Positions 1-64,000 of a stretch of DNA of 64,000 bases are shown piece by piece. The stretch lies in assembly GCF_007197995.1 (NCBI RefSeq), contig NZ_VKKH01000002.1:310001-374000 (forward strand), given 5' to 3'. The notes beneath the pieces were generated by a model. That model did not search any database and was not told the DNA's origin. It saw nothing but the letters and a program-made list of their open reading frames with translations. The stretch comes from Aliiglaciecola sp. M165 (GTDB taxonomy: Bacteria > Pseudomonadota > Gammaproteobacteria > Enterobacterales > Alteromonadaceae). The position numbers and the translations under genes were made by a program. Position 1 is the first letter of the stretch; the number at the start of each line of letters is the position of its first letter.

Positions 1-1
1 A

Positions 2-388
2 GTTAAATATGGTGAACAGAATAGTCGAATTGATTTTTTACTCACCGCGTCAGGCTTGCCCGATTGTTATGTTGAAGTAAAGTCAGTCACATTGCTGAGG
101 GACAAAATAGGCTATTTTCCTGATGCAAAAACACAACGAGGCACCAAACACCTTCAAGAATTGACCAATATGGTTAAAAGTGGTTCTCGCTGTGTACTCT
201 TGTATTGTGTTCAACATACCGGGATCAAAGAAGTCACAGTCGCTCACGACATTGATCCTGAATATTACGCAGCATTGCAGGACGCACACCGTGCTGGCGT
301 AGAAATCGTTGCTTATTCCTGCAATATCAACGAAGAAAAAATTGAGTTAAATCAACCACTAAATTTTATTCCACAAAAAAAAGGTTGA
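2..388 (+). CDS. sfsA: SfsA, sugar fermentation stimulation protein (C-terminal part)
   Basis: The reading frame is open from the first bases of the window, so the N-terminus lies outside. The visible part, about 128 residues, carries the SfsA signatures YGEQNSRIDFLL and CYVEVKSVTL, followed by the acidic/aromatic tail typical of the family. SfsA proteins bind DNA and are linked in E. coli to maltose-metabolism gene expression; the fold is related to nuclease-like domains. The next gene downstream is dksA, the same order as in E. coli, which supports the call. An internal TTG at residue 19 of the visible part is not a start; it sits inside the conserved core. The family is clear, the cellular role in this organism is not. 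Confidence 0.93.
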   Translation, partial: VKYGEQNSRIDFLLTASGLPDCYVEVKSVTLLRDKIGYFPDAKTQRGTKHLQELTNMVKSGSRCVLLYCVQHTGIKEVTVAHDIDPEYYAALQDAHRAGVEIVAYSCNINEEKIELNQPLNFIPQKKG

Positions 389-524
389 TTTTTTGGCTAA
401 GGAGCCTATGTTTGCCAGTCGTAAAATTTAGCTTGTTTCGTTTATCGGCCCAACCATCGATGCTATACGTCTTTCAAGATTGGTTTTTAGAAAGAATGGT
501 TATGAAAATTCGGCCGTATCAGGA

Positions 525-553
525 TTGCTAGGACAATAGGATTCTGCTATAGA
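525..553 (+). promoter_or_regulatory. Predicted sigma-70 promoter for dksA
   Basis: TTGCTA, a 17-base spacer, then TATAGA preceded by TGC (an extended -10 pattern). It lies 50 bases upstream of the dksA start codon in the sfsA-dksA gap. Hexamer match and spacing are the only evidence; no transcription start can be seen. Confidence 0.5.
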
Positions 554-602
554 TAGTGGTTCAGCGACTAGCAACTGTGTCGTAGTGAAGGAGATTTGGC
601 AG

Positions 603-1052
603 ATGCCAACAGCAAAAGAAAACAAAGCATTAGGTTTAATGGCCCTGGCCGGTCTGACTCCCTATCAGGAGAAAGACGGCGAGGAGTACATGAATGAAAA
701 GCAACTCGATCACTTTCGTAAAATACTGTCAGCTTGGCGCGCTCAGTTACGTGAAGAAGTTGACCGTACCGTTCATCACATGCAGGATGAAGCGGCTAAC
801 TTTCCAGATCCGGTAGACCGTGCGGCTCAAGAAGAAGAGTTTAGCATTGAGCTACGTACACGCGACAGAGAACGCAAACTCATCAAAAAAATCGAAAAAA
901 CCCTCAAGCGTATTGAAGATGACGATTTCGGATTCTGTGACGCCTGTGGCATCGAGATCGGTGTGCGTCGCCTAGAAGCCCGTCCTACGGCAGATTTATG
1001 TATCGACTGTAAGACGTTGGCAGAAATCAAAGAAAAACAGCTTCAGGGTTAA
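603..1052 (+). CDS. dksA: DksA, RNA polymerase-binding transcription factor
   Basis: DksA binds in the secondary channel of RNA polymerase and, with ppGpp, represses rRNA promoters and activates amino-acid promoters. The 149-residue protein has the expected N-terminus ([21 protein letters not shown]), the coiled-coil tip region with [12 protein letters not shown], which contains the acidic D-x-x-D/A tip, and a C-terminal zinc finger with four cysteines (CDAC and CIDC). I chose the ATG at 603 because AAGGAG lies about nine bases upstream and the length then matches E. coli DksA (151 aa); a GTG six codons earlier overlaps that ribosome site. A strong terminator follows the stop. It is a canonical four-cysteine DksA. 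Confidence 0.97.
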
Positions 1053-1070
1053 TACTCTGATTGCCATTAC

Positions 1071-1096
1071 AAAAAGCCGCTATTGCGGCTTTTTGT
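1071..1096 (+). terminator. Rho-independent terminator between dksA and gluQ
   Basis: A perfect 10-bp stem (AAAAAGCCGC / GCGGCTTTTT) with a four-base TATT loop, running into a T-rich stretch. It begins 18 bases after the dksA stop and ends a few bases before the gluQ start, so gluQ transcription from the dksA promoter requires read-through. Confidence 0.92.
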
Positions 1097-1100
1097 GTTT

Positions 1101-1958
1101 ATGGAGTCTAGTTTGTCGAACCATAATCCATACATAGGACGTTTTGCGCCCAGCCCATCCGGCCCGCTGCATTTGGGTTCGCTAGTCACCGCATTGGGCA
1201 GCTTTTTGCAAGCAAAAACTCGGAGGGGCATGTGGCGCTTGCGTATAGACGATATCGATCCACCCAGGATCATGTCGGGCGCAACAGAAAGTATACTCAG
1301 TTCTTTAACAGCGCATGGATTGCACTGGGACGGCGATGTGGTGTTCCAATCTCAACACAGCAAATTATATGATGAGACCCTGGACTTCTTGCAGGATAAT
1401 CATTTGTTGTACCCATGCGACTGCACTCGCGCGCAAACGAAAGCATTGGGCCCGGTTTACACTGGCGTTTGCCGCAATAAAAAATCCGTAAATACGCCTT
1501 TTGCCCTGCGTTTTAAAAATAACGTTAAAATTGAAACCCTTGATGATGAATACTTGGGCAAGGTTGCAGTTGATGTTTCTCAGACCCAAGAGGACTTCAT
1601 CGTAAAACGCAAAGACGGTTTATATGCATACCATTTGGCCTCAGTAGTCGATGACATTGAAATGGGCGTGACGCAAATTGTTCGAGGCGAAGATTTGTTA
1701 TTGCCCAGCGCTTGCCAACTTGCATTGTTTAAAACACTTAATGTGTCACCTCCGTCAAATTTGCATTTACCTTTGGTGAAGTTCGCTGACGGACGGAAAT
1801 TCAGCAAGCAAAATCACGCGCCGGCACTGGACAATAGCAAAGCATCAGCAAACCTGCTTGCAGCATTAGAATATTTAAACCTACCGGTCAAAACTCAAAG
1901 CAAACTTCTAGAGGTAGATCAGATCCTCGATTGGGCAATTGATAACTGGTCAATATGA
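1101..1958 (+). CDS. gluQ: Glutamyl-Q tRNA(Asp) synthetase
   Basis: GluQ-RS activates glutamate and attaches it to queuosine in the anticodon of tRNA(Asp). The protein is a truncated class I synthetase of about 285 residues without an anticodon-binding domain, as the family requires. Visible motifs are GRFAPSPSG and HLGS (the HIGH-type signature), a zinc site begun by CDC in LLYPCDCTRAQ and completed by a later Tyr/Cys, DDIEMGVTQIVRGEDLL, and FSKQN in place of KMSKS. The start is uncertain: ATG at 1101 has little ribosome site because the terminator T-tract is directly upstream, whereas TTG at 1113 has GGAG six bases before it. An earlier TTG falls inside the terminator loop and is unlikely. 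Linkage to dksA is conserved in enterobacteria. Confidence 0.92.
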   Translation: MESSLSNHNPYIGRFAPSPSGPLHLGSLVTALGSFLQAKTRRGMWRLRIDDIDPPRIMSGATESILSSLTAHGLHWDGDVVFQSQHSKLYDETLDFLQDNHLLYPCDCTRAQTKALGPVYTGVCRNKKSVNTPFALRFKNNVKIETLDDEYLGKVAVDVSQTQEDFIVKRKDGLYAYHLASVVDDIEMGVTQIVRGEDLLLPSACQLALFKTLNVSPPSNLHLPLVKFADGRKFSKQNHAPALDNSKASANLLAALEYLNLPVKTQSKLLEVDQILDWAIDNWSI

Positions 1959-2080
1959 ACTCAATTGGATGTTTTTTTATTCATTTACCCTTTCCAAGTG
2001 CAAGGTTCGAATAGAAAAATCATTGATTCCAGTATATTATTGCGCGCCTTTGTTAAGTTTAGTTTAAATACGTTTTGTTA

Positions 2081-2097
2081 GGAGCAGTACCATCATT
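2081..2097 (+). promoter_or_regulatory. pcnB ribosome site and probable non-AUG start
   Basis: GGAG is followed after seven bases by ATC and after ten bases by ATT, both in frame with pcnB. No ATG is available here, and the next GTG is 19 bases from the GGAG, too far for normal initiation. E. coli pcnB is known to start at ATT, so a rare start codon seems to be conserved. Confidence 0.7.
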
Positions 2098-3495
2098 TCT
2101 CGTGTGATCAAAAAGGTCAAAGAAGCCATTACTGGGGGTTCTCCTGAATACCACAGTGAATTGCTCGATCCTGTTGTTCTCAGCCGAGCAGAGCATGGTA
2201 TTTCCAGAGAAGGGATCAGTGACAACGCCCTTAAAGTGCTCTACAGACTTAACAGCGCTGGATTTGACGCCTATCTAGTAGGTGGCTGTGTTCGCGATTT
2301 AATGATGGGATTACACCCTAAAGATTTTGATGTGGTCACTAATGCAACGCCTGATGAAGTCAAAGGACTGTTCAAAAACTGTCGCTTGATTGGTCGTCGT
2401 TTTCGCTTAGCGCACATTGTTTTTGGCCGTGAAATTATTGAAGTTGCTACGTTTCGAGGTCACCACCAAAGCGCCACGACCAAACAAAATGAAAAAGCCA
2501 AAGAAACCCTTGGCAAACAGAGTCAGGAAGGTCAGATATTGCGCGACAATGTTTTTGGCACCATTGAGGAAGATGCTGAACGCAGAGATTTCACTGTCAA
2601 TGCTATGTATTATCGAGTCACCGACTTTACAGTGACCGATTTTGCGCGAGGAATGCAGGCAATTAAGGACAAGCGTTTGGCGTTGATTGGTGACCCAGAA
2701 ACACGTTACCGTGAAGACCCTGTGCGAATGCTCCGCGCTGTGCGTTTTGCTGCAAAACTTAATATGCGTATTAGCGACGAATCCGCCGATGCGATTCATC
2801 ACCTGAACTCACTGCTTAGTAATATTCCTCCTGCACGTTTGTTTGAGGAAGTAATTAAGTTGTTTATTTCTGGTCAGGGACTAGAAACTTACAAATTAAT
2901 GCTTGAATTTGGACTGATACAGCCACTTTTTCCGCAGCTCGCGCCCTTATTAGTCGACCCAAATAGCCGAGAATCCAAGTTTATTGAGCAAGTGCTCATC
3001 AACACGGATAATCGTATTAACACAGGTCAACGCGTTACCCCTGCGTTTTTATACGCTGCTTTCTTGTGGTACCCCATTGAGGAGCACTGCCAGAAGTTAA
3101 TGGATGAAGCGGGACTGATTCAGTTCGATGCTTATAACATTGCCATGAACGATGTGCTTCATCGCCAGATCCAACGGATAATGATCCCTAAACGTTTTTC
3201 TTCAATGATGCGTGATATTTGGCAGCTACAACTGCGTTTACCAAAACGTTTTGGACGCAGAGCATATCAATTGTTAGAGCATCCAAAATTTCGTGCAGCC
3301 TATGACTTCCTGCTCATCAGAGGGCAAATTGAAGGTGGTTCGTTATTGGAGCTTGCTGATTGGTGGACAGAATTTCAGGAAGCCGATGTTGAGCAACGTA
3401 AAGCGATGCTAATTAAACTTCGTGAAGAAGAAGGTGGGCAAACCAAACGTCCACGCAAACGCCGTTCCAAAAAGCGCCCCAAACCACAACAATGA
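2092..3495 (+). CDS. pcnB: Poly(A) polymerase I
   Basis: PcnB adds 3' poly(A) tails to RNA and so speeds degradation by exonucleases. The N-terminal nucleotidyltransferase head shows YLVGGCVRDLMMG, then KDFDVVTNA with the catalytic aspartates, and RRFRLAHIVFG and IEVATFRG. A neck domain with EDPVRMLRAVRFAAKL follows; the tail ends in a basic run (RPRKRRSKKRPK), typical of PcnB rather than CCA-adding enzyme. Starting at ATC gives about 467 residues and an N-terminus (ISRV after the start) that aligns with E. coli MFTRV. A GTG at 2104 would give 463 residues but has no ribosome site at a workable distance. The stop overlaps the folK start by four bases (ATGA), so the two genes are translationally coupled as in E. 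coli. Confidence 0.95.
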   Translation: MISRVIKKVKEAITGGSPEYHSELLDPVVLSRAEHGISREGISDNALKVLYRLNSAGFDAYLVGGCVRDLMMGLHPKDFDVVTNATPDEVKGLFKNCRLIGRRFRLAHIVFGREIIEVATFRGHHQSATTKQNEKAKETLGKQSQEGQILRDNVFGTIEEDAERRDFTVNAMYYRVTDFTVTDFARGMQAIKDKRLALIGDPETRYREDPVRMLRAVRFAAKLNMRISDESADAIHHLNSLLSNIPPARLFEEVIKLFISGQGLETYKLMLEFGLIQPLFPQLAPLLVDPNSRESKFIEQVLINTDNRINTGQRVTPAFLYAAFLWYPIEEHCQKLMDEAGLIQFDAYNIAMNDVLHRQIQRIMIPKRFSSMMRDIWQLQLRLPKRFGRRAYQLLEHPKFRAAYDFLLIRGQIEGGSLLELADWWTEFQEADVEQRKAMLIKLREEEGGQTKRPRKRRSKKRPKPQQ

Positions 3496-4001
3496 CAGCA
3501 CATACCTGTTACATCGGGTTGGGCAGTAATTTGTCTCAACCTGCAGAACAGCTACATCAAGCTGTCAATAGCATGGCGCAAATAGAGCTGACAACCGTAC
3601 GCAAATGCTCTTCTTTATATTCAAGCAAACCAATGGGGCCTCAGGACCAGCCAGATTATGTCAATGCGGTGGTGGAAATAGAGACAAATTTGACCCCACA
3701 CGCGTTATTGGCTGCGATGCAAAAAATAGAATTAGACCAGGGGCGTGTGCGTAAAGGGCAACGCTGGGGACCGCGTACACTGGACTTGGATATTCTCTTA
3801 TTTGGCAATCAAGTTATTGAATCTCAAGACTTAACCATTCCTCACGTAGGCATGAAAAGTCGTGAATTCGTGCTTTTCCCTCTGCATGAAATCGCTCCTG
3901 ATTTAGTGCTTCCATGTGGTAATTCTTTGATTTTTGTACTAAATAGTGTTTCTAGAAACGGACTTGTTAAATTTGAACAGGATGTGAAATCTGAGTGTTA
4001 G
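3492..4001 (+). CDS. folK: HPPK, 6-hydroxymethyl-7,8-dihydropterin pyrophosphokinase
   Basis: FolK transfers pyrophosphate from ATP to 6-hydroxymethyl-dihydropterin, the step before dihydropteroate synthase in folate synthesis. The protein has 169 residues, in the usual range of about 160. The N-terminus reads CYIGLGSNLSQP, the central signature is RWGPRTLDLDILLFG with the magnesium-binding aspartates, and LTIPHVGMKSREFVLFPLHEIAP follows. The gene starts inside the pcnB stop (ATGA), which suggests coupled translation. The product is cytoplasmic. The panBC genes follow after a 60-base gap, so folate and pantothenate genes may share a transcript; the gap shows no strong terminator. Confidence 0.96.
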   Translation: MTAHTCYIGLGSNLSQPAEQLHQAVNSMAQIELTTVRKCSSLYSSKPMGPQDQPDYVNAVVEIETNLTPHALLAAMQKIELDQGRVRKGQRWGPRTLDLDILLFGNQVIESQDLTIPHVGMKSREFVLFPLHEIAPDLVLPCGNSLIFVLNSVSRNGLVKFEQDVKSEC

Positions 4002-4061
4002 CGTATTTCCAAGTTGTGTTTGACATGCGGTAATACCCTAACCGTTAGCATAAGGTGATTG

Positions 4062-4862
4062 ATGATGACTAAGAAAGTAACAACATCCACCTTGCTGAAT
4101 ATGAAACAGCAAGGACAAAAAATCACTGCGCTAACAGCTTATGATGCCAGCTTTGCAAAGTTGTTTGACGAGCAGGGCATTGATGTGATGTTAATCGGTG
4201 ATTCTCTGGGCATGGTCCTTAAAGGCAGTGACGATACGTTGTCGGTCACAGTCGAGGATATTGCTTATCATACACGTTCAGTACGAAGTGGCACGCAGCG
4301 AGCATTTGTTATCGCTGATATGCCATTTATGAGTTACGCGACGCCAGAGCAAACCTATCAAAACGCGGCAGCCTTAATGGCCGCTGGAGCGAGTATGGTT
4401 AAAGTCGAAGGTGGCGACTGGCTGGTTGATACCGTAAAAGGTCTTAACTTGCGGGGTGTACCAGTGTGCGGCCACCTTGGACTGACTCCGCAATCCGTTC
4501 ACGTCTTTGGTGGCTTTAAAGTGCAGGGAAGGAGTGATCTACAAGCCGAAATGCTTTTGGAACACGCCCAAGACCTCGCCAATGCGGGCGTTCAATTGTT
4601 AGTATTGGAATGTGTCCCAACCAGTCTAGCTCAGAAAATTACTGAGTCGGTGAGTATTCCTGTGATAGGCATTGGTGCAGGTGCAAAAACCGACGGACAG
4701 ATCCTGGTTATGCACGACATGTTTGGGATCAGCGCTAACTACATGCCGAAATTTTCCAAAAATTACCTGGAACAAACCGGAGACATGCGCGAAGCAGTAA
4801 AATCATTTATTGAAGAAGTACAAGGCGGTGTGTTCCCCGACGAACAACACAGCTTTGAGTAA
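4062..4862 (+). CDS. panB: Ketopantoate hydroxymethyltransferase
   Basis: PanB uses methylene-tetrahydrofolate to convert alpha-ketoisovalerate to ketopantoate, the first committed pantothenate step. The 266-residue protein is a TIM barrel with [15 protein letters not shown], the metal-binding region [18 protein letters not shown]-like [25 protein letters not shown] and IPVIGIGAG. Several starts are possible: TTG at 4059, ATG at 4062 and ATG at 4065. AAGG lies six bases before the ATG at 4062, which I used. The next gene, panC, begins nine bases after the stop, so the two form an operon. Coupling to folK upstream would link folate supply to the folate-dependent reaction, which is inference. 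Confidence 0.97.
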
Positions 4863-4871
4863 GGATTCATC

Positions 4872-5720
4872 ATGCAGCAGATTAGCGATATTACGCCATT
4901 ACGTGAAATTCGACGCCAGTGGCAGTTAGAGGGAAAAACCATTGCATTTGTACCAACGATGGGCAATTTACATCAAGGACATTTGCATCTGGTCGAACAG
5001 GCAAAACAGCACGCTGATATTGTTGTTACCTCTATTTTTGTTAATCCGCTGCAATTTGGCCCTGATGAAGATCTTGATTCTTACCCTCGCACTATGGAGC
5101 AAGACAAAGCTTCTCTAGCAGAGCTGGGAGTCGATGTTTTGTTTACCCCTCATGCTGCAGACATTTATTCACGTGGACTAGAGAAACAAACGTTTGTTGA
5201 AGTACCGGGCTTGTCCTATATGATCTGTGGTGCAAGCCGACCAGGGCACTTTCGTGGTGTTGCCACTATTGTCTGCAAATTGTTCAATATGGTACAACCA
5301 AACATGGCATTTTTTGGTGAAAAAGATTTTCAGCAGCTTCAAGTTATCAAGGCCATGGTTACCGACTTGTCAATGAATTTACAAATCTTCGGTGTTCCAA
5401 CCGTGCGTGAAAAAGACGGTTTAGCCATGTCGTCTCGTAACCATTATTTAAGCGAAGAAGAACGTCAACTCGCCCCAAGCCTTTATCAAAGTTTACAGTA
5501 TCTTCAACACGCTGTTGAGAATGGCCGTCGAGACTTTAGCGTGCTCTTAAACCAAGCTAAAAAGCAACTGAGTGATAGTGGATTTAACGTTGATTATATC
5601 GAGATCCGCTCGGTTGACACGCTATTGAGTCCGGGACATGAAGAAACTGAGTTAGTCATCTTAGCTGCGGCCTTTTTGGGGAAAACCCGTTTGATTGATA
5701 ATATTCAGGTTCGTTTATAA
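4872..5720 (+). CDS. panC: Pantothenate synthetase
   Basis: PanC condenses pantoate with beta-alanine in an ATP-dependent two-step reaction through pantoyl-adenylate. The 282-residue length is standard. Visible motifs are [15 protein letters not shown] (HIGH-like ATP site), [22 protein letters not shown], the pantoate-binding region [29 protein letters not shown], and the KMSKS-equivalent [13 protein letters not shown] sits shortly upstream of the ATG. It follows panB directly. Its other substrate, beta-alanine, would come from the convergent decarboxylase gene immediately downstream, since no panD is visible in the window. Confidence 0.97.
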
Positions 5721-5775
5721 CATTTAATCAGTGGTTTCAATCTCTGTGACTAAAACGATCTAAACCGAGTTCCGG

Positions 5776-7389
5776 TTATTTAACCGCAATGGGTTCAGCA
5801 GGCACTGGTAATGCGGTCAAACCTTTCCAAACCTTCAGTTTTTTGGCGATAGCGAGTTGTTCATCAAGAATATCTACAAGATCTTGTTCAGTTGTGAGGG
5901 GATTGGCCAACACCACGCGAAATACCGTTATCGATTGCTCGCCATACTTTTCTACACTCAATCTCGTGCGCGAAACAAACGACTTCCCAGCTTCACGTTG
6001 TTGCTTTTGAACACTAACAGTCAGCTTATCCAGTTTGGCATTTTGTGCTTCATTAGGATAATCGATATTCTGCGGTTTCAAACGGTAGGTCAAAAGCGAT
6101 AAGGTCGGTGCGGTGATCAGCTCAAAGTCATGATGATTGTCAATGAGCTTTGCAAAGGTTTGCGCTTTTTCGATACTCTGGTCAATTAGCAATTCGTAAC
6201 CTTGCCTACCGAAAATATTAAACGATGCATAAACCATCATCGCCATGCCATTGCGAGAGCCTTCCAGTGTGGTAGCGCCAAGATCTTTAGATCCGGCCCG
6301 AAGTATATATTGAGCATGATGGCGCACAGCATTGCTGTCTTCCGGATCTTTGAACACCACTATGCCTGCCCCCATGGGTACATACATTTGCTTGTGGGCA
6401 TCTAAGGTTACGGAGTCAGCTTTTTCAATTCCTTTCAGTTTTTGGCGGTATTGAGAAGAAAATAGCGTTGCGCCGCCCCATGCCGCGTCAACGTGAAAAT
6501 GACAATTCAGCTCTTTTGCCACATCGGCAAGCTCGTCAAGAGGATCAACATGGCCAGTCTCGGTAGTGCCCGCAATGCCGACTAAAGCCAGTAATTTATT
6601 ACCTTGCTGCTCAAACTGTCGCCCAAGTTTTAGTGCCTTTTCTGGCGAAAGCTTTTGTGTCGGGCAGTCAAGCATCAGCATTTGTTCTCTGCCAATGCCC
6701 AGCACATCAACCGCTTTGGACAAAGAATAATGACCACGTTTCGAGGATAATATGCCCAAATTTTCATAGCCATAGTGTTTTAAACCTGCTGCCAAACCTT
6801 GTTGAGCAATTCCCCGAAAAGCGCCGTCCGCCTTCAGTGTTTTATTCCTTGCGACCCAAAGTGCAGTGATATTAGCGATGGTTCCACCAGAACAGAACGC
6901 ACCTAATGATTGTTTAGCACTATGCAAATAGGTCTGATAAAAATCTGATGATTCTGCGTAGACCAACTCATGTAGCATGCCGACGACCTGACGCTCAAGT
7001 GGCGTAAACGCCTTAGATGTCTCAATTTTCACTAAGTTTTGATTTAACCCCACCAGCAGTTTAGCCAAGGGCAAATGGAAATAAGGTAATGCTGAGGTCA
7101 TATGACCAATAAAGGTAGGAGAATAGGTATTAACCGAGTGAGCGACTAATTTATCCAGAAGAGCTTCTGCATGCTCTGACACAAACTCCGGCGATTCCGG
7201 AATTTGAAACTCACTAAAATGTTTTTCTATTTCTTCAAGAGATTTTGCTTTAGTTACCACGTGTTGGGATAAAAAATCTGATAAATTGTCTGATAAGTGT
7301 TCCTCAATCTGTGCAAGTTTAGAGTCTTTACCTTCTGGTTTGGTAAATACCCGATACATATGCTCCAAGCTGGCAGATGCATTTCCCAC
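5776..7389 (-). CDS. panP: PLP-dependent aspartate 1-decarboxylase (PanP type)
   Basis: A group II PLP decarboxylase related to glutamate decarboxylases. PanP makes beta-alanine from L-aspartate and replaces the pyruvoyl enzyme PanD in Vibrio, Shewanella and relatives; the position next to panBC fits that role well. The core shows GHMTSALPYF near the N-terminus, a Gly-rich CSGGTIANITALW, HVDAAWGG with the PLP-ring aspartate, and LDAHKQMYVPMGAG with the Schiff-base lysine at about residue 333. Start choice: the GTG at 7389 has AGAGG nine bases upstream and gives 537 residues, close to the family; an ATG at 7491 would add 34 residues but lacks a ribosome site. The stop codon lies in a short repeat also found at the end of the TPR-diguanylate cyclase gene. 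Substrate assignment rests on context and family resemblance. Confidence 0.87.
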   Translation of the reverse strand: MGNASASLEHMYRVFTKPEGKDSKLAQIEEHLSDNLSDFLSQHVVTKAKSLEEIEKHFSEFQIPESPEFVSEHAEALLDKLVAHSVNTYSPTFIGHMTSALPYFHLPLAKLLVGLNQNLVKIETSKAFTPLERQVVGMLHELVYAESSDFYQTYLHSAKQSLGAFCSGGTIANITALWVARNKTLKADGAFRGIAQQGLAAGLKHYGYENLGILSSKRGHYSLSKAVDVLGIGREQMLMLDCPTQKLSPEKALKLGRQFEQQGNKLLALVGIAGTTETGHVDPLDELADVAKELNCHFHVDAAWGGATLFSSQYRQKLKGIEKADSVTLDAHKQMYVPMGAGIVVFKDPEDSNAVRHHAQYILRAGSKDLGATTLEGSRNGMAMMVYASFNIFGRQGYELLIDQSIEKAQTFAKLIDNHHDFELITAPTLSLLTYRLKPQNIDYPNEAQNAKLDKLTVSVQKQQREAGKSFVSRTRLSVEKYGEQSITVFRVVLANPLTTEQDLVDILDEQLAIAKKLKVWKGLTALPVPAEPIAVK

Positions 7390-7690
7390 TCGTTGTAACC
7401 TCTTTTGAAAACTTTCAGAGGCGGACTTTATCGTACTTCTGAGCGCCCGCCAAATAATATGGTTTGACCAGTGGTCAAAACTTGCGCGCATTCATCTTTG
7501 TTGTATGAAATTCGTTCTGTTTAATTGCGTTCAGATCGCAACGTGGCTCTGCACTCCTAGCGGCTCTGAGACTAAGAAGCGCAGCAAAGATAAACTTGTT
7601 CACTAAAATAATACGTAAACTTTGCAAGTATAGTTTTCTCAGCACAAAAAGAGGTGGTATTGTTAACATGCACTGCAATATGAGGGAATG

Positions 7691-8410
7691 ATGCATATAA
7701 AAGAAGTTACCGAACATTTTGATCTGGACCGGGTGGTGCCTTTTTTCCAGCCGATAATGGATGTGTCGCAGGATACAGTTTGGCGATTTGAATGCTTGGC
7801 ACGTTTAGTGACTCCCTGTGAGCAGACTTTTCTGCCCAGCGAATTTCTCTATCTGGTGGAGCGACAACAATCTGTTGAGCGTTTAACAGAAACGATATTT
7901 AATCGAAGCGCGATGTACTTTAGGGATCTAAACGTTGCGTGGAATATCAATATAGGCATGCAAGACATGCTAAATCCAGCGTTGTTGGACAATTTAGCTG
8001 AAGTTCTCACCGATTACCCAAACCCAGAACGCGTCAGTTTAGAACTTACTGCTGCCGTGGTACTTAACAATATTGATGCTTTTAACCAGTTTGCATTGCG
8101 TTGTCAGGATCTTAAAATTGGTATTTACATTGATCATTTTGGTGCGACCCCTGGCAATATCAATAGCATTTTAAGTCTACCCATTAACGGTATTAAGATT
8201 GCCGGTGGTCTTATCGCCCAGATCATGGAAAGCCAACAGAGCTTCGAATTTGTTGAACATCTAACTCAACAGGCGCAGGCAAAAGGCATCTCGGTCGTCG
8301 CCGTGCATGTGGAAGACAAAGCCACGCTAGACCGAATTAAAGATCTTGGTATTCGTTATGCACAAGGGTTTTACTTTAGTTTGCCTCAGCCCGATACACC
8401 CACGAACTAA
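7691..8410 (+). CDS. Degenerate EAL-domain protein, probably non-catalytic
   Basis: A stand-alone EAL-like domain of 239 residues with no signal peptide, membrane segment or partner domain. The first motif is present as ECLARL (residue 34 is the EAL glutamate). Later positions diverge: ELTAAV lacks the second glutamate of ELTE, IDHFG replaces the paired aspartates of DDFG, KIAG replaces KID, and AVHVED replaces AEGVET. QGFYFSLP at the end is intact. Active c-di-GMP phosphodiesterases need the Asp pair and the AEGVE glutamate, so I infer a c-di-GMP binding or protein-interaction role. It lies upstream of a membrane diguanylate cyclase in the same direction, 116 bases apart. Two adjacent ATGs exist; the second has better spacing from TGAGGG. 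Confidence 0.82.
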   Translation: MHIKEVTEHFDLDRVVPFFQPIMDVSQDTVWRFECLARLVTPCEQTFLPSEFLYLVERQQSVERLTETIFNRSAMYFRDLNVAWNINIGMQDMLNPALLDNLAEVLTDYPNPERVSLELTAAVVLNNIDAFNQFALRCQDLKIGIYIDHFGATPGNINSILSLPINGIKIAGGLIAQIMESQQSFEFVEHLTQQAQAKGISVVAVHVEDKATLDRIKDLGIRYAQGFYFSLPQPDTPTN

Positions 8411-8526
8411 ATCAACCTTCGACGCAATCAATATAACGAAAAGTTAAACTGTCACATTCACTTGTGTTATAGGTTCGCTCGTCTTATTCTCTATTGTGTA
8501 CAAAATAGAGGCGATTGCATTAGCTA

Positions 8527-10203
8527 ATGCTGTTAAAACAAAAGATCAATTTGTTTATATTACTCACTGCATTTTTAGCAGCGTCTTTTGCGTACCTCAC
8601 AAGTATTTGGATACTAGACAACTTCCTCGCTAACAATTTTATTGAACAAAAAGACGCTTCAGTTAACAGCATTAAGCGAGATATTGAAGTTTTTGATAGG
8701 ATCCTTTTGTTAGTAGAAGAACGATGGGATCGAGAACTCAGCATTTCACTGCCCGCGATTGCTAGACAGTTGCGGGAGTCAACCAACAAAACTCCCGCTC
8801 AGGTCAAACAACATCTGTTGCAGCTCAAGCAGACACACAACCTTTCTGATATCCATTTAATCAACGAACAATTGATTGTTTACCAAAGTACCTTCGATAA
8901 AGAGATAGGCTTGGATTTAAAAAACGTCAGTGAAGACTACACTCGGCTTCTCCAGAATGTCTTGACTAACAATACCTTCTCAGCACATCGCGTCTCCCCA
9001 TCAACGGTTACTGGCGATATTAAAAAATATGCTTATTACAGCCTGGAGGGAAGCAACTTTATTGTTAACGCCGACATTGACGTAAAAAGCCGACTTGAAT
9101 CGGGCGACAACAACGAAGTCGCAGACTATTTATTTGGCGACTACGTAGCCAAACTTTCAGACAAGTATCAGTGGATAACCAATGTCGATCTATTTTTAAT
9201 CAGTGGCGCTGATCAATGGTCGCTGTTTAATCAGGGTAAAAAGATAGATGTGGCGCTTGCAAGGAAGCTTTTCAAAGGTGAAGCGGATTATTCTGAAATG
9301 GAAAATACACTTCTTATACCTGTCTTTATGCAGTCTTATGATGAATTGGGCTTCAAAGCATTCTTGCAAATCAATTTTGACGACTCTTTGTTATATAAAA
9401 CCAAGTTTAATCTACAGATTTCAGCGCTGATAGTCGCTTTGCTGATAGCATTATTTAGTGTTTTGATTTTGCGCTTTGGTGCAAGAAAAGCACTAACAGA
9501 GCGGTTTTATGATCTTATGGAGCAAATCAAGGAGAAACAACCTCACCAGAACAAGTACATTGTATTAGAAGGTAACGATGAACTTGTACAGTTAAGTAAC
9601 GCCATTAATGAAATGATGTTGAGCCTAGACAAAGAACAAGACATCAATAAAGAATTAGTCGGCATATCTCAGCAGGATGGATTAACCAACCTTGGCAATC
9701 GGCGCAGCTTTGATGAGCATTTATCTCTTGAATGGAAACAAGCCAAACGTCTTCAAAATGACATGTCGATCATTATGCTTGATGTCGATTATTTCAAAGA
9801 CTACAACGATTTTTATGGACATGTCGCGGGCGACGAATGCCTGGTCAAAATTGCTGAATGTTTATCCAAACAAGTTTCAAGGCCTACAGATTTTGTCGCT
9901 CGATATGGTGGTGAAGAGTTTATTTGTATTCTTCCCAACACAGATGCGTCGGGTGCGTTGAAAATATCTGAAGACGTGCGCTTAGGTGTCGAGTCATTGG
10001 CAATAATGCATGAAAAATCTCTGGCCGCGCCAGTGGTTACTGTGAGTGCAGGATGCTTCACGATTAATGGTAATTATGATATTGGCGAAACAGAGATCAT
10101 CAAAAGCGTCGATCATTTGCTTTATCAGGCAAAAGACAGAGGTCGTAATTGTGTGGTTGAACAATCTTTTACAACTGTCCGTAATGTCACGGAAAAAAGC
10201 TGA
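8527..10203 (+). CDS. Membrane-bound diguanylate cyclase with periplasmic sensor
   Basis: The protein of 558 residues has a membrane helix at about 8-30, a periplasmic region of about 260 residues with no motif I can name, a second helix at about 298-318, a short HAMP-like linker, and a C-terminal GGDEF domain. The cyclase signature is RYGGEEF at about 459-465, preceded by DGLTNLGNRRSF and the metal-binding DVDYFKDYND. An inhibitory I-site (RPTD) stands five residues before GGEEF, so product feedback is likely. It should make c-di-GMP at the inner membrane in response to an unknown periplasmic signal. The degenerate EAL gene just upstream may be its partner. A convergent glycosyltransferase gene follows. 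Confidence 0.93.
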   Translation: MLLKQKINLFILLTAFLAASFAYLTSIWILDNFLANNFIEQKDASVNSIKRDIEVFDRILLLVEERWDRELSISLPAIARQLRESTNKTPAQVKQHLLQLKQTHNLSDIHLINEQLIVYQSTFDKEIGLDLKNVSEDYTRLLQNVLTNNTFSAHRVSPSTVTGDIKKYAYYSLEGSNFIVNADIDVKSRLESGDNNEVADYLFGDYVAKLSDKYQWITNVDLFLISGADQWSLFNQGKKIDVALARKLFKGEADYSEMENTLLIPVFMQSYDELGFKAFLQINFDDSLLYKTKFNLQISALIVALLIALFSVLILRFGARKALTERFYDLMEQIKEKQPHQNKYIVLEGNDELVQLSNAINEMMLSLDKEQDINKELVGISQQDGLTNLGNRRSFDEHLSLEWKQAKRLQNDMSIIMLDVDYFKDYNDFYGHVAGDECLVKIAECLSKQVSRPTDFVARYGGEEFICILPNTDASGALKISEDVRLGVESLAIMHEKSLAAPVVTVSAGCFTINGNYDIGETEIIKSVDHLLYQAKDRGRNCVVEQSFTTVRNVTEKS

Positions 10204-10218
10204 GGCTCTGTTTTACCG

Positions 10219-11100
10219 TTACTTCCCGCGCCACGCTTGGCGGATTTTAAACACCGCTAACCAATCAATCGGAGTAGACTTTCCACGCCAGTAGTACCCA
10301 GGAGGTTTTCCTGCCAATTGGTAAATTTCTTCTACAGACAAAGGAATATAGTCAATGCCATGGGATTCGAAATAGTGCATTAACATCCCAAGCTGATAAT
10401 CTCTCAGTCGGTATCTGACAAGCCTTTTAAAATATGTTTTAGCGTCTGCTAAACGCATCAATGACAGTTGTCGAAAGGCAAAGGTTGCCCGTTCTTCGAT
10501 AACGAGTTTTGGGTTGGAGGTATACAGCCCCTCATTGCCCCATAAATCTTTCGCCCAAGCTGACAACAAAAAATCTTCTCCAACAAACCCATTAGGAATT
10601 TTAATTTGGTTGCTGATCAGATAATTAACAAATTTTCCTGTCAACCCATATAGTCCACCCGATACACGACCAAAGCGGATCATCCGATGAACCCAACCAG
10701 CGCGATCTCTGCCGACACTCGGCACGGCCCCTACTGCATTGGCCTCGGGTTGAGAATCCAAGGATTCAATCAAACGTATAAGTGAATCAGGTGCAGGGAC
10801 GACATCACCATCAATAAAAATATGTGTGCTTTGTATTGTTGCGATGCGATGTACGTAGTGGTTCCACGCATTCGCTTTGTCAGCAATAGGGATATTAATC
10901 AGGTTTACGTGCTCAACTTCGGCGTATTGGCGCTCAATTTCACAGATAGTGCCGTCTGTGCAACCGTTAGCCAGAACGTAAATACGCAAGTCCAATTTTC
11001 CTTTGCTCGCTAACACACTCTCGATGCATCTAACAATCACGCCACTTAGATTGTGTGCAAATATCGCAACTGAACACGCGCGCGCTTGATTCTCAATCAC
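10219..11100 (-). CDS. Family 2 glycosyltransferase
   Basis: A GT-A fold glycosyltransferase of 293 residues. The N-terminus SVAIFAHNLSGVIVRCIESVLAS is the nucleotide-sugar binding start of family 2, followed by YVLANGCTDGT, and FIDGDVVP supplies the DxD metal/nucleotide motif. GFVGEDFLLSAWA matches the usual ED catalytic region. There are no clear transmembrane helices at the C-terminus, so it probably acts at the cytoplasmic face. The GTG start overlaps the stop of the upstream TrmB-like gene by eight bases, and that gene follows yadGH closely, so all four are likely one operon. Acceptor and sugar cannot be read from sequence; an envelope glycan is a guess from the linked ABC-2 exporter. 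Confidence 0.88.
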   Translation of the reverse strand: MIENQARACSVAIFAHNLSGVIVRCIESVLASKGKLDLRIYVLANGCTDGTICEIERQYAEVEHVNLINIPIADKANAWNHYVHRIATIQSTHIFIDGDVVPAPDSLIRLIESLDSQPEANAVGAVPSVGRDRAGWVHRMIRFGRVSGGLYGLTGKFVNYLISNQIKIPNGFVGEDFLLSAWAKDLWGNEGLYTSNPKLVIEERATFAFRQLSLMRLADAKTYFKRLVRYRLRDYQLGMLMHYFESHGIDYIPLSVEEIYQLAGKPPGYYWRGKSTPIDWLAVFKIRQAWRGK

Positions 11101-11773
11101 GATTTAGCTGACATCTAACACGCCAACTGGATTGACCGCTTGACCAGTATTTACGCTCAAAGGGGGTATGCGCTTCATCAGCATGATAGGTTTCGCTTGA
11201 GGCTTTGTAACCCGCACAACGCAGTGCCCAGGCAAACTCCTCAATGTAAATATCCCAATTACTGCGCACCTCCAGTTGACCACCCAATGACAGAATATCT
11301 TTAAATGCTGCGCATGCATGCCAACGTCTCTGCACATGCGCTGATTTTGGATAAGGATTAGGATAAAGCAAAAAATGGTGGGTTAGCCGCCACCCAGCTT
11401 GATACGCTAGACGCCAGAAATCATTAACATCCGCTCGCACCACCAGATAGTTGTCTGAATCCTCGATATAATGCCGGTGTTTATTGGTACGCAATGCTGA
11501 TTTATCGATACCAACAATCAATGCTTCGGGAAAGCGTTTTGCAATATACGCCGTGCTTTGACCAACGCCACAACAAGAGTCAAAAATCAAAGGACGCAGA
11601 CTTTGCGGGTCGTTCTCATGCCGCCAGCTCTGTACCTGTCTGAAAGCTTCAAGTGTATGCTGATTGAACGGCTTTTGACTCTCATTGGCCAGATGGCGCT
11701 TGACCAGCTCAGGCACCTTTTCATGGGGCCCTGGCTGGTTAGTGGTGATGGCGCGAGAATTTCCCTGTTCCAT
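11093..11773 (-). CDS. TrmB-like SAM-dependent methyltransferase
   Basis: A Rossmann-fold methyltransferase of 226 residues that resembles tRNA (guanine-N7) methyltransferase TrmB but diverges at key places. The SAM site reads DSCCGVGQSTAYIAKRFPEALIVGID; TrmB usually has EIGFGMG at this point. The TrmB motif FPDPWPKKRH appears as YPNPYPKSAHVQRRW, and the C-terminal TKFERRG-like motif appears as TPFERKYW. It may be a second, specialised family member rather than the housekeeping enzyme, which normally sits elsewhere near mutY/yggL-type genes. It starts seven bases after yadH ends and overlaps the glycosyltransferase. Automatic tools would probably name it trmB; I keep the function open. Confidence 0.78.
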   Translation of the reverse strand: MEQGNSRAITTNQPGPHEKVPELVKRHLANESQKPFNQHTLEAFRQVQSWRHENDPQSLRPLIFDSCCGVGQSTAYIAKRFPEALIVGIDKSALRTNKHRHYIEDSDNYLVVRADVNDFWRLAYQAGWRLTHHFLLYPNPYPKSAHVQRRWHACAAFKDILSLGGQLEVRSNWDIYIEEFAWALRCAGYKASSETYHADEAHTPFERKYWSSGQSSWRVRCQLNRD

Positions 11774-11780
11774 TTTAGGA

Positions 11781-12551
11781 TTAACTTCTTATCCCTACAC
11801 CACGATTGATCAGTTGATAAGCCACAGTAAACAACACCACATTGAACACCACCAACAAACCAATGGAAACTAAGTAGTTAACGTCAGACACTCCTAAGAA
11901 TCCGTAGCGGAATCCATTGACCATGTAGACGATCGGGTTGATTTTGCTCACCCACTGCCAAAACTCAGGCAGCAGTGTTAACGAGTAAAAAACGCCGCCC
12001 AAGTAAGTCAGGGGAGTTAACACAAAGGTAGGCACCATACTGATATCGTCAAAGGTTTTGGCATAAACGGCATTGATTAAGCCAGCCGTAGCGAACAACG
12101 AAGAGGTCAATAACAGGGTGATGATAATAATACCCAAATTGTAGATTTGAATATCAACAAACAATAATGATACGCAGGTGACGATAATCCCAATGAGGAT
12201 TGCTCTTGCTACACCTCCCCCGACGAAGCCTAAAACAATAATCCAGTTTGGTACCGGAGCCACTAACAGCTCTTCGACATTGCGCTGAAACTTCGCACTG
12301 AAAAACGATGAGCTGACATTGGCATAGGAATTGGTGATCACTGACATCATTATTAAACCTGGAACAATAAACTCCATATAGGAGAAACCGCCCATCTCGC
12401 CTATTCTCTTACCGATTAAGCTACCAAAAATGATAAAGTACAGCGACATGGTGATCGCAGGCGGTACCAGGGTTTGTACCCAAATACGTAAGAATCTTGT
12501 GCATTCTTTGATCCAGATGGTGCGCAAGGCAGTTAAGTTACGGCTTGCCAT
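11781..12551 (-). CDS. yadH: ABC-2 type transporter permease (YadH family)
   Basis: An integral membrane permease of 256 residues with about six helices. Recognisable parts are the N-terminal RTIWIKECTRFLRIWVQTLVPP, FGSLIG, the ABC-2 region EFIVPGLIMMSVITNSYANVSSSFF, and TPLTYLGGVFYSLTLLPEFWQ with NPIVYMVNGFRYGFLG near the end. These match E. coli YadH. It pairs with the ATPase gene immediately upstream: the yadG stop TAA is directly followed by the yadH ATG (TAAATG), so translation is coupled. The exporter's substrate is unknown in E. coli too. Here the downstream operon members are a methyltransferase and a glycosyltransferase, which is not the E. coli arrangement. Confidence 0.93.
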   Translation of the reverse strand: MASRNLTALRTIWIKECTRFLRIWVQTLVPPAITMSLYFIIFGSLIGKRIGEMGGFSYMEFIVPGLIMMSVITNSYANVSSSFFSAKFQRNVEELLVAPVPNWIIVLGFVGGGVARAILIGIIVTCVSLLFVDIQIYNLGIIIITLLLTSSLFATAGLINAVYAKTFDDISMVPTFVLTPLTYLGGVFYSLTLLPEFWQWVSKINPIVYMVNGFRYGFLGVSDVNYLVSIGLLVVFNVVLFTVAYQLINRGVGIRS

Positions 12552-13481
12552 TTATGCTTCTCCCGCTTGCTGTCTGCCAGATTCGACCATGCGAACAAAC
12601 AATTCTTCCAATCGATTCGCTTTGTTACGCATACTTAAGACTGTGACACCTTGATCGGTAAGTTGGCGGAATACGTCGTTTAACCCAACATCTTTGTTTA
12701 CGTCTACTTCCAATGTATGGTCATCGATATTTCGATATTCAAACTCCTTCAAAGCAGGAGGTTGGCTTTGAATGGGCAAATCCAATACAAAGGTTTCCTT
12801 ATTCAGTTTAGATAGCAACGTTTTCATGCTGGTGTTTTCAACAATAATACCTTTGTCGATGATCGCGATGTTGCGGCACAGCATTTCCGCTTCTTCCAAA
12901 TAATGGGTGGTTAGAATGATGGTGATACCTTGCTTATTAATCTCTTTTAGGAAAGTCCACATAGACCGTCTTATCTCGATATCCACTCCAGCTGTAGGTT
13001 CATCGAGAATAAGCATTTTGGGTTCATGCATTAAGGCTCTGGCGATCATCAAGCGGCGTTTCATCCCTCCCGACAATTCTCTGGCTGGTTCATTGCGCTT
13101 TTCCCATAAATCCAACTGCTTGAGATATTTTTCAGCACGTTCCTTGGCCAGTGGGCGGGGCACGCCGTAGTAGCCGGCTTGATTAACGACGATCTGCAGC
13201 AAGGTTTCAAATTGGTTGAAATTGAATTCCTGAGGTACTAACCCTATGCAAGATTTTGCTTCGACTAATTCTTGATCAATGGAGTGGCCAAAGACCTTCA
13301 CGTCTCCACTGGATTTGTTCACCAACGAAGAAATCACACCTATGGTTGTAGATTTCCCTGCGCCATTAGGGCCCAACAAGGCGAAAAAATCCCCTTCTTC
13401 CACTTCGAGGTCTATACCTTTGAGCGCTTGCGTACCACCCTTATAGGTTTTTCTCAGACCGCTGATGTCTAAAGCTTTCAT
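12552..13481 (-). CDS. yadG: ABC transporter ATP-binding protein (YadG family)
   Basis: The nucleotide-binding subunit partner of YadH, 309 residues. Walker A is GPNGAGKST, the Q-loop is VPQEFNFNQFETL, the signature is LSGGMKRR, Walker B is LILDEPTAGVD, and the H-loop is TTHYLEEAEML. The C-terminal 90 residues form the extra domain seen in ABC-2 drug/polysaccharide-type ATPases. AGGAA precedes the ATG. It is the first gene of the minus-strand operon yadG-yadH-methyltransferase-glycosyltransferase, and its upstream region faces a divergent AhpD-like gene. In E. coli yadGH lie near the pan genes as well, so this is partly conserved gene order. Confidence 0.95.
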   Translation of the reverse strand: MKALDISGLRKTYKGGTQALKGIDLEVEEGDFFALLGPNGAGKSTTIGVISSLVNKSSGDVKVFGHSIDQELVEAKSCIGLVPQEFNFNQFETLLQIVVNQAGYYGVPRPLAKERAEKYLKQLDLWEKRNEPARELSGGMKRRLMIARALMHEPKMLILDEPTAGVDIEIRRSMWTFLKEINKQGITIILTTHYLEEAEMLCRNIAIIDKGIIVENTSMKTLLSKLNKETFVLDLPIQSQPPALKEFEYRNIDDHTLEVDVNKDVGLNDVFRQLTDQGVTVLSMRNKANRLEELFVRMVESGRQQAGEA

Positions 13482-13684
13482 TCAAATTCCTGAATCGATT
13501 CGATTTTTGTTCATTTTATATGGCCTTAGTTTGCCATAAATCAAGGCCGAATGGACCACACAGCAAAAGGTTTTATACCTATAAACTAAGGTTTACAGAA
13601 AATCTGTGACGAATATTTAATGAGATTTTGCGTGTCACTCACGACAATGCTAACGTCGTTTTTTTAATAATAAGAATCGATAAC

Positions 13685-14278
13685 ATGGCACACGTACCTC
13701 CACTTCCCAAAGAAACCACACCTGAACTTGCAAACGATTTTGCTATTTTTGAACAAATCCTAGGATTTGTTCCCAATAGTCTGTTAACCATGCAACGTCG
13801 TCCCGAAATTGTTAAAGGGTTCGGGGTATTAACCAAAGCGGTCATGTCAGCCGATGGTGTTGTCGATTTAGGATTTAAACGCTTGTTGGCACACTTTGCC
13901 AGTCGAGCGGCCGGGTGCCAGTATTGCGAAGCGCACTCACTTATTGCCGCGCAAATACACGGTATTAGCGAAGAAAAAGTGGCGGCGGTGTGGGAATATC
14001 AAACTAGCCCACTTTATTCAGACGCTGAACGCGTGGCGCTGGATTATGCCCTTGCCGCCGGGTCGGTACCCAACGCTGTGGATGAACCTTTGATGGAACG
14101 TATGCGCAAATATTGGTCCGATGATGAAATTGTCGAGATATTAGGTGCCATCTGCTTGTACGGCTTTTTAAACCGTTGGAATGATTCGATGGCTACAGAT
14201 TTAGAAGACGCCCCCAAAACTCTTGGCCAAAACGTACTTAGCAGCGGCGGCTGGACCGGCGGAAAGCACGTTAAATAA
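13685..14278 (+). CDS. AhpD-like / carboxymuconolactone decarboxylase family protein
   Basis: A helical protein of 197 residues with the CxxC-x-x-H redox motif of the AhpD-like family: AAGCQYCEAHSLIAAQ. Upstream is MQRRPEIVKGFGVLTKAV, the usual first helix pair. Members are peroxidase-like enzymes or thiol-dependent reductases of unknown substrate. I used the ATG at 13685 (MAHVPPLP), which begins where homologues normally begin; an in-frame GTG 19 codons earlier would add a hydrophobic stretch with no ribosome site. The M14 carboxypeptidase gene follows after 30 bases in the same direction, so the pair is probably co-transcribed. No functional link between them is evident. Confidence 0.85.
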   Translation: MAHVPPLPKETTPELANDFAIFEQILGFVPNSLLTMQRRPEIVKGFGVLTKAVMSADGVVDLGFKRLLAHFASRAAGCQYCEAHSLIAAQIHGISEEKVAAVWEYQTSPLYSDAERVALDYALAAGSVPNAVDEPLMERMRKYWSDDEIVEILGAICLYGFLNRWNDSMATDLEDAPKTLGQNVLSSGGWTGGKHVK

Positions 14279-14308
14279 GTCTTAATTAAACGTAAAACAG
14301 GAACACCT

Positions 14309-15220
14309 ATGCAAAATCACCCCTATCCGATTGGTACACCGGGACAACCCTGGACAGAAAAAGACAAGGCTCAGTGGTTGCAACAACAGACCGTAAAACG
14401 TGAATATGCTGACGAGGTACTGAGTAAAATCGAAGCACTAGCGGATAGCTTTGATGTGATTCAATACGGCGCCCTACCCTACGATGAAAAGCGTTACCCG
14501 CTATATGCACTGAAGTCGCTAAACTGGAACGATGAATTACCCAATGTGCTTGTGACTGGCGGTGTGCATGGCTACGAAACCAGTGGTGTGCAAGGCGCTC
14601 TGCGCTTTGCTCAAGTTGCCGCGCCAGCCTATCAAGAAAAATGCAATTTTATCATTTTGCCCTGCATCAGCCCGTGGGGTTATGAAACAATTAACCGTTG
14701 GGATCAGTATGCGCTGGATCCCAATCGTTCATTTTTTGAAAACTCACCTGCGCCGGAGTCTGCCGCAGCTATGGCGTTTATGCAGTCTTTAAACATTGAG
14801 TTATTGGCCCATTTTGACCTGCATGAAACCACAGATACGGATAATTCAGAATTTAGGCCTGCGTTAGCCGCCCGAGATGGCGTAACGAATCATAACTGGA
14901 ATATTCCCGATGGATTTTATGGTGTGGGTGACAGTGAAAATCCGCAACCAGCCTTTCAAAAAGCGATTATTGAATCAGTAGAAAAGGTGACACACATTGC
15001 CCCAGCAGACACAGATGGCAAGCTCATTGGCAAAACGTTGGAGCAAAAAGGAGTCATTAATTACGACAAGCGTAAATTGTTTTTATGTGGAGGCTTTGCT
15101 GGGGGTCAATATGTCACGACCACAGAAGTCTATCCGGACAGCTCCAAAGTCGATGATGAAAATTGCATCGTCGCACAAGTTGCAGCGATTACCGGTGGTT
15201 TAGACTATATCTTGGGGTAA
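14309..15220 (+). CDS. M14 family metallocarboxypeptidase
   Basis: A zinc carboxypeptidase-like hydrolase of 303 residues without a signal peptide, so probably cytoplasmic. The first two zinc ligands are in GGVHGYETSG (His-87 and Glu-90), the substrate-binding arginine region is DPNRSFFEN, the third zinc ligand lies in HFDLHETTDTDNSEFRP, and the catalytic glutamate is likely in TTEVYPDSS near the C-terminus. The family includes carboxypeptidases and succinylglutamate desuccinylase/aspartoacylase relatives; the specific substrate is not evident. AGGAA-like sequence lies before the ATG. The stop codon lies inside a hairpin shared with the convergent beta-helix gene. Confidence 0.87.
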   Translation: MQNHPYPIGTPGQPWTEKDKAQWLQQQTVKREYADEVLSKIEALADSFDVIQYGALPYDEKRYPLYALKSLNWNDELPNVLVTGGVHGYETSGVQGALRFAQVAAPAYQEKCNFIILPCISPWGYETINRWDQYALDPNRSFFENSPAPESAAAMAFMQSLNIELLAHFDLHETTDTDNSEFRPALAARDGVTNHNWNIPDGFYGVGDSENPQPAFQKAIIESVEKVTHIAPADTDGKLIGKTLEQKGVINYDKRKLFLCGGFAGGQYVTTTEVYPDSSKVDDENCIVAQVAAITGGLDYILG

Positions 15221-15240
15221 AGGCTTAGCGCCTTACCCCA
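15213..15240. terminator. Hairpin between convergent genes
   Basis: TGGGGTAA-A-GGC pairs with GCCTTACCCCA around a five-base loop, with one bulged A. It includes the M14 gene stop and lies just past the stop of the convergent beta-helix gene. No real T-tract follows on either strand, so termination efficiency is uncertain. Confidence 0.5.
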
Positions 15241-15245
15241 GGTGT

Positions 15246-16613
15246 TTATAGTGTACAAGCTGTTGTTGTAGTCAGGTTGTCTGCCTGAATGATGTTATTC
15301 CCAGCAACGCTTATCGCTGATGCAGAATTACAACGCAAAATGTTGTTCTTGACAATTCCATCAACGATTTGGGACAAGTAAATACCATAGCGGGTATAAG
15401 GGTTAGCCAAGGTTAAATCGTTGCCAACAGTATTGTTGCTAACATTTATGCCCTGAACCCCCAACGCAAAAATGCCAATAGAACTGGGCGCATCGCTGAC
15501 ACCATTGTTGATCAGCATGTTCCCAGTGATATGCACCCCGGCAACACTGCCATCAGATTGACCTGAACGGGTCTGGACAGTAATGCCGCGAGCCTGATTA
15601 GAACGCAATTGATTGTCTGCAATAGTCAGATATTTGACCGCGCCTTTAGCCCAAATCACCGCATCCGCATAAGATCCACTACGAACAGAATCTTCAATAA
15701 TATTGCCAGTAATTAAAATGGTGTGATTCGCTTGGCCATTGTCCAGATCGCCATGTAAAACAAGGGCACTGTCAAAGGTTTCTGAAATATGGTTATTGGC
15801 GATAATAACTGAGCGAGAGCCAATGCCTGCATTTTCTGGGTCCACCCCTTTGATATCAAAACCAACACCTTCGGTCCTACTGACAATGTTATCTGAGATA
15901 ATCAGCTTCTGTCCGCTCCAAAAACTATCTATGGCATCCTGGGTGTCTGCAGAAGGGGTTCGTGCTCCGACATTGATAAATTGATTGCCAGAGATCAACA
16001 CCTGACCATTATTCTCACGAAGTCTGATCGCATCATGCAAGGAGTCACTGAGTATGTTGTCGCTGATCGTAATGTTATTGACCGAATGCAAAAATATCGG
16101 ACGTACATAACCAACAAAGGTATTTTGACTGAGGATAACGCCAGTTGCCGGTTGCTGATGGGCAACTCCACCTAATGCAGACTCATTTGCACCGCAAATC
16201 GCGCTGTAACTATTGCCCTCAAAATGATTGGACTGGATCCTAACCTGAGACGCGCCATCTGCTAACTGAATGTCGCAGTTTGGTTGACCAGAAACCGTTT
16301 GCGGACGAAAGGTGAGGTTGGAAATTTGTACGTTTTTACCGCTGACCTTTAACGCGTAAGGGGACGATGTTGCTTTGCATATCGTGCCCAGGCCATTAAT
16401 GGACTCGTCGTCCAACAATTCCAAGCCGTCTACTCGCCAAGTCTGGTTGGCAGGCACACTTATGGATTTGTTCTGATCCAGCGATGCACGCATGACGGCC
16501 GACTGGTCAGCGAGGCTATCACAGGCGGTCTGCGCAAAGCTGACTTGCGACATTAAGGTAGCCAATACGACAATGCATCGGCCAATGGGTAACAGGGTAT
16601 TTGAATAAGACAT
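15246..16613 (-). CDS. Exported right-handed parallel beta-helix protein
   Basis: A 455-residue protein with a signal peptide (hydrophobic stretch IGRCIVVLATLMSQVSFA, cleavage probably before QTACD). Most of the chain is a series of about 22-25 residue repeats rich in NxI/V and ISxN patterns, for example VRIQSNHFEGNS, VILSQNTFVGY, ITISDNILSDS, VLISGNQFINVG, ITGNIIEDSV. These are turns of a pectate-lyase-like beta-helix. Such proteins are often polysaccharide lyases or epimerases, but I see no catalytic signature I can assign. It lies 255 bases downstream of the sortase gene in the same direction and has no LPxTG tail, so it is not an obvious sortase substrate. AAGGAG stands ten bases before the chosen ATG; a GTG two codons earlier is too close. 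Confidence 0.85.
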   Translation of the reverse strand: MSYSNTLLPIGRCIVVLATLMSQVSFAQTACDSLADQSAVMRASLDQNKSISVPANQTWRVDGLELLDDESINGLGTICKATSSPYALKVSGKNVQISNLTFRPQTVSGQPNCDIQLADGASQVRIQSNHFEGNSYSAICGANESALGGVAHQQPATGVILSQNTFVGYVRPIFLHSVNNITISDNILSDSLHDAIRLRENNGQVLISGNQFINVGARTPSADTQDAIDSFWSGQKLIISDNIVSRTEGVGFDIKGVDPENAGIGSRSVIIANNHISETFDSALVLHGDLDNGQANHTILITGNIIEDSVRSGSYADAVIWAKGAVKYLTIADNQLRSNQARGITVQTRSGQSDGSVAGVHITGNMLINNGVSDAPSSIGIFALGVQGINVSNNTVGNDLTLANPYTRYGIYLSQIVDGIVKNNILRCNSASAISVAGNNIIQADNLTTTTACTL

Positions 16614-16868
16614 CAGCACGTTTCTCCTTGTGCTCTTTAACTACCACGCTCACGAATAACCTGTGTTTTATTACCCGTGAGCACCTGAGCGAATATTAAG
16701 CAAGGATTAGACTAAAGTCTAACCTTTTTGCCCAAATTTTATACCCAGGGATGATTTTTCATACCTTTTAACCTGGTGTTAAAAACTTATTCAACCTTTA
16801 CTCACATTGTCTTCACACCTTATACACTAACTTATCCACAACCCATAGTTTCAGGTTACCCTTTTCAA

Positions 16869-17474
16869 TTACGAATGTTTCACAGCCCTGACAATTAGTC
16901 GCAAGGGGGTGTCGGGTGTAATTGAATCAAAGGGGTAGCAGGTGATCAGGGTTAACATGTCTTGACCCGCATCATTTAAGTATTCAACTTGCGAGTAGTG
17001 AGCCACACGGATTTCGTCTACGGTATAGCTCCTGGTTCCAGCAGGTGATGTCATCTGTATGATGTCTGCTTTTTTAACTGTTTCCAACACATCAAAGTGG
17101 GTGTCTCGATGGCCTGAGATCACCACATTCCCTTGTTCACCTGGTAGTGACGTCGAACTGACGTGCCCTGGCCCAAAGGCCAATACTCGACCACTACTGC
17201 CTGACAGCACATAAAGGTGCTTGTTGGCGATTTTGAGCGCGGCCACTGGATAAGTGTCCGCCCAAGACCAAGGCGCTACGGGTTGACCTGACTGTAAACT
17301 TTCTTGCCACGCATCTGCAATCAGGTATTGCGCTAATAGGGCTTTGGCGTGGATATAACCGCTTGAACCAAACAGATAAAGACTCGCACAAAAACACAAC
17401 ACAGCAATTTTGTGACTCCACATCCAGCGCCGCGCTCGCGTGGTTAGACTTTCCTGGTAAAAAACGCTATGCAT
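16869..17474 (-). CDS. Class GN sortase (proteobacterial dedicated sortase)
   Basis: A cysteine transpeptidase of about 201 residues, anchored by one N-terminal helix (IAVLCFCASLYLFGSSGYI). Catalytic residues are visible: His in VVISGHRDTHF, Cys in MLTLITCYPFD, and Arg in TPLRLIVRAV. Sortases cleave LPxTG-like signals; in proteobacteria the GN class is usually encoded beside its only substrate, as here. I used the ATG at 17474, which has AGGA eight bases upstream; an ATG eight codons earlier is possible. The start overlaps the end of the substrate gene by 31 bases (or more), so the two are translationally coupled. It is the last gene of the pdsO-substrate-sortase run. Acceptor of the transpeptidation is unknown. 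Confidence 0.93.
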   Translation of the reverse strand: MHSVFYQESLTTRARRWMWSHKIAVLCFCASLYLFGSSGYIHAKALLAQYLIADAWQESLQSGQPVAPWSWADTYPVAALKIANKHLYVLSGSSGRVLAFGPGHVSSTSLPGEQGNVVISGHRDTHFDVLETVKKADIIQMTSPAGTRSYTVDEIRVAHYSQVEYLNDAGQDMLTLITCYPFDSITPDTPLRLIVRAVKHS

Positions 17475-19597
17475 AATCCTATTCCTAAAAATATCCATGC
17501 CAATGCGTGCTGCAATTGTGCTGGCGTTGCCGTTTTTGGCAGGTTGCCCATTTGTGCCCCTTTGGGTGGCATGAGTTTGACCAGGGCATCCTGACTGATC
17601 GCCTGTGCCGAGGGGGTCACGTCAACAGCGACCAAACTGGTCATGGAACTGACGATATGATGGGCCATGGCGACGTCTTCGATTTGTTGATTAAGCGCCT
17701 GATGATCGCCACCAAACACTTTGTCACGGTCTAATTGGGCGATTTTTCTCCTTGCCCAAAGTACATCTAAACCTCTTGAGTCGGCGCCATTTTGCAACGA
17801 TAAAGACGTTTGCCAATGCTGGCTTTTAAGGTCTCCTGACACCGTTAAGTTAGACAGAGGCTGGTCGGCTCGATAGCTGATCATGATGGGTTCACCCTTG
17901 TACAAATCCGGCAGCCGCCTAGGGTAGACCTCAACGCTCTTATTAAAATTCACGGATAAGTCGGCTAGCACTGGGTTAGCTAATTTGGCAAATAGCGCCT
18001 GCATTTCGCCTTTTACTGACGCGACAGAACCGATATAGGTAAAGGTCCCCTTTCCGGCCCGCGCCGCTTCGGTCATAAAATAACTATTGGGTGCCGAACC
18101 AATCCCGACAGTGAACAACCGACTTTGCTGAATATGCTGATTGATGTAGGCGAATAGCTGGGTTTCGTTGCCCACTGACCCGTCGGTGATAAATATCACC
18201 TGACGGATCCTCTCCTGTTCTGATGAATCTGAGGATGACTGCTGTTCTAGCGCCAGTTGCAAAGCACTTAGAATATTGGTGCCCCCATCGGCAGTTAAAC
18301 CTGCGATATAACTCAATACACCTTGTTTATTATCGTCTGTCGCGTGTTTTGCTGTAGGCCATAGTTTCTTCGCATGGCTATCAAACTCCACAATATTAAA
18401 GGTGTCTGACGTGGGCAGATTAAGCACCGCATAGCTCAACGCATCCTTAGCTTGTTGCATTGACTCGCCTGACATGGAGCCAGAAGTGTCGATCACGAAC
18501 ATGACTTCTCGGGACAAGTTGGCTTCGGTACTTTGTGTATTGGGTGGCATTAACATGATCATGCCAAAGTGACCCTCTGGTGTTTGTTGAACAAAGTGCC
18601 CTGCCAACGGACGATTTGCTTGCTTGGCTTGCCAGTTCAGCACAAAATCCTGATTGGCAATCATAGACTCTTGAAGCGATACTTCGTATCTGCCATTGCC
18701 CTTATCCGATTGCAAAATGGGATGATGTACGCTGTCGATCCGAGCCAGTTCAAACCCCATGTTCAAGGTGACATTCATTGCGACTTTATTCAGTGTGGCC
18801 TGCCCATGTACCTCATTCTTATCTGCCTCATTTTCATTTTTATAGCTTTGGGGAGATGTGTCAGACGTTTGTTGTGCCTGGTAAACAGGTTCGGTCATAC
18901 CCCAACCATTTTTAGCAATTTCGACATTGTCAGCATCTACTAGCGGTAAATATCGCGGCGTAATGGTTGTGGGAAATCGTAGACTAAAGGTGTCGGTGTC
19001 ATACTGCACAGCTTGTTGATATTCGATGGTAACAATGATGGATTCACCCGGACCTATATTCGCAACCGAATTTTTAAACAAATTGGGACGCTCCTGAACT
19101 AATAAGCTGGCTTTTTTGCCTTCTCGTTTTGCTTGCTGATAAATCGCCTTGGCTTTCTTTTTGGGATGAATTTGACCTTCGATAGTTCGATCGCCAATGC
19201 GCATTTGCAAATGGTCCACTGCAGCATTTTCTGGCAAAGGGAAAACATAAATCCCGTTCATCCATTCATCACTGGTATTGGTGAATTTTTGCGTCACTCT
19301 GGCCCGTGCTATCAATCCAGTGATGTTGATATCGACTTTGGTATCCAGCAGCGGCGACAATTGATATCCAGAGCCACCCTCTTGCTGCAAAAAGAAACTG
19401 CCTTGTTCAACATGTTGGTAGTTGTCGACATAAACTGGCGGCGAATGGGTTGATACCGACTCATAGGACACGTCAATTTTAAACGAAGATTGCTCTTGTG
19501 CGTTTGACTCACCGCGGATCAGAGGCAGTGCAAATTGCACCGCCCCTATCAGCGTCAACAGCAACAGTACAATGACAAATCGCAAACGCCTAACCAT
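17444..19597 (-). CDS. Sortase target protein with VIT and VWA domains, LPKTA signal
   Basis: An exported 717-residue protein. After an N-terminal signal/anchor helix come a VIT (inter-alpha-trypsin-like) domain at about 85-210, a VWA domain at about 365-545 with an intact MIDAS motif (DTSGSMSG), and a C-terminal sorting signal: LPKTA at about 686-690, a hydrophobic helix (WIFLGIGLCIAFF) and a basic tail (TRKV). This is the layout of the marine proteobacterial sortase target family. The sortase would cut within LPKTA and attach the protein elsewhere in the envelope. The ATG at 19597 has AAGGAG seven bases upstream; a GTG two codons earlier is too close. VWA/VIT suggests metal-dependent adhesion or protein binding; the ligand is unknown. 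Confidence 0.95.
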   Translation of the reverse strand: MVRRLRFVIVLLLLTLIGAVQFALPLIRGESNAQEQSSFKIDVSYESVSTHSPPVYVDNYQHVEQGSFFLQQEGGSGYQLSPLLDTKVDINITGLIARARVTQKFTNTSDEWMNGIYVFPLPENAAVDHLQMRIGDRTIEGQIHPKKKAKAIYQQAKREGKKASLLVQERPNLFKNSVANIGPGESIIVTIEYQQAVQYDTDTFSLRFPTTITPRYLPLVDADNVEIAKNGWGMTEPVYQAQQTSDTSPQSYKNENEADKNEVHGQATLNKVAMNVTLNMGFELARIDSVHHPILQSDKGNGRYEVSLQESMIANQDFVLNWQAKQANRPLAGHFVQQTPEGHFGMIMLMPPNTQSTEANLSREVMFVIDTSGSMSGESMQQAKDALSYAVLNLPTSDTFNIVEFDSHAKKLWPTAKHATDDNKQGVLSYIAGLTADGGTNILSALQLALEQQSSSDSSEQERIRQVIFITDGSVGNETQLFAYINQHIQQSRLFTVGIGSAPNSYFMTEAARAGKGTFTYIGSVASVKGEMQALFAKLANPVLADLSVNFNKSVEVYPRRLPDLYKGEPIMISYRADQPLSNLTVSGDLKSQHWQTSLSLQNGADSRGLDVLWARRKIAQLDRDKVFGGDHQALNQQIEDVAMAHHIVSSMTSLVAVDVTPSAQAISQDALVKLMPPKGAQMGNLPKTATPAQLQHALAWIFLGIGLCIAFFTRKV

Positions 19598-19611
19598 GTT
19601 CACTCTCCTTG

Positions 19612-20343
19612 TTAATTGGATGCGGTCATTGATTGTTGACCCTGTTCAACACGCACCAAGACTCTGCGGTCAAAGAAGTGATCTTCATTGTTGGTTTGAG
19701 CAGAAACGGGCTGAGATTCACCAAAAGAGTGAGTAAGCACCTGCTTACCATTTACGCCCTTGGATACAAGATAGTCTTTGACACTAATCACCCGTTGCTG
19801 AGACAGTGCCTGGTTATAACTGTCGTCACCACGGCTATCGGCAAAGCCAGATAAGGTCACCGTTAATTCAGGATTATTTTTAAGTCCATCAGCGACTAAA
19901 TCTAATTGCGTTTTGAAGTGTTCTTCAACCACATAGGACGCCGTGCGAAACTGAATATTCGATTCCATTTCTTGCATCACACGTTCTATCTGACTGTCCA
20001 TTGCCACCAGCTGAATTTGATTTTGCTGCTGCGCCTTTTGATACTCCTTTTGTAAAACCAGCAATTGCTCTTGCTTTTGGTCCAAGGCTAAGTTGGCTTT
20101 GGCGAGTTTGTCAGTAGAGGCTTGCAGTGCATTTTCATCGTTTACGTCATCGGCAATCAATACCCCAAAAATGCCACCGATCATCGCACCCAAAGGGCCA
20201 GCAATCAGTGCACCCGCAGCAGCACCAGATCCAAAACCAATTACCTCATTGGTTTTAGCTTCATCATTGTTAGGGGCCGCATGAACATTCAAGGACAAGC
20301 TCAGTGCAATAGCAGAAAGAGTAAAAAGTGTGCGTTTTTTCAT
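19612..20343 (-). CDS. pdsO: Sortase-associated OmpA-like protein PdsO
   Basis: A 243-residue exported protein: signal peptide ending AHAAP-like (LNVHAAPNN), a glycine-zipper segment (GFGSGAAAGALIAGPLGAMIGG) that could insert in a membrane, a coiled-coil of about 60 residues (Leu/Gln-rich), and a C-terminal OmpA peptidoglycan-binding domain with LSGFADSRGDDSYNQALSQQR and FDRRVLVRV. The OmpA domain keeps the Asp and Arg needed to bind diaminopimelate. Known families place such a protein in proteobacterial dedicated sortase loci. It begins the minus-strand run, with the sortase target following after 14 bases. Tethering to peptidoglycan could place it near the sortase product; this is inference. 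Confidence 0.9.
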   Translation of the reverse strand: MKKRTLFTLSAIALSLSLNVHAAPNNDEAKTNEVIGFGSGAAAGALIAGPLGAMIGGIFGVLIADDVNDENALQASTDKLAKANLALDQKQEQLLVLQKEYQKAQQQNQIQLVAMDSQIERVMQEMESNIQFRTASYVVEEHFKTQLDLVADGLKNNPELTVTLSGFADSRGDDSYNQALSQQRVISVKDYLVSKGVNGKQVLTHSFGESQPVSAQTNNEDHFFDRRVLVRVEQGQQSMTASN

Positions 20344-20427
20344 GTTGTTCTCCAGATATCAAAAAAAGTTTTCAAAGGTTATCGAGTTAATTTTTGTTTC
20401 GATGGGAACTATTAAAACGCGCTTTTC

Positions 20428-20485
20428 TGGCAACAATTGGCAGCAAAAATGGCAATCTGGCGAGCAAATGTGGCGAAAAAATGGA
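20428..20485. promoter_or_regulatory. Row of TGGC direct repeats, candidate PdsR sites
   Basis: TGGC occurs at 20428, 20438, 20450, 20458 and 20471, with TGGA at 20482, in an AT-rich gap between the divergent pdsO and pdsR. The spacings (10, 12, 8, 13, 11) average close to one helical turn. OmpR-type regulators often bind tandem direct repeats at this spacing. Binding by PdsR is inference. Confidence 0.4.
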
Positions 20486-20567
20486 AATTGAACCTGAACC
20501 GCAAAAATCAGATTTTTAGCCGTTTATTTTGCGATATAGTGAAGTCATCTAATTGAATGAGTGATCT

Positions 20568-21260
20568 ATGTCCAAACGAATAGCCATAGTAGAAGACGAC
20601 CCAGCAATCAGGGAAAACTACGCCTCTGCATTACAAAAGCAGGGTTATGAGGTACTGACCTACGCCGACAGGAAATCTGCTGAAGACGCCTTTACCCAAC
20701 GACTGCCGGATCTGGCCATTGTCGATATAGGCTTAAATGACGAGATAGATGGAGGCTTTGTGTTGTGCCAACAATTGCGCGCATTGTCCAGAACCCTGCC
20801 CATCATCTTTTTTACTGCCCGAGACAATGACTATGACACCATTTGTGGGCTGCGCATGGGCGCTGATGATTACCTCACTAAAGACATCAGCTTGCCACAC
20901 CTTTTGGCCCGCATTGCGGCGCTGTTTCGGCGCACCGAACTGCTCAATGCCCCCACAGTTGCCACCGATTTAATTCAATCTGGCCATTTATTGATGGATA
21001 GCAACCGCATGACGGTAAGCTGGCAGGAACAACCCATTGAATTAACCGTAACCGAATTTTGGATGCTGCATGCAATTGCCAAATTTGCTGGCCACGTTAA
21101 AAGCCGTCAACAGTTGATGGACGAGTCAAAGATGGTGGTTGACGACACAACCATCACCTCGCACATAAAGCGCATCCGCCGGAAATTCCAACAACTGGAC
21201 GACAGCTTCGATCGAATTGAGACGGTGTACGGCATGGGTTACCGCTGGAAATCTAGCTAA
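20568..21260 (+). CDS. pdsR: PdsR, OmpR-type response regulator of the sortase system
   Basis: A two-domain response regulator of 230 residues. The receiver starts RIAIVEDDPAIRENY, has the phosphoacceptor aspartate in LAIVDIGL, the conserved Thr in FFTAR and Lys in YLTKDIS. The C-terminal winged helix (about 130-230) ends GMGYRW, as in OmpR/PhoB proteins. It matches the dedicated sortase system regulator family. The stop overlaps the kinase start by one base (TAATG), so the pair is coupled. It is divergent from pdsO, and the gap holds direct repeats that could be its binding sites, giving control of the sortase genes. Confidence 0.94.
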   Translation: MSKRIAIVEDDPAIRENYASALQKQGYEVLTYADRKSAEDAFTQRLPDLAIVDIGLNDEIDGGFVLCQQLRALSRTLPIIFFTARDNDYDTICGLRMGADDYLTKDISLPHLLARIAALFRRTELLNAPTVATDLIQSGHLLMDSNRMTVSWQEQPIELTVTEFWMLHAIAKFAGHVKSRQQLMDESKMVVDDTTITSHIKRIRRKFQQLDDSFDRIETVYGMGYRWKSS

Positions 21261-23419
21261 TGCTACGTTTCCGCTTTGGCATTCGCCTAAAATTGCTTTT
21301 GTTGTCACTATTCCTGTTTGCCATCCCCTGGTTGGGCTATCAGTATGTCTGGGAGCTAGAAAGTTACCTGCGTACCGGGCAGGAACAAACCATGGAAGGC
21401 ACCGCACGGGCCGTCGCTACCGCTTTGCATGAGAGGCCCTCGTTGTTTGATAGTCAGTCTTCCTATTTGCAAGACGTTAAACCCGGCACGGATCTCTATG
21501 CGCACAAAATTATCGATCCGATTCGTCTGGATGGCCAATTGGACGACTGGGCCGATTATCGCCATCTATCGTTACGTTATGGCGAAATGGAACTCATCGA
21601 GCAAAGCGAGTTTTATGACTCACAAAGCCTGCAGTTTGAACACATGGTTGGGCAGTATGCCCAATACCTGTACGCTATGTTTGAAGTCACTGACGATAAC
21701 CTGGTTTATCGCCCTTCCAATAGTTTACGGGTTGACCGCAATGATTATTTACTAATCGCGGTGACCAATGCACAGGGAGAATTTCGGCGCTACATCGTCG
21801 CCCCGCAATCCTCCGGATGGGTTAACGCCTATTTACTTGATGAAAACCCTGAGTCTTATCGTCCGGTTTCATTAGAGCGAGCCATACAGGGCAATTGGGC
21901 CGCCACGGAAAATGGCTACAACATTGAGCTGAGGTTTCCGCTGGAGATCATGTCGAGTAAAATCGCGTTTGCCATTGCCGATGTTGACGATTTAGAACAG
22001 CGCATTCGCAAATATATGATTGGTACCGCCAACCCCAACCAATCTGATGCATTGGGCACAGTGCTGGTGCCCTCACCCGAAATTGAAAAGATCCTCAAAG
22101 GCCTCAAATATTCCAACGCTCGGGTGTGGGTAGTCGACAAACACATGCGCGTACTGGCACGCTCTGGCTCAATTCAAGCAGCAACTGGAGTCAGAATGGC
22201 ACCACAAAATCGCAGTCGAGAGACCTTGTGGCAGCGCATTGAACAAGATTGGTTGTTTCCACTGTATTATCGAATATTGACCCAACCCCCTGCCGACTTT
22301 GTCGACGAGCTAGAAAATGCGTTTGCCTTAAAAGGTCAGGAACTGGCCAATGCACTCAGTGGCGATGCCAGCTCTCAGTGGCGTCTGACACCCGACAACA
22401 AAGCCGTCGTATTGTCTGCGGCGCACCCGATTTTTATTGATGAACAAGTTATGGGTGCCGTAGTGGTTGAACAAACCACCCATGGTATTCGCACCCTTAG
22501 AAATCGAGCCTTAGAGCAGCTTTTTCATGTGATCATTGCCGTGGTGCTGCTTGGCACTTCGGCATTGTTTTTGTTTGCTTCACGAATCTCGTTTCGGATC
22601 AGAAAACTGCGTAATGAAACAGAATCAGCAATTGATGAACATGGCAAAATTTTGGGCAACATTCCCCGTTCAGAAACCAAGGATGAAATTGGCGATCTGT
22701 CCCGCACTTTTCATAGTGTGTTAGACAAATTGCAGCAATACAATGGCTACCTGGAAAATATGAGCTCACGGCTGTCTCATGAATTGAGAACCCCAGTCGC
22801 GATTGTAAAGTCCTCTCTTGAAAATCTGTCAATGGAAGAAGCCTCAGACAATGACAAAGACGCGAAAAAAGAATACATCGAGCGGGCGCAATCGGGTATT
22901 CACAGGTTGAGTAAAATCCTTAGCAGCATGAGCGAAGCCACAAGACTTGAACAGGCGATTCAATCCAGCGACAAAGAAGCCTTCGATCTTCAGGAGCTGC
23001 TAAACGGCTGCACCCAGGGCTATCGGGCGGTTTATCCGAACCATCATTTTAAATTAGACACCCAAGGACTAACCAAGCGCCTTGAAGGATCCCCTGAATT
23101 GTTCGCGCAAATGCTCGACAAAATCGTCGCCAATGCCGTGGAGTTCAGCCCCCAAGGCGAGACCATCGACATTGGACTTAGCAGCGAAGGAGCGCAAATT
23201 AAACTGCGTATTGCCAACAAAGGAATCCTGTTACCTGACGATATGCATCAACAGTTGTTAGATTCAATGATCTCAGTCCGCCCTCATCAACAGGATGATC
23301 AAACCCATCTGGGCCTGGGCTTATACATCGCCAAAATGATTGCCGAGTACCACAAAGCGCAAATAAGTATTCAAAATCAACAGGATTTATCGGGAGTGCA
23401 GGTGAGTGTCACTCTCTAA
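21260..23419 (+). CDS. pdsS: PdsS, sensor histidine kinase of the sortase system
   Basis: A membrane kinase of 719 residues. A first helix at about 9-29 is followed by a periplasmic region of some 390 residues, a second helix at about 417-438 (VIIAVVLLGTSALFLFA), a HAMP-like linker, an H-box (SRLSHELRTPVAIV, His about 507), and an ATPase domain with N-box DKIVANAVEFSP and GLGLYIAKMIAEY. The periplasmic region contains PIRLDGQLDDWADY and later beta-strand-rich sequence, a pattern seen in carbohydrate-binding family 9-like domains, so the signal may be a sugar polymer. It belongs with the dedicated sortase system kinase family and is coupled to pdsR. Signal identity is inferred only. Confidence 0.93.
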   Translation: MLRFRFGIRLKLLLLSLFLFAIPWLGYQYVWELESYLRTGQEQTMEGTARAVATALHERPSLFDSQSSYLQDVKPGTDLYAHKIIDPIRLDGQLDDWADYRHLSLRYGEMELIEQSEFYDSQSLQFEHMVGQYAQYLYAMFEVTDDNLVYRPSNSLRVDRNDYLLIAVTNAQGEFRRYIVAPQSSGWVNAYLLDENPESYRPVSLERAIQGNWAATENGYNIELRFPLEIMSSKIAFAIADVDDLEQRIRKYMIGTANPNQSDALGTVLVPSPEIEKILKGLKYSNARVWVVDKHMRVLARSGSIQAATGVRMAPQNRSRETLWQRIEQDWLFPLYYRILTQPPADFVDELENAFALKGQELANALSGDASSQWRLTPDNKAVVLSAAHPIFIDEQVMGAVVVEQTTHGIRTLRNRALEQLFHVIIAVVLLGTSALFLFASRISFRIRKLRNETESAIDEHGKILGNIPRSETKDEIGDLSRTFHSVLDKLQQYNGYLENMSSRLSHELRTPVAIVKSSLENLSMEEASDNDKDAKKEYIERAQSGIHRLSKILSSMSEATRLEQAIQSSDKEAFDLQELLNGCTQGYRAVYPNHHFKLDTQGLTKRLEGSPELFAQMLDKIVANAVEFSPQGETIDIGLSSEGAQIKLRIANKGILLPDDMHQQLLDSMISVRPHQQDDQTHLGLGLYIAKMIAEYHKAQISIQNQQDLSGVQVSVTL

Positions 23420-23505
23420 GCCAGATGTTCAAGACCGCGCACAGCCTCTATATAAAATTTTCTTAGTGCTGCCAGGCGTTAAATCTACTAGCAAACATTA
23501 GAAGC

Positions 23506-23533
23506 TTTACTGGCCTAATTCAATGTGTATAAT
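23506..23533 (+). promoter_or_regulatory. Predicted promoter for the lipoprotein/Lnb-like pair
   Basis: TTTACT, a 16-base spacer and a perfect TATAAT, 46 bases before the lipoprotein start. AAGGAA gives the ribosome site further down. The match to sigma-70 consensus is good at -10 and moderate at -35. Confidence 0.5.
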
Positions 23534-23579
23534 TGCCGAGCTTTTTTAGGAAGCAATAAAAATATACAAGGAACCGAAA

Positions 23580-23945
23580 ATGAAAAAGACAGTTTTAGGC
23601 GCATTAGTAGCGTCTGTAGTTTTAGTGTCTGGGTGCGCAAGCGTAACTAGTTCTGAAGAACAATCAATCAACATTACAACTAGCAACAATAAACCTGCCG
23701 AAGTTACAGTAGATGATAAAACAGTTACTGCTCCGGGTATGGTAGTTGTGCTTAGAGACGGTAAAGACAAAGTAGTTAAAACCAAAACTGAAGGCTGCGA
23801 CAATGCAACTCCAGTTAAAAAGACAATCACTCCTGTGTTCTGGGGAAATATTGTCATTGGTGGAGTTTTGGGTTCAACAACTGACGGCGTGACCGGAAAG
23901 ATGTGGGACTACGAAGAATCAGTAGAAATTAGCTGTACTGAATAA
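23580..23945 (+). CDS. Small lipoprotein of unknown function
   Basis: A 121-residue precursor with a lipoprotein signal: MKKTVLGALVASVVLVSGC, so the mature protein begins at Cys-19 followed by ASVTSS, which lacks an Asp at +2 and therefore predicts outer-membrane sorting. The mature part has a short beta-rich segment (ITTSNNKPAEVTVDDKTVTAPGMVVVLRD) and a glycine-rich hydrophobic patch (WGNIVIGGVLGSTTDGVTGKMWDYEESV). Two further cysteines, in TEGCDN and at the very end (ISCTE), could pair. I do not recognise a named family. The next gene, encoding an Lnb-like protein, starts five bases after the stop, so the two are very likely co-expressed. The pair looks more AT-rich than the sortase genes next to it. 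Confidence 0.87.
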   Translation: MKKTVLGALVASVVLVSGCASVTSSEEQSINITTSNNKPAEVTVDDKTVTAPGMVVVLRDGKDKVVKTKTEGCDNATPVKKTITPVFWGNIVIGGVLGSTTDGVTGKMWDYEESVEISCTE

Positions 23946-23950
23946 TTCAC

Positions 23951-25771
23951 TTGTCTACCAAACGAATAAGCTGGCTGTTGCCAGCTTTCTTGTTTCTGAG
24001 TTTCAATAGTTTTGCCTCAGACACTCGAACAGCATTCAATAAAGCACTTCAACTCAATCTGGATTCGAATCCCAAGTGGTTGTCCCTTCTTCATATTAAA
24101 AATGATCAACCTCAAATCACTGATTCTCGTTTTATATTGAGCGATGATAATTTCTCTCCGGCAAAAGAACTTGAAAAAACATTAGAATTTTTTTTTGAGG
24201 CTCCAGACGTCGCTAAATGCAGATTCCCAGCGCGATATATGTTTTTGGACCATTATCTGGATCTACAAAACTATGGAGTTTTGCCTGCTGAAGATTGTCC
24301 CGAGTTAAACAGATATAAAAAATATGTCCCCTATGATCAGCTGAATTTAATTTTTGCATCAGAGGTACTTGCTTCCGCCTCAAGTATGATGGGCCATTCG
24401 TTTCTGAATGCAACGGGAAAAAACTTCAATAGCACTGAGGTATCTCATTCTATTTCATTTTTTACCGAGTTTGATTCTTTCAACCCAGCAGTGTTGATAT
24501 ACGATGGATTAGTCGCAGGAATGAAAGGCTTATTTATCGTAAGACCTTTTGAGAAAGATCTAAATCGTTACTCTCAATCTGAAGGCAGAAACGTCTGGTC
24601 ATTTAGCTTAGACATTAATGATTTTGACAGAGATCTCATTAAACTGCACATATGGGAACTTAAAGACGTAGAAATTGAGTACCTTTTCCAGTCGTATAAC
24701 TGTGCGACCTTAACTCTCTATATTTTATCGATTGCCAACCCAGAGCTGATTAAAGAAGACATTTTATTTGTGAGCCCCTTGGATGTCGCGAAAGCTGCCA
24801 GTAAATACGGAATGATCAAAGACATTGGCGTTGAGCTTTCTGACGATTGGGCGTTAAAAATGCTGGAACAAGAAATTGACCGTAAAGTTGGCAAAAACAT
24901 CGAAGATATGGTGTTTAAAAATGAAAATGTCCAACTTGATCATTTGGATCAGAATTCTAGACGTTTCGCGGTAGAGTACCTTTACCGTTTAATTGAAAAT
25001 GAAAAAGTAAAATCTAACTTAAGCGAAAAACGTCTTCTAGAGTTAACCAAGCTAGCAGATGCCAATTTAGATAGCTCCGTTGATTTTGACTTATCAGAAT
25101 TTAAGAACCCGCTCAAGACTCCGCAAGATTCTTTGTTTGCAGTTTCTTACGTCCAGAATTCGGACGACAACGCTATCGATTTAACTATTTTACCCGCTTC
25201 GAAATATCTCTACGGTGATAATCGCCAGTATTTCTCAGAATCGGAATTAAAAATAGGCGAGCTTAGCGTTAGAGTGGATACTGATTCTGCTAACACCAAA
25301 TTGCAATCGTTGACGCTATACGCTTTTAAAACACTCGCGCCAAGCTCAGATATCTTACCTAAATACTCAGGCAGTTTTTACCTGGGATACAGGCAGCTAT
25401 TGGACAAAGATTTACACGAAAACGGATACTTAAATCTTTCTGGAGGCATTGGTAAAAGTAAGAGATTCCACAAAGACATATTGCTGTTTGCTTATGTAGA
25501 TCTTGGTATGGCAGCGAAGCCATCTAACACTTATTTTTATGCTGAACCTGCTGTCGGTGCCATTGTCAATCTTATTGCAGACAGCAAAGTCATGCTCGAA
25601 TATAAAATGACGACTGAACAAAATGACTTACAAACCAGCATTCAAGCTTTTAAGACTCAATATTCTTGGTATGGGCAAGACAACTGGACTTTGCAGCTAT
25701 CACATACTTATCTGAAAACGTCTTCCACAAAGGATAATGAAATACTATTCAGTGTTGCGCGACATTTTTAA
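23951..25771 (+). CDS. Lnb-like (DUF4105) periplasmic/outer-membrane protein
   Basis: A 606-residue exported protein with signal peptide ISWLLPAFLFLSFNSFAS. The N-terminal half carries DUF4105-type motifs: SSMMGHSFLN (His about 149) and YNCATLTLY (Cys about 251), a likely catalytic His/Cys pair as in the papain-like/NlpC-type folds. Related N-terminal domains are named after Lnb, a lipoprotein N-acyltransferase described in Bacteroides. The last 150 residues alternate hydrophobic strands with turns (SGSFYLGYRQLL, YLNLSGGIGK, LLFAYVDLG) and end in ARHF, which suggests an outer-membrane beta-barrel. The start is a TTG, with no obvious ribosome site, five bases after the lipoprotein gene, so translation is probably coupled. 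A function on that lipoprotein is speculative. Similar two-part proteins occur in other gammaproteobacteria. Confidence 0.82.
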   Translation: MSTKRISWLLPAFLFLSFNSFASDTRTAFNKALQLNLDSNPKWLSLLHIKNDQPQITDSRFILSDDNFSPAKELEKTLEFFFEAPDVAKCRFPARYMFLDHYLDLQNYGVLPAEDCPELNRYKKYVPYDQLNLIFASEVLASASSMMGHSFLNATGKNFNSTEVSHSISFFTEFDSFNPAVLIYDGLVAGMKGLFIVRPFEKDLNRYSQSEGRNVWSFSLDINDFDRDLIKLHIWELKDVEIEYLFQSYNCATLTLYILSIANPELIKEDILFVSPLDVAKAASKYGMIKDIGVELSDDWALKMLEQEIDRKVGKNIEDMVFKNENVQLDHLDQNSRRFAVEYLYRLIENEKVKSNLSEKRLLELTKLADANLDSSVDFDLSEFKNPLKTPQDSLFAVSYVQNSDDNAIDLTILPASKYLYGDNRQYFSESELKIGELSVRVDTDSANTKLQSLTLYAFKTLAPSSDILPKYSGSFYLGYRQLLDKDLHENGYLNLSGGIGKSKRFHKDILLFAYVDLGMAAKPSNTYFYAEPAVGAIVNLIADSKVMLEYKMTTEQNDLQTSIQAFKTQYSWYGQDNWTLQLSHTYLKTSSTKDNEILFSVARHF

Positions 25772-25772
25772 G

Positions 25773-25981
25773 ATCGAGGTGTCAGAACACTTGATATAAT
25801 CTACCATCTGATACCTCCGCGTTTGGCTGCGAGTTGAAACGCACAAACTTACTTCAGACGCTCCCAACACAAGAGTGTAAAGGGTCGGAGGGAATTTTAT
25901 CAAACGATTCTGTCCCGTTTGTAAGAGATTCCCAATCAAGTTGGGAATGGCTGTAGGGTTCAAGTGTTCTGACACCTTGAT
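25773..25981. mobile_element. MITE-like element with 22-bp terminal inverted repeats
   Basis: The first 22 bases and the last 22 bases are inverted copies with one mismatch; the shared core is AGGTGTCAGAACACTTGA. The 209-bp interior has no convincing reading frame (a 92-codon minus-strand frame crosses it but looks spurious) and includes a small internal hairpin near the right end (TCCCAA/TTGGGA). It sits between the stop codons of two convergent genes, one base after one and four after the other. I could not see a target-site duplication. It could alternatively be a degraded insertion-sequence remnant. Confidence 0.6.
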
Positions 25982-25985
25982 GGCT

Positions 25986-26582
25986 CTACTTCTTTTTAAA
26001 CCCAAAATCCGGTTTTTCGCCACGTAATATCATGTCCATAAACTTGTCGAGACGTCGTTGTCTGGTTTCTGGTCGTTTTGCGGTGGTTAGCCCATATGCA
26101 ATTACGTTACGATTGGATTTTGGCAGGTTTTCGAAAAACTGTTTAGCCACAGGGTGCTTTTCCAGCTCTGCTAAAAAATCATCGGGCACTGTCATTTCGC
26201 TAGGTGGAGCATAGGCATTTTCCCAGCGCCCGTCTTTTTTTGCTGCGCGCACATGCACTAGTCCAGGCTCTTGCATTCTATCTTGTTCGATCAGGCGCGC
26301 TACATGCCTGGTATTTATTTTTGACCAGCCACTTTTTGCTCTTCTAGGGGTGATTCTTTGCAGATAAGCATGTTCATCGTATGACTTTTTCACGCCATCA
26401 ATCCACCCCCAACAAAGCACTTCAATCACCACATCATTCCAGGTCACAGAAGAAATACTTGAACCTTTTTTGTATATTTTGACGTAAAGCTCGTCTTTCT
26501 TATTGTGATTATTTCTCAGCCAAGTGTGCAAAGACTTAGATGTTTTAAACGCTTTAATGTTTTTCGCAACTGGAGTTGGCAT
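25986..26582 (-). CDS. YdeI/OmdA-type protein
   Basis: A 198-residue soluble protein of the YdeI / bacteriocin-protection (OmdA) family. Typical features are the N-terminal F.t...l..WL pattern (FKTSKSLHTWLRNNHNKKDELYVKIYKK), VEVLCWGWIDG-like VIEVLCWGWIDGVKK, the ITPRRAKSGWSKIN segment, and the C-terminal OmdA helical part with VPDDFLAELEKHPVAKQFFENLP and KRPETRQRRLDKFMDMI. The family is poorly understood; members have been linked to antimicrobial-peptide resistance, but the role is not established. Its start overlaps the end of the WYL regulator gene by 29 bases, so the two are co-transcribed and the regulator may control both. The MITE-like element begins just past the stop. Confidence 0.88.
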   Translation of the reverse strand: MPTPVAKNIKAFKTSKSLHTWLRNNHNKKDELYVKIYKKGSSISSVTWNDVVIEVLCWGWIDGVKKSYDEHAYLQRITPRRAKSGWSKINTRHVARLIEQDRMQEPGLVHVRAAKKDGRWENAYAPPSEMTVPDDFLAELEKHPVAKQFFENLPKSNRNVIAYGLTTAKRPETRQRRLDKFMDMILRGEKPDFGFKKK

Positions 26583-27273
26583 CTTTTGCTCTCTCGTTTT
26601 CGATAGTTTTTAAATAGGCTTTTAGGCTCTTATCTTTTTCGTCTCGGAATCGCTTATCCAATGGGGTAAATTCAGAGATTCGATCGATACGAAAGTTTCT
26701 AAACGCTTGCCTCAACTCACACCATCCGGTGAGCAACCAGACCGGACTAAATGAGGTTAGGGCCAGTGGTCTGATGGTTCGCTCGGTTAAGACATCATTG
26801 AGATCTAAATAGGCAAAGCGCACAAATTGTTTGCGTCTAATACATTCGCGAACTTCGGTGAAATCCACAACCCAAGGAATTTTATAATGACTGGGGGCTG
26901 AAAAAGTAGCGATTTGCTCCAGTTCGTGCAGTAGCGGCGCAGATAGGGTAGCTTGTATTTTTTGATAGGCACTTTGTGCTTTTTTGGCAAATTTCTCGTC
27001 AGTCCAATTACACACCATACCAATGCCCAGCGCGATGGCTTCGACTTCGTCCGCATCAAACATAATGGGTGGTAAATGATAGGTTTTATCAATCACATAG
27101 CCTACGCCGGCTTCACCTAAAATGGGCACACCGGAATCTTGTAAATCCTGTATATCGCGGTACAGGGTGCGCGTACTGACTTCAAAATGTTTGGCCAGTG
27201 AGTCTGCCGTTACGGCCTGATGCATTCGGCGAAGATAATGCACGATTTCATTCAGTCTGTCTGCTTTACGCAT
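26554..27273 (-). CDS. YafY-type transcriptional regulator, HTH and WYL domains
   Basis: A 239-residue regulator. The N-terminal helix-turn-helix is the HTH_11 type: ADRLNEIVHYLRRMHQAVTADSLAKHFEVSTRTLYRDIQDLQDSG. The WYL part begins near YLDLNDVLTERTIRPLALTSFSPVWLLTGWCELRQAFRNFRIDRI, where the WYL triplet itself reads WLL. WYL regulators sense small ligands or nucleic acids and often control divergent genes. Here a divergent VOC-fold gene lies 119 bases away, and a near-perfect palindrome stands in that gap, so autoregulation and control of the VOC gene are likely. The YdeI-like gene overlaps its 3' end. Confidence 0.93.
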   Translation of the reverse strand: MRKADRLNEIVHYLRRMHQAVTADSLAKHFEVSTRTLYRDIQDLQDSGVPILGEAGVGYVIDKTYHLPPIMFDADEVEAIALGIGMVCNWTDEKFAKKAQSAYQKIQATLSAPLLHELEQIATFSAPSHYKIPWVVDFTEVRECIRRKQFVRFAYLDLNDVLTERTIRPLALTSFSPVWLLTGWCELRQAFRNFRIDRISEFTPLDKRFRDEKDKSLKAYLKTIENERAKDANSSCEKH

Positions 27274-27320
27274 AATTGCCTTTTACATCGGAATTGGATC
27301 ATGAAAAGTATAACCAAACA

Positions 27321-27343
27321 CTACTGACACTAGATGTCAGTAG
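27321..27343. promoter_or_regulatory. Palindromic operator candidate for the WYL regulator
   Basis: Arms CTACTGACA and TGTCAGTAG are a perfect 9-bp inverted repeat around CTAGA. The site lies in the gap between the divergent WYL regulator and VOC genes, and a TATGAT hexamer stands nine bases past it on the plus strand. Regulator binding is inferred from position. Confidence 0.6.
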
Positions 27344-27392
27344 TCAACGTCTATGATGCATTTGCCGTCATTCAAACAACAGGAGAAACAAA

Positions 27393-27785
27393 ATGATTGG
27401 ATATGTAACATTAGGTACAAGTGACCTGCAACGCTCTGGCGCATACTATGATGCATTGTTAGCGACCATTGGCGCTGGGCGTTTTATGGATGAACCTGAT
27501 TACTTTATAGCTTGGTCTAGAAATGCCGAGGATTGCGCACTATCAGTAACAATCCCTTTTGACAAAAAACCAGCAAGTGTTGGTAATGGCACCATGGTAG
27601 CAATCGTGTTAGAAACACCAGAACAGGTGGAAGCATTCTACAACAAAGCCCTTGAATTAGGCGGAACCTGCGAAGGCAAACCGGGTTTTAGACCTGAAGG
27701 CGCGACCCAAGGATTTTACGCCGGCTATTTTCGGGATCTCGATGGCAACAAGTTAAATGCATTTTGCATGGTTGCTGAGAGCTAA
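27393..27785 (+). CDS. VOC family protein (glyoxalase-like fold)
   Basis: A small cytoplasmic protein of 130 residues with one VOC module pair: it begins MIGYVTLGTSDLQRSGAYYDALLATIGAGRF, has the central strand GTMVAIVLETPEQVEAFYNKALELGGTCEG, and ends GFYAGYFRDLDGNKLNAFCM. Such proteins bind metal and act on or sequester small toxic compounds, for example glyoxalase- or bleomycin-resistance-like. The N-terminal metal ligand usually His is Tyr here (GYVTLG), so catalysis is doubtful. AGGAG lies nine bases before the ATG. Divergent from the WYL regulator, with a palindrome between them, so it is probably that regulator's target. Confidence 0.87.
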   Translation: MIGYVTLGTSDLQRSGAYYDALLATIGAGRFMDEPDYFIAWSRNAEDCALSVTIPFDKKPASVGNGTMVAIVLETPEQVEAFYNKALELGGTCEGKPGFRPEGATQGFYAGYFRDLDGNKLNAFCMVAES

Positions 27786-28118
27786 ACTCTGTCCATTTGA
27801 ACAACAACTTAATGCAAGCAGAAACCGGCCTTAGGCAGCTTGAAGTTGCCGTTTGCAAAAATGATGTCTTAGTTTCATCGGCACGAGTTGATTAGAGTTT
27901 TTGATTAATCTTAGTTGGGCGGTTTCCATTTCTTGCACTGAAAATCTCATCGCTGAGTCCATTTAGGATAATTTCTGAGAATGTTGATATTTCAAACAAT
28001 ACGTTCACTGGGCGAATTATAGGGTCACTCTGTGGAAAGTCATCAACGATTTTGCACAGAGTGGGCTCAATGATTTGAATGAAAAAGCGAGGCATTACAC
28101 CCTGTCTGGTTGACAGGT
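27786..28118. other. Intergenic stretch with no supported gene
   Basis: This 333-base gap lies between the VOC gene and the convergent aldehyde dehydrogenase. A minus-strand frame of 67 codons (27892-28095, starting MPRFFIQIIEP) begins after an AGGG four bases upstream, but its composition is ordinary and I recognise nothing; I do not call it a gene. A CCTGTC/GACAGG hairpin stands just past the aldehyde dehydrogenase stop, without a T-tract. Confidence 0.5.
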
Positions 28119-29495
28119 CTATTCTGTCACCATTATCGACTTGATATTCACAAATTCTTTCAGACCAAAACCGCCATGTTCCCTACCATAGCCGCTGTTT
28201 TTTTCTCCCCCGAAAGGCAAGTTAGGTTGTGCTAACCCGTATCCATTTATATTCACCATGCCGGTATTGAAATGGTCACGAGCCAATTCGAATGCTCGTT
28301 CGGTATCAGCCGAGAATATTCCGCCGCCCAGCCCATACCGTGAATCGTTGGCAACTCGCAAAGCTTCATCATCGTCGTCAACTTTAATCAACGATGCCAC
28401 TGGACCAAACAATTCGTCATCGTAAGCCGGCATACCTGGCTTCACATTTTCTAGAATTGAAGGTTGATAGAAAAACCCTTTGCGATTGGGAATTTCACAG
28501 CCCAGCAACACCTCAGCACCCTTGTTGATTGAGTCGATAACTTGGTTATGTAGTTCGTCTCTTAAGTCTTCCCTGGCCATTGGTCCTAAATCCGTAGTTT
28601 CCTCATTGGGGTCACCAATCTTCAACGCTCCCATTGCCTCAACGAAGCCGCGTTTAAAGTCTTCATAATTTTTTTTCGTCACGATAAAACGTTTCGCTGA
28701 TACGCAGGTTTCTCCGTTGTTAATGACTCGGCCTTTAACACACGCTTCAACCGCTGATTCGATGTCAGCGTCATCCAAAACCATGTAGGCATCGTTACTA
28801 CCCAACTCCAATACTGATTTTTTAGCGTATTTGGCTGCTTCTGCTGCCACCGATTTACCGATATCATCGCTTCCAGTGAAGGTCACACCGGTAATTTTAT
28901 CATGAGCGATCATTTTGCTCGCCGTTTCGCCATCAATGAGAAGAGATTGATAACAATTATCAGGAAAACCGGCCTGCTCATACATTGATTGAATTTTTTC
29001 TGCCATTCCGAAAACGTTTGACGCGTGCTTCATTACCGTGGTGTTACCTGCGACTATGTTTGTAATGCTGTACCTAATGACCTGATAAAGAGGAAAATTC
29101 CATGGTTGGATACCCAGAATAACACCTGTAGGTCGATAGGTAACGTAAGCATATCCTTGCTCGAATTGTCTTTTCTCATCGGCTAAGTCATTTTCTGCAA
29201 TATCAGCGACGTATCGGCAGATTGAAGCGCAGAGAGTGACTTCTTGCTCTCCTTGAGCCTTTACCTTGCCCATCTCATTTGTCATGAGCGTCATGAGACT
29301 GTCTTTATTGTCTTCAATGACATCTGCCAATTTAATCGCTAGCTCTGCCCTCTCTTTTACGGGTCTGAGCTTCCATGACTCAAAACAACGATGTGCGTTG
29401 TCAATACACTCGTTGGCATGATCCTCTGTCAATAACGTATACTGAGCCAGTGTTTCCTCGGTAAATGGGTTGGTCGTATTAACTTGTTTAGTCAT
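28119..29495 (-). CDS. NAD(P)-dependent aldehyde dehydrogenase (succinate-semialdehyde dehydrogenase-like)
   Basis: A class 3-fold aldehyde dehydrogenase of 458 residues, close in length and motif to E. coli Sad/YneI. Visible features are PTGVILGIQPWNFPLYQVIRY, TFTGSDDIGKSVA, the glutamate region VLELGSNDAYMVLDDADI and the catalytic cysteine in NNGETCVSAKRFIV. The glutamate motif is ELGSND where most relatives have ELGG; the Glu and Cys themselves are present, so it should be active. The ribosome site is a full AGGAGG. It follows an alcohol dehydrogenase gene by 39 bases, so the pair could oxidise an alcohol to aldehyde and then acid. The aldehyde substrate is unknown. Confidence 0.9.
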   Translation of the reverse strand: MTKQVNTTNPFTEETLAQYTLLTEDHANECIDNAHRCFESWKLRPVKERAELAIKLADVIEDNKDSLMTLMTNEMGKVKAQGEQEVTLCASICRYVADIAENDLADEKRQFEQGYAYVTYRPTGVILGIQPWNFPLYQVIRYSITNIVAGNTTVMKHASNVFGMAEKIQSMYEQAGFPDNCYQSLLIDGETASKMIAHDKITGVTFTGSDDIGKSVAAEAAKYAKKSVLELGSNDAYMVLDDADIESAVEACVKGRVINNGETCVSAKRFIVTKKNYEDFKRGFVEAMGALKIGDPNEETTDLGPMAREDLRDELHNQVIDSINKGAEVLLGCEIPNRKGFFYQPSILENVKPGMPAYDDELFGPVASLIKVDDDDEALRVANDSRYGLGGGIFSADTERAFELARDHFNTGMVNINGYGLAQPNLPFGGEKNSGYGREHGGFGLKEFVNIKSIMVTE

Positions 29496-29534
29496 AAGTC
29501 CTCCTGATTAATTGAAAAAATTCCCAAACGAAAG

Positions 29535-30581
29535 TTAATCCAGCGTTTCCATATCAATGACAAAACGATATCGGACGTCATTGTCCTGCATGCGCTCGAA
29601 TGCATCGTTAATCTCACTCATTTTTATCTTTTCAATCGTCGACACCACGTCGTGTTTTCCACAGAAATCGAGCATATCTTGCGTCTCTTTTAGCCCACCA
29701 ATCAACGAACCAGCAACAGTTTTTCTTCCTCCGATGAGGAGCGCTCCATTAACCTTTTCAAGTGGCTCAATCGCTCCTACTAAACACATGGTGCTGTCAT
29801 GCTTAAGAAGTTTTATGTAGGGGTTAATATCGTGGCCCACGGGAATGGTGTTGAGCAAAAAGTCGAATTTTGATGCCCATTTTTTCATTGACTCTTTATC
29901 ACTAGAAATGAGCACGTCATCAGCGCCTAAACTTTTCGCGTCCTCAGCTTTACTTTTTGAGGTGGTAATCATCACCGTTTTTGCGCCCATTGCGACGGAT
30001 AGTTTGATCCCCATGTGGCCAAGCCCACCTAAGCCGATAACTCCAACAGTCATACCTTCTTTTACGCCATATTGATGCAAGGGCGAGTAGGTTGTAATTC
30101 CAGCACACAAGAGTGGCGCGGCTCCCGCTTTGTCCAGGTTTTCGGGGACTTTGAGCACAAACTCTTCGCGCACAACTATCGATTTTGAATAGCCGCCATA
30201 GGTCCTTCCACCAGGATCGTCAGTTTCACTGTTATACGTCATTGTTGGTTGATTGAAACAGTGTTGTTCTAGGTCGTCGTCGCATGCTTCACAGTCCAAG
30301 CACGCATCAACTAAACAGCCAATACCAACCGTATCACCTTTGCTAAATTTGGTCACATCACCGCCAACATGGGTGACTTTGCCAATAATCTCGTGACCGG
30401 GTACAAGTGGGTATGTAGAGTTTCCCCAGTCATTTTTGACCGCGTGCAAATCGCTATGGCAAACCCCACAAAACAGTATGTCTAGTTGAACGTCGTTCGC
30501 CTGAACGTCGCGACGTTCGATTGAATAGGGTTGCATATCGCCATCTTCCGATTTAGCAGCGTAAGCAGATATTTTTGCCAT
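29535..30581 (-). CDS. Zinc-dependent alcohol dehydrogenase, YahK/CAD type
   Basis: A medium-chain dehydrogenase of 348 residues, cinnamyl-alcohol/YahK-like and so probably NADP-dependent. The catalytic zinc ligands are in FCGVCHSDLHAVKNDWG and PLVPGHEIIG, the structural zinc cysteines in GCLVDACLDCEACDDDLEQHC, and the cofactor loop is VGVIGLGGLGHMGIKL. The first in-frame ATG lies 48 codons further upstream, but the ATG at 30581 has AGGA about six bases before it and homologues start with MAKISAYAAKS-like residues. It leads an operon with the aldehyde dehydrogenase and is divergent from a MAPEG gene. Substrates are likely aldehydes/alcohols of broad range. Confidence 0.94.
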   Translation of the reverse strand: MAKISAYAAKSEDGDMQPYSIERRDVQANDVQLDILFCGVCHSDLHAVKNDWGNSTYPLVPGHEIIGKVTHVGGDVTKFSKGDTVGIGCLVDACLDCEACDDDLEQHCFNQPTMTYNSETDDPGGRTYGGYSKSIVVREEFVLKVPENLDKAGAAPLLCAGITTYSPLHQYGVKEGMTVGVIGLGGLGHMGIKLSVAMGAKTVMITTSKSKAEDAKSLGADDVLISSDKESMKKWASKFDFLLNTIPVGHDINPYIKLLKHDSTMCLVGAIEPLEKVNGALLIGGRKTVAGSLIGGLKETQDMLDFCGKHDVVSTIEKIKMSEINDAFERMQDNDVRYRFVIDMETLD

Positions 30582-30749
30582 CTTATTTCCTAACACTATG
30601 ATTTTTCTATTTCGGTATTTGACATGTGAGCAAATAGTGTTCCAATTAATTTCGGTATGATATTTGCGAAGATCAGTGGGTAAATGCAAGTTGATAACCT
30701 TGCATAGATTGGTATAAAAACTCACTGTGACAATGCATAGGTAAATTTT

Positions 30750-31169
30750 ATGATCGAATCTACTATCTCTTCTTTTTGGGCCTTCTATCTGTATTTGATC
30801 ATGCTGCTAATTCAATGGGCGATCGCTACGGTAAGTAAAGCAAAATTACCAACGGCTGTTCCCGGAAAAATTGATGACGAACTATCTCATGATAGCTTCG
30901 CATTCCGCGCCCACCGAACGTTTCAAAATAGTTTAGAGAATAGTGTGTTGTTTGTCGGTGCAGTTATTTTGGCCTTTGCCTTGGGTATGAATAGTTGGCT
31001 TTTTACACTGTGTATGTGGATTTATGTATTGGCAAGGACTGGCCATATGGCACTGTACTATTTAATCGCGACAGAAAAGAACCCAAGCCCACGTACCTAT
31101 TTTTTCTTGATAAGTTTGTTAGCGAACATCCTGATGTTAGCGTTAATTTGTATTCGAATGTTCGTTTAG
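30750..31169 (+). CDS. MAPEG family membrane protein
   Basis: A 139-residue integral membrane protein with about four helices, of the MAPEG (eicosanoid and glutathione metabolism-associated) fold. The diagnostic motif is in the loop after helix 1: FRAHRTFQNSLENSVLFVGAV, the R-x-x-R-x-x-x-N-x-x-E pattern. Bacterial members are glutathione-dependent detoxification or lipid-modifying enzymes of unclear substrate. It is divergent from the alcohol dehydrogenase, about 170 bases apart, so the pair may share a stress-responsive control region. A 230-base gap follows that contains no feature I can support. Confidence 0.87.
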   Translation: MIESTISSFWAFYLYLIMLLIQWAIATVSKAKLPTAVPGKIDDELSHDSFAFRAHRTFQNSLENSVLFVGAVILAFALGMNSWLFTLCMWIYVLARTGHMALYYLIATEKNPSPRTYFFLISLLANILMLALICIRMFV

Positions 31170-31406
31170 TGCATCGAAATGTTTTAAAGCGTTGCTAAAC
31201 ACTTCTGTAAAACTTACAAAATTTATAAGAAAAACTACATTTTCTCTCATTCAGTCTTTTTATGGGATCAAGACAAAACTATGTGAATGTGAAAAGCTCC
31301 TCTTGTCGTAAACGTACCCAATATCCTGTTTCTTCCAAGGTCGAGTAGTTCAGGGATAACACGGCGTTCGCTGACAGTAATTTTCATTCTAATTTGAATT
31401 TAACGC

Positions 31407-32297
31407 TCACAACCAAGTTTGACGTTTACATTGTTCGATAAACCATTGTAGTGCTAGACCATCTTTGTGTTTTTCCCACGCCATGTAAATCGGTATTGGT
31501 GGGCGATGTAATGCAGTAGATTTTGCGACTAGCTCGCCGTTTTTTAGTGATTCTTTGATCAGATGCAAAGGTAAAAAACCGACTCCAACACCAGCGATTT
31601 GAGCTTCGCGTTTGGCGTCCATGCTGTGCACTCTGATGACTTGCTTACTTTGAAATAAACCACTGGAACGGGCAGGTAAGGTTCGAGCACTATCAGCGAC
31701 CACCACGGCTGGGTAATGCTGAATTTGCTGACCTTCTAAAATACCAACATAGTCTGCTAGTGGATGGTCGCGAGCTACTGCAAACACAAACTCGACCTCG
31801 CCCAATTGATGCAATTGATATTGGCCTTTTGGCAATTCCCCTGTTACCCCAATTGCAATATCACAACGTTGCGAATGCAATGCGTCCCATCCGCCGCCAA
31901 GGGCTTCTTCGAACATGGTCACTTCAACCTGTTTTTCCAATGCACAAAATTGTTGGATAATGTTGAGCACAAAGTTATTTTGAATGATGGTGTCTTTGGC
32001 GATCACTAATTTAGTTTCCCAACCGGACTCTACCTGTTGGATTTTTTCTTCTAATCTAGTCGCCGCATCTAACAAGCTTTGCCCCTCTTTGAGTAAAAGC
32101 AATCCAGCTTCAGTAAGTACAGCGCGCTGGCCTTTGCGATCAAACAAGTCGACGCCTAAATCCGCTTCCAGTTTTTGCATGGTATAAGTCAAAGCAGACG
32201 GCACCTTGAAAACTGATTTGGCAGCCTCGGCAAAGCTTCCTTTTCGATAAATGGCTTCAAGTATTCGCAAGGCATCTAGAGTAATCGCATGGTGCAT
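31407..32297 (-). CDS. LysR-type transcriptional regulator
   Basis: A 296-residue LysR-family regulator. The N-terminal winged helix reads LDALRILEAIYRKGSFAEAAKSVFKVPSALTYTMQKLEADLGVDLFDRKGQRAVLTEAG, the classic pattern. The C-terminal effector domain is of the periplasmic-binding type. It lies downstream of the pirin gene on the same strand, separated by 87 bases that hold a terminator-like hairpin, so it probably has its own promoter. Possible targets are doxX and pirin, as is common for related clusters, but nothing in the sequence proves that. The effector is unknown. Confidence 0.92.
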   Translation of the reverse strand: MHHAITLDALRILEAIYRKGSFAEAAKSVFKVPSALTYTMQKLEADLGVDLFDRKGQRAVLTEAGLLLLKEGQSLLDAATRLEEKIQQVESGWETKLVIAKDTIIQNNFVLNIIQQFCALEKQVEVTMFEEALGGGWDALHSQRCDIAIGVTGELPKGQYQLHQLGEVEFVFAVARDHPLADYVGILEGQQIQHYPAVVVADSARTLPARSSGLFQSKQVIRVHSMDAKREAQIAGVGVGFLPLHLIKESLKNGELVAKSTALHRPPIPIYMAWEKHKDGLALQWFIEQCKRQTWL

Positions 32298-32334
32298 CGC
32301 TGTATCCTTATCGGATTAAAAATAAAGTAAACGC

Positions 32335-32368
32335 AAAAAAGCCAACTCGATTAGAGTCGACTTTTTAA
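32335..32368 (-). terminator. Terminator after the pirin gene
   Basis: On the minus strand AAAAAGTCGACTC pairs imperfectly with GAGTTGGCTTTTTT around a four-base loop, ending in six Ts. It lies 16 bases past the pirin stop and before the LysR gene. Confidence 0.65.
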
Positions 32369-32384
32369 CGAGGTGACGGCCCTG

Positions 32385-33083
32385 CTATTTGGGTAAATCA
32401 AATACCAGTGCTGTAGCGCTTTGTGATGAATCATTGGTTATCACAAGTGATTGTAGCGACTCAATTTTCGCACCATCACCTTGACCCAATCTATTTTCAT
32501 CAACCAATAACGATCCTTCAACCTGATGCACATAGTATTTACGCTGCCCATCAACATCAATGGTTATCGATTGTCCAGGTGCCAAAATCAACTGGCTTAA
32601 ACGGGCATCCTGTTTGATTTTCAAAGTACCGTTTTCACCTGTTGGAGTGATGATAGGTGTCAATCCAAACTCATTGCCGAAATGTTTTTGTTGATAACCT
32701 GGTTTTCCGCCCACTTCATTGGGTACAATCCAGATTTGCAAAAACTTCAATAAGTCAGTGTCTGAACCATTGTATTCACTATGTTGCACGCCAGTACCTG
32801 CTGACATCAACTGGAATTCACCTTTTGGTAAAGATTGAACGTTACCCATACTGTCTTTGTGCTCAATCACGCCATGTGTCACGTAGCTAATAATCTCCAT
32901 ATCTTTGTGACCATGAGTTCCAAAACCTGCTCCACCTTGCACTGTGTCATCATTAATGACACGTAAAGCGGAGAACCCCATATGCGCAGGATCGTAATAG
33001 GATCCGAAGGAAAACGTATGTTTGCTATCTAGCCAACCAAAGTTAGCGGCACCACGTTCTTCTGCTTTACGTAAACTAATCAT
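32385..33083 (-). CDS. Pirin family protein (YhhW-like)
   Basis: A bicupin of 232 residues. The N-terminal cupin shows SFGSYYDPAHMGFSALRVINDD, GFGTHGHKDMEIISYVTHGVIEHKDS, with the metal-binding His pair (HGHKDME) and later His, and GTGVQHSEYN. These are diagnostic for pirin/YhhW proteins, some of which have quercetin 2,3-dioxygenase activity in vitro. The C-terminal half is the second, less conserved cupin. It starts 34 bases after the doxX gene ends, so the two form an operon, which is a common redox-stress arrangement in gammaproteobacteria. Physiological substrate unknown. Confidence 0.94.
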   Translation of the reverse strand: MISLRKAEERGAANFGWLDSKHTFSFGSYYDPAHMGFSALRVINDDTVQGGAGFGTHGHKDMEIISYVTHGVIEHKDSMGNVQSLPKGEFQLMSAGTGVQHSEYNGSDTDLLKFLQIWIVPNEVGGKPGYQQKHFGNEFGLTPIITPTGENGTLKIKQDARLSQLILAPGQSITIDVDGQRKYYVHQVEGSLLVDENRLGQGDGAKIESLQSLVITNDSSQSATALVFDLPK

Positions 33084-33117
33084 TTGACTCTCCTAATTTC
33101 TCTTAGTACTGGCTAAC

Positions 33118-33567
33118 TTATTCCGCTAATTTTGCTGCAATAGCATTATCTATAGCCGCTTTTCCCGCTCCGGATAAAGCCAATGACACCGATGCGGCCA
33201 ACAGTGCCAATCCGAACTCGTACCCACCATTAGACATAAAGAATCCGTTTTGGAAATGTACCGCGAATATCGCGACGATCATGGTAATCGCTAAGGCAAT
33301 GGCTGACGGACGTGTCAACAAACCAAGTAAAATAAACAAACCACCAAAGAACTCCGCACTACCGGCTAAAAGCGCCATTAAATAACCAGGCTCCAATCCA
33401 ATAGACGCCATCCATTGACCGGTGCCTTCCAAACCATAACCACCAAAAGAACCAAATAGTTTTTGTGCTCCGTGGGCCATAAATATAACACCAACAGGAA
33501 CGCGAAGTGCTAGTGCGCCAAAACCTGACTCAGAATTAAATACTTTTGTTAAAAAAGACTTGTTCAT
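33118..33567 (-). CDS. DoxX family membrane protein
   Basis: A 149-residue membrane protein with four predicted helices, of the DoxX/YphA type. The start shows ALALRVPVGVIFMAHGAQKLFGSFGGYGLEGTGQWMASIGL, and LAGSAEFFGGLFILLGLLTRPSAIALAITMIVAI follows, both signatures of the family. Members are implicated in thiosulfate/quinone or redox-stress functions, none certain here. It heads a doxX-pirin operon. A perfect palindrome with ATTTTGAA arms lies about 115 bases upstream of its start, in the divergent gap with the DUF418 gene. Confidence 0.93.
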   Translation of the reverse strand: MNKSFLTKVFNSESGFGALALRVPVGVIFMAHGAQKLFGSFGGYGLEGTGQWMASIGLEPGYLMALLAGSAEFFGGLFILLGLLTRPSAIALAITMIVAIFAVHFQNGFFMSNGGYEFGLALLAASVSLALSGAGKAAIDNAIAAKLAE

Positions 33568-33680
33568 GATCTTACCCTCAAATATTTTGAAATGTTTTAA
33601 AAGTTGGACTTCAATCTTTTTGACTGTTATCCGCCAGATGTGAACAGTATAGCGATAGGTAGCGAGAAGAAAATCGGAAC

Positions 33681-33703
33681 ATTTTGAAACTTTAGTTCAA
33701 AAT
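33681..33703. promoter_or_regulatory. Palindromic operator candidate upstream of doxX
   Basis: Perfect 8-bp arms ATTTTGAA and TTCAAAAT around ACTTTAG, in the divergent region between doxX and the DUF418 gene. Related AT-rich TTTTGAA sequence also occurs nearer to doxX (around 33580-33600). A binding protein cannot be named; the LysR regulator after pirin is one candidate. Confidence 0.4.
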
Positions 33704-33859
33704 TTTTGAATATGCATTATTATTAAAAATTAGAAAATAAAAGACTTCGTCTACTGAGCTTTGGATGAATGAAACATTTGCTTGCATCTCGACTACTTTT
33801 TCTCACAGACTAGCGCGAATGAGGTTGTTACATTGCGCAAAAAATATCAGGGAACACAG

Positions 33860-35089
33860 GTGAATCAGCGTTTACAAAATATCGACATTCTACGAGGTTT
33901 TGCACTTCTCGGATTGCCAACAATGAATATGATTGTATTTGCCATGCCTTTTGCGGCATACCTCAACCCATTTGCATTGGGCGAAACCAGTGCGATGGAT
34001 CATATTCTTTTTAGCTTCTTCTACTTGTTTGCTGATCAAAAGTTCATGGGGCTCTTCACCCTTTTATTTGGCACAAGTATGGTGCTTCTATCTGAAAAAA
34101 TGCAGCAAGCAGGAAGAAAAGCGGCAGGGGTTCATTACATACGTTCGTTCTGGTTGCTGTTGATCGGTTTTTTGCATGCATGGTTTATTTGGGAAGGTGA
34201 CGTACTCATGTTCTATGCGGCTGCGGCATTTGTACTTTACCCATTCAAAAACTTACCCAACCACTTCTTACTTGCCTTATCAACGATTTTGTTGACCAGT
34301 GCCGTCTATTTAACGGTTCATCAAGATGTAAGTGAAGAAACACTCGGCGAGGCTGCTAGGCAGGAACTCATGGCAGTATATTCCCCGAGCCCGGAGCAAA
34401 TTGAACAGCAATCGGCATTATTGCTGGGCGATTATCAAGACACAGTCTCTTCTGCGAGAAGTCAATTCGAATCAGACCCAAGTCCGCAACTCAAAGCCGC
34501 TGAAATAGCTTTGGGGCAAATGGGTGTAAGTGTAATCGTCAAAATTTTAGGCATGATGTGCCTCGGTATGTGGCTGTTTAAATCGGGTATCATTCAGGGA
34601 CACAAAAGCACATTGTTTTATCGACGTTTGGCCATTGCAGGCTGCTTGTTTGGACTGACATTAAGTAGTATTAATCTGTTTTGGAATTACACCCAGAACT
34701 GGCAAATTGACGCGTATTTTCAATATGGAATGTTCATCAAAGAAATAGGCTCAATTCTGATGACCTTGGGATACGTAGGCCTGATTAATTTAGCGATAAA
34801 AGTAAATTGGTTTGCAAGGCTACAACTATGGCTGACCTATGTTGGCCAAATGGCGCTTACTAACTATTTAATGCAGTCGGTAATCTGTGCGTTTATTTTT
34901 TTTGGTTATGGGCTTGGGCTTCACGGCTCCTTATCACGTTTAGAACTCATTCCTATCATTCTAGGACTTTGGGTCACGCAAATATTTCTATCAGTTCTAT
35001 GGCTAAGCCACTGCAAACAAGGGCCATTGGAGTGGTTGTGGCGCTGTTTGACTTATTTTATGGTAGCCCCGCTGCGCAAGACTAATTAA
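33860..35089 (+). CDS. DUF418 family membrane protein
   Basis: A membrane protein of about 409 residues with multiple helices. The N-terminus NQRLQNIDILRGFALLGLPTMNM and the helix YIRSFWLLLIGFLHAWFIWEGDVLMFYA are the DUF418 signature, and the C-terminal part (YVGQMALTNYLMQSVICAFIFFGYGLGLHG, KQGPLEWLWRCLTY) matches the family's final domain. I chose the GTG at 33860 because AGGGA lies just upstream and the protein then begins with the family's usual NQRxxxxDxLRG. A TTG at 33833, with GAGG upstream, is an alternative. Related proteins are acyltransferase-like, but function is unknown. Neighbours give no link. Confidence 0.9.
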   Translation: MNQRLQNIDILRGFALLGLPTMNMIVFAMPFAAYLNPFALGETSAMDHILFSFFYLFADQKFMGLFTLLFGTSMVLLSEKMQQAGRKAAGVHYIRSFWLLLIGFLHAWFIWEGDVLMFYAAAAFVLYPFKNLPNHFLLALSTILLTSAVYLTVHQDVSEETLGEAARQELMAVYSPSPEQIEQQSALLLGDYQDTVSSARSQFESDPSPQLKAAEIALGQMGVSVIVKILGMMCLGMWLFKSGIIQGHKSTLFYRRLAIAGCLFGLTLSSINLFWNYTQNWQIDAYFQYGMFIKEIGSILMTLGYVGLINLAIKVNWFARLQLWLTYVGQMALTNYLMQSVICAFIFFGYGLGLHGSLSRLELIPIILGLWVTQIFLSVLWLSHCKQGPLEWLWRCLTYFMVAPLRKTN

Positions 35090-35166
35090 ATAAAACAGCG
35101 GGCGCAGCTACATCAACACTACGAAACATTGCAACAGTGCCAAACTTGTTGGAGATAAGCCAGCAG

Positions 35167-36303
35167 TCAACCAGCCGCACATGACGGGTCACTTTGATCC
35201 TGCTTAACAAACGCCTCAAAGAACAGCTGCGCAAAAGGTGAGTCTTGAATTCTTGCCTGATCAATAGGGTTGCCCCACCACACCCCTTCACTGTTTGTTA
35301 GCAAGATGAAGGTTAGATTTTTTTCTGGCATTCGTAACAGCATTGCCGAGTAGCCATGGTCTGGATCCCAACCCGAATGCCACATTAAACGATGTCCTTG
35401 ATAGCATTGGAAATACCATCCATACCCATAAGGTGCATCGCTGCCATTGTTAAAGGTAGCTGGTGACATTAGCTTGTGTTTAATCTTTCCAGGAGTAATT
35501 TTTCCTGTACTGATTGCAATATCATACTTAGCCAGATCATGAACCGTTGATACAACACCAGCGCCGCCTGGAATATGTTTGTCCGGTCGAGGCATTTTAG
35601 TTTTATACCCTCGCGCATCCACTTTGAAGCCGTCGGCTAAATCAAAATAAACCAAAGCACGGCTGCGGTCCCACATGCTGGCCATGCTTCGTGTCATTTT
35701 TGCAGGAATGATGATGTGTTTATCAATAGTCTGAGCCAGGAAGTTATGACGCCCTTCAACTGAGCGAACACCTTCGCCTAGTTTGTGCTCCAAATACCGA
35801 GACAATCGAGAGTACATGATAGGGTTGTACATGAAGGCATCTCCCACAGGTTTATTCACCTGATGATGCAGAATGTGTTTGATTCGAATCGGCTCACTAC
35901 AATCCAGCCCTTCGGCAAAGGGAATGGTGGTACCTGCTAACCACTGACACAAACCATCGAACTCTGGGGTTTCTGCGGCCAGTTCATCAAAGGATATTTG
36001 ACCATTGGCTTCCAGATGCAAAAACGCCAAACCAACGAATGTCTTGGTCACCGACGCAATCCAAAACGGCGTTTCTGGTGTGACCGCTATTTCACGGTTA
36101 CTGTCGGCGTGCCCATAACCTTTTGACCACAGTAATTGATTGTCTTTAACAACGGCAACCGACATTCCTGGGATCATTTTCTCTTGCCGCAGTGCATCTA
36201 GTTTTTTGTCAAACTCATCTAGCGAAACGTCTGTTGAAGCAGAACTTTGAAAACAAATAACCAGAATAGCCAGTATGCTAGAGAGACGTTGCAAATATTG
36301 CAT
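35167..36303 (-). CDS. Exported serine hydrolase, beta-lactamase class C-like fold
   Basis: A 378-residue protein with a signal peptide (MQYLQRLSSILAILVICFQSSAS). The serine-x-x-lysine motif is in WIASVTKTFVGLAFLHLE, and an H-S-G motif stands in LMWHSGWDPDHGYSAML, replacing the KTG box. The middle Tyr motif, usually Y-x-N, appears as MYSRLSRYLE, a Tyr without the Asn. This places it among the class C beta-lactamase-related esterases/peptidases rather than a true beta-lactamase. It probably acts in the periplasm on an ester or peptide substrate not identifiable here. Convergent with DUF418, divergent from the thioredoxin-like gene. Confidence 0.86.
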   Translation of the reverse strand: MQYLQRLSSILAILVICFQSSASTDVSLDEFDKKLDALRQEKMIPGMSVAVVKDNQLLWSKGYGHADSNREIAVTPETPFWIASVTKTFVGLAFLHLEANGQISFDELAAETPEFDGLCQWLAGTTIPFAEGLDCSEPIRIKHILHHQVNKPVGDAFMYNPIMYSRLSRYLEHKLGEGVRSVEGRHNFLAQTIDKHIIIPAKMTRSMASMWDRSRALVYFDLADGFKVDARGYKTKMPRPDKHIPGGAGVVSTVHDLAKYDIAISTGKITPGKIKHKLMSPATFNNGSDAPYGYGWYFQCYQGHRLMWHSGWDPDHGYSAMLLRMPEKNLTFILLTNSEGVWWGNPIDQARIQDSPFAQLFFEAFVKQDQSDPSCAAG

Positions 36304-36484
36304 GAGTATTTCCCTTTAAAATTGTCCAAGCTGTCGCTTTAAAAGGTTACTTCATTTAAATGATTTTGACGACTTTTTGTACAGTTTCACTTTTTATTCT
36401 ACTGCGACAACCTCAATGCCTGTAATAAAGTTGGAGTTGCTCGGGTCTTGGCTACTAATGAAATCAGGAAGTAGTACACATTTT

Positions 36485-36970
36485 ATGAGCAAACATCCAA
36501 GCAACGCCCAGAACACTAAGAGACGGTTGTTAAAGTGGGCAGGATTTATCTTTGTAGGCCTGCTCATTTACTTTGGGAACAAAACACTGCAAACCCATTT
36601 GGGTCACCAAGCATTGCAGCAAATCGAATTTGACGTATTAGATCTTAATGTCGCCCTAGCTAAAGCCGAAGCCCATGAAAAATTGGTTCTGGCAGACATG
36701 TCGGCAATTTGGTGCCCCACATGTCGCAAACTCGATAAAACCATTTTTGCCAATCAAGACGTGAATAAAATGATTGAAGAACACTTTGTGTTCGCTCGGG
36801 TCGAATATGAATCAGAGCAAGGTAAGGCCTTTATGCAAAAATATCGGGTTGCAGGGTTTCCAGTTTTATTGGTGTTAGATGGTGAAGGAAAGAAACTGAC
36901 TCGTTTGCCACTTACCTTTGAAAGTGATGAGTTTATTGGAAATCTTGAAGCAATTTTGGCGATGCGTTGA
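36485..36970 (+). CDS. Membrane-anchored thioredoxin-like protein
   Basis: A 161-residue protein with an N-terminal membrane anchor (LLKWAGFIFVGLLIYFGN) followed by a periplasmic thioredoxin fold. The redox motif is AIWCPTCRKLDKTIF, and the cis-proline region is YRVAGFPVLLVLD. This resembles the C-terminal thioredoxin domain of DsbD and thioredoxin_7 proteins, so it may reduce envelope disulfides. I chose the ATG at 36485 because homologues start near their anchor; the frame is open to 36377, which would add 36 residues with no ribosome site. No operon partner is evident. Confidence 0.82.
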   Translation: MSKHPSNAQNTKRRLLKWAGFIFVGLLIYFGNKTLQTHLGHQALQQIEFDVLDLNVALAKAEAHEKLVLADMSAIWCPTCRKLDKTIFANQDVNKMIEEHFVFARVEYESEQGKAFMQKYRVAGFPVLLVLDGEGKKLTRLPLTFESDEFIGNLEAILAMR

Positions 36971-37083
36971 ATATCTTGAGGCGCATTAGAAATTGCGAAG
37001 TCCCCTTTGTTACGAATAAAGCTGGTTTTTAGTTTTCGCTGCGGCTGCTACTCTTAACTGATATCAAATAAAAGGGCGTTAAT

Positions 37084-37866
37084 ATGAGTGCTTTAAGAAC
37101 CGCTTTGATCACTGGGGCTTCAGAAGGAATTGGTCGTAGTTTCGCTGAAGCATTTGCCAAGCACGGGCACGAATTAATATTGGTGGCAAGAAACCAGCAA
37201 AAACTCAACGAGTTATCTATGTATTTGGATGCCAAGTATGCGGTGACCTGTCATGTTTTTTCGATGGACTTAACCCCGCAAGATTCTGCAAAAAAACTCT
37301 TTAAGCAAATTGAAAAGGCGGGCTTGCATGTCGACATTCTGGTTAATAATGCCGGAATGATGCAAGTCGAAAAGCTGCACGAAGCGGATGAAGATGTTCT
37401 CAATCGATTATTACAATTGAACATCAATAGCCTGGTCAACATGACCAAACAGTTTGTTGGCCCAATGGTCGCGCGAGGCGCAGGAAAAGTAATGAATGTC
37501 GGTTCGATAGCCAGTTTTATGCCGACACCAAACTTCAGCGCTTATGGTGCGTCGAAAGCCTTTGTTCTATCGTTTTCAGAAGGTATTTCAGAAGAGTTAA
37601 AGGGCACTGGCGTCACTGTAACTTGCGTGTGCCCTGGCATGACAGAAACCAAAATGTTATCCCACGCTGAAGGTATGGAAAAATATATTCCAGGTTTTAT
37701 GAAAGCGCACCCTGACACACTGGCAAGCGAGGCATACAGTGCGTTGATGAAAGGCGATGTGATTTTCTTAGACAAGTTGGCAAATAAACTCTTAGTGCAA
37801 TGGGCAACACATTATCCCCGCTGGATGGTACGCACTGTGAATGGGTTATTCAGTAAGTTTAAATAA
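37084..37866 (+). CDS. Short-chain dehydrogenase/reductase (SDR)
   Basis: A classical SDR of 260 residues. The cofactor glycine motif is TGASEGIGRSFAEA, NNAGMMQ is the structural motif, the catalytic Ser is in NVGSIASFMP, and the catalytic Tyr-x-x-x-Lys is YGASKAF. LILVARNQQKL after strand 2 has an Arg that favours NADPH. The last segment with a helix (WATHYPRWMVRTVNG) is typical of the DltE-like SDR subgroup. A GAAT-rich stretch precedes the ATG, so translation initiation is unremarkable. Substrate is unknown, and the flanking genes do not suggest a pathway. Confidence 0.92.
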   Translation: MSALRTALITGASEGIGRSFAEAFAKHGHELILVARNQQKLNELSMYLDAKYAVTCHVFSMDLTPQDSAKKLFKQIEKAGLHVDILVNNAGMMQVEKLHEADEDVLNRLLQLNINSLVNMTKQFVGPMVARGAGKVMNVGSIASFMPTPNFSAYGASKAFVLSFSEGISEELKGTGVTVTCVCPGMTETKMLSHAEGMEKYIPGFMKAHPDTLASEAYSALMKGDVIFLDKLANKLLVQWATHYPRWMVRTVNGLFSKFK

Positions 37867-37899
37867 TCCACTGAGTAGGCTTTGAAAATCAAAACAAGG

Positions 37900-38307
37900 T
37901 CATTTTTTGAGATTGTTGATTTTCCCCACACCGCGCAGCTTAATTAGCAAATTCCTGATTGACCGCAGTGCAGGGTAACAAACGCGTGCGATAACAGGTG
38001 ATGAAAACATCAATCGATTAAATCGGTTAAACAACCCCTTATCACCAAAACGTGCCATAAACCACAATGCGTCGGCACCATGGTAGAAGTTTTTGCCATC
38101 ATAGATGACCATCCCCTCATCTAAATTATATTGACGCTGGTTGATGACACTTACTAACGGGTGCGTATGATCCTGTCGCGCATCGATGAGTTTAAGTTCG
38201 CCATATTCTTGTTTAATCCTTAGCGCCATTGCTGCGCTTTTACACAGTGGACATTCACCATCATAAATGAACCAGGCGCCAGGTTCTGAGTCGGGCGTTT
38301 TATTCAT
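37900..38307 (-). CDS. DUF393 thiol-disulfide oxidoreductase (DCC family)
   Basis: A 135-residue protein with the DCC motif FIYDGECPLCKSAAMALR, where the two Cys are separated by two residues, and a C-terminal region (FGDKGLFNRFNRLMFSSPVIARVCYPALRSIRNLLI) common to DUF393. The family is predicted to have a thioredoxin-like redox fold, but the substrate is unknown. Its start overlaps the stop of the upstream ABM-family gene by eight bases, so they are co-translated. The gene product is probably cytoplasmic. Confidence 0.88.
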   Translation of the reverse strand: MNKTPDSEPGAWFIYDGECPLCKSAAMALRIKQEYGELKLIDARQDHTHPLVSVINQRQYNLDEGMVIYDGKNFYHGADALWFMARFGDKGLFNRFNRLMFSSPVIARVCYPALRSIRNLLIKLRGVGKINNLKK

Positions 38308-38602
38308 TAAATGCTACCTGTTTAAAGTGCAACACAGTTGGAAATGGATCATAAAAATGATGCAACAAGGCTTTCCATTCTTGATATTGAGAAGACCCCC
38401 TGAATCCTTCAGTATGATCTGTCAATTTTTGCCAACGCACCAAAAGCAAATACTGATTTTCATTTTCTAAACACCGTTGCAGCTCAAAGGAATCAAAACC
38501 GGGAGACGCGCAAATAATGGATTTAGCCCGCGAGAATGCAGATTCAAACTCACTTTCTTGTCCTGGTATCACCTTCAATAAAGCAGACTCTAGAATCATC
38601 AT
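38300..38602 (-). CDS. ABM-fold monooxygenase-like protein
   Basis: A small protein of 100 residues, with the antibiotic biosynthesis monooxygenase (dimeric alpha-beta barrel) pattern: ILESALLKVIPGQESEFESAFSRAKSIICASPGFDSFELQRCLENENQYLLLVRWQKLTDHTEGFRGSSQYQEWKALLHHF. The conserved W in VRWQ and the H-T-x-x-F segment match. Such proteins act as quinone- or heme-related monooxygenases, and many have unclear functions. It leads a two-gene operon with the DUF393 gene. Start ATG has AGA-rich upstream sequence. Confidence 0.87.
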   Translation of the reverse strand: MMILESALLKVIPGQESEFESAFSRAKSIICASPGFDSFELQRCLENENQYLLLVRWQKLTDHTEGFRGSSQYQEWKALLHHFYDPFPTVLHFKQVAFNE

Positions 38603-38814
38603 CGATATGTCTCAATATGCAAAACTCAAAACCATTTATGTTTAATCAATGGCAAATTTAATATTCGCTCAAAAAAGTTTATGAATTATTGGCTATTTGA
38701 TTAGCACACTAATTTTAGCTGTACTATCTTTAAAATTGTAAGCCATAGCAAGTTAAACCGATAGCTTGCGACCTTTATATTTAGATACTATCAGCTTAGA
38801 TTGAGTGATAACCG

Positions 38815-38985
38815 ATGAGCAAAGATTTTAGACACCAAAAAGACGACTGGGAGAGTGATGATTGGTCACCACAAAAGCAAGCCTCCCATACACATAAAAA
38901 TAGAAAAGATGTGGAAGTCAATCGAATGAAAAAGGATAGCAAACGGATGAGCAGATCTCGCGAAAAACATGAACAATACGATTGA
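38815..38985 (+). CDS. Small charged protein of 56 residues, unknown function
   Basis: A short reading frame from ATG to TGA between divergent genes, encoding MSKDFRHQKDDWESDDWS at the start and then a run rich in Lys, Arg, His and Gln (KNRKDVEVNRMKKDSKRMSRSREKHEQYD). No membrane segment or cysteine. The acid-then-basic layout is like other small nucleic-acid-associated or ribosome-associated proteins, but I recognise no family. A GAG/GTG stretch lies about ten bases upstream, a weak ribosome site. The amino-acid composition is unlike a random frame, which is why I list it. Confidence 0.5.
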   Translation: MSKDFRHQKDDWESDDWSPQKQASHTHKNRKDVEVNRMKKDSKRMSRSREKHEQYD

Positions 38986-39133
38986 CGCGGCGTCGCTGAT
39001 TAGGTGTTCAAAAGTCGATAAATATTAATCGGATAGCGTTGCTATTTTCGATAAAGATGCTGTGCCAATTGCCAGAACAGTAACAACAGGTCAGAATGCG
39101 TCGTTAAAATTCTTACATACCAGTTGATCAGTT

Positions 39134-40270
39134 GTGCATTTAATTCAATTAAGCTCTATCGCCTTGCCCGAAGTTAAAAAGTTAGCGTTCCCATTGTTTT
39201 CGATTCTTTTATTGAGCTTTTTAGGGGCGTGCGCGGTGCCAAATCAACTAACCCAACTGCAAGCGCCTGACTCAGTTATAAAAACCGATCCCAACGATAC
39301 CAATAATCGTCGATTTAATAATCTTTACCCGGGTGAAAAAGACTACCCTTTAACCTGTAGAGGTGAGTGCTATCCGCCCTCTCCAGTTGTGTCTTGCGAA
39401 GCTCCCGCTGAAAACTGCCAATTTATTGGTGAGCAAAAGGGTCTTTCGATTGATGCGGGATTTTCCATTACCTGGCTTGGTCACGCTAGCTTTTATATTC
39501 AAGGCCCGGAAGGTAGCACTGTGTTAATTGACCCGGTAAGTGGACAGTTTGACTGGCCGGTTAACTGGGCATTTTACCTATCGGCTGGATATAATCGAGG
39601 CGAACCAGACTGGCTTGAAGAAAATAAAATCAAAAGCGTAGATGCTGTCGCTTATTCACATATTCACTATGATCACTTCAACAAAGATGACATAGCCAAA
39701 ATTGGCACTGAGCCTGAGTATCTGCTTCCTCTTGGCTTTGCTGAACATTTCCCACAACGAGGATACAAGTTGACGGAAATGGCGTGGTTCAGCACACAGA
39801 AAGTCAATCAACTAGACATGCACTTCGTACCTGCTCATCATTTCAGTAGTCGAATTTGGGTGCCTTTTTTATATGATGACAGCGATACAACTTTGTGGGG
39901 CGGATGGGTCCTTGAACATGATGGAAAGCGGCTGTTTTACGCAGGAGACACGGGGTATTCAAAGCACTTCAAAGACATTCAGCAAAAATATGGCAACATG
40001 GACGTATGTTTGATACCTATTGCTTCGTACTTTCATGAAGAGCATGGGCAGTGGTATCGATATGTGCATACGACACCGGAAGATGCGCTGACCGCTGCTC
40101 AAGAGCTGAATTGTAAAGTGATGATACCCTGGGGATACGGCAATGCCAGTTGGAAAATGGGCGATCATAGCTCTCATTCCCCATTACTTAGGCTATTACA
40201 CATGCACGATGAAATGAATTCGCAGATCCCACTGCACATCTTAAACGAAGGGGAATCCGTCGAGTTCTGA
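39134..40270 (+). CDS. MBL-fold metallo-hydrolase lipoprotein
   Basis: A 378-residue protein with a lipoprotein-like signal (LFSILLLSFLGAC, Cys in LGAC) and a metallo-beta-lactamase fold of the UlaG/NAPE-PLD-like type. Metal ligands are in AYSHIHYDHFNKDD (HxHxDH), VPAHHFSS and FYAGDTGY; ITWLGHASFYIQG and VLIDPVSG begin the domain. NAPE-PLD-like members are phosphodiesterases or lactonases acting on lipids; a precise substrate is not visible. The start is GTG, with an internal TTG at 39164 as an alternative; neither has a good ribosome site, so the N-terminus is uncertain. Confidence 0.87.
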   Translation: MHLIQLSSIALPEVKKLAFPLFSILLLSFLGACAVPNQLTQLQAPDSVIKTDPNDTNNRRFNNLYPGEKDYPLTCRGECYPPSPVVSCEAPAENCQFIGEQKGLSIDAGFSITWLGHASFYIQGPEGSTVLIDPVSGQFDWPVNWAFYLSAGYNRGEPDWLEENKIKSVDAVAYSHIHYDHFNKDDIAKIGTEPEYLLPLGFAEHFPQRGYKLTEMAWFSTQKVNQLDMHFVPAHHFSSRIWVPFLYDDSDTTLWGGWVLEHDGKRLFYAGDTGYSKHFKDIQQKYGNMDVCLIPIASYFHEEHGQWYRYVHTTPEDALTAAQELNCKVMIPWGYGNASWKMGDHSSHSPLLRLLHMHDEMNSQIPLHILNEGESVEF

Positions 40271-40295
40271 ATTAGTGAGGCATTAAATAAGTCAA

Positions 40296-40802
40296 TTATA
40301 CTGGCTGGTTCTTAGCTACATCACTCGCTATCACCTGTTTTTTCTCTACATAGCTCTTTAATACTTGCAATGAATTCGGGAAAGAGCCTTCAAGTTTCGG
40401 GCGCATTACAAATTTGTGCATTAACCGACCAAACAATCCATAACGAATGTCATAACTAAGCACTACGGTGAGAAGGGTTCTTTTCTCGTCAAGAGCTTCT
40501 AACCACCAGCTACTGAAAGATCGATCCAGAGGGCCCAGAGGTGTTACGTCATAAACAAACCCAGTACCTTCTTGCCAAACCGTAATATATTCTTCAATCT
40601 CTCCAAAACCGTCCAATTTGCAATATCGTCCGGCTCCCAAACCAGAGTGAGCATCTGTCGTCGCATAAGATTTCTCTACCGATGGCGCCCATTTAGAAAC
40701 GTTAGGGTAATCGCTGATCACTTGCCACACTTCGTGTTGACTAGCCGTTACTTCTACTTGCGCAGTGACACTAAACTCGCCATGTAGTTTGGGAGCATTC
40801 AT
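40296..40802 (-). CDS. SRPBCC family protein
   Basis: A 168-residue START-like (SRPBCC) protein with a deep hydrophobic cavity expected from the fold. It begins with beta-strands EVTASQHEVWQVISDYPNVSKWAPSVEKS, contains GAGRYCKLDGFGEIEEYITVW, and ends with the long amphipathic helix LMHKFVMRPKLEGSFPNSLQVLKSYVEKK. This pattern matches polyketide cyclase/dehydrase-like members that bind or transport small ligands. It is divergent from a LysR regulator across 180 bases, so it is the likely target of that regulator. Enzyme activity is not assignable. Confidence 0.88.
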   Translation of the reverse strand: MNAPKLHGEFSVTAQVEVTASQHEVWQVISDYPNVSKWAPSVEKSYATTDAHSGLGAGRYCKLDGFGEIEEYITVWQEGTGFVYDVTPLGPLDRSFSSWWLEALDEKRTLLTVVLSYDIRYGLFGRLMHKFVMRPKLEGSFPNSLQVLKSYVEKKQVIASDVAKNQPV

Positions 40803-40981
40803 TTTGCTTTCCTTGGTTATTGATTGGTTTGGTGGCAGTGTAAACGCATTGCCTCTCCAACATAATTCGTTGTTTTTGCAATATTTTGGTGCATAATTTG
40901 TCCACCGAACAAAGCGTCATAGCCGTTACTATAAGTCCACTTTTTTGATTAATTAGTCCGCACATGTGGAAGGAGTGAATT

Positions 40982-41902
40982 GTGAATTCAATGAATTGGG
41001 ATGATCTAAAATTCTTTCTTGCGGTTTGCAGAATGGGGTCGATTCGTGCAGCGGCTAAGTTGTTAGACGTCAATCACGCGACTGTTTCTCGACGCATCAA
41101 TAGTTTTGAAGATGCATTGAATCAACGACTATTTGATCGCACACCTCGAGGCTACCTTAAAACCAAAGCTGCAGAGGAGATCTATGCCGAAGCGTCACAC
41201 TTGGAGGAGAGATTGAACCTTGTTGAACGCAAAGTGGCCGGTAAGGATCAATCACTTTGCGGAGAGATCCGCGTGACACTGGCGGATGTCTTAGCGCAGC
41301 GATTGTTTATGGACGATTTTGCTGAGTTTGCGCACCAATACCCAGATATAAATTTGGAGATTATTGACTCTGCACGGAGCTTTAACCTTACAAACCGCGA
41401 GGCAGACGTCGCTTTACGTATCAGTAATGAACCTCCAGAACATTTAATTGGTAGAAAATTGGCCAATGTTCACAGAGCCTGTTACATCAGTAAACGCTGG
41501 CAAAATGAAATCAAAAACGATGATTGGCTAGCAAAACAAAACTGGATTGGTTGGTCAGACAAAATGCGCAGGCCTATTGGTAAAATCGCCCGCGACTACC
41601 CAAAGTTTGACTCCAAACACAGCATCGTAAGTGCAGTTCTGCAGGCGGAAGCCTGCCGTCATGGTATGGGTATTGCGGTATTGCCTTGTTTCATGGGCGA
41701 TATTGATGAACGCCTTATACGTATTCCACCTTACAGCTCGGAAAAGAAATTTGAGCTTTGGCTGCTCAGTCATCCTGACCTGAGAAAAAATACAAAGGTA
41801 CAAACTTTTGTGCGTTTTATCACACAACGAATGAATGCTAAAAAAGCCCTCATCGAAGGCCAAAGATATTCATTTATTGCTCAGCGAGATACGTTTAACT
41901 AA
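40982..41902 (+). CDS. LysR-type transcriptional regulator
   Basis: A 306-residue LysR regulator with the N-terminal helix-turn-helix MNWDDLKFFLAVCRMGSIRAAAKLLDVNHATVSRRINSFEDALNQRLFDRTPRGY. The effector domain starts about residue 90 with SLCGEIRVTLADV. The start is the GTG at 40982, which has AAGGAG six bases upstream. It is divergent from the SRPBCC gene, as LysR regulators usually are from their target. The stop overlaps the convergent unknown gene by four bases. In the gap, TTGCA and TGCA elements with a 9-base spacing stand around 40870, but no strict LysR box is certain. Confidence 0.93.
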   Translation: MNSMNWDDLKFFLAVCRMGSIRAAAKLLDVNHATVSRRINSFEDALNQRLFDRTPRGYLKTKAAEEIYAEASHLEERLNLVERKVAGKDQSLCGEIRVTLADVLAQRLFMDDFAEFAHQYPDINLEIIDSARSFNLTNREADVALRISNEPPEHLIGRKLANVHRACYISKRWQNEIKNDDWLAKQNWIGWSDKMRRPIGKIARDYPKFDSKHSIVSAVLQAEACRHGMGIAVLPCFMGDIDERLIRIPPYSSEKKFELWLLSHPDLRKNTKVQTFVRFITQRMNAKKALIEGQRYSFIAQRDTFN

Positions 41903-42933
41903 ATCCTATCTTGAGAGGGTAGAATTCCCTGCTTTACATTTAGTGCTCGGAGCTGTTGATAGATTCGATTTGCCAGCGGACCTGGCCGCAGATTTGGGAC
42001 TCTTGTCATGTCAGTCTCATAGTTGTAGTCCTTCAAGGTTTGTGAAAACCCTTCTCCATAGAGCGCCCCATCTCGCGTTTGTTTTGACAATTCCCCCAAT
42101 TTTACAACATTCAGACGACTACTAAATCTGGCAAAACTTTGATAAGTGAAATTTTCAGCCACGTGTTGGTTGCTCATCTCCACAAACTTCGACATTAATG
42201 CCATATACAATACGTTTTGAGACAACTGATTGAGCATAAGTGTTTCGATGGATTCTTGAGACACTGCTTGCTGGATCTCTGGTAACACGGAACTTTGATT
42301 TGGCTGATGAGAATGGCTAAATTTGAAATCGATTAACCACAAACCTGTGCGATGAGAATGGCAATTGACGAGCACAATTTTGGCGTTGTCATATACAATC
42401 CCATCGAGCCAGCTTTGCACATTGTCTTTCCCAACATAAGGTCTGTCTTTGACTTGTCGCTTTGGGCTTCGACAATTTACCAACTCTGGCTGTTTCGCCA
42501 ATAATGGCAGGTCCTGATGATTGCTCATCGGCGTAACAAAGTTATTATTAATCTTAAGTTTAAAGCGTTCTCGAACTTCATGCTCTCGGGCCGTTTTGAG
42601 TGCCAGAAACACTGTCTGGATAACTTCTGATGTAGGCAGTTGTGGCTCCACTCGCCAACGCCGGCCATAAACAATCTTTGAATCTTGTAATGCCTGCTGA
42701 TAATTGTCTTGCCCAATGATCCCGACTTGGATGAAAAGATGTTCATCTTGCTTATCGACGAAAACCGGAAAAGTATCGTGGTACTCGATATCCAGCAGCA
42801 CTTGCTGTACCGATTCCAAGGAGTGTTGGTAAACCAAATAATGTTGTGGAATACAGCTAATCCCTGGGCCAATTTGAACTGTTGGAGCACAGGGCAAAGG
42901 AGTTTCGCCATCAAGCGGTGACAATAATTTCAT
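41899..42933 (-). CDS. Protein of unknown function, 344 residues
   Basis: I do not recognise this protein. It starts MKLLSPLDGETPLPC, has no signal peptide or membrane segment, and is moderately hydrophilic. Notable stretches are VFVDKQDEHLFIQVGIIGQDNY, IVYGRRWRVEPQLPTSEVIQTVFLALKTAREHEVRERFKL and IVLVNCHSHRTGLWLIDFKF, the last with a Cys-His-x-His pattern. The first third reads like a compact alpha/beta domain. Upstream on the same strand is a 2H phosphoesterase gene, 108 bases apart, so they could be co-transcribed. It overlaps the LysR gene end by four bases. Coding evidence is the length and intact frame over 1 kb. Confidence 0.8.
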   Translation of the reverse strand: MKLLSPLDGETPLPCAPTVQIGPGISCIPQHYLVYQHSLESVQQVLLDIEYHDTFPVFVDKQDEHLFIQVGIIGQDNYQQALQDSKIVYGRRWRVEPQLPTSEVIQTVFLALKTAREHEVRERFKLKINNNFVTPMSNHQDLPLLAKQPELVNCRSPKRQVKDRPYVGKDNVQSWLDGIVYDNAKIVLVNCHSHRTGLWLIDFKFSHSHQPNQSSVLPEIQQAVSQESIETLMLNQLSQNVLYMALMSKFVEMSNQHVAENFTYQSFARFSSRLNVVKLGELSKQTRDGALYGEGFSQTLKDYNYETDMTRVPNLRPGPLANRIYQQLRALNVKQGILPSQDRI

Positions 42934-43041
42934 CTTAATTAAGTGTTGAAGCCGAATTAGTCAGAAATTTAACCAAAACACTCTGGTTGTGGAAGCCATA
43001 GAGATTGCAACAGGCACATGCATTTATGCACCACACGCTTT

Positions 43042-43764
43042 TTACTTCAAAGGAAAGCTAGCTAAAACATGGGTATTGGCTTTTTGCATATACCAATCGT
43101 TACTGACCAGTAATATTTCTTTGATGACAGAAGTGCCAAAACTGAGCTGCTGATGGCCGCGTAACAATTCGATTAGTGCAGCAAAGTTAGCCATTGGTTG
43201 AACAAATCTGACACAGGTAATGTGAGCCGTTTTCTGGGTATATCGTTGATCTAATGTGTTTTCAATAGGTTGATTGGCAAATGTGCTTCGCAGCTGATTG
43301 CGGAGCTGGTTTAGCATGTCACAGATAGGGAACCCTTTGATCATAATACATTGGCTTGAGGCGGTTAGCCCGCTAAATTCAACGTCAAACTGCCTGATAT
43401 TCGTGAGTGCAGAAGCTATTAACGAACAATAGTTGTCGAGTTGCTGCTCTACAAATGTGTACCCTGAGTAACACGAAACAATGCTCATTATGGTGACATG
43501 CAAGTCTGACACTGGATAAAGATATTGATTGGGGCAACCAGCAGTTAAGTCTTGTTTAAATGCAGCATATTTTTGCAGGACTGAATTATCTAAGCGCGCG
43601 ATCAGCGTCACGCCCCTGCGCGCGTCAGCAAGGTTTTTTAACGGATCTAAATACGGATCATAGGTAGCTACGCTTTGTTTAAAAGAGCTTAAAGCTTCAT
43701 GCAATAACGCGTCATATACCTGTTCGGCCTCTTGTCGTCCCGTGAGAAATGGTGTCTGTCTCAT
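43042..43764 (-). CDS. 2H phosphoesterase superfamily protein
   Basis: A 240-residue soluble protein with two H-x-T/S motifs that define 2H phosphoesterases: DLHVTIMSIV and TAHITCVRF, 100 residues apart. The fold usually hydrolyses 2',3'-cyclic phosphates or ligates RNA 2'-5', but the overall sequence is divergent and I cannot assign a substrate. A loop with KGFPICDMLNQLRNQLR supports an alpha/beta bi-lobed fold. The gene lies upstream of the 344-residue unknown gene. Both are flanked by convergent or divergent genes, which suggests a small accessory unit. Confidence 0.8.
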   Translation of the reverse strand: MRQTPFLTGRQEAEQVYDALLHEALSSFKQSVATYDPYLDPLKNLADARRGVTLIARLDNSVLQKYAAFKQDLTAGCPNQYLYPVSDLHVTIMSIVSCYSGYTFVEQQLDNYCSLIASALTNIRQFDVEFSGLTASSQCIMIKGFPICDMLNQLRNQLRSTFANQPIENTLDQRYTQKTAHITCVRFVQPMANFAALIELLRGHQQLSFGTSVIKEILLVSNDWYMQKANTHVLASFPLK

Positions 43765-43832
43765 TCACAGCCCTAATCAGTAAAAATATGTAAAGCTCTT
43801 TAACACAGCAAAACACAACATAAGGTAAGTCT

Positions 43833-44357
43833 ATGTCTTTTTCAGTACGGTTGCTGCTTATTGTGATAATAGTCATTTTCCCTTTGCAAAAGGTGCTAGC
43901 CGATGCAAAGGTCTACTCCATTCAAGAATTGCGGCACGTAGTAGGAAACTGGCAAGTCGAGACAGCGTTTCTGGCACCTGATGGCAGCATTGCTAACCAA
44001 GCCTCAGGGACATACGAATTCAGCTGGGTGGTTGAAGACAAAGTCCTCATTGGTAAAACGGCTATCCCATCGTTCGATATGGCAGTTGGGATACTTTTTT
44101 ATATCAACGAACAACAACAAAAAATCGAGATGGTCTCTGTAGGCGGTGATGGCAGATTATGGGTAATGAGCGGCGCGTTAGGTGGTGACAGTCGAACCAC
44201 TGACACCTTCCCTACGCAGGACGGTGGTACTCAACAACTCAGATTTACACGTTATAATGTAAAGCCTGACTGTTTTGAGTCAAAAATGGAATACACTACC
44301 GATCAAGGACAAACCTGGATTCAGGGCAACCATCAAGTGTTTGTTCGACAAAAATAA
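43833..44357 (+). CDS. Exported protein, DUF1579-like
   Basis: A 174-residue protein with a signal peptide (VRLLLIVIIVIFPLQKVLA, cleaved before DAK). The mature part is a beta-rich lipocalin-like barrel: LRHVVGNWQVETAFLAPDGSIANQASGTYEFSWVVEDKVLIGKTA and FTRYNVKPDCFESKMEYTTDQGQTW. The pattern GNW at the start and the closing WIQGNHQVF resemble DUF1579/lipocalin-like domains that bind small ligands. AAGG precedes the ATG. Convergent with the acyltransferase gene. Function unknown. Confidence 0.8.
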   Translation: MSFSVRLLLIVIIVIFPLQKVLADAKVYSIQELRHVVGNWQVETAFLAPDGSIANQASGTYEFSWVVEDKVLIGKTAIPSFDMAVGILFYINEQQQKIEMVSVGGDGRLWVMSGALGGDSRTTDTFPTQDGGTQQLRFTRYNVKPDCFESKMEYTTDQGQTWIQGNHQVFVRQK

Positions 44358-44367
44358 TCTAATTGAG

Positions 44368-45423
44368 TTAAGCCCCTAGCAACTTTCGCGCGTGCCTGCC
44401 TATGAGCTTTTTAACGATCCAAGCAGTCAGTAAACTACCCGCTATGCCGACAATATAGTTGGCCAATCCAAGTGCGGAAATAACTTCCACCGTTCGATGC
44501 CCCTCAATCAATGGCTGAATGTTTATGATCAGGAATCCAATATATAGAACATGCAGAAAATAGATGGAAAATGCATAGGTGCCTAACGTCATCAGCCAGT
44601 TGGGCAAGGTTTGTTCGTTTTCGCAAGCTTTGAGCCAATGCAAAACCAACAAACACACCAGTACTTTTTGCACGTAGACTAAAGATTGTCGCGACGAATA
44701 GAAGCCGTCTGGCTGATACTGCCAAACATATTGCAGGCCTATTGTCAGCGTGACCAAAATGGCCAAGGTAACAAGCGCTCCAATGTGCTGCTTGACGTGT
44801 TCCATGATGGTTTTGTAATGCTCTCCGAGAAAAATTCCAAGTGCATAAGCACCTATAAAATACACAAAGGTTTGCACCGCTAAAAAGTCTGGAAAGGTGC
44901 TGCGCGATATAACAAGAGGCACGGCCATTACACCCCACATTAGCCAAGGCCAATTACGTTGTATCAACGAAAGTAATGGAGTGATAACAAATAAGACAAA
45001 CAAAACCGGGATGTACCAGAATTGAATCGAGCCAGTCCCTGCAACAATATTGGCCCCGACACTGCCCCAAAAGGTAATGTTCTGACCACTTTGTTGCGCA
45101 TTTTCAAGATAGTATTGCCAATAAGCGGCTGTCATTAAAATAGTGACAAAAATATAAGGTAGTAAGACGTTTAACATTTTGCTTTGATAAAAAGCCCTCC
45201 AGCCACGTTCAGCTAGAACTTGGCTAAACAGCACGCCAGAGATAATGGCAAAATACAATGTCCCACCGTGAAAAACGGATTCTGTCAAATGAAACAACCA
45301 CTCCAAGCCTTTAGAGTCCAATCCTCCTGTCCAAAAAATCATAAATGACCAGGCGTGGGCGCCAACGATATTAAGAATGGCGAATCCACGAAAAGCATGT
45401 AAATGCTGAATGTATCCTTTCAT
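44368..45423 (-). CDS. Acyltransferase 3 family membrane protein
   Basis: An integral membrane O-acyltransferase-like protein of 351 residues with about ten helices. The start HLHAFRGFAILNIVGAHAW has the conserved R-G and H of the family, GTGSIQFWYIPVLFVLFVITPLLSLI is the second motif, and LPNWLMTLGTYAFSIYFLHVLYIGFLI is a late motif. Related proteins (OafA, YrhL) acetylate polysaccharides or lipids. I used the ATG at 45423 because homologues begin with K-x-x-x-x-L-x-x-F/L-R-G; the frame is open four codons further. No polysaccharide genes stand next to it, so the substrate is unknown. Confidence 0.9.
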   Translation of the reverse strand: MKGYIQHLHAFRGFAILNIVGAHAWSFMIFWTGGLDSKGLEWLFHLTESVFHGGTLYFAIISGVLFSQVLAERGWRAFYQSKMLNVLLPYIFVTILMTAAYWQYYLENAQQSGQNITFWGSVGANIVAGTGSIQFWYIPVLFVLFVITPLLSLIQRNWPWLMWGVMAVPLVISRSTFPDFLAVQTFVYFIGAYALGIFLGEHYKTIMEHVKQHIGALVTLAILVTLTIGLQYVWQYQPDGFYSSRQSLVYVQKVLVCLLVLHWLKACENEQTLPNWLMTLGTYAFSIYFLHVLYIGFLIINIQPLIEGHRTVEVISALGLANYIVGIAGSLLTAWIVKKLIGRHARKLLGA

Positions 45424-45591
45424 TGTCAAAACCAAGAATGCAAATTCTGAAGTTTCTTACCATAGACACGTGTACCCAATTACGACAACGTTTTTTCGAT
45501 GAATACGATTGTAGGTAGGACGATTAAAAAAGATTATCGAACCGCTAATTGAGCCCAATTTTGGACAAGCAATGCCTTGGATGGCGCTATT

Positions 45592-45789
45592 TAACCTGAA
45601 CTCGGGATAAGAGAATCTGCAACTTATTGATTTTAATGAAAAGACAAAAACATATGACCCGGTAGTGGTCTAAAGTTCGAGTTCAAGGCACACAAGTGAA
45701 GGAATAACGAGTTATTTCGAGCTTGTGTAACGCAGAAATCGTACTTTAGAACGCTGCTGGGTGGGTTCGCTTATCCCGAGTTCAGGTTA
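45592..45789. mobile_element. MITE-like element with 20-bp terminal inverted repeats
   Basis: The outer 20 bases (beginning TAACCTGAACTCGGGATAAG on the left) are a perfect inverted match to the last 20. The 198-bp interior has a nested long imperfect hairpin: TCTAAAGT, CACACAAG and GAATAAC on one side answer GTTATTTC, CTTGTGT and ACTTTAGA on the other. No gene lies inside. The right end overlaps the stop codon of the TPR-diguanylate cyclase gene. I saw no clear target duplication. The remaining bases of the gap between the acyltransferase start and the element (about 170) hold nothing I can support. Confidence 0.62.
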
Positions 45790-47940
45790 TTTAATTTGTG
45801 TACGACGCAATTTTTCGATATCGCCGTGAGAGCTTTGCAAAACCGCCAAGCCTTTAACAGACCAATTGATCAGTTTATTGAGCGAAATGTCGGCATCTTC
45901 CAATAACATCGAATCAGAGATACTGTAGACCCCTACCCATGAATTTTTACCCGAATGTTTTGCCGCATACAAGCAGGCATCGACGACTGACACAAATCGT
46001 TGCCATTCAACTCTGTGATTGCTTTTTGTGACGGGTGGATAACAGGCAAAGCCGATGGAACACGTTTGGTTAGAAAGGACCCCATCCGTCAATTCAAAGG
46101 GCATTTCATTGACCGAGTTGAGCATTCTTTGCGCGAGTAGTGGCGCATCCTCTCGTTCTATGAATCGCGCTACGGCAACGAACTCCTCTCCGCCCCATCT
46201 GACCAGATAATCTGAATGGCGAAATACTTTCGCCATACGTTCACTTAACTGCTGAAGCACCAAGTCACCTGAAGCATGACCATAACGGTCATTAACTTCC
46301 TTAAAATTATCCATGTCGATCATGAACACAACAATGTCAGATTGGCTCGGTTGAGAGGTTTTTCCCTTTCGCCAGTCTTGGTAGACGCGATGGCATTGAT
46401 CCAGGTCGGCGTCAATGTGATTATCAAGAAATCGGCGGTTATGAATATTAGTTAATTTGTCCGTTAAACTAATTTCTTCCATTTCTTGGTATGCAAGCTG
46501 TAATTGGTGATTTTTGAGTTCAAGCTCTTGGGTTCGTAATGCAACTTGTTCGCCCAATTGCAGATTAACTTTGCGTTGTACGATACGACCATACAACATA
46601 AACATCAAAATCACGCCTGCGGAAATGGCCACCAGCCAAAGCTTGCGTGTGAGTAATTCCTGTTGAATTGTTGCTCGTTGCAACGCGGATTCTTTCTCCA
46701 ACAATTCAATTTGGTGGGCACGTCTGACAAATTCGCTTTGTGCCTGAACGTTTGCGATGGAATCTAATCGTTTAGCATTGAGAATTTCGTCATCAATGCG
46801 TTTTTGTCGTTGTAGCGCCTCAAAAGCTTCTTTGATGGAATCATTTTTTAAATGCACTTGTACCCTGAGTTCTTCTAAAAGTGCTTCGTCAGCTCGCTCT
46901 TTATTTCGTTTCGCTTGTTCCAGACCAACGTCGATAAGTTCGAGAGAAGCATCGTACTGTTCCAACCGAAAGGCCAGTTCCGCAGCCACCTTATATGCAT
47001 CAACGAGTAGGCTATTGTATTGATTTTCAATTGCCCGATTTATCACACCTTCAATGATCGACTGCGCCTCGGCGTAATTGCCTTCATCCATTTCTAGCTG
47101 AGCTAGGGACGTCAGTGCCCAATCGGTGTCACGAGGCGTTTGGATCTGACGAAATAATTTTAGTGCTTCCATAATATGAAAGCGCGCTTGTTCTATATTT
47201 CCCATTAAGTTGTGTACAAAACCAATTTTATGGTGACTGTAGGCAATATTTTTTAGTTCGCCTCCGGCAATATCGAGTTTTAGCGCATCCTGAAAATATT
47301 TAAGTGCCAATTCGTTGTCGCCCATCGAACGCCTTAAATCGCCCAAATTAAATAAGGCGCTTGCTATTCCCCCTTGATCTTGCAATTCGTGATTAAGCTC
47401 CAAGGCAGCTTGGTGTGCTTGACTTGCTTCTTCGAATTGCCCCATTTTTTCAAGTACAACGCCGATACTGTTGTGGGCAGAGCTAATCGCGTCTTTGTCA
47501 TCCAATTGCTGAAAGATTTGCATCGATAAGTATATATACTCTAGGGCTACAGAATAATTAGCTTGATAGCGATAAGTCAGCCCTAGCTGCCGATAGGCAT
47601 TACCTAGTTTTTTTTGGTCGTCTAATTCCTGATATAACTCTATTGCTCGATTCAGTCTCTCTTGAGAAGGTGCGTAGAGGTTACGCTCCATATCATTACG
47701 TGCCTGTTGATATAGAGCATCCGCTTCAAACTGAGTAAGATTGGATTGAGTCGCTAAGGATAGAAACTGCGATGCAAGCGAATCTGCCAAATCCATATCA
47801 CCCGATGCTCTGGCGGATTCAATTTGCGCTTGAAAATGCGATAAATCTCGATCATTTTGCGAAATTTGAGCATGAGCAATATTGAATAAGCAAAGCGTCA
47901 GCAGCATCAGACCCGCTTTTGCTATTTTATTTTTTATCAC
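45787..47940 (-). CDS. TPR-containing diguanylate cyclase
   Basis: A 717-residue exported/membrane protein: signal peptide IAKAGLMLLTLCLFNIAHA, a long periplasmic TPR region at about 60-370 with repeats such as YRQLGLTYRYQANYSVALEYI, AHNSIGVVLEKMGQFEEASQAHQAALEL and HKIGFVHNLMGNIEQARFHI, a coiled coil, a membrane helix (LWLVAISAGVILMFMLYG), then a cytoplasmic GGDEF domain. The cyclase signature is RWGGEEF at about 580, with DKLTNIHNRRFL and RHSD as an intact I-site. The GTG at 47940 has GAGAGA six bases upstream; the frame is open to 48054. TPR domains probably sense periplasmic partners. The stop lies inside the inverted repeat of the adjacent MITE-like element. Confidence 0.93.
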   Translation of the reverse strand: MIKNKIAKAGLMLLTLCLFNIAHAQISQNDRDLSHFQAQIESARASGDMDLADSLASQFLSLATQSNLTQFEADALYQQARNDMERNLYAPSQERLNRAIELYQELDDQKKLGNAYRQLGLTYRYQANYSVALEYIYLSMQIFQQLDDKDAISSAHNSIGVVLEKMGQFEEASQAHQAALELNHELQDQGGIASALFNLGDLRRSMGDNELALKYFQDALKLDIAGGELKNIAYSHHKIGFVHNLMGNIEQARFHIMEALKLFRQIQTPRDTDWALTSLAQLEMDEGNYAEAQSIIEGVINRAIENQYNSLLVDAYKVAAELAFRLEQYDASLELIDVGLEQAKRNKERADEALLEELRVQVHLKNDSIKEAFEALQRQKRIDDEILNAKRLDSIANVQAQSEFVRRAHQIELLEKESALQRATIQQELLTRKLWLVAISAGVILMFMLYGRIVQRKVNLQLGEQVALRTQELELKNHQLQLAYQEMEEISLTDKLTNIHNRRFLDNHIDADLDQCHRVYQDWRKGKTSQPSQSDIVVFMIDMDNFKEVNDRYGHASGDLVLQQLSERMAKVFRHSDYLVRWGGEEFVAVARFIEREDAPLLAQRMLNSVNEMPFELTDGVLSNQTCSIGFACYPPVTKSNHRVEWQRFVSVVDACLYAAKHSGKNSWVGVYSISDSMLLEDADISLNKLINWSVKGLAVLQSSHGDIEKLRRTQIK

Positions 47941-48092
47941 ACACACTCTCTCGCTGTAATTTGAGCTGCACAGTATAAGGGAATTGTGCGCTGGTGTGGA
48001 CGCAATTTTACGTTTGCAAACGTTGGTAGAAAGGAATTGACCTGATAAGCTCATGAAATATGAAAAATATTGCTATGTAATCAAATTCTCGC

Positions 48093-48114
48093 ATCCCAAG
48101 TTGGGGTTAGCTAA
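48093..48114 (+). repeat. Short dispersed repeat related to the MITE end
   Basis: ATCCCAAGTTGGGGTTAGCTAA matches the MITE right end (ATCCCGAGTTCAGGTTATTTAA) at 17 of 22 positions. A weaker relative on the opposite strand lies near 50039-50062, in front of the GFA gene, and a strong one at 5764-5783 by the panP stop. It could be a solo end of the same family, or chance. Confidence 0.35.
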
Positions 48115-48129
48115 GAAGGAAGAAGCCTG

Positions 48130-48531
48130 ATGACCCGGACAATTGTAATACTTAATGCGTTGATATTTATCATTGTCGTGCCGTATTTAGAAATTAGTAC
48201 TACCCATATCTTTAATACTGAGTGGCCGTCTCATGCTCGCCTGCACAATGTTTGGCAATTGCTAACAAACGGTGCACTGTCCATTGGTGCTGTGATATTA
48301 GTTTTTCGTAAAAAGCTCTCGATTTTGCCGCAGCTACTGTCGTTGGCGATAAGTGGCTCTTTTGTCATCGCGTATTTTCTGAAAAGCCAATACGGTGGCA
48401 GCATGCAGCATTCTGATGGTTCAGAGTTATTGGTGGCGGGTGTCAATCCTGCCGTAGTGCTGTTGATTGTGTTATCGAGTTTGTTGGTCGTTGACGTTCT
48501 GCGTTCAATACAAAAATTTAGACAGCAATAA
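48130..48531 (+). CDS. Small integral membrane protein, unknown
   Basis: A 133-residue protein with four predicted helices, for example IVILNALIFIIVVPYLEIS, LLTNGALSIGAVILVF and VVLLIVLSSLLVVDVL. The loop after helix 1, THIFNTEWPSHARLHNVWQLL, resembles loops in other small membrane proteins of unknown function. AAGGAAG stands before the ATG, a clean ribosome site. The threonine aldolase gene starts at the base after its stop, so the two genes are co-translated. No function can be assigned. Confidence 0.82.
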   Translation: MTRTIVILNALIFIIVVPYLEISTTHIFNTEWPSHARLHNVWQLLTNGALSIGAVILVFRKKLSILPQLLSLAISGSFVIAYFLKSQYGGSMQHSDGSELLVAGVNPAVVLLIVLSSLLVVDVLRSIQKFRQQ

Positions 48532-49623
48532 ATGAATACGTTCAGACAAAAGTGTGACCTTGATTTAGGCATTCCTTACGATCCGCCGCTAACACCTTCT
48601 CAAAGGCTGCAACGTGTGGAAGATTATGTGCATCAACATGGGCTTAATAACGCAGGGTTTAATACGGCTAAAGCGGCTGATTTGCTTGAAATGAAGGTTG
48701 CTGACTTGTTTGGTGTCGAAGCAGCAATTTGGTTTCCCACAGGCACCATGGCACAAGGAGTAGCAGCAAAAATCCATGTTGAGTCTCATCACGATGGCAG
48801 CAAAAAAATACTGTTACATCCAACGTCCCATCTACTTTTGCATGAAGAAGATGGATACAAACATGTATACAATTTGCAGCCCAAAATTGCGGGAACATGG
48901 ACTCAGTCCTTGGACGATTCGAGTATCGACAAAGATCTAGCCTGCGTGTTTATTGAAATGCCTCAACGACACAGCGGCGGGGTATTACCGTCATGGCAAG
49001 CGCTAGAAAGCATCAAGCAAACCTGTGCAAAGCAGAATGTCCCGCTGCACATGGACGGCGCAAGACTGTGGGCATGTCGACCATTTTATGAAAATCGCAG
49101 CTATGCACAGATCTTAAAAGGTTTTGATTCAGTCTACGTTTCTTTTTACAAAGATATCGGAGCATCAGGTGGTGCCATGCTGCTCGGCAACAAGCCCTTT
49201 ATCGAACAGGCAGGTATTTGGCGCACTCGGTTGGGTGGATTTTCTCCTGGTTCGTGGCCGATGATCGTGGACACTCTGAGCGTATTGGAACAAAAACTCA
49301 AAGGGATGCCAGCTTATGTACAAAAAGCGCAGAGCCTGATCACTTCAATTAGTGATCTGCAAGTCGACATCCTCCCTGCTGATGCACATGTAAATTTGTT
49401 TCACCTAAAGCTTTCATACAGCAAAGAAACAATAGAACGCGCCTTACAAGTTGTCGCAGACACTGAAGGTGTGTGGTTGTCAGATCGTATCTGGGAATGG
49501 CAGCATTTGACCTATTGCTCAATGGAATTCGTGATAGGTGAAAATGCACTTAGGCTATCTGAAAGTCGTTTTCGTAAAGCCGTGGAGTGTCTGCTAAGGC
49601 AACTTGCCGATCACTCAGGATAG
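48532..49623 (+). CDS. Beta-eliminating lyase / low-specificity threonine aldolase-like
   Basis: A fold-type I PLP enzyme of 363 residues. The start LGIPYDPPLTPSQRLQRVEDYVHQHG is followed by VEAAIWFPTGTMAQGVAAKI (phosphate site), LHMDGARLWACRPFYENRSY (Asp binds the pyridine ring), and SVYVSFYKDIGASGGAMLLG, where the Lys in SFYKD forms the Schiff base. It resembles low-specificity threonine aldolase, splitting beta-hydroxy amino acids to glycine and an aldehyde, but the substrate is uncertain. It directly follows the small membrane protein gene without a gap. It overlaps the end of the convergent GFA gene by 13 bases. Confidence 0.88.
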   Translation: MNTFRQKCDLDLGIPYDPPLTPSQRLQRVEDYVHQHGLNNAGFNTAKAADLLEMKVADLFGVEAAIWFPTGTMAQGVAAKIHVESHHDGSKKILLHPTSHLLLHEEDGYKHVYNLQPKIAGTWTQSLDDSSIDKDLACVFIEMPQRHSGGVLPSWQALESIKQTCAKQNVPLHMDGARLWACRPFYENRSYAQILKGFDSVYVSFYKDIGASGGAMLLGNKPFIEQAGIWRTRLGGFSPGSWPMIVDTLSVLEQKLKGMPAYVQKAQSLITSISDLQVDILPADAHVNLFHLKLSYSKETIERALQVVADTEGVWLSDRIWEWQHLTYCSMEFVIGENALRLSESRFRKAVECLLRQLADHSG

Positions 49624-50018
49624 TGTTGGCATTTTTTTGCTTCATGAGAGGTTTCCACCCAATCCAAATGCTCTTCCCAAAAAATGTTGTTGCTCGGCTG
49701 CATCTTCGGCTGTTCATTGAGACTTCCGGCAGGAACAATAAGGGTTTTGCCACTTTGCGTAATAAAAGGCAAACCAGAACCACATTGAGAGCAAAACACT
49801 TTGCTAAATGAGCGGCCAGGATAATCATACCGTCGTAGCAAACTCTCTCCAGACAACCAAGTGATACTGTCAGGTTTGGTCAACAAGTTAGCAGCATAGG
49901 GTGCACCGGTAATTTGTCTGCATTGCTGACAATGGCACAAATAAAACTGCTGGAAATCTGTTGCCACCGTAAAGGTGACTTCACCACATAAGCATCGCCC
50001 TGTCACATGTTCATTCAT
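49611..50018 (-). CDS. GFA family protein (glutathione-dependent formaldehyde-activating-like)
   Basis: A 135-residue zinc protein of the GFA/DUF636 fold. The cysteine motifs are RCLCGEVTF, CHCQQCRQITGAPY and CSQCGSGLPF, which together bind two zinc ions. The family name derives from an enzyme once proposed to add glutathione to formaldehyde; many members have other or unknown roles. I used the ATG at 50018 with AGGAG about eight bases upstream; the frame is open 19 codons further. Its end overlaps the threonine aldolase gene tail-to-tail. Confidence 0.9.
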   Translation of the reverse strand: MNEHVTGRCLCGEVTFTVATDFQQFYLCHCQQCRQITGAPYAANLLTKPDSITWLSGESLLRRYDYPGRSFSKVFCSQCGSGLPFITQSGKTLIVPAGSLNEQPKMQPSNNIFWEEHLDWVETSHEAKKCQHYPE

Positions 50019-50313
50019 GTTGAATTCTCCTAAAATAATCAACCCCAACCTCGGATAAGCAACGCCTGTAAGCACCGCTCTTTTTCCCTTTTTATAGCTT
50101 ATCGCTAGGAAGTCAACATAGCATAAGGAATGCTCATTACATCAAGAAATTAAACTGCTCTTTGCATAAACCATGCAATTCTTCCCACTAAAATGGCGAT
50201 TGGAGCAATCTATAATTCCAATCAATATCCTATGTCTTTATCAAAATTCCCAAACTAAAGTAAAGCGTGTACTACAGCAGAGCGATTTGACACCTCAAGG
50301 GGAGAACAAAGTC

Positions 50314-52584
50314 ATGAAGAAATTATTAACCAAACGCGCAGTTTTAGCCGCAGCAATCACCAGTTGTTTTTTCACCACAACAATTTTTAGTCAAGATCAA
50401 ATAAGCAAACCCAAAGGCGCCATGGGCAGTGGCCATGCCAAAATTGGTCAGCCCAAGTCCAATCAGTTTTGGTGGCCTGATCAATTAGATTTGTCGTCCT
50501 TACGCGATCAAGACAACCGCTCAAATCCGTTGGGCAAAGACTTTGACTATGCCAAGGCATTTAGTCAGCTTGATCTGGATAAAGTAAAAAGCGACATCGA
50601 CACACTGTTAACGGATTCACAGGATTGGTGGCCAGCCGATTTCGGAAACTATGGACCCTTTTTCATTCGTTTATCCTGGCACAGCGCGGGTACCTATCGC
50701 ACTCATGATGGACGTGGAGGCGGTGCCGGCGGACAAATGCGCTTCGATCCACTGAACAGTTGGCCAGACAACGGCAATCTCGACAAAGCAAAACGCCTGC
50801 TTTGGCCAGTCAAACAAAAATATGGACAGAACCTTTCGTGGAGCGACTTGATGATCCTTGCAGGCAATGTCGCACTGGAGAATATGGGCTTTCAGACCTT
50901 CGGATTTGCTGGAGGAAGAGACGATGATTGGGAACCGGATTTAGTGTATTGGGGGCCTGAAATCGAGATGTTGGCCAGCGATCGTGAAGACCGAGATGGC
51001 CAACTTCAACGTCCACTTGGCGCCACGCACATGGGCTTAATCTATGTCAATCCAGAAGGTCCAAAAGGCAAACCCGATCCCGTAGGATCAGCTAAAAATA
51101 TCCGTACTGCGTTTGGTCGCATGGCAATGAATGATGAAGAGACCGTGGCGCTTATTGCTGGCGGACATACCTTTGGTAAGATGCATGGCGCTCATAAACC
51201 CAGCGATTGCGTCGGTGCTGAACCCGGTGCCGCGGCAATTGAAGAGCAAGGTCTTGGCTGGAAAAATAAATGTGGCAAAGGGCATTCTGAAGATACCGTA
51301 ACCAGTGGTTTGGAAGGTGCCTGGACACAAGCTCCTACTCAATGGACAACTTTGTATTTACAAAATTTGCTGAATTTTGAATGGCAACAAACGCGTAGTC
51401 CAGCCGGTGCAATTCAATGGATCCCAACGGACGAATCTCTGCATCAATCTGTGCCAGACGCTCATGTTGAAGGCAAATTTCATGCTCCAGTAATGACAAC
51501 GGCCGATCTAGCGCTCAAATTCGATTCCAGCTACAAAGCCATCGCGGAGCGTTTCTTGGCCAATCCAGATGAATACCAGTTGGCCTTTGCTAAAGCCTGG
51601 TACAAGCTGACTCATCGTGACATGGGTCCACGTGCCCTTTATCTTGGAAAAGATATTCCGCAAGAAGAGTTGATTTGGCAAGACCCTGTACCAGAGGTTG
51701 ATCACAAACTTGTGTCGGAAAACGACATTGCACAGTTGAAAGAGAAAATCTTAGACAGCGGACTGAGTATTCCTGAGCTGGTACGCACGGCGTGGGCTTC
51801 AGCTGCTAGCTTCCGAGCTGCAGATATGCGTGGCGGTGCGAATGGTGCGCGAATTCAATTGAGTCCACAGAAAGATTGGGAAGTGAATAATCCGCTAGAA
51901 TTACAAAATGTGCTATCAAAGCTTAAAGAAATTCAACAGGACTTTAATGATTCATTTTTCAGTCGCACTAAGGTATCTTTAGCGGACCTCATTGTGCTCG
52001 GCGGTGCGGCTGCCATTGAAAAAGCGGCGGCTGATGCCGGGGTGGATGTTAAAGTGCCTTTTGCACCCGGTCGCACCGATGCCAGTCAAGCCCAAACCGA
52101 TGTAAATTCGTTTGCGCTGCTTGAACCGAGAGCGGATGCGTTTCGCAATTACTTTAACGCACAATCCAGTTATCGCTCCCCGGCAGAAATGTTAGTAGAC
52201 AAAGCGGATCAGCTTGATTTAACTGTGCCTGAAATGACGGTTTTGCTAGGAGGTATGCGAGCGTTAAATGCCAATGCAGATGGAAGCGAACATGGGGTCT
52301 TTACCGATAAACCCGGAACCCTAAATAATGATTTCTTCGTCAATTTACTCGACATGTCGACACGTTGGCAAAAAGCAGATAAGGAAGGTCTATATGTAGG
52401 TCTGGATCGCAAAACAGGAGCGCAAAAATATACTGCAACGCCGGTTGATCTGATCTTCGGTTCTAACTCAGAATTAAGAGCCGTGGCAGAAGTTTATGCC
52501 TTCGACAATGCCAAACAAATGTTTGCTGAGGACTTTGTTTCCGCATGGACCAAAGTGATGCGTTTGGACAGGTTTGATATGTAA
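50314..52584 (+). CDS. katG: Exported catalase-peroxidase
   Basis: A heme catalase-peroxidase of 756 residues. The distal site reads [19 protein letters not shown] (Arg, Trp, His), the covalent adduct is built from that Trp, the Tyr in [11 protein letters not shown] and a later Met, and the proximal His lies in [12 protein letters not shown]. The C-terminal half is the usual gene-duplicated domain. Unlike cytoplasmic KatG, the N-terminus has a signal peptide ([24 protein letters not shown]), so the enzyme is predicted to be periplasmic, like KatP-type enzymes. The ATG at 50314 has AAGGGGAG nine bases upstream; the open frame to 50173 has no such site. A strong terminator follows. OxyR control is likely by family but not shown here. 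Confidence 0.95.
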
Positions 52585-52617
52585 CCTCAAACCATCTAAA
52601 TTCTATTAATGGCTACC

Positions 52618-52647
52618 AAGGGTAACGTGTTGAGCGTTACCCTTTTT
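52618..52647 (+). terminator. Rho-independent terminator after katG
   Basis: A perfect 10-bp stem (AAGGGTAACG / CGTTACCCTT) with a seven-base loop followed by Ts, 34 bases past the katG stop. Confidence 0.92.
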
Positions 52648-52742
52648 AGATTAAATTCCAGGCTTGTAAAGCAAAACGATTTTGCTAACGTTAATGCAAA
52701 TATCGATGGTATTCAGTTTAACAACATGGAGTAATCGTTAAT

Positions 52743-53183
52743 ATGTTCACCAGCACAAATTTAAGCAATCCATTTAGGTTAGGTGCCGACTCAGTATTCA
52801 GAGGCTTTGAGCCCAAATCATTGTTGGTTGGGACGACCTTATTTTATTTTTTGAGTGTTTTAATGGCTGCGGCTTATCTTACCCTTGACCATCCAAGTTT
52901 GGGACTGCGGAATTTTGCTCAACAAGCGCCTACCCATAGTCAATACAATCGCCTTCCAGACTTTGTCCCGGTTTATTCAACATTGACCTCTGATACGGGT
53001 TATACAATTCAGCAAATTAGCAATGTATTGGCAGAATATGATTTAACCGGCATAGAGACTAGCATTCATTGTGCAACCGACAATTGTGTGTTGATTATGA
53101 AAATGCACAATTCAGAAGATTCTAATTTCATCAGCGAAATCACCGACAGGTTAAATCAATCTAAAACCAGCTCCACATTTTAA
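52743..53183 (+). CDS. Membrane-anchored protein of unknown function
   Basis: A 146-residue protein with one membrane helix (LLVGTTLFYFLSVLMAAAYLTL) after a 28-residue cytoplasmic leader, then an external domain of about 90 residues with two cysteines in HCATDNCVLIM, four residues between them, likely a disulfide. I recognise no family. GGAG lies 11 bases before the ATG. It stands alone between the katG terminator and the convergent MarR gene. Coding evidence is length and composition only. Confidence 0.7.
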   Translation: MFTSTNLSNPFRLGADSVFRGFEPKSLLVGTTLFYFLSVLMAAAYLTLDHPSLGLRNFAQQAPTHSQYNRLPDFVPVYSTLTSDTGYTIQQISNVLAEYDLTGIETSIHCATDNCVLIMKMHNSEDSNFISEITDRLNQSKTSSTF

Positions 53184-53193
53184 CAGTGTAAAC

Positions 53194-53649
53194 TCACATT
53201 TGTTCTGCATGGGCATAAATCCGATCTATTAAATCACTAAACTGGTTTTGTTCATGCTCATTCAAACAGGCTAACAACTGCTGTTCATAGTGATACGATA
53301 ATGGAACAATCTCTTGATACACTGTTTTTCCCGTTTTAGACAAACGTATCTCAGACCGTCGCCTGTCGTCTGCAGCGATTTCGCGCTCAATCAGGTTTCT
53401 TTTTAGTAGCTTACTAATTGCTCGACTTAGAATCGATTTTTCCAATTGCGTTTTTAGTGAAATTTCGTCAGCAGAAATACCAGGATATTCGCCCAATACC
53501 GCCATAATTCGCCACTCCGTTATCGATAAAGCGAATTTGTCTCTATAGGTTTCAGCCACGATACCACTGACTTTGTTTGACAAAATAGATAGGCGATAGG
53601 GTAGAAATCGTTCCAATGTGAGGGTTGTCTGTAACTTATTGTTGCCCAT
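53194..53649 (-). CDS. MarR family transcriptional regulator
   Basis: A 151-residue MarR/SlyA-type dimeric winged helix. The helix-turn-helix is ITEWRIMAVLGEYPGISADEISLKTQLEKSILSRAISKLLKRNLIEREIAADDRRRSEIRLSKTG, with the wing basic run DDRRR. I used the ATG at 53649, which has GAGG six bases upstream; the frame is open 11 codons further. It is divergent from hpd across 139 bases. Two palindromes with TAGTTG/CAACTA arms lie there, on top of and just past the hpd -35/-10, so this protein is the likely repressor of the tyrosine-degradation operon and of itself. The inducer might be a pathway intermediate. Confidence 0.93.
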   Translation of the reverse strand: MGNNKLQTTLTLERFLPYRLSILSNKVSGIVAETYRDKFALSITEWRIMAVLGEYPGISADEISLKTQLEKSILSRAISKLLKRNLIEREIAADDRRRSEIRLSKTGKTVYQEIVPLSYHYEQQLLACLNEHEQNQFSDLIDRIYAHAEQM

Positions 53650-53688
53650 TTGGTGCCTCATTGTCTTTGCAAGATAACCCAACTTTAC

Positions 53689-53717
53689 TTGACATTAGTT
53701 GCATCAACAACTAATTT
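53689..53717 (+). promoter_or_regulatory. Predicted hpd promoter
   Basis: Consensus TTGACA, a 17-base spacer and TAATTT, pointing toward hpd. The ribosome site AGGAAAAAGAG stands further down. Both hexamers overlap the palindromes described next. Confidence 0.65.
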
Positions 53718-53734
53718 AGTTGCAATAACAACTA
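53695..53734. promoter_or_regulatory. Two MarR-type operator palindromes
   Basis: First: TTAGTTG-(6 bases)-CAACTAA at 53695-53714. Second: TAGTTG-(6 bases)-CAACTA at 53717-53734. The centres are 21 bases apart, two helical turns, so both would be on the same DNA face. They cover the hpd spacer, -10 and start region. Confidence 0.7.
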
Positions 53735-53788
53735 TTGGCAATCTTGATTGCTGATAGTGAGTCAAAACTGAATTGAGGAAAAAGAGAA

Positions 53789-54877
53789 ATGGCAGATTTA
53801 TTTGAAAACCCAATGGGTTTGGACGGATTCGAATTCGTAGAATTTACCGCACCTGAAAAAGGTATCTTAGAACCCGTTTTTGAATCTATGGGCTTCACTA
53901 AAGTTGCCGTTCACAAATCTAAAGAAGTTGAGCTTTGGCGTCAGGGAGACATCAACTTTATCACCAACTACGAGCCGAAAAGCCCAGCGGCATATTATGC
54001 CGAAGAACATGGTCCATCAGCATGTGGTATGGCGTTTCGCGTAAAAGATGCCCAATTTGCCTACAATGAAGCATTAAGAAAAGGCGCTCAACCTATTGAA
54101 TTATATACGGGGCCAATGGAGTTAAGGCTTCCTGCAATCAAAGGGATCGGTGGCGCTACTCTGTATTTGATCGACCGCTACAAAGAAGGCGAAACCATTT
54201 ACGATATCGACTTTGAGTGGATTGAAGGTGTAGATCGTCATCCTGAAGGCTGTGGCTTCCACACTTTGGATCACTTAACTCACAATGTATACCGAGGCCG
54301 CATGGGATTTTGGGCGGATTTTTATACGAATCTGTTTAACTTCCGTGAAATTCGCTATTTCGATATTAAAGGTGAATACACAGGTTTGTTGTCTAAAGCG
54401 ATGACGGCACCAGATGGCAAAATTCGTATTCCACTTAACGAAGAAGCCGGTGGTGGCGGAACAGGCCAAATCGAAGAGTTCTTGATGGCGTACAACGGTG
54501 AAGGTATTCAGCATATCGCCTTTGCATGTGATGATTTGCTTGCTTGTTGGGATAGACTTAAAAAGCAAGGCACAAAATTTATGACCGCGCCACCAGCAAC
54601 CTATTACGAAATGCTTAATGAGCGTTTGCCGGGTCACGGAGAGCCAGTAGAAGAGCTACAAACCCGCGGCATTCTGCTAGATGGAACGACAGAAGGCGGA
54701 CAACCGCGCTTGCTGTTGCAAATATTCTCTGAAACCCTTTTAGGCCCAGTATTTTTTGAGTTTATTCAGCGCAAACAAGACGATGGATTTGGTGAAGGTA
54801 ACTTTAAAGCGTTGTTTGAATCCATTGAACGAGATCAAGTAGCGCGCGGCGTGATAAAGGGCAAAGAGGAGGCATAA
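53789..54877 (+). CDS. hpd: 4-hydroxyphenylpyruvate dioxygenase
   Basis: Hpd oxidises 4-hydroxyphenylpyruvate to homogentisate, the second step of tyrosine catabolism. The 362-residue protein is an iron(II) VOC-fold dioxygenase of standard length. Metal ligands are visible in [17 protein letters not shown] (His), [12 protein letters not shown] (His) and [10 protein letters not shown] (Glu). LMAYNGEG and [16 protein letters not shown] match known active-site strands. AGGAAAAAGAG precedes the ATG. The VOC gene follows after two bases and the FAH-family gene overlaps that, so the three form an operon, controlled by the divergent MarR regulator. Confidence 0.97.
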
Positions 54878-54879
54878 GC

Positions 54880-55428
54880 ATGCAAATCTCAAGAATTCAC
54901 CATGTGGCGTATCGCTGCCATGATGCTAAAGAGACGGTTGAGTTTTACCAAAAGATGTTGGATATGGATTTTCAGTTGGCCATTGCCGAAGACAAAGTCC
55001 CGTCGACTCAAGCACCTGATCCCTATATGCATGTGTTTTTAGATGCGGGTAACGGCAACGTGTTAGCCTTTTTTGAACTGCCTAATTCACCCAGAATGGA
55101 TCGCGATGGGAACACACCACAGTGGGTTCAACACATTGCTTTTGAAGTACCTTCAATGGACGATTTATTGGCAGCTAAAGCACGTTTGCAAGCCGCTGAC
55201 ATTGATGTTCTTGGTCCAACGGATCACGGAATATTCAAGTCTATTTACTTTTTCGATCCAAACGGCCATCGTATAGAATTAGCCGCTAATACGGGTACGC
55301 CTGAAATGATGGCCGAGCTGAAACGTGTCGCACCCGACATGTTGGAAGAATGGTCACAAACCAAAAAGGCCCCGCGACACGCAGATTGGCTGCACAATGG
55401 TGAAGGTTTTCCTGGAGCAAATAAATGA
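54880..55428 (+). CDS. VOC family metalloenzyme in the hpd operon
   Basis: A 182-residue protein with a complete VOC fold: RIHHVAYRCHDAKETVEFYQKMLDM (His ligand), MHVFLDAGNGNVLAFFEL, QWVQHIAFEVPSMDDLLAAKARL (His ligand) and FFDPNGHRIELAAN (Glu ligand). The His-His-Glu set means it should bind a divalent metal. In hpd gene clusters of other bacteria a similar protein is found, but its substrate is not firmly known; it might isomerise or cleave an aromatic ring product. It starts two bases after hpd and its stop overlaps the next start (ATGA). No maiA or hmgA sequence is seen, so it may take on a missing step, which is speculation. Confidence 0.86.
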   Translation: MQISRIHHVAYRCHDAKETVEFYQKMLDMDFQLAIAEDKVPSTQAPDPYMHVFLDAGNGNVLAFFELPNSPRMDRDGNTPQWVQHIAFEVPSMDDLLAAKARLQAADIDVLGPTDHGIFKSIYFFDPNGHRIELAANTGTPEMMAELKRVAPDMLEEWSQTKKAPRHADWLHNGEGFPGANK

Positions 55429-56435
55429 AACTAGCGAGTTTAAAAAGTGGCCGTGACGGTCAATTGGTTGTGGTCAATTCTGCCTTGACAAAAATGACAT
55501 CCGCGTCGGATATCGCGCCGACACTGCAAAATGCATTGGACAACTGGCAGACCTTACAAAGCAAGTTAAAAGAGCGGTTTGAGCAACTTGAATCAGGCGC
55601 GATTGGCGGTGAAGCTTTTGATCAAAATGACTGCGCCTCGCCCCTTCCACGTGCATATCAATGGGCTGATGGCAGCGCCTATGTCAACCACGTCGAGTTG
55701 GTAAGAAAAGCCCGCAATGCAGAAATGCCAGAGAGTTTCTGGACAGATCCGCTAATGTACCAAGGCGGCTCTGACAGCTTTTTAGGCCCCAGGGATCCTA
55801 TCATCATGCCGCAAACCGAAGGTTTTGGTGTTGATTTTGAAGCAGAAATTGCAGTCATTACCGATGATGTGCCTATGGGGGTTTCAGCCGACGACGCGCT
55901 GCAACACATTAAACTGGTGATGATAGTCAATGACGTATCACTGCGCGGATTGATCCCGGGCGAGTTAGCCAAAGGTTTTGGTTTTTTCCAATCCAAGCCA
56001 TCTAGCGCATTTAGCCCTGTTTGCCTTACACCAGAGATGTTAGGCGATGCCTGGAACGCTGGTAAATTGTCTTTGCCATTGGTATCTCATTTAAACGAAG
56101 ATATCTTTGGAAAGCCAAATGCTGGCAATGATATGACTTTTCATTTTGGTCAATTGATCGCTCACGCAGCGCGCACACGCCCGCTTGTTGCAGGCACAAT
56201 TATTGGCTCAGGTACAGTGTCAAACAAACTTGATGGTGAACCAGGTAAACCAGTAAAAGACGGCGGATTAGGATACAGCTGTATCGCAGAAATCCGCATG
56301 ATCGAAACCATTCAAAATGGCAAACCAACAACGCCCTTCATGCAGTTTGGCGACAAAGTCAGCATCGAAATGTTTGATGCGCAGGGTCAATCAATTTTTG
56401 GGCAGATAAATCAAAAGGTCGAACCACAAGGGTGA
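55425..56435 (+). CDS. Fumarylacetoacetate hydrolase family protein
   Basis: A 336-residue hydrolase of the FAH family, predicted to split fumarylacetoacetate to fumarate and acetoacetate, the last step of tyrosine breakdown. Signature segments are GFGVDFEAEIAVITDDVP (metal-binding Glu region), IVNDVSLRGLIPGELAKGFGFFQSKPSSAFSPV, RTRPLVAGTIIGSGTVSN and GYSCIAEIRMIETI. This is the compact form found with hpd in many beta- and gammaproteobacteria, not the longer eukaryote-like fumarylacetoacetase. The ATGA overlap with the VOC gene indicates co-translation. A strong hairpin ends the operon. Confidence 0.92.
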   Translation: MKLASLKSGRDGQLVVVNSALTKMTSASDIAPTLQNALDNWQTLQSKLKERFEQLESGAIGGEAFDQNDCASPLPRAYQWADGSAYVNHVELVRKARNAEMPESFWTDPLMYQGGSDSFLGPRDPIIMPQTEGFGVDFEAEIAVITDDVPMGVSADDALQHIKLVMIVNDVSLRGLIPGELAKGFGFFQSKPSSAFSPVCLTPEMLGDAWNAGKLSLPLVSHLNEDIFGKPNAGNDMTFHFGQLIAHAARTRPLVAGTIIGSGTVSNKLDGEPGKPVKDGGLGYSCIAEIRMIETIQNGKPTTPFMQFGDKVSIEMFDAQGQSIFGQINQKVEPQG

Positions 56436-56452
56436 ATTAAAAAAAGCCCTTC

Positions 56453-56487
56453 CACTAGTGGCACCCAAAGGGGCCACTAGTGATTTT
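56453..56487 (+). terminator. Terminator of the hpd operon
   Basis: Perfect 10-bp stem (CACTAGTGGC / GCCACTAGTG) around a ten-base loop, then ATTTT. It lies 18 bases past the FAH gene stop. Confidence 0.8.
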
Positions 56488-56701
56488 CCGAACACTACTA
56501 TGCGCTGCTTAAATGTGCCGTTAGCGGAGCGGTAAAAAACGTATGATTTTTCATCATTCAACTTGTTGTTTTCGAAGCTGTTTGCCATGATTAGAAGGCT
56601 TAAAATCACAATGAGGTTGTTGTATGTTGCCGGAATATTCTACTTTGAGCCCTGCTAAGTAGCACAACGTGTCGTTTGACCAACTATTACCTTTGTCTTC
56701 T

Positions 56702-59700
56702 ATGAATTCTGCTAAGAATTTAATTTCCAAAATCGGACTGATTTATTGCCTGATTTTTGTGTCGATTGCCAGCGCACAAACTATTATCAAAGAGCCAAGA
56801 TTTACCCAACTTTCCTCTGAAAACGGCCTGACTCAAGACACCATAAACGACCTGCTAATCGACAGCGATGGCTTTTTATGGCTTGCCACCGAAGCAGGAT
56901 TAAATCGTTACGATGGCTACGAAAATTTACATCTCGTTGGACAGCAACAGCAATTTGCAGACGATGCGATTTATGCTTTGTTTGAAGATAGTAATGGTGA
57001 TTTGTGGGTAAGCACTCTTAGTAGCGGTGTACACCGGGTTAATCGCCAAACGGGGGCAAGCAAACGGGTAATCGATCTCGTCTATAAAGACCAGCCTGAT
57101 TGGTATCAATACGCCTCGCATTTTATCCAACGTAATGATCGGCAACTCTATATAGCATTGGATCACAACATCATCGAGTATGATCTTGTTACGGATAAAT
57201 CCTCGTCAGTTTTTGACCTGCTTGTACACGGTGTAGACGATGCGGAAGCAATTCGATTTTTGGCCGTTCATCAAGACTATCTTTTTATCGCTACCTCTGT
57301 GGGGCTTTTTGTAAAGCATATTCCAACTCAGACAGTGCGGAAAATTGATCATGTTCCCGAGACTCAGCAGACCTTAGATAATATGAATACAAAGTTTATC
57401 CATATTGAAGGGGATAAGCGGTTTTGGCTTGGCACTGTAGAGGGGTTGTATTGGTTTGATCTAGCCAATTTAAAAAAATCTGTTATCACCGAACAAGATG
57501 TACCCAAAGCGACCTTAGCTTTCGCCGAATTAAACATATGGGACATGAAGCATTTTGAAGATAAGCAGTTTTATGTTGCCACCGACAAAGGCCTGTTCAT
57601 TTTTGATTTATCTACCAATGAGCGACAACATTTGTTCCGTCCTACCGATGCAAGAATTCTACTTTCTGACGATGACATTAACGAAATCGCAATAACCAAA
57701 AACGGGCAAATCTGGCTGTCTACTCAATCTGCTGGCGCGCTACTTTGGTCCCCAGGTTCAACATTGTTTTCCAATTTCTACGCATCTAAAAATGAAAGCC
57801 CTAGATTGAGTGATGGTTCAGTGTTGAGCTTTTATCAGCAAAAGAACAGCGAAACCCTCTGGGTAGGCACAAACAATGGATTGAATTTGTATTCACCTGA
57901 GGACAACACCATTTCTCACTACTTAGTCAATTCGGATGACAAGGCTGTTTATTCAGATGGGACCATTTATGCCATCAGAGAAGCAGAACCTGGTTATGTT
58001 TGGTTGGTGACCGGGACCGGTATCGTAAAATTTAGCTTGGACACAAAAAAAACCGTCTCTCTAAGCACCGACAACACCCTGCAGTCGGTGCTCTATTCTG
58101 AAGACGCTTACGATATTTTTCGCTATGACAAAAACAAATATGTAGCAATGTCTGAGGATCAGTTTTGGCTGGTAGATGATCAGGCGCAACAAATCGTACC
58201 TCACGAAAAAATCAATTCAGCAATCCGACCCAGCCAATTTTATAGTTTTCTGAGGCATTATCAGGCTGATTCAAATGCCGTGCTCATTGCAATAACGGGG
58301 GAACTCTGGCAATGGGAGCCATCGACTGGAAAACTTCTGCAACTGCATGTGGCAAACAAAATCCAAGCCGAATACAGCATAGCACCTTCAAATGTCTTGC
58401 TGGGTGACTTTGGAACATTATGGATCAGTTATCCTGGTCATGGTTTATATGGATTAGATCCAACAACATTTGAGCAAAAATACTTTTTCAATAGCAATAA
58501 TCTGTTACCCACCAACATGGTGTTTGGCTTGAATAAAGATGAGACGGGTAATATCTGGATGGGAAGCCACAAAGGTTTACTAAAGTTTAATCCCCAAACT
58601 CAGCAGATTTTGCAATTCACCGTAAAAGACGGCGTCGCAACAAACGAATTTAATTGGGGCGCAGACACGATAATGAAAAATGGTCAGCTTGCTTATGGTT
58701 CTCAGCAAGGCATGACATTGTTTAGCCCACGCCAGCTTACACGTAATCTATCGAGCTCTGCTAAAGTAGTGATTTCCAATGTGTCGCTTATTTCTAAAGA
58801 TCTTCAACTAGGCATTGGCGATAAAGCCAACACCACAATAACTCTGGCTCATGACGATGTGGGTATAAAAATAGCATTTTCGATTATGCAGTATGAGCAT
58901 ACTCGCAAAGCGGTATATCGGTATTCTCTGGAAGGTCCAAACAAAGTCTCATACCCTGCGAGCAAAAATACGGAGGTCACTTTCGCGCGCTTGGATCCTG
59001 GCGAACATACGTTTTACGTATCGAGTTTGGACAATTCGTCTGGCCTATGGTCAGCGCCCAGCAAATTATATATTCACGTACAGTACCCCCCTTTCACATC
59101 GCCCTTAGCAATGACCCTTTACATTGTGTTGTTCCTTACTTTGATTTCTATTCTGTATATGAGGCGGGTTAGACACAGAGAAGTGCTCGATGCCGCACAC
59201 CTCGAAACGCTTCACAGTAAAAACAGTCTGAAAATGGCGCTCACTGCCAGTAATAGCGATGTATGGGAATGGGATGAACACACTAACCAAATTTCTCAAC
59301 ATCGATTGACCCAGGCCCTTGGCTATGCAAATACTGAGGACAGTTTACCATTTACAGAACATCTCAAACTGATCCACGTTCATGATATTAATGCGTACAA
59401 AACCAAGTGGCAGAGCGTTGTAAATGGGGATGAGCGTAGCCTTGATATCACCTATCGATTGCGAACGCACACTGGGGAATACCTGTGGTATAGGGACGTT
59501 GGCGCCCCAGTTAGCGGCGTGAAGACGAACCCAGGAATAAAGCTCGTCGGAACCTATTCAAATATTACCGAATCGATGGATGCCCGCAATAAGGCATTAT
59601 TGTTCGGCGAAGCCTTTCAGCATACCAAAGACTGGGTAGTCATTTTTGAACCCAACTTCCACCCCATTATTGCCAATCAGGCTTTTAAAGAGGCACTGGG

Positions 59701-61276
59701 TGTTAACGTCAATACCGAAATTTCAACCCAGCTGGAACAACTCTTTCAGGTTAACCAAAATAATTTGGTCACTGTTTTTAAAAAAATGAGAAATATGACC
59801 GTCTCTGAACACTGGAATGGTGAATCGAAAATTGTTGGACTCAACAATAAAGAATTCGATGTAAGTATTAGTATCACAGCGGTAGGCGACGTCCAATCCC
59901 ACGCCCAGATAGAGCGATATTTAGTGGTTTTATCTGATATTAGTGACCAGAAATCTGCAGAGGCAGCCTTGGTCCGCCTTGCAAACTACGACAGCTTAAC
60001 CGGGCTACCGAATAGAACTTTGCTGATTGACCGAGTGCAGCACGCGTTTGACCAAGCCAACCGAGACAATTCAATTATCGGATTGTTTTTTGTTGATCTT
60101 GACGGGTTTAAGCAAGTCAATGATAGCTTGGGTCATGAGGCCGGGGATGAATTGCTTAAAGTTATCAGCGCAAGATTGTTAAAGACCCTCAGACAATCAG
60201 ACACTATCGCTAGGTTAGGCGGTGACGAATTTGTCGTCATGATTGAACAGGTCGATGAAAGTAAAAATCTCATTTACATCGCTAATGACATTATGAGTGC
60301 ACTTCAAGAACCTATATCACTTGAAAATCAAATAGTCAGTGTGTCTGGCAGTATTGGTATCGCACTTTACCCTGAGGACGGTTCGACACCCAACGAGCTG
60401 ATCAAAAATTCAGATATTGCCATGTATCATGCAAAAGAATTAGGGCGTAACAATTTTCAGTTTTTCACTGAGCGTATGAATGAGCAGGTGAAGACAAAAC
60501 TAAAACTTGAAAACCAGGTGAAGTTTGCTTTCCAAAACGACGAGTTCGTTAGCTTCTATCAACCCATTATTTGCTGTACAACCGGCACAATCGAAGGCTT
60601 TGAGATACTCATGCGGTGGCCAAACACCTCACCAGTTATCACACCTGATGTGTTCATTCCGGTGGCCGAGGATATTGGACTGATCGAAGCAATGACCTGG
60701 GGACTGATCACACGGGCGGCAACGCTACTCAAACACTTTCATCAGTCGGACTTACCCTTTTATGTGTCGATTAATTTATCTGCCAAACACTTGTCCAGCG
60801 AGGTCAAACTGGACGCCCTTTTAGATTTGTTAAGCGAACATAAGTTGAGCACCAGCAGCATTCGATTTGAAATCACTGAAAGCGCGCTCATGTCTGACTA
60901 TGAAAGCGCAATGACTTCTCTTTCAGCGATGAAGTCACTGGGTTTTAAAATTGCACTAGACGACTTTGGAACAGGCTACTCATCCTTAAAGTATCTAAAA
61001 GACTTTCCCATTGATTTACTTAAAATTGATAAAAGCTTTGTTCAAGATGTTGGCGTGAATAAAGATAGTGAAGCTATAGTAAAAGCAACTTTAAGAATGG
61101 CTGAGAGTTTGCAAATTCAATGTGTAGCAGAGGGCATAGAAACAATCGAGCAAGCTCACTTCTTTAGGGAAAATCGCTGCCAATATTTACAAGGCTACTT
61201 TTTTTCAAAGCCCATGCCAGAGAATGATGTCATTCAATTTATCGAAGCGTTTGAACCTGTCGACCTTCAACGCTAA
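56702..61276 (+). CDS. Beta-propeller, PAS, GGDEF and EAL sensor protein
   Basis: A 1524-residue protein. After a signal peptide (KIGLIYCLIFVSIASA) come about 670 residues of two-component-regulator propeller repeats (for example DLLIDSDGFLWLATEAGLNRYDG, ALFEDSNGDLWVSTLSSGVHR, GLNKDETGNIWMGSHKGLLKFN) and a Y_Y_Y-type domain at about 715-790, all periplasmic. A membrane helix (YIVLFLTLISILYM) leads to PAS-like domains at about 840-955 and beyond, a GGDEF domain (ARLGGDEF at about 1173, I-site RQSD) and an intact EAL domain (EILMR, DDFGTGYSSL, AEGIET, QGYFFSKP). It may both make and destroy c-di-GMP depending on a periplasmic ligand, possibly a polysaccharide by analogy to propeller sensors. 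I used the ATG at 56702; a GTG 11 codons upstream is possible. Confidence 0.94.
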   Translation: MNSAKNLISKIGLIYCLIFVSIASAQTIIKEPRFTQLSSENGLTQDTINDLLIDSDGFLWLATEAGLNRYDGYENLHLVGQQQQFADDAIYALFEDSNGDLWVSTLSSGVHRVNRQTGASKRVIDLVYKDQPDWYQYASHFIQRNDRQLYIALDHNIIEYDLVTDKSSSVFDLLVHGVDDAEAIRFLAVHQDYLFIATSVGLFVKHIPTQTVRKIDHVPETQQTLDNMNTKFIHIEGDKRFWLGTVEGLYWFDLANLKKSVITEQDVPKATLAFAELNIWDMKHFEDKQFYVATDKGLFIFDLSTNERQHLFRPTDARILLSDDDINEIAITKNGQIWLSTQSAGALLWSPGSTLFSNFYASKNESPRLSDGSVLSFYQQKNSETLWVGTNNGLNLYSPEDNTISHYLVNSDDKAVYSDGTIYAIREAEPGYVWLVTGTGIVKFSLDTKKTVSLSTDNTLQSVLYSEDAYDIFRYDKNKYVAMSEDQFWLVDDQAQQIVPHEKINSAIRPSQFYSFLRHYQADSNAVLIAITGELWQWEPSTGKLLQLHVANKIQAEYSIAPSNVLLGDFGTLWISYPGHGLYGLDPTTFEQKYFFNSNNLLPTNMVFGLNKDETGNIWMGSHKGLLKFNPQTQQILQFTVKDGVATNEFNWGADTIMKNGQLAYGSQQGMTLFSPRQLTRNLSSSAKVVISNVSLISKDLQLGIGDKANTTITLAHDDVGIKIAFSIMQYEHTRKAVYRYSLEGPNKVSYPASKNTEVTFARLDPGEHTFYVSSLDNSSGLWSAPSKLYIHVQYPPFTSPLAMTLYIVLFLTLISILYMRRVRHREVLDAAHLETLHSKNSLKMALTASNSDVWEWDEHTNQISQHRLTQALGYANTEDSLPFTEHLKLIHVHDINAYKTKWQSVVNGDERSLDITYRLRTHTGEYLWYRDVGAPVSGVKTNPGIKLVGTYSNITESMDARNKALLFGEAFQHTKDWVVIFEPNFHPIIANQAFKEALGVNVNTEISTQLEQLFQVNQNNLVTVFKKMRNMTVSEHWNGESKIVGLNNKEFDVSISITAVGDVQSHAQIERYLVVLSDISDQKSAEAALVRLANYDSLTGLPNRTLLIDRVQHAFDQANRDNSIIGLFFVDLDGFKQVNDSLGHEAGDELLKVISARLLKTLRQSDTIARLGGDEFVVMIEQVDESKNLIYIANDIMSALQEPISLENQIVSVSGSIGIALYPEDGSTPNELIKNSDIAMYHAKELGRNNFQFFTERMNEQVKTKLKLENQVKFAFQNDEFVSFYQPIICCTTGTIEGFEILMRWPNTSPVITPDVFIPVAEDIGLIEAMTWGLITRAATLLKHFHQSDLPFYVSINLSAKHLSSEVKLDALLDLLSEHKLSTSSIRFEITESALMSDYESAMTSLSAMKSLGFKIALDDFGTGYSSLKYLKDFPIDLLKIDKSFVQDVGVNKDSEAIVKATLRMAESLQIQCVAEGIETIEQAHFFRENRCQYLQGYFFSKPMPENDVIQFIEAFEPVDLQR

Positions 61277-61320
61277 GGACATGAAAGCTGTATAACAACT
61301 GTTAAAAGTAACTTGATATC

Positions 61321-61764
61321 ATGGCAAAGATCCTTGGATATATTATCGGAGCAGTGTTGTTGATGGGTCTTCTATTTCCCGTTCCGGCTTCTATATATTT
61401 TACTTATAACGCTTTAGTTGCAGCACTTACGTTTGAACGCGAATCGGCACAGATTACTGATTGTTATTCCTATCGTCAAAAATCCAGCAATCGCGCATCC
61501 ACTAGCTTTGGCCCAGTGGCAGTTTCACCCTCAGGGACAAAAGCAAAAGGTGGGTTTAGATGGCAAAAAAAAGCGTGGTGTGAATACAGCATCGGTGATC
61601 AGGTAGAGATCTTAATCGACCCTAAAGACCGCAAAAATGTGTTGATCAATTCCTTTATGCAGTTGTGGTTTTATCCGCTACTGTTCTCCTTTTTAGCTAT
61701 TGTCATCTCGTTTGCCATTTATAAAAATGTGAAGAAACGTTTAGCTAATAAAACGAAAAATTAA
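61321..61764 (+). CDS. DUF3592-like membrane protein
   Basis: A 147-residue protein with two membrane helices, at the N-terminus (ILGYIIGAVLLMGLLFPVPASIYF) and the C-terminus (LWFYPLLFSFLAIVISFAIY), around a soluble loop. The loop contains SAQITDCYSYRQ, WCEYSIGDQVEILIDPKDRKNVLINSFMQLW, which is the DUF3592 pattern with the NP/DP-style turn. No catalytic residues are apparent. It begins 44 bases after the large sensor gene without an obvious ribosome site, so coupled expression is possible. The convergent protease gene follows a shared hairpin. Confidence 0.75.
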   Translation: MAKILGYIIGAVLLMGLLFPVPASIYFTYNALVAALTFERESAQITDCYSYRQKSSNRASTSFGPVAVSPSGTKAKGGFRWQKKAWCEYSIGDQVEILIDPKDRKNVLINSFMQLWFYPLLFSFLAIVISFAIYKNVKKRLANKTKN

Positions 61765-61819
61765 ACTGATAAATCGTCAGAACATTGCAAGGTAAGAAAT
61801 TGCATTGGGCTCTGTGTAA

Positions 61820-61850
61820 ATAAAAAGCCCGACATTTAGTCATGTCGGGC
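61820..61850 (-). terminator. Terminator of the subtilisin-like protease gene
   Basis: On the minus strand a perfect 9-bp stem GCCCGACAT / ATGTCGGGC with a six-base loop is followed by TTTTTA, giving a proper terminator for the protease. The plus strand lacks the T-run. Confidence 0.85.
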
Positions 61851-61914
61851 CTTGATATAGTCAAGAAAAGTTTTTTGTCTTGCTACCAGCGGAAGCACGA
61901 CAAAATCCTAAATC

Positions 61915-63738
61915 TTAAAAGATAACTTGTTGAGTCTCACTACAGGTGTTGCTTGAGTCTTCACAAACTTGATAAAGATAGCTGCCACCGCCTTTTCTGT
62001 TCAGAGCGTCAACGTACTCGCCGTCGTTAGCCGTTGTGGAAATCAACTGGCCATCGCGATAAACATCAACCTGTGCAGTCGTTGCTCCAGTCCAATTAAG
62101 GCGAACATTTTGTAGCCCTTTTCGTTTGAAACCGTTTGCAGAAAGAGTGAAATCACCAGAAGGTGGTGGTGGCTCAACACCGCCACATACGTTAGCCGTT
62201 AAATATGCGTCTGCAGCGGCTGCTTGAACAATACCGTAGCCAAAGTAAACGTCTTTGCCTGATGCACCGCCATCAAGGGCAGTTTGCTTCAGTGCATTAC
62301 GTATATCTTCACCAGTACAGTTAGGGTGATTTGACCAAACAAGTGCTGCAATACCTGAAACAGTCGGTGTCGCCATTGATGTACCGCTTAAGAAGCCGTA
62401 GTCACTAGAACCGATGGAGATATCCATAGTGCTTGCCGCCAAAAGTGCACTTCGATCTTCTAACGCCGCACCAACTGCAGGAATAGACGTCGTATTCGTG
62501 TCGCCTAAGGTACCGTAAAGTATGCCGGGTTCGTTATTAATGATCACAGCGCCAACACCGCCAGATTGCTCGCAGTTATTCACCTTATCAAAAAATGAAA
62601 CATTGCCTCTGTCGATCACACAAATTTTGCCATTGGCTCCGGCGTCTGTGGCTTCAGCCGTACCCATAAAATAGGTTTGCTGCGCAATACTGCCTGTATT
62701 CTCCATCGCAGAGGAAGCAAATACACCACCATCAGCCGTTAGATTCGACGTGGTAGCCAAACCTGCTGGGAAGGTTGATAATGTGTCAACACCACCTGCT
62801 GTCGCTTCCACACAAATCGTTTCATCTGTTGTAACACGTTTTCCACGTCCAGTTGTACAGGAAGGAAATTGTGAAAAGTCAGCGATTGCGTTGTTAGCGT
62901 CGTTTGCCCCAATCATCATAACCGCAGAATAGCCCGCTGGATAAGAACGAACTGAGTTGCCGTCATTACCTGCTGCTGCGACAACCAGACCACCAGCTGC
63001 TTTAAACGCTTCGAAGGCATTTTCTTCAGTGCTGTTTGCACCACCGCCGCCGAGACTCATATTGATGATATTCGCACCGGCATCAGAACAAAGCTGGGCT
63101 GCTTTGGCAAGATCCGAAGAGTATCCCCATCCGTCAGCGTTAAATACTTTGATAATATGCATATCAACACCTGGCGCCATGCCAATGACACCAAAAGAAT
63201 TGTCTGCAGCACCAATGGTCCCGGCTACGTGAGTACCATGCTCTCCGCCAGCTTCAAACCAATTACCAGTGCCAGAATCATTATCACCTGTGACTTTATC
63301 CCATAGGAAGTCTGGATTAGACGCATCAAGTCCAGAATCAATTACACACACTTTCATACCAGCATTTGGGTTGAAGGTAACTTGATCAGCTTGAGCTTGA
63401 TAAAAACCATAGGGAGTGATCTGTTGAGTCATTGGGTCACCCAAATCATCGTTGAATAACGCCAATGGACGACGTACCTGGTCCACTTCTACGAGTTTTA
63501 CGTGAGGGTTATTTAACAATCCCTTGATTTGATCTAAGTTTTTTCCATCAAACTGCAATGCGATAAATCCGTCGCCTTCAACTTTGATTTCGCCACCGGC
63601 TTGACGAGCTAAATTTTTGACAATTCCTTTACCTGGATTATCAACTTGAACGATAACTCGTTCATTAGCTTGTAGGGTTGTTGTAGACAGTGCGAGGAGT
63701 GTAAATGAAACGAGGGGTTTAAGATTGAACTTCTTCAT
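61915..63738 (-). CDS. Exported subtilisin-family (S8) serine protease
   Basis: A 607-residue secreted protease: signal peptide LVSFTLLALSTTTLQA, an inhibitor-like propeptide of about 70 residues, then a peptidase domain with catalytic Asp in CVIDSGLD (134), His in GGEHGTHVAGTIG (167) and Ser in FLSGTSMATPTVSG (455). A PA-type insert (KICVIDRGNVSFFDKVNNCEQSGGVGAVIINNE) interrupts the catalytic domain, as in many marine S8 proteases. The last 85 residues form an FnIII-like domain (RLNWTGATTAQVDVYRDGQLI), probably for substrate binding or secretion. Several cysteine pairs fit an extracellular location. The gene ends in a clean terminator; upstream lie 262 AT-rich bases to the window end with nothing I can call. 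Likely involved in degrading environmental protein. Confidence 0.95.
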   Translation of the reverse strand: MKKFNLKPLVSFTLLALSTTTLQANERVIVQVDNPGKGIVKNLARQAGGEIKVEGDGFIALQFDGKNLDQIKGLLNNPHVKLVEVDQVRRPLALFNDDLGDPMTQQITPYGFYQAQADQVTFNPNAGMKVCVIDSGLDASNPDFLWDKVTGDNDSGTGNWFEAGGEHGTHVAGTIGAADNSFGVIGMAPGVDMHIIKVFNADGWGYSSDLAKAAQLCSDAGANIINMSLGGGGANSTEENAFEAFKAAGGLVVAAAGNDGNSVRSYPAGYSAVMMIGANDANNAIADFSQFPSCTTGRGKRVTTDETICVEATAGGVDTLSTFPAGLATTSNLTADGGVFASSAMENTGSIAQQTYFMGTAEATDAGANGKICVIDRGNVSFFDKVNNCEQSGGVGAVIINNEPGILYGTLGDTNTTSIPAVGAALEDRSALLAASTMDISIGSSDYGFLSGTSMATPTVSGIAALVWSNHPNCTGEDIRNALKQTALDGGASGKDVYFGYGIVQAAAADAYLTANVCGGVEPPPPSGDFTLSANGFKRKGLQNVRLNWTGATTAQVDVYRDGQLISTTANDGEYVDALNRKGGGSYLYQVCEDSSNTCSETQQVIF

Positions 63739-64000
63739 AGGTATTACCTAACTACTTGTTGTAAAAGACTTAAATATGGAAATCCATACTCGTCTTTATT
63801 AATTATAATTATATTTTTTAATACACTGAATTTATTCAGCGAAGAGGCACACTAGTATATTTGAGATGAATTGACAAGATTACAAGATGGATGGCTTTGA
63901 TTTTTTTCTAATCACTTAGGTGGAAAACCAATCAAAACAAATAATTAGAATAGGATCTCGAATTTGGGAAAATATAATTACCCAAGCAAAATTTACTCAA

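Follow-up and report, generated by a model that had tools for sequence, protein, structure and literature searches.

A complete Pds locus in Aliiglaciecola sp. M165 and a candidate promoter element that may join its sensory module to its sortase pair

The window analyzed here, a 64,000-nucleotide stretch of the Aliiglaciecola sp. M165 genome (4.6 Mb, 29 contigs), carries adjacent genes for a sortase, its substrate, PdsO, PdsR and PdsS, all five of which pass their own NCBIfam cut-offs (Table 1). The earlier note on this DNA had claimed a complete five-gene system, and both the genes and their positions were borne out. The locus is a textbook example of an already known, little-studied Gram-negative anchoring system: it matches the Pds system (TIGR03784, TIGR03785, TIGR03787, TIGR03788 and TIGR03789) in all five components, in their adjacency and in the single target, and no component differs. 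Systems of this kind have been in print since 2011, and that description has the substrate adjoining the sortase, with one target (PMC3237569); in another paper, the role of sortases in Gram-negative bacteria "remains unknown" (PMC10581121). Two further sources contribute general background (PMC1569441) and an Ensifer gene listed under the family name of the substrate (PMC6637203). Among the open-licence papers listed, we noticed none on the function of the sortase in a Pds system or on a PdsR site. New with respect to the known system are the proposed PdsR box, the split layout, the PdsO/R/S modules lacking a sortase and the LPxTA-T consensus; worth passing on are the proposed regulatory box, its occurrence beside unlinked pairs and the existence of PdsO/R/S in their own right. 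The closest named relatives by sortase, among the matches listed, are two Aliiglaciecola lipolytica genomes (55% identity).

Table 1. Genes and sequence elements of the Pds locus, in window coordinates
Feature	Position	Strand	Basis or remark
Class GN sortase gene	16869-17498	-	TIGR03784, 202.3 bits against a cut-off of 158.25; alignment
Substrate gene: VIT and VWA domains, full MIDAS, C-terminal sorting signal	17444-19603	-	TIGR03788, 760.5 against 551.65 bits
Rest of the sorting signal: hydrophobic stretch, basic RKV end and stop	17444-17527	-	The genome's one full match to the tail profile
LPKTA sorting motif (residues 688-692); cleavage predicted between T and A	17528-17542	-	Family motif
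pdsO: OmpA-like domain; signal peptide and glycine-rich stretch (by eye)	19612-20343	-	TIGR03789, 228 against 152 bits; Pfam OmpA
Proposed PdsR box, 46 bp, TGGC repeats 21 and 11 bp apart	20445-20490	+	Between pdsO and pdsR
TATAGT, -10-like element of pdsR, 44 bp past the box	20535-20540	+	Box-promoter spacing
pdsR: OmpR/PhoB-type response regulator	20568-21260	+	TIGR03787, 413 against 336 bits
pdsS: sensor histidine kinase	21260-23419	+	TIGR03785, 1000 against 612 bits
Part of the PdsS periplasmic region that resembles CBM9, next to a Cache-like part	21659-22039	+	Weak: E 0.0072, below the Pfam cut-off

The His/Cys/Arg triad previously assigned to the sortase agrees with the alignment, H130, H134, C187 and R200 being invariant in 24 aligned sortases, and a whole-genome search returned one sortase-domain match in this genome. 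The second-best family is class D, in the form of the LPxTATN-specific SrtD (NF058671, 89 bits), from which the window sortase differs by scores under the class D cut-offs (89 versus 140 bits for NF058671, 82.6 versus 165 bits for NF033746), by its Gram-negative envelope and by its single dedicated substrate. Likeness to class C is lower (61 bits); together with the single partner substrate, it would fit a pilus-like, polymerizing sortase that joins the substrate to its own copies via a lysine. However, class D outscores class C, and none of the lysines is kept in all 74 substrates compared (K540, the most conserved, is present in 89%), making such polymerization very unlikely. The substrate and sortase frames, described earlier as overlapping, share 55 bp when counted from the first sortase ATG; an alternative ATG at 17474, preceded by AGGA, would leave a 31-bp overlap and may be the true start, and a third at 17423 would leave none. 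Among called frames of the relatives and the window, 177 of 178 substrate/sortase pairs overlap or lie at most 60 bp apart, individual overlap lengths being unsure since some called frames start too early.

The VIT and VWA domains of the substrate match Pfam, and none of the 74 substrates aligned, among them that of the window, deviates at the MIDAS residues D372, S374, S376, T442 and D474. LPKTA is followed by a hydrophobic stretch and RKV. The architecture proposed from the letters (VIT, VWA with MIDAS, LPKTA, helix and basic tail) holds. A sorting motif could be assigned in 101 of 102 substrates with a pattern that demanded P/A, T/G and A/G/S/D, so that the resulting motif profile is partly built in: residue 1 is L in 49, M in 24, F in 12 and Y in 9; residue 2 is P in 83 and A in 18; residue 4 is T in 94 and G in 7; residue 5 is A in 91, S in 5, D in 3 and G in 2; and residue 6 is T in 63 and L in 24. 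The sorting motif of the family is [LMFY][PA]xTA-T, not LPXTG. The substrates thereby resemble those of class D sortases, likewise having Ala after the predicted scissile Thr, followed by Thr in 63 of 101.

That the sortase has one substrate, as the earlier note had stated, is upheld by whole-genome searches. Beside the single sortase, one protein in the genome scores above the TIGR03788 cut-off (a second match, 62 bits, spans the VWA part alone), and a tail profile made from 40 sorting tails finds the window tail at E 7.5e-13 and then three partial chance matches; these, namely two mid-protein stretches and one 66-amino-acid frame, were rejected as second LPxTA tails, leaving no further full sorting tail in the genome. 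At E ≤ 0.1, the same profile recovered the known substrate in 48 of 60 sortase-bearing relatives, some of which had contributed tails to it; the 12 other matches were partial, the longest on the motif side covering positions 2 to 20 of 38 (genome G382, E 0.065). One sortase and one substrate per genome is thus supported at the sensitivity of the tail profile. The generic LPXTG model (TIGR01167), run on the M165 genome at E ≤ 10, gave 8 matches, and the window substrate tail was not among them, so that the search for LPxTG tails which the earlier note had called for could overlook Pds substrates.

Several of these 60 genomes also encode VIT-VWA paralogues. In 11 of 15 paralogue regions taken from them, the tail is glycine-rich, hydrophobic and mostly basic (by eye), and the GlyGly-CTERM model placed 3 of 10 paralogue tails above its cut-off, with 5 more weak matches. 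The GlyGly-CTERM/rhombosortase system has the motif-helix-basic tail in common with Pds substrates, and its tail is borne by the same VIT-VWA passenger family in part of these genomes (see also PMC3237569); it differs in that rhombosortase is an intramembrane serine protease rather than a sortase and that the window substrate bears LPKTA. Within a single cell, proteins of the VIT-VWA passenger family thus seem to follow two different routes; this fits two destinations but proves neither. Since the paralogues indicate that the family can be processed by other routes, the Pds sortase might be a pure processing protease that cuts the tail and releases the substrate to the periplasm or for export, with no covalent attachment. 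The invariant His, Cys and Arg speak against this, although they do not by themselves exclude hydrolysis, and we consider a pure protease unlikely.

The layout of the genes was compared across 111 genomes with a sortase match, from which two contig-end fragments (G442 and G467) were left out, giving 109 sortase loci (108 from relatives and the window). The substrate adjoins the sortase in 102 of them; among the other seven, four are cut by contig ends and three (L065, L066 and L067) are exceptions. All five genes lie within the retrieved stretch in 38 of the 109 loci and the substrate and sortase alone in 46; among the 80 named loci listed, the substrate is found in 76 and the full five-gene set in 27. 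Forty of the 46 pair-only genomes, 27 from the same family and 13 more distant, were searched for PdsO and PdsS elsewhere. In the 27 split genomes of the family, PdsS is above its cut-off in all and PdsO in 26, and pdsO-pdsR-pdsS form a separate cluster, which in G391 and G462 is on the same contig some 20 kb away. The locus-level impression that PdsO is missing from half of the sortase genomes was therefore discarded, because a search of whole genomes of the family located PdsO away from the pair, together with PdsS. In the 13 more distant genomes, PdsO is above its cut-off in none (131 to 144 bits in 4), and PdsS is above its cut-off in 4 and below it in 2; at E ≤ 1e-60, PdsS was not found in the remaining 7, three of which are less than 85% complete, so that the link between PdsS and the pair is not universal. 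No gene family besides the five occurs in more than 19 of the 109 loci; the next cluster (19 loci, both strands, ABC-transporter-like judging from one member) was rejected as a conserved sixth neighbor.

Within the family, the sensory genes also exist without the pair. Of 118 family genomes, 86 carry PdsS and 58 the sortase, and none has the sortase without PdsS (Fisher p 1.7e-12, uncorrected for relatedness, the identity of the 118 genomes across both counts being read from lists in which some negatives go unnamed). PdsS without a sortase match occurs in 28 genomes, 24 of them at least 99% complete; these are classed as sortase-less on the sortase search alone and not on the substrate family TIGR03788. 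A quick tree built from 42 PdsS proteins includes 10 sortase-less rows, whose distribution requires 6 changes, 5 or more of them on well-supported branches; the genomes behind two of these rows (G439 and G458) are incomplete. Close reading of five sortase-less loci showed the ordinary arrangement of pdsO, the box, pdsR and pdsS in each. Judged by gene content, the name "dedicated sortase system" fits the sortase pair, and PdsO/R/S are independent of the sortase in their own family.

This distribution bears on the place of PdsO, which the earlier note had put forward as acceptor or guide in a surface-display machine, with the processed substrate crossing the outer membrane. PdsO does have an OmpA domain of the peptidoglycan-binding type, and its gene lies upstream of the substrate gene on the same strand in the window. 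However, PdsO accompanies PdsS above cut-off in 26 of the 27 split family genomes, is present in the five sortase-less loci and is missing, despite PdsR and PdsS, from 13 of the 109 sortase loci (17 of the 80 named loci listed); furthermore, the lack of any additional family in more than 19 loci means that no dedicated exporter stands out. PdsO goes with PdsR/S and not with the sortase in the family, which weakens its proposed role, and surface display, which gains no support here, appears improbable.

Upstream of pdsR, linked and split loci share a 46-bp element with TGGC repeats, AAAAATGGCAATgtgg.GAtCAAaTGTGGCaAaAAaATGGcAATTg, the proposed PdsR box (Table 1), in a search that dropped 20 pdsR-bearing loci and 5 of 33 split regions owing to misfit of the start pattern. 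It scores above all 2200 shuffles in 36 of 45 pdsO-pdsR regions of linked loci; the same holds for 25 of 28 pdsR regions from split loci and for 10 of 37 others ("R"-type), leaving 9, 3 and 27 regions, respectively, in which the highest shuffle was not exceeded. These counts include training sites, which the tests on the substrate side exclude. In that held-out test, 27 split loci of 12.8 to 19.9 kb each were scanned on both strands. For 26 of them, the top-scoring site was found between -350 and +120 relative to the called start of the unlinked substrate gene; the exception, L131, has it slightly outside this range, inside a called frame that is probably over-long. The score exceeds 20 bits in 24 of the 27 loci and is at most 9 in L117, L148 and L168; two of the split loci, L132 and L133, are near copies.

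A sequence-only box model built from 44 pdsR-side sites was then applied with stricter search filters to 60 whole genomes. The M165 genome has one strong box (E 2.7e-14), the next site being at 0.02. A substrate-side box is found at E ≤ 0.003 in 23 of 27 split genomes, the exceptions being G435, G348, G466 and G379; the genome-wide scan gave no box under E 0.02 in G348 and G466 and a single one, at 0.015, in G379. In 19 sortase-less genomes, a box at E < 0.002 occurs in all 9 with PdsS, and none is below 0.0065 in the 10 without PdsS. The window and the 80 named loci listed, 36 of which had supplied pdsR regions to the building of the box, hold 45 box matches at E ≤ 0.5, 44 of them outside the window: in the named loci, 31 of 31 matches at E ≤ 0.01 and 12 of 13 weaker ones sit at pds promoters (by eye, some of them within frames called too long). 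Substrate genes without pdsR at the locus are among these places, for example in Methylophaga (2.7e-6) and Grimontia (5e-4) and, with weak scores, in Kangiella and Enterovibrio records.

Six further sites at E < 0.001 in the 60 genomes lie away from pdsR and the substrate gene: G391:C7:17911, G380:C1:4390194, G389:C1:3608872, G399:C14:469683 and weaker ones in G388 and G371; G403 also has a weaker extra site.

The position of the box relative to the promoters is constrained as well. On the pdsR side, 41 of 61 boxes have a TATAGT 20 to 70 bp downstream and 20 have none; the distance is 33 bp in 29, 44 bp in 7, as in the window, and within one base of either in 5, the two spacings differing by the 11-bp repeat unit. 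Of the 23 boxes before substrate genes in split loci, 16 have TGNNNNAAT beginning exactly 25 bp past the box. Such a fixed box-promoter spacing is the pattern of an activator site, and PdsR would act as an activator. OmpR/PhoB-type regulators bind upstream of the promoters they control, at tandem direct repeats spaced by about 11 bp, roughly a helical turn; the TGGC repeats 21 and 11 bp apart and the fixed spacing to -10-like elements have this form, and PdsR is probably the protein that binds the proposed box. Alternatively, a different protein that accompanies PdsR could bind it, in which case PdsR/S would not control the sortase pair. Against this stand the tracking of PdsS by the box in the sortase-less genomes (9 of 9 versus 0 of 10), its marking of both pdsR itself and the unlinked pair, the few strong sites elsewhere (the six listed above) and the OmpR/PhoB-like arrangement of its direct repeats; hence, we give another regulator little chance. 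Two-component control of the sortase pair by PdsR and PdsS, as the earlier note had supposed, gains further support from the proposed box at pdsR and at the unlinked substrate gene, which suggests a conserved DNA switch linking sensor to anchoring genes even when these are far apart in the genome. The nearest known two-component system is CreBC: after their own families, PdsR and PdsS match CreB and CreC best in NCBIfam. Their scores fall far short of the CreB and CreC cut-offs, and PdsS has a CBM9-like part beside its Cache-like sensor.

In 38 aligned PdsS periplasmic regions, matches at E ≤ 0.1 are to Cache_WalK in 23, dCache in 14 and CBM9_1 in 13 (best 6e-7), and a PDB profile search with the region gave xylanase CBM9 domains as best matches (E 0.0013 and 0.032). 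A solved CBM9 domain has two sugar-stacking Trp. In a weak alignment read by eye, the PdsS residues at the corresponding positions are not Trp, and, as the stacking Trp are not kept, sensing of carbohydrate by PdsS is only a guess.

Altogether, we propose a model of two modules joined by one DNA switch, to which we give a probability of about 0.6. In the first module (pdsO, pdsR and pdsS), PdsS would sense the envelope through its large Cache-like and CBM9-like periplasmic region, with PdsO as an OmpA-like partner. The second module, the client of the first, would consist of a sortase and its one partner, a VIT-VWA protein exported by Sec and ending in an LPKTA-helix-basic tail. Once phosphorylated, PdsR would occupy the tandem TGGC box and activate both pdsR-pdsS and the operon of pdsO, substrate and sortase that diverges from it; the sortase would then cut the substrate between T and A and pass it to an amino group, most likely that of meso-DAP in lipid II, placing the VIT-VWA protein on the peptidoglycan. 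Class D sortases of DAP-type Gram-positive cells join proteins to the DAP side chain, and proteobacterial peptidoglycan is of the DAP type; direct transfer to DAP is thus the simplest acceptor hypothesis, by analogy with class D. Anchoring to peptidoglycan facing the periplasm, the predicted location, is at least as likely as surface display.

Beyond this locus, PdsO/R/S could represent an independent envelope-sensing module of Gammaproteobacteria rather than a part of a sortase system, with a near-minimal regulon made of itself and, where present, one sortase-anchored VIT-VWA protein, the pairs having been repeatedly lost or gained and being connected to it through a single conserved box whether linked or not; we see the odds of this broader proposal as even. 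The separability of the two modules makes sortase-less strains the place to look for what PdsO/R/S senses, and the box offers an experimental handle on the system, as a reporter, as a footprint and as a route to the inducing signal.

Four strong sites matching the proposed PdsR box, the tandem TGGC-repeat element between pdsO and pdsR, occur elsewhere in relatives (table below), two of them in sortase-less genomes; these could possibly be other PdsR targets. Near pdsR itself, two relatives from one genus (G399 and G441) carry a tandem pair of boxes, ~65 bp apart, in loci of the L129 type.

In the window, the Pds locus is adjoined by a gene carrying an Lnb_N periplasmic domain together with DUF7840 and DUF7843, and this gene is not visibly among the families recurring in at least five fetched loci. 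Elsewhere in the window's own genome, a protein ends in a PEP-hydrophobic-RRRKS C-terminus resembling, by eye, that of PEP-CTERM proteins, and because of this tail a second sorting system may exist there.

Three GN-like sortases fall under the class GN cut-off (L065 in genome G032, L066 in G284, and L064 in G177, whose locus is truncated at a contig end), and no recognisable substrate lies upstream of the L065 and L066 sortases within 6 and 10 kb, respectively. The L067 sortase, from a genome of the same class as the window's own, scores higher as class D than as class GN (120.9 versus 77.3 bits) and is directly preceded by a 247-aa, non-VIT-VWA protein with a C-terminal LPATAS-helix tail. Some metagenome bins with the labels Deltaproteobacteria, Acidobacteria, Nitrospinota, Binatia or Myxococcota also carry relatives of the class GN sortase, and thus this kind of sortase may extend past Proteobacteria.

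Positions of the features discussed
Feature	Location
Lnb_N periplasmic domain + DUF7840 + DUF7843 gene	window 23951-25771
PEP-CTERM-like tail (L176)	own genome C29:429003-429065
Additional strong box sites	G391:C7:17911; G380:C1:4390194; G389:C1:3608872; G399:C14:469683
Tandem box pairs	G399:C18:8009-8112; G441:C1:1658128-1658231
Class-D-leaning sortase (genome G352)	L067:9048-10515
Class GN relatives in metagenome bins	L236, L256, L257, L260, L268, L271, L275, L278, L280, L281, L282
Sortase-adjoining substrate gene fragmented by frame changes (metagenome-assembled record)	L280:9220-9965
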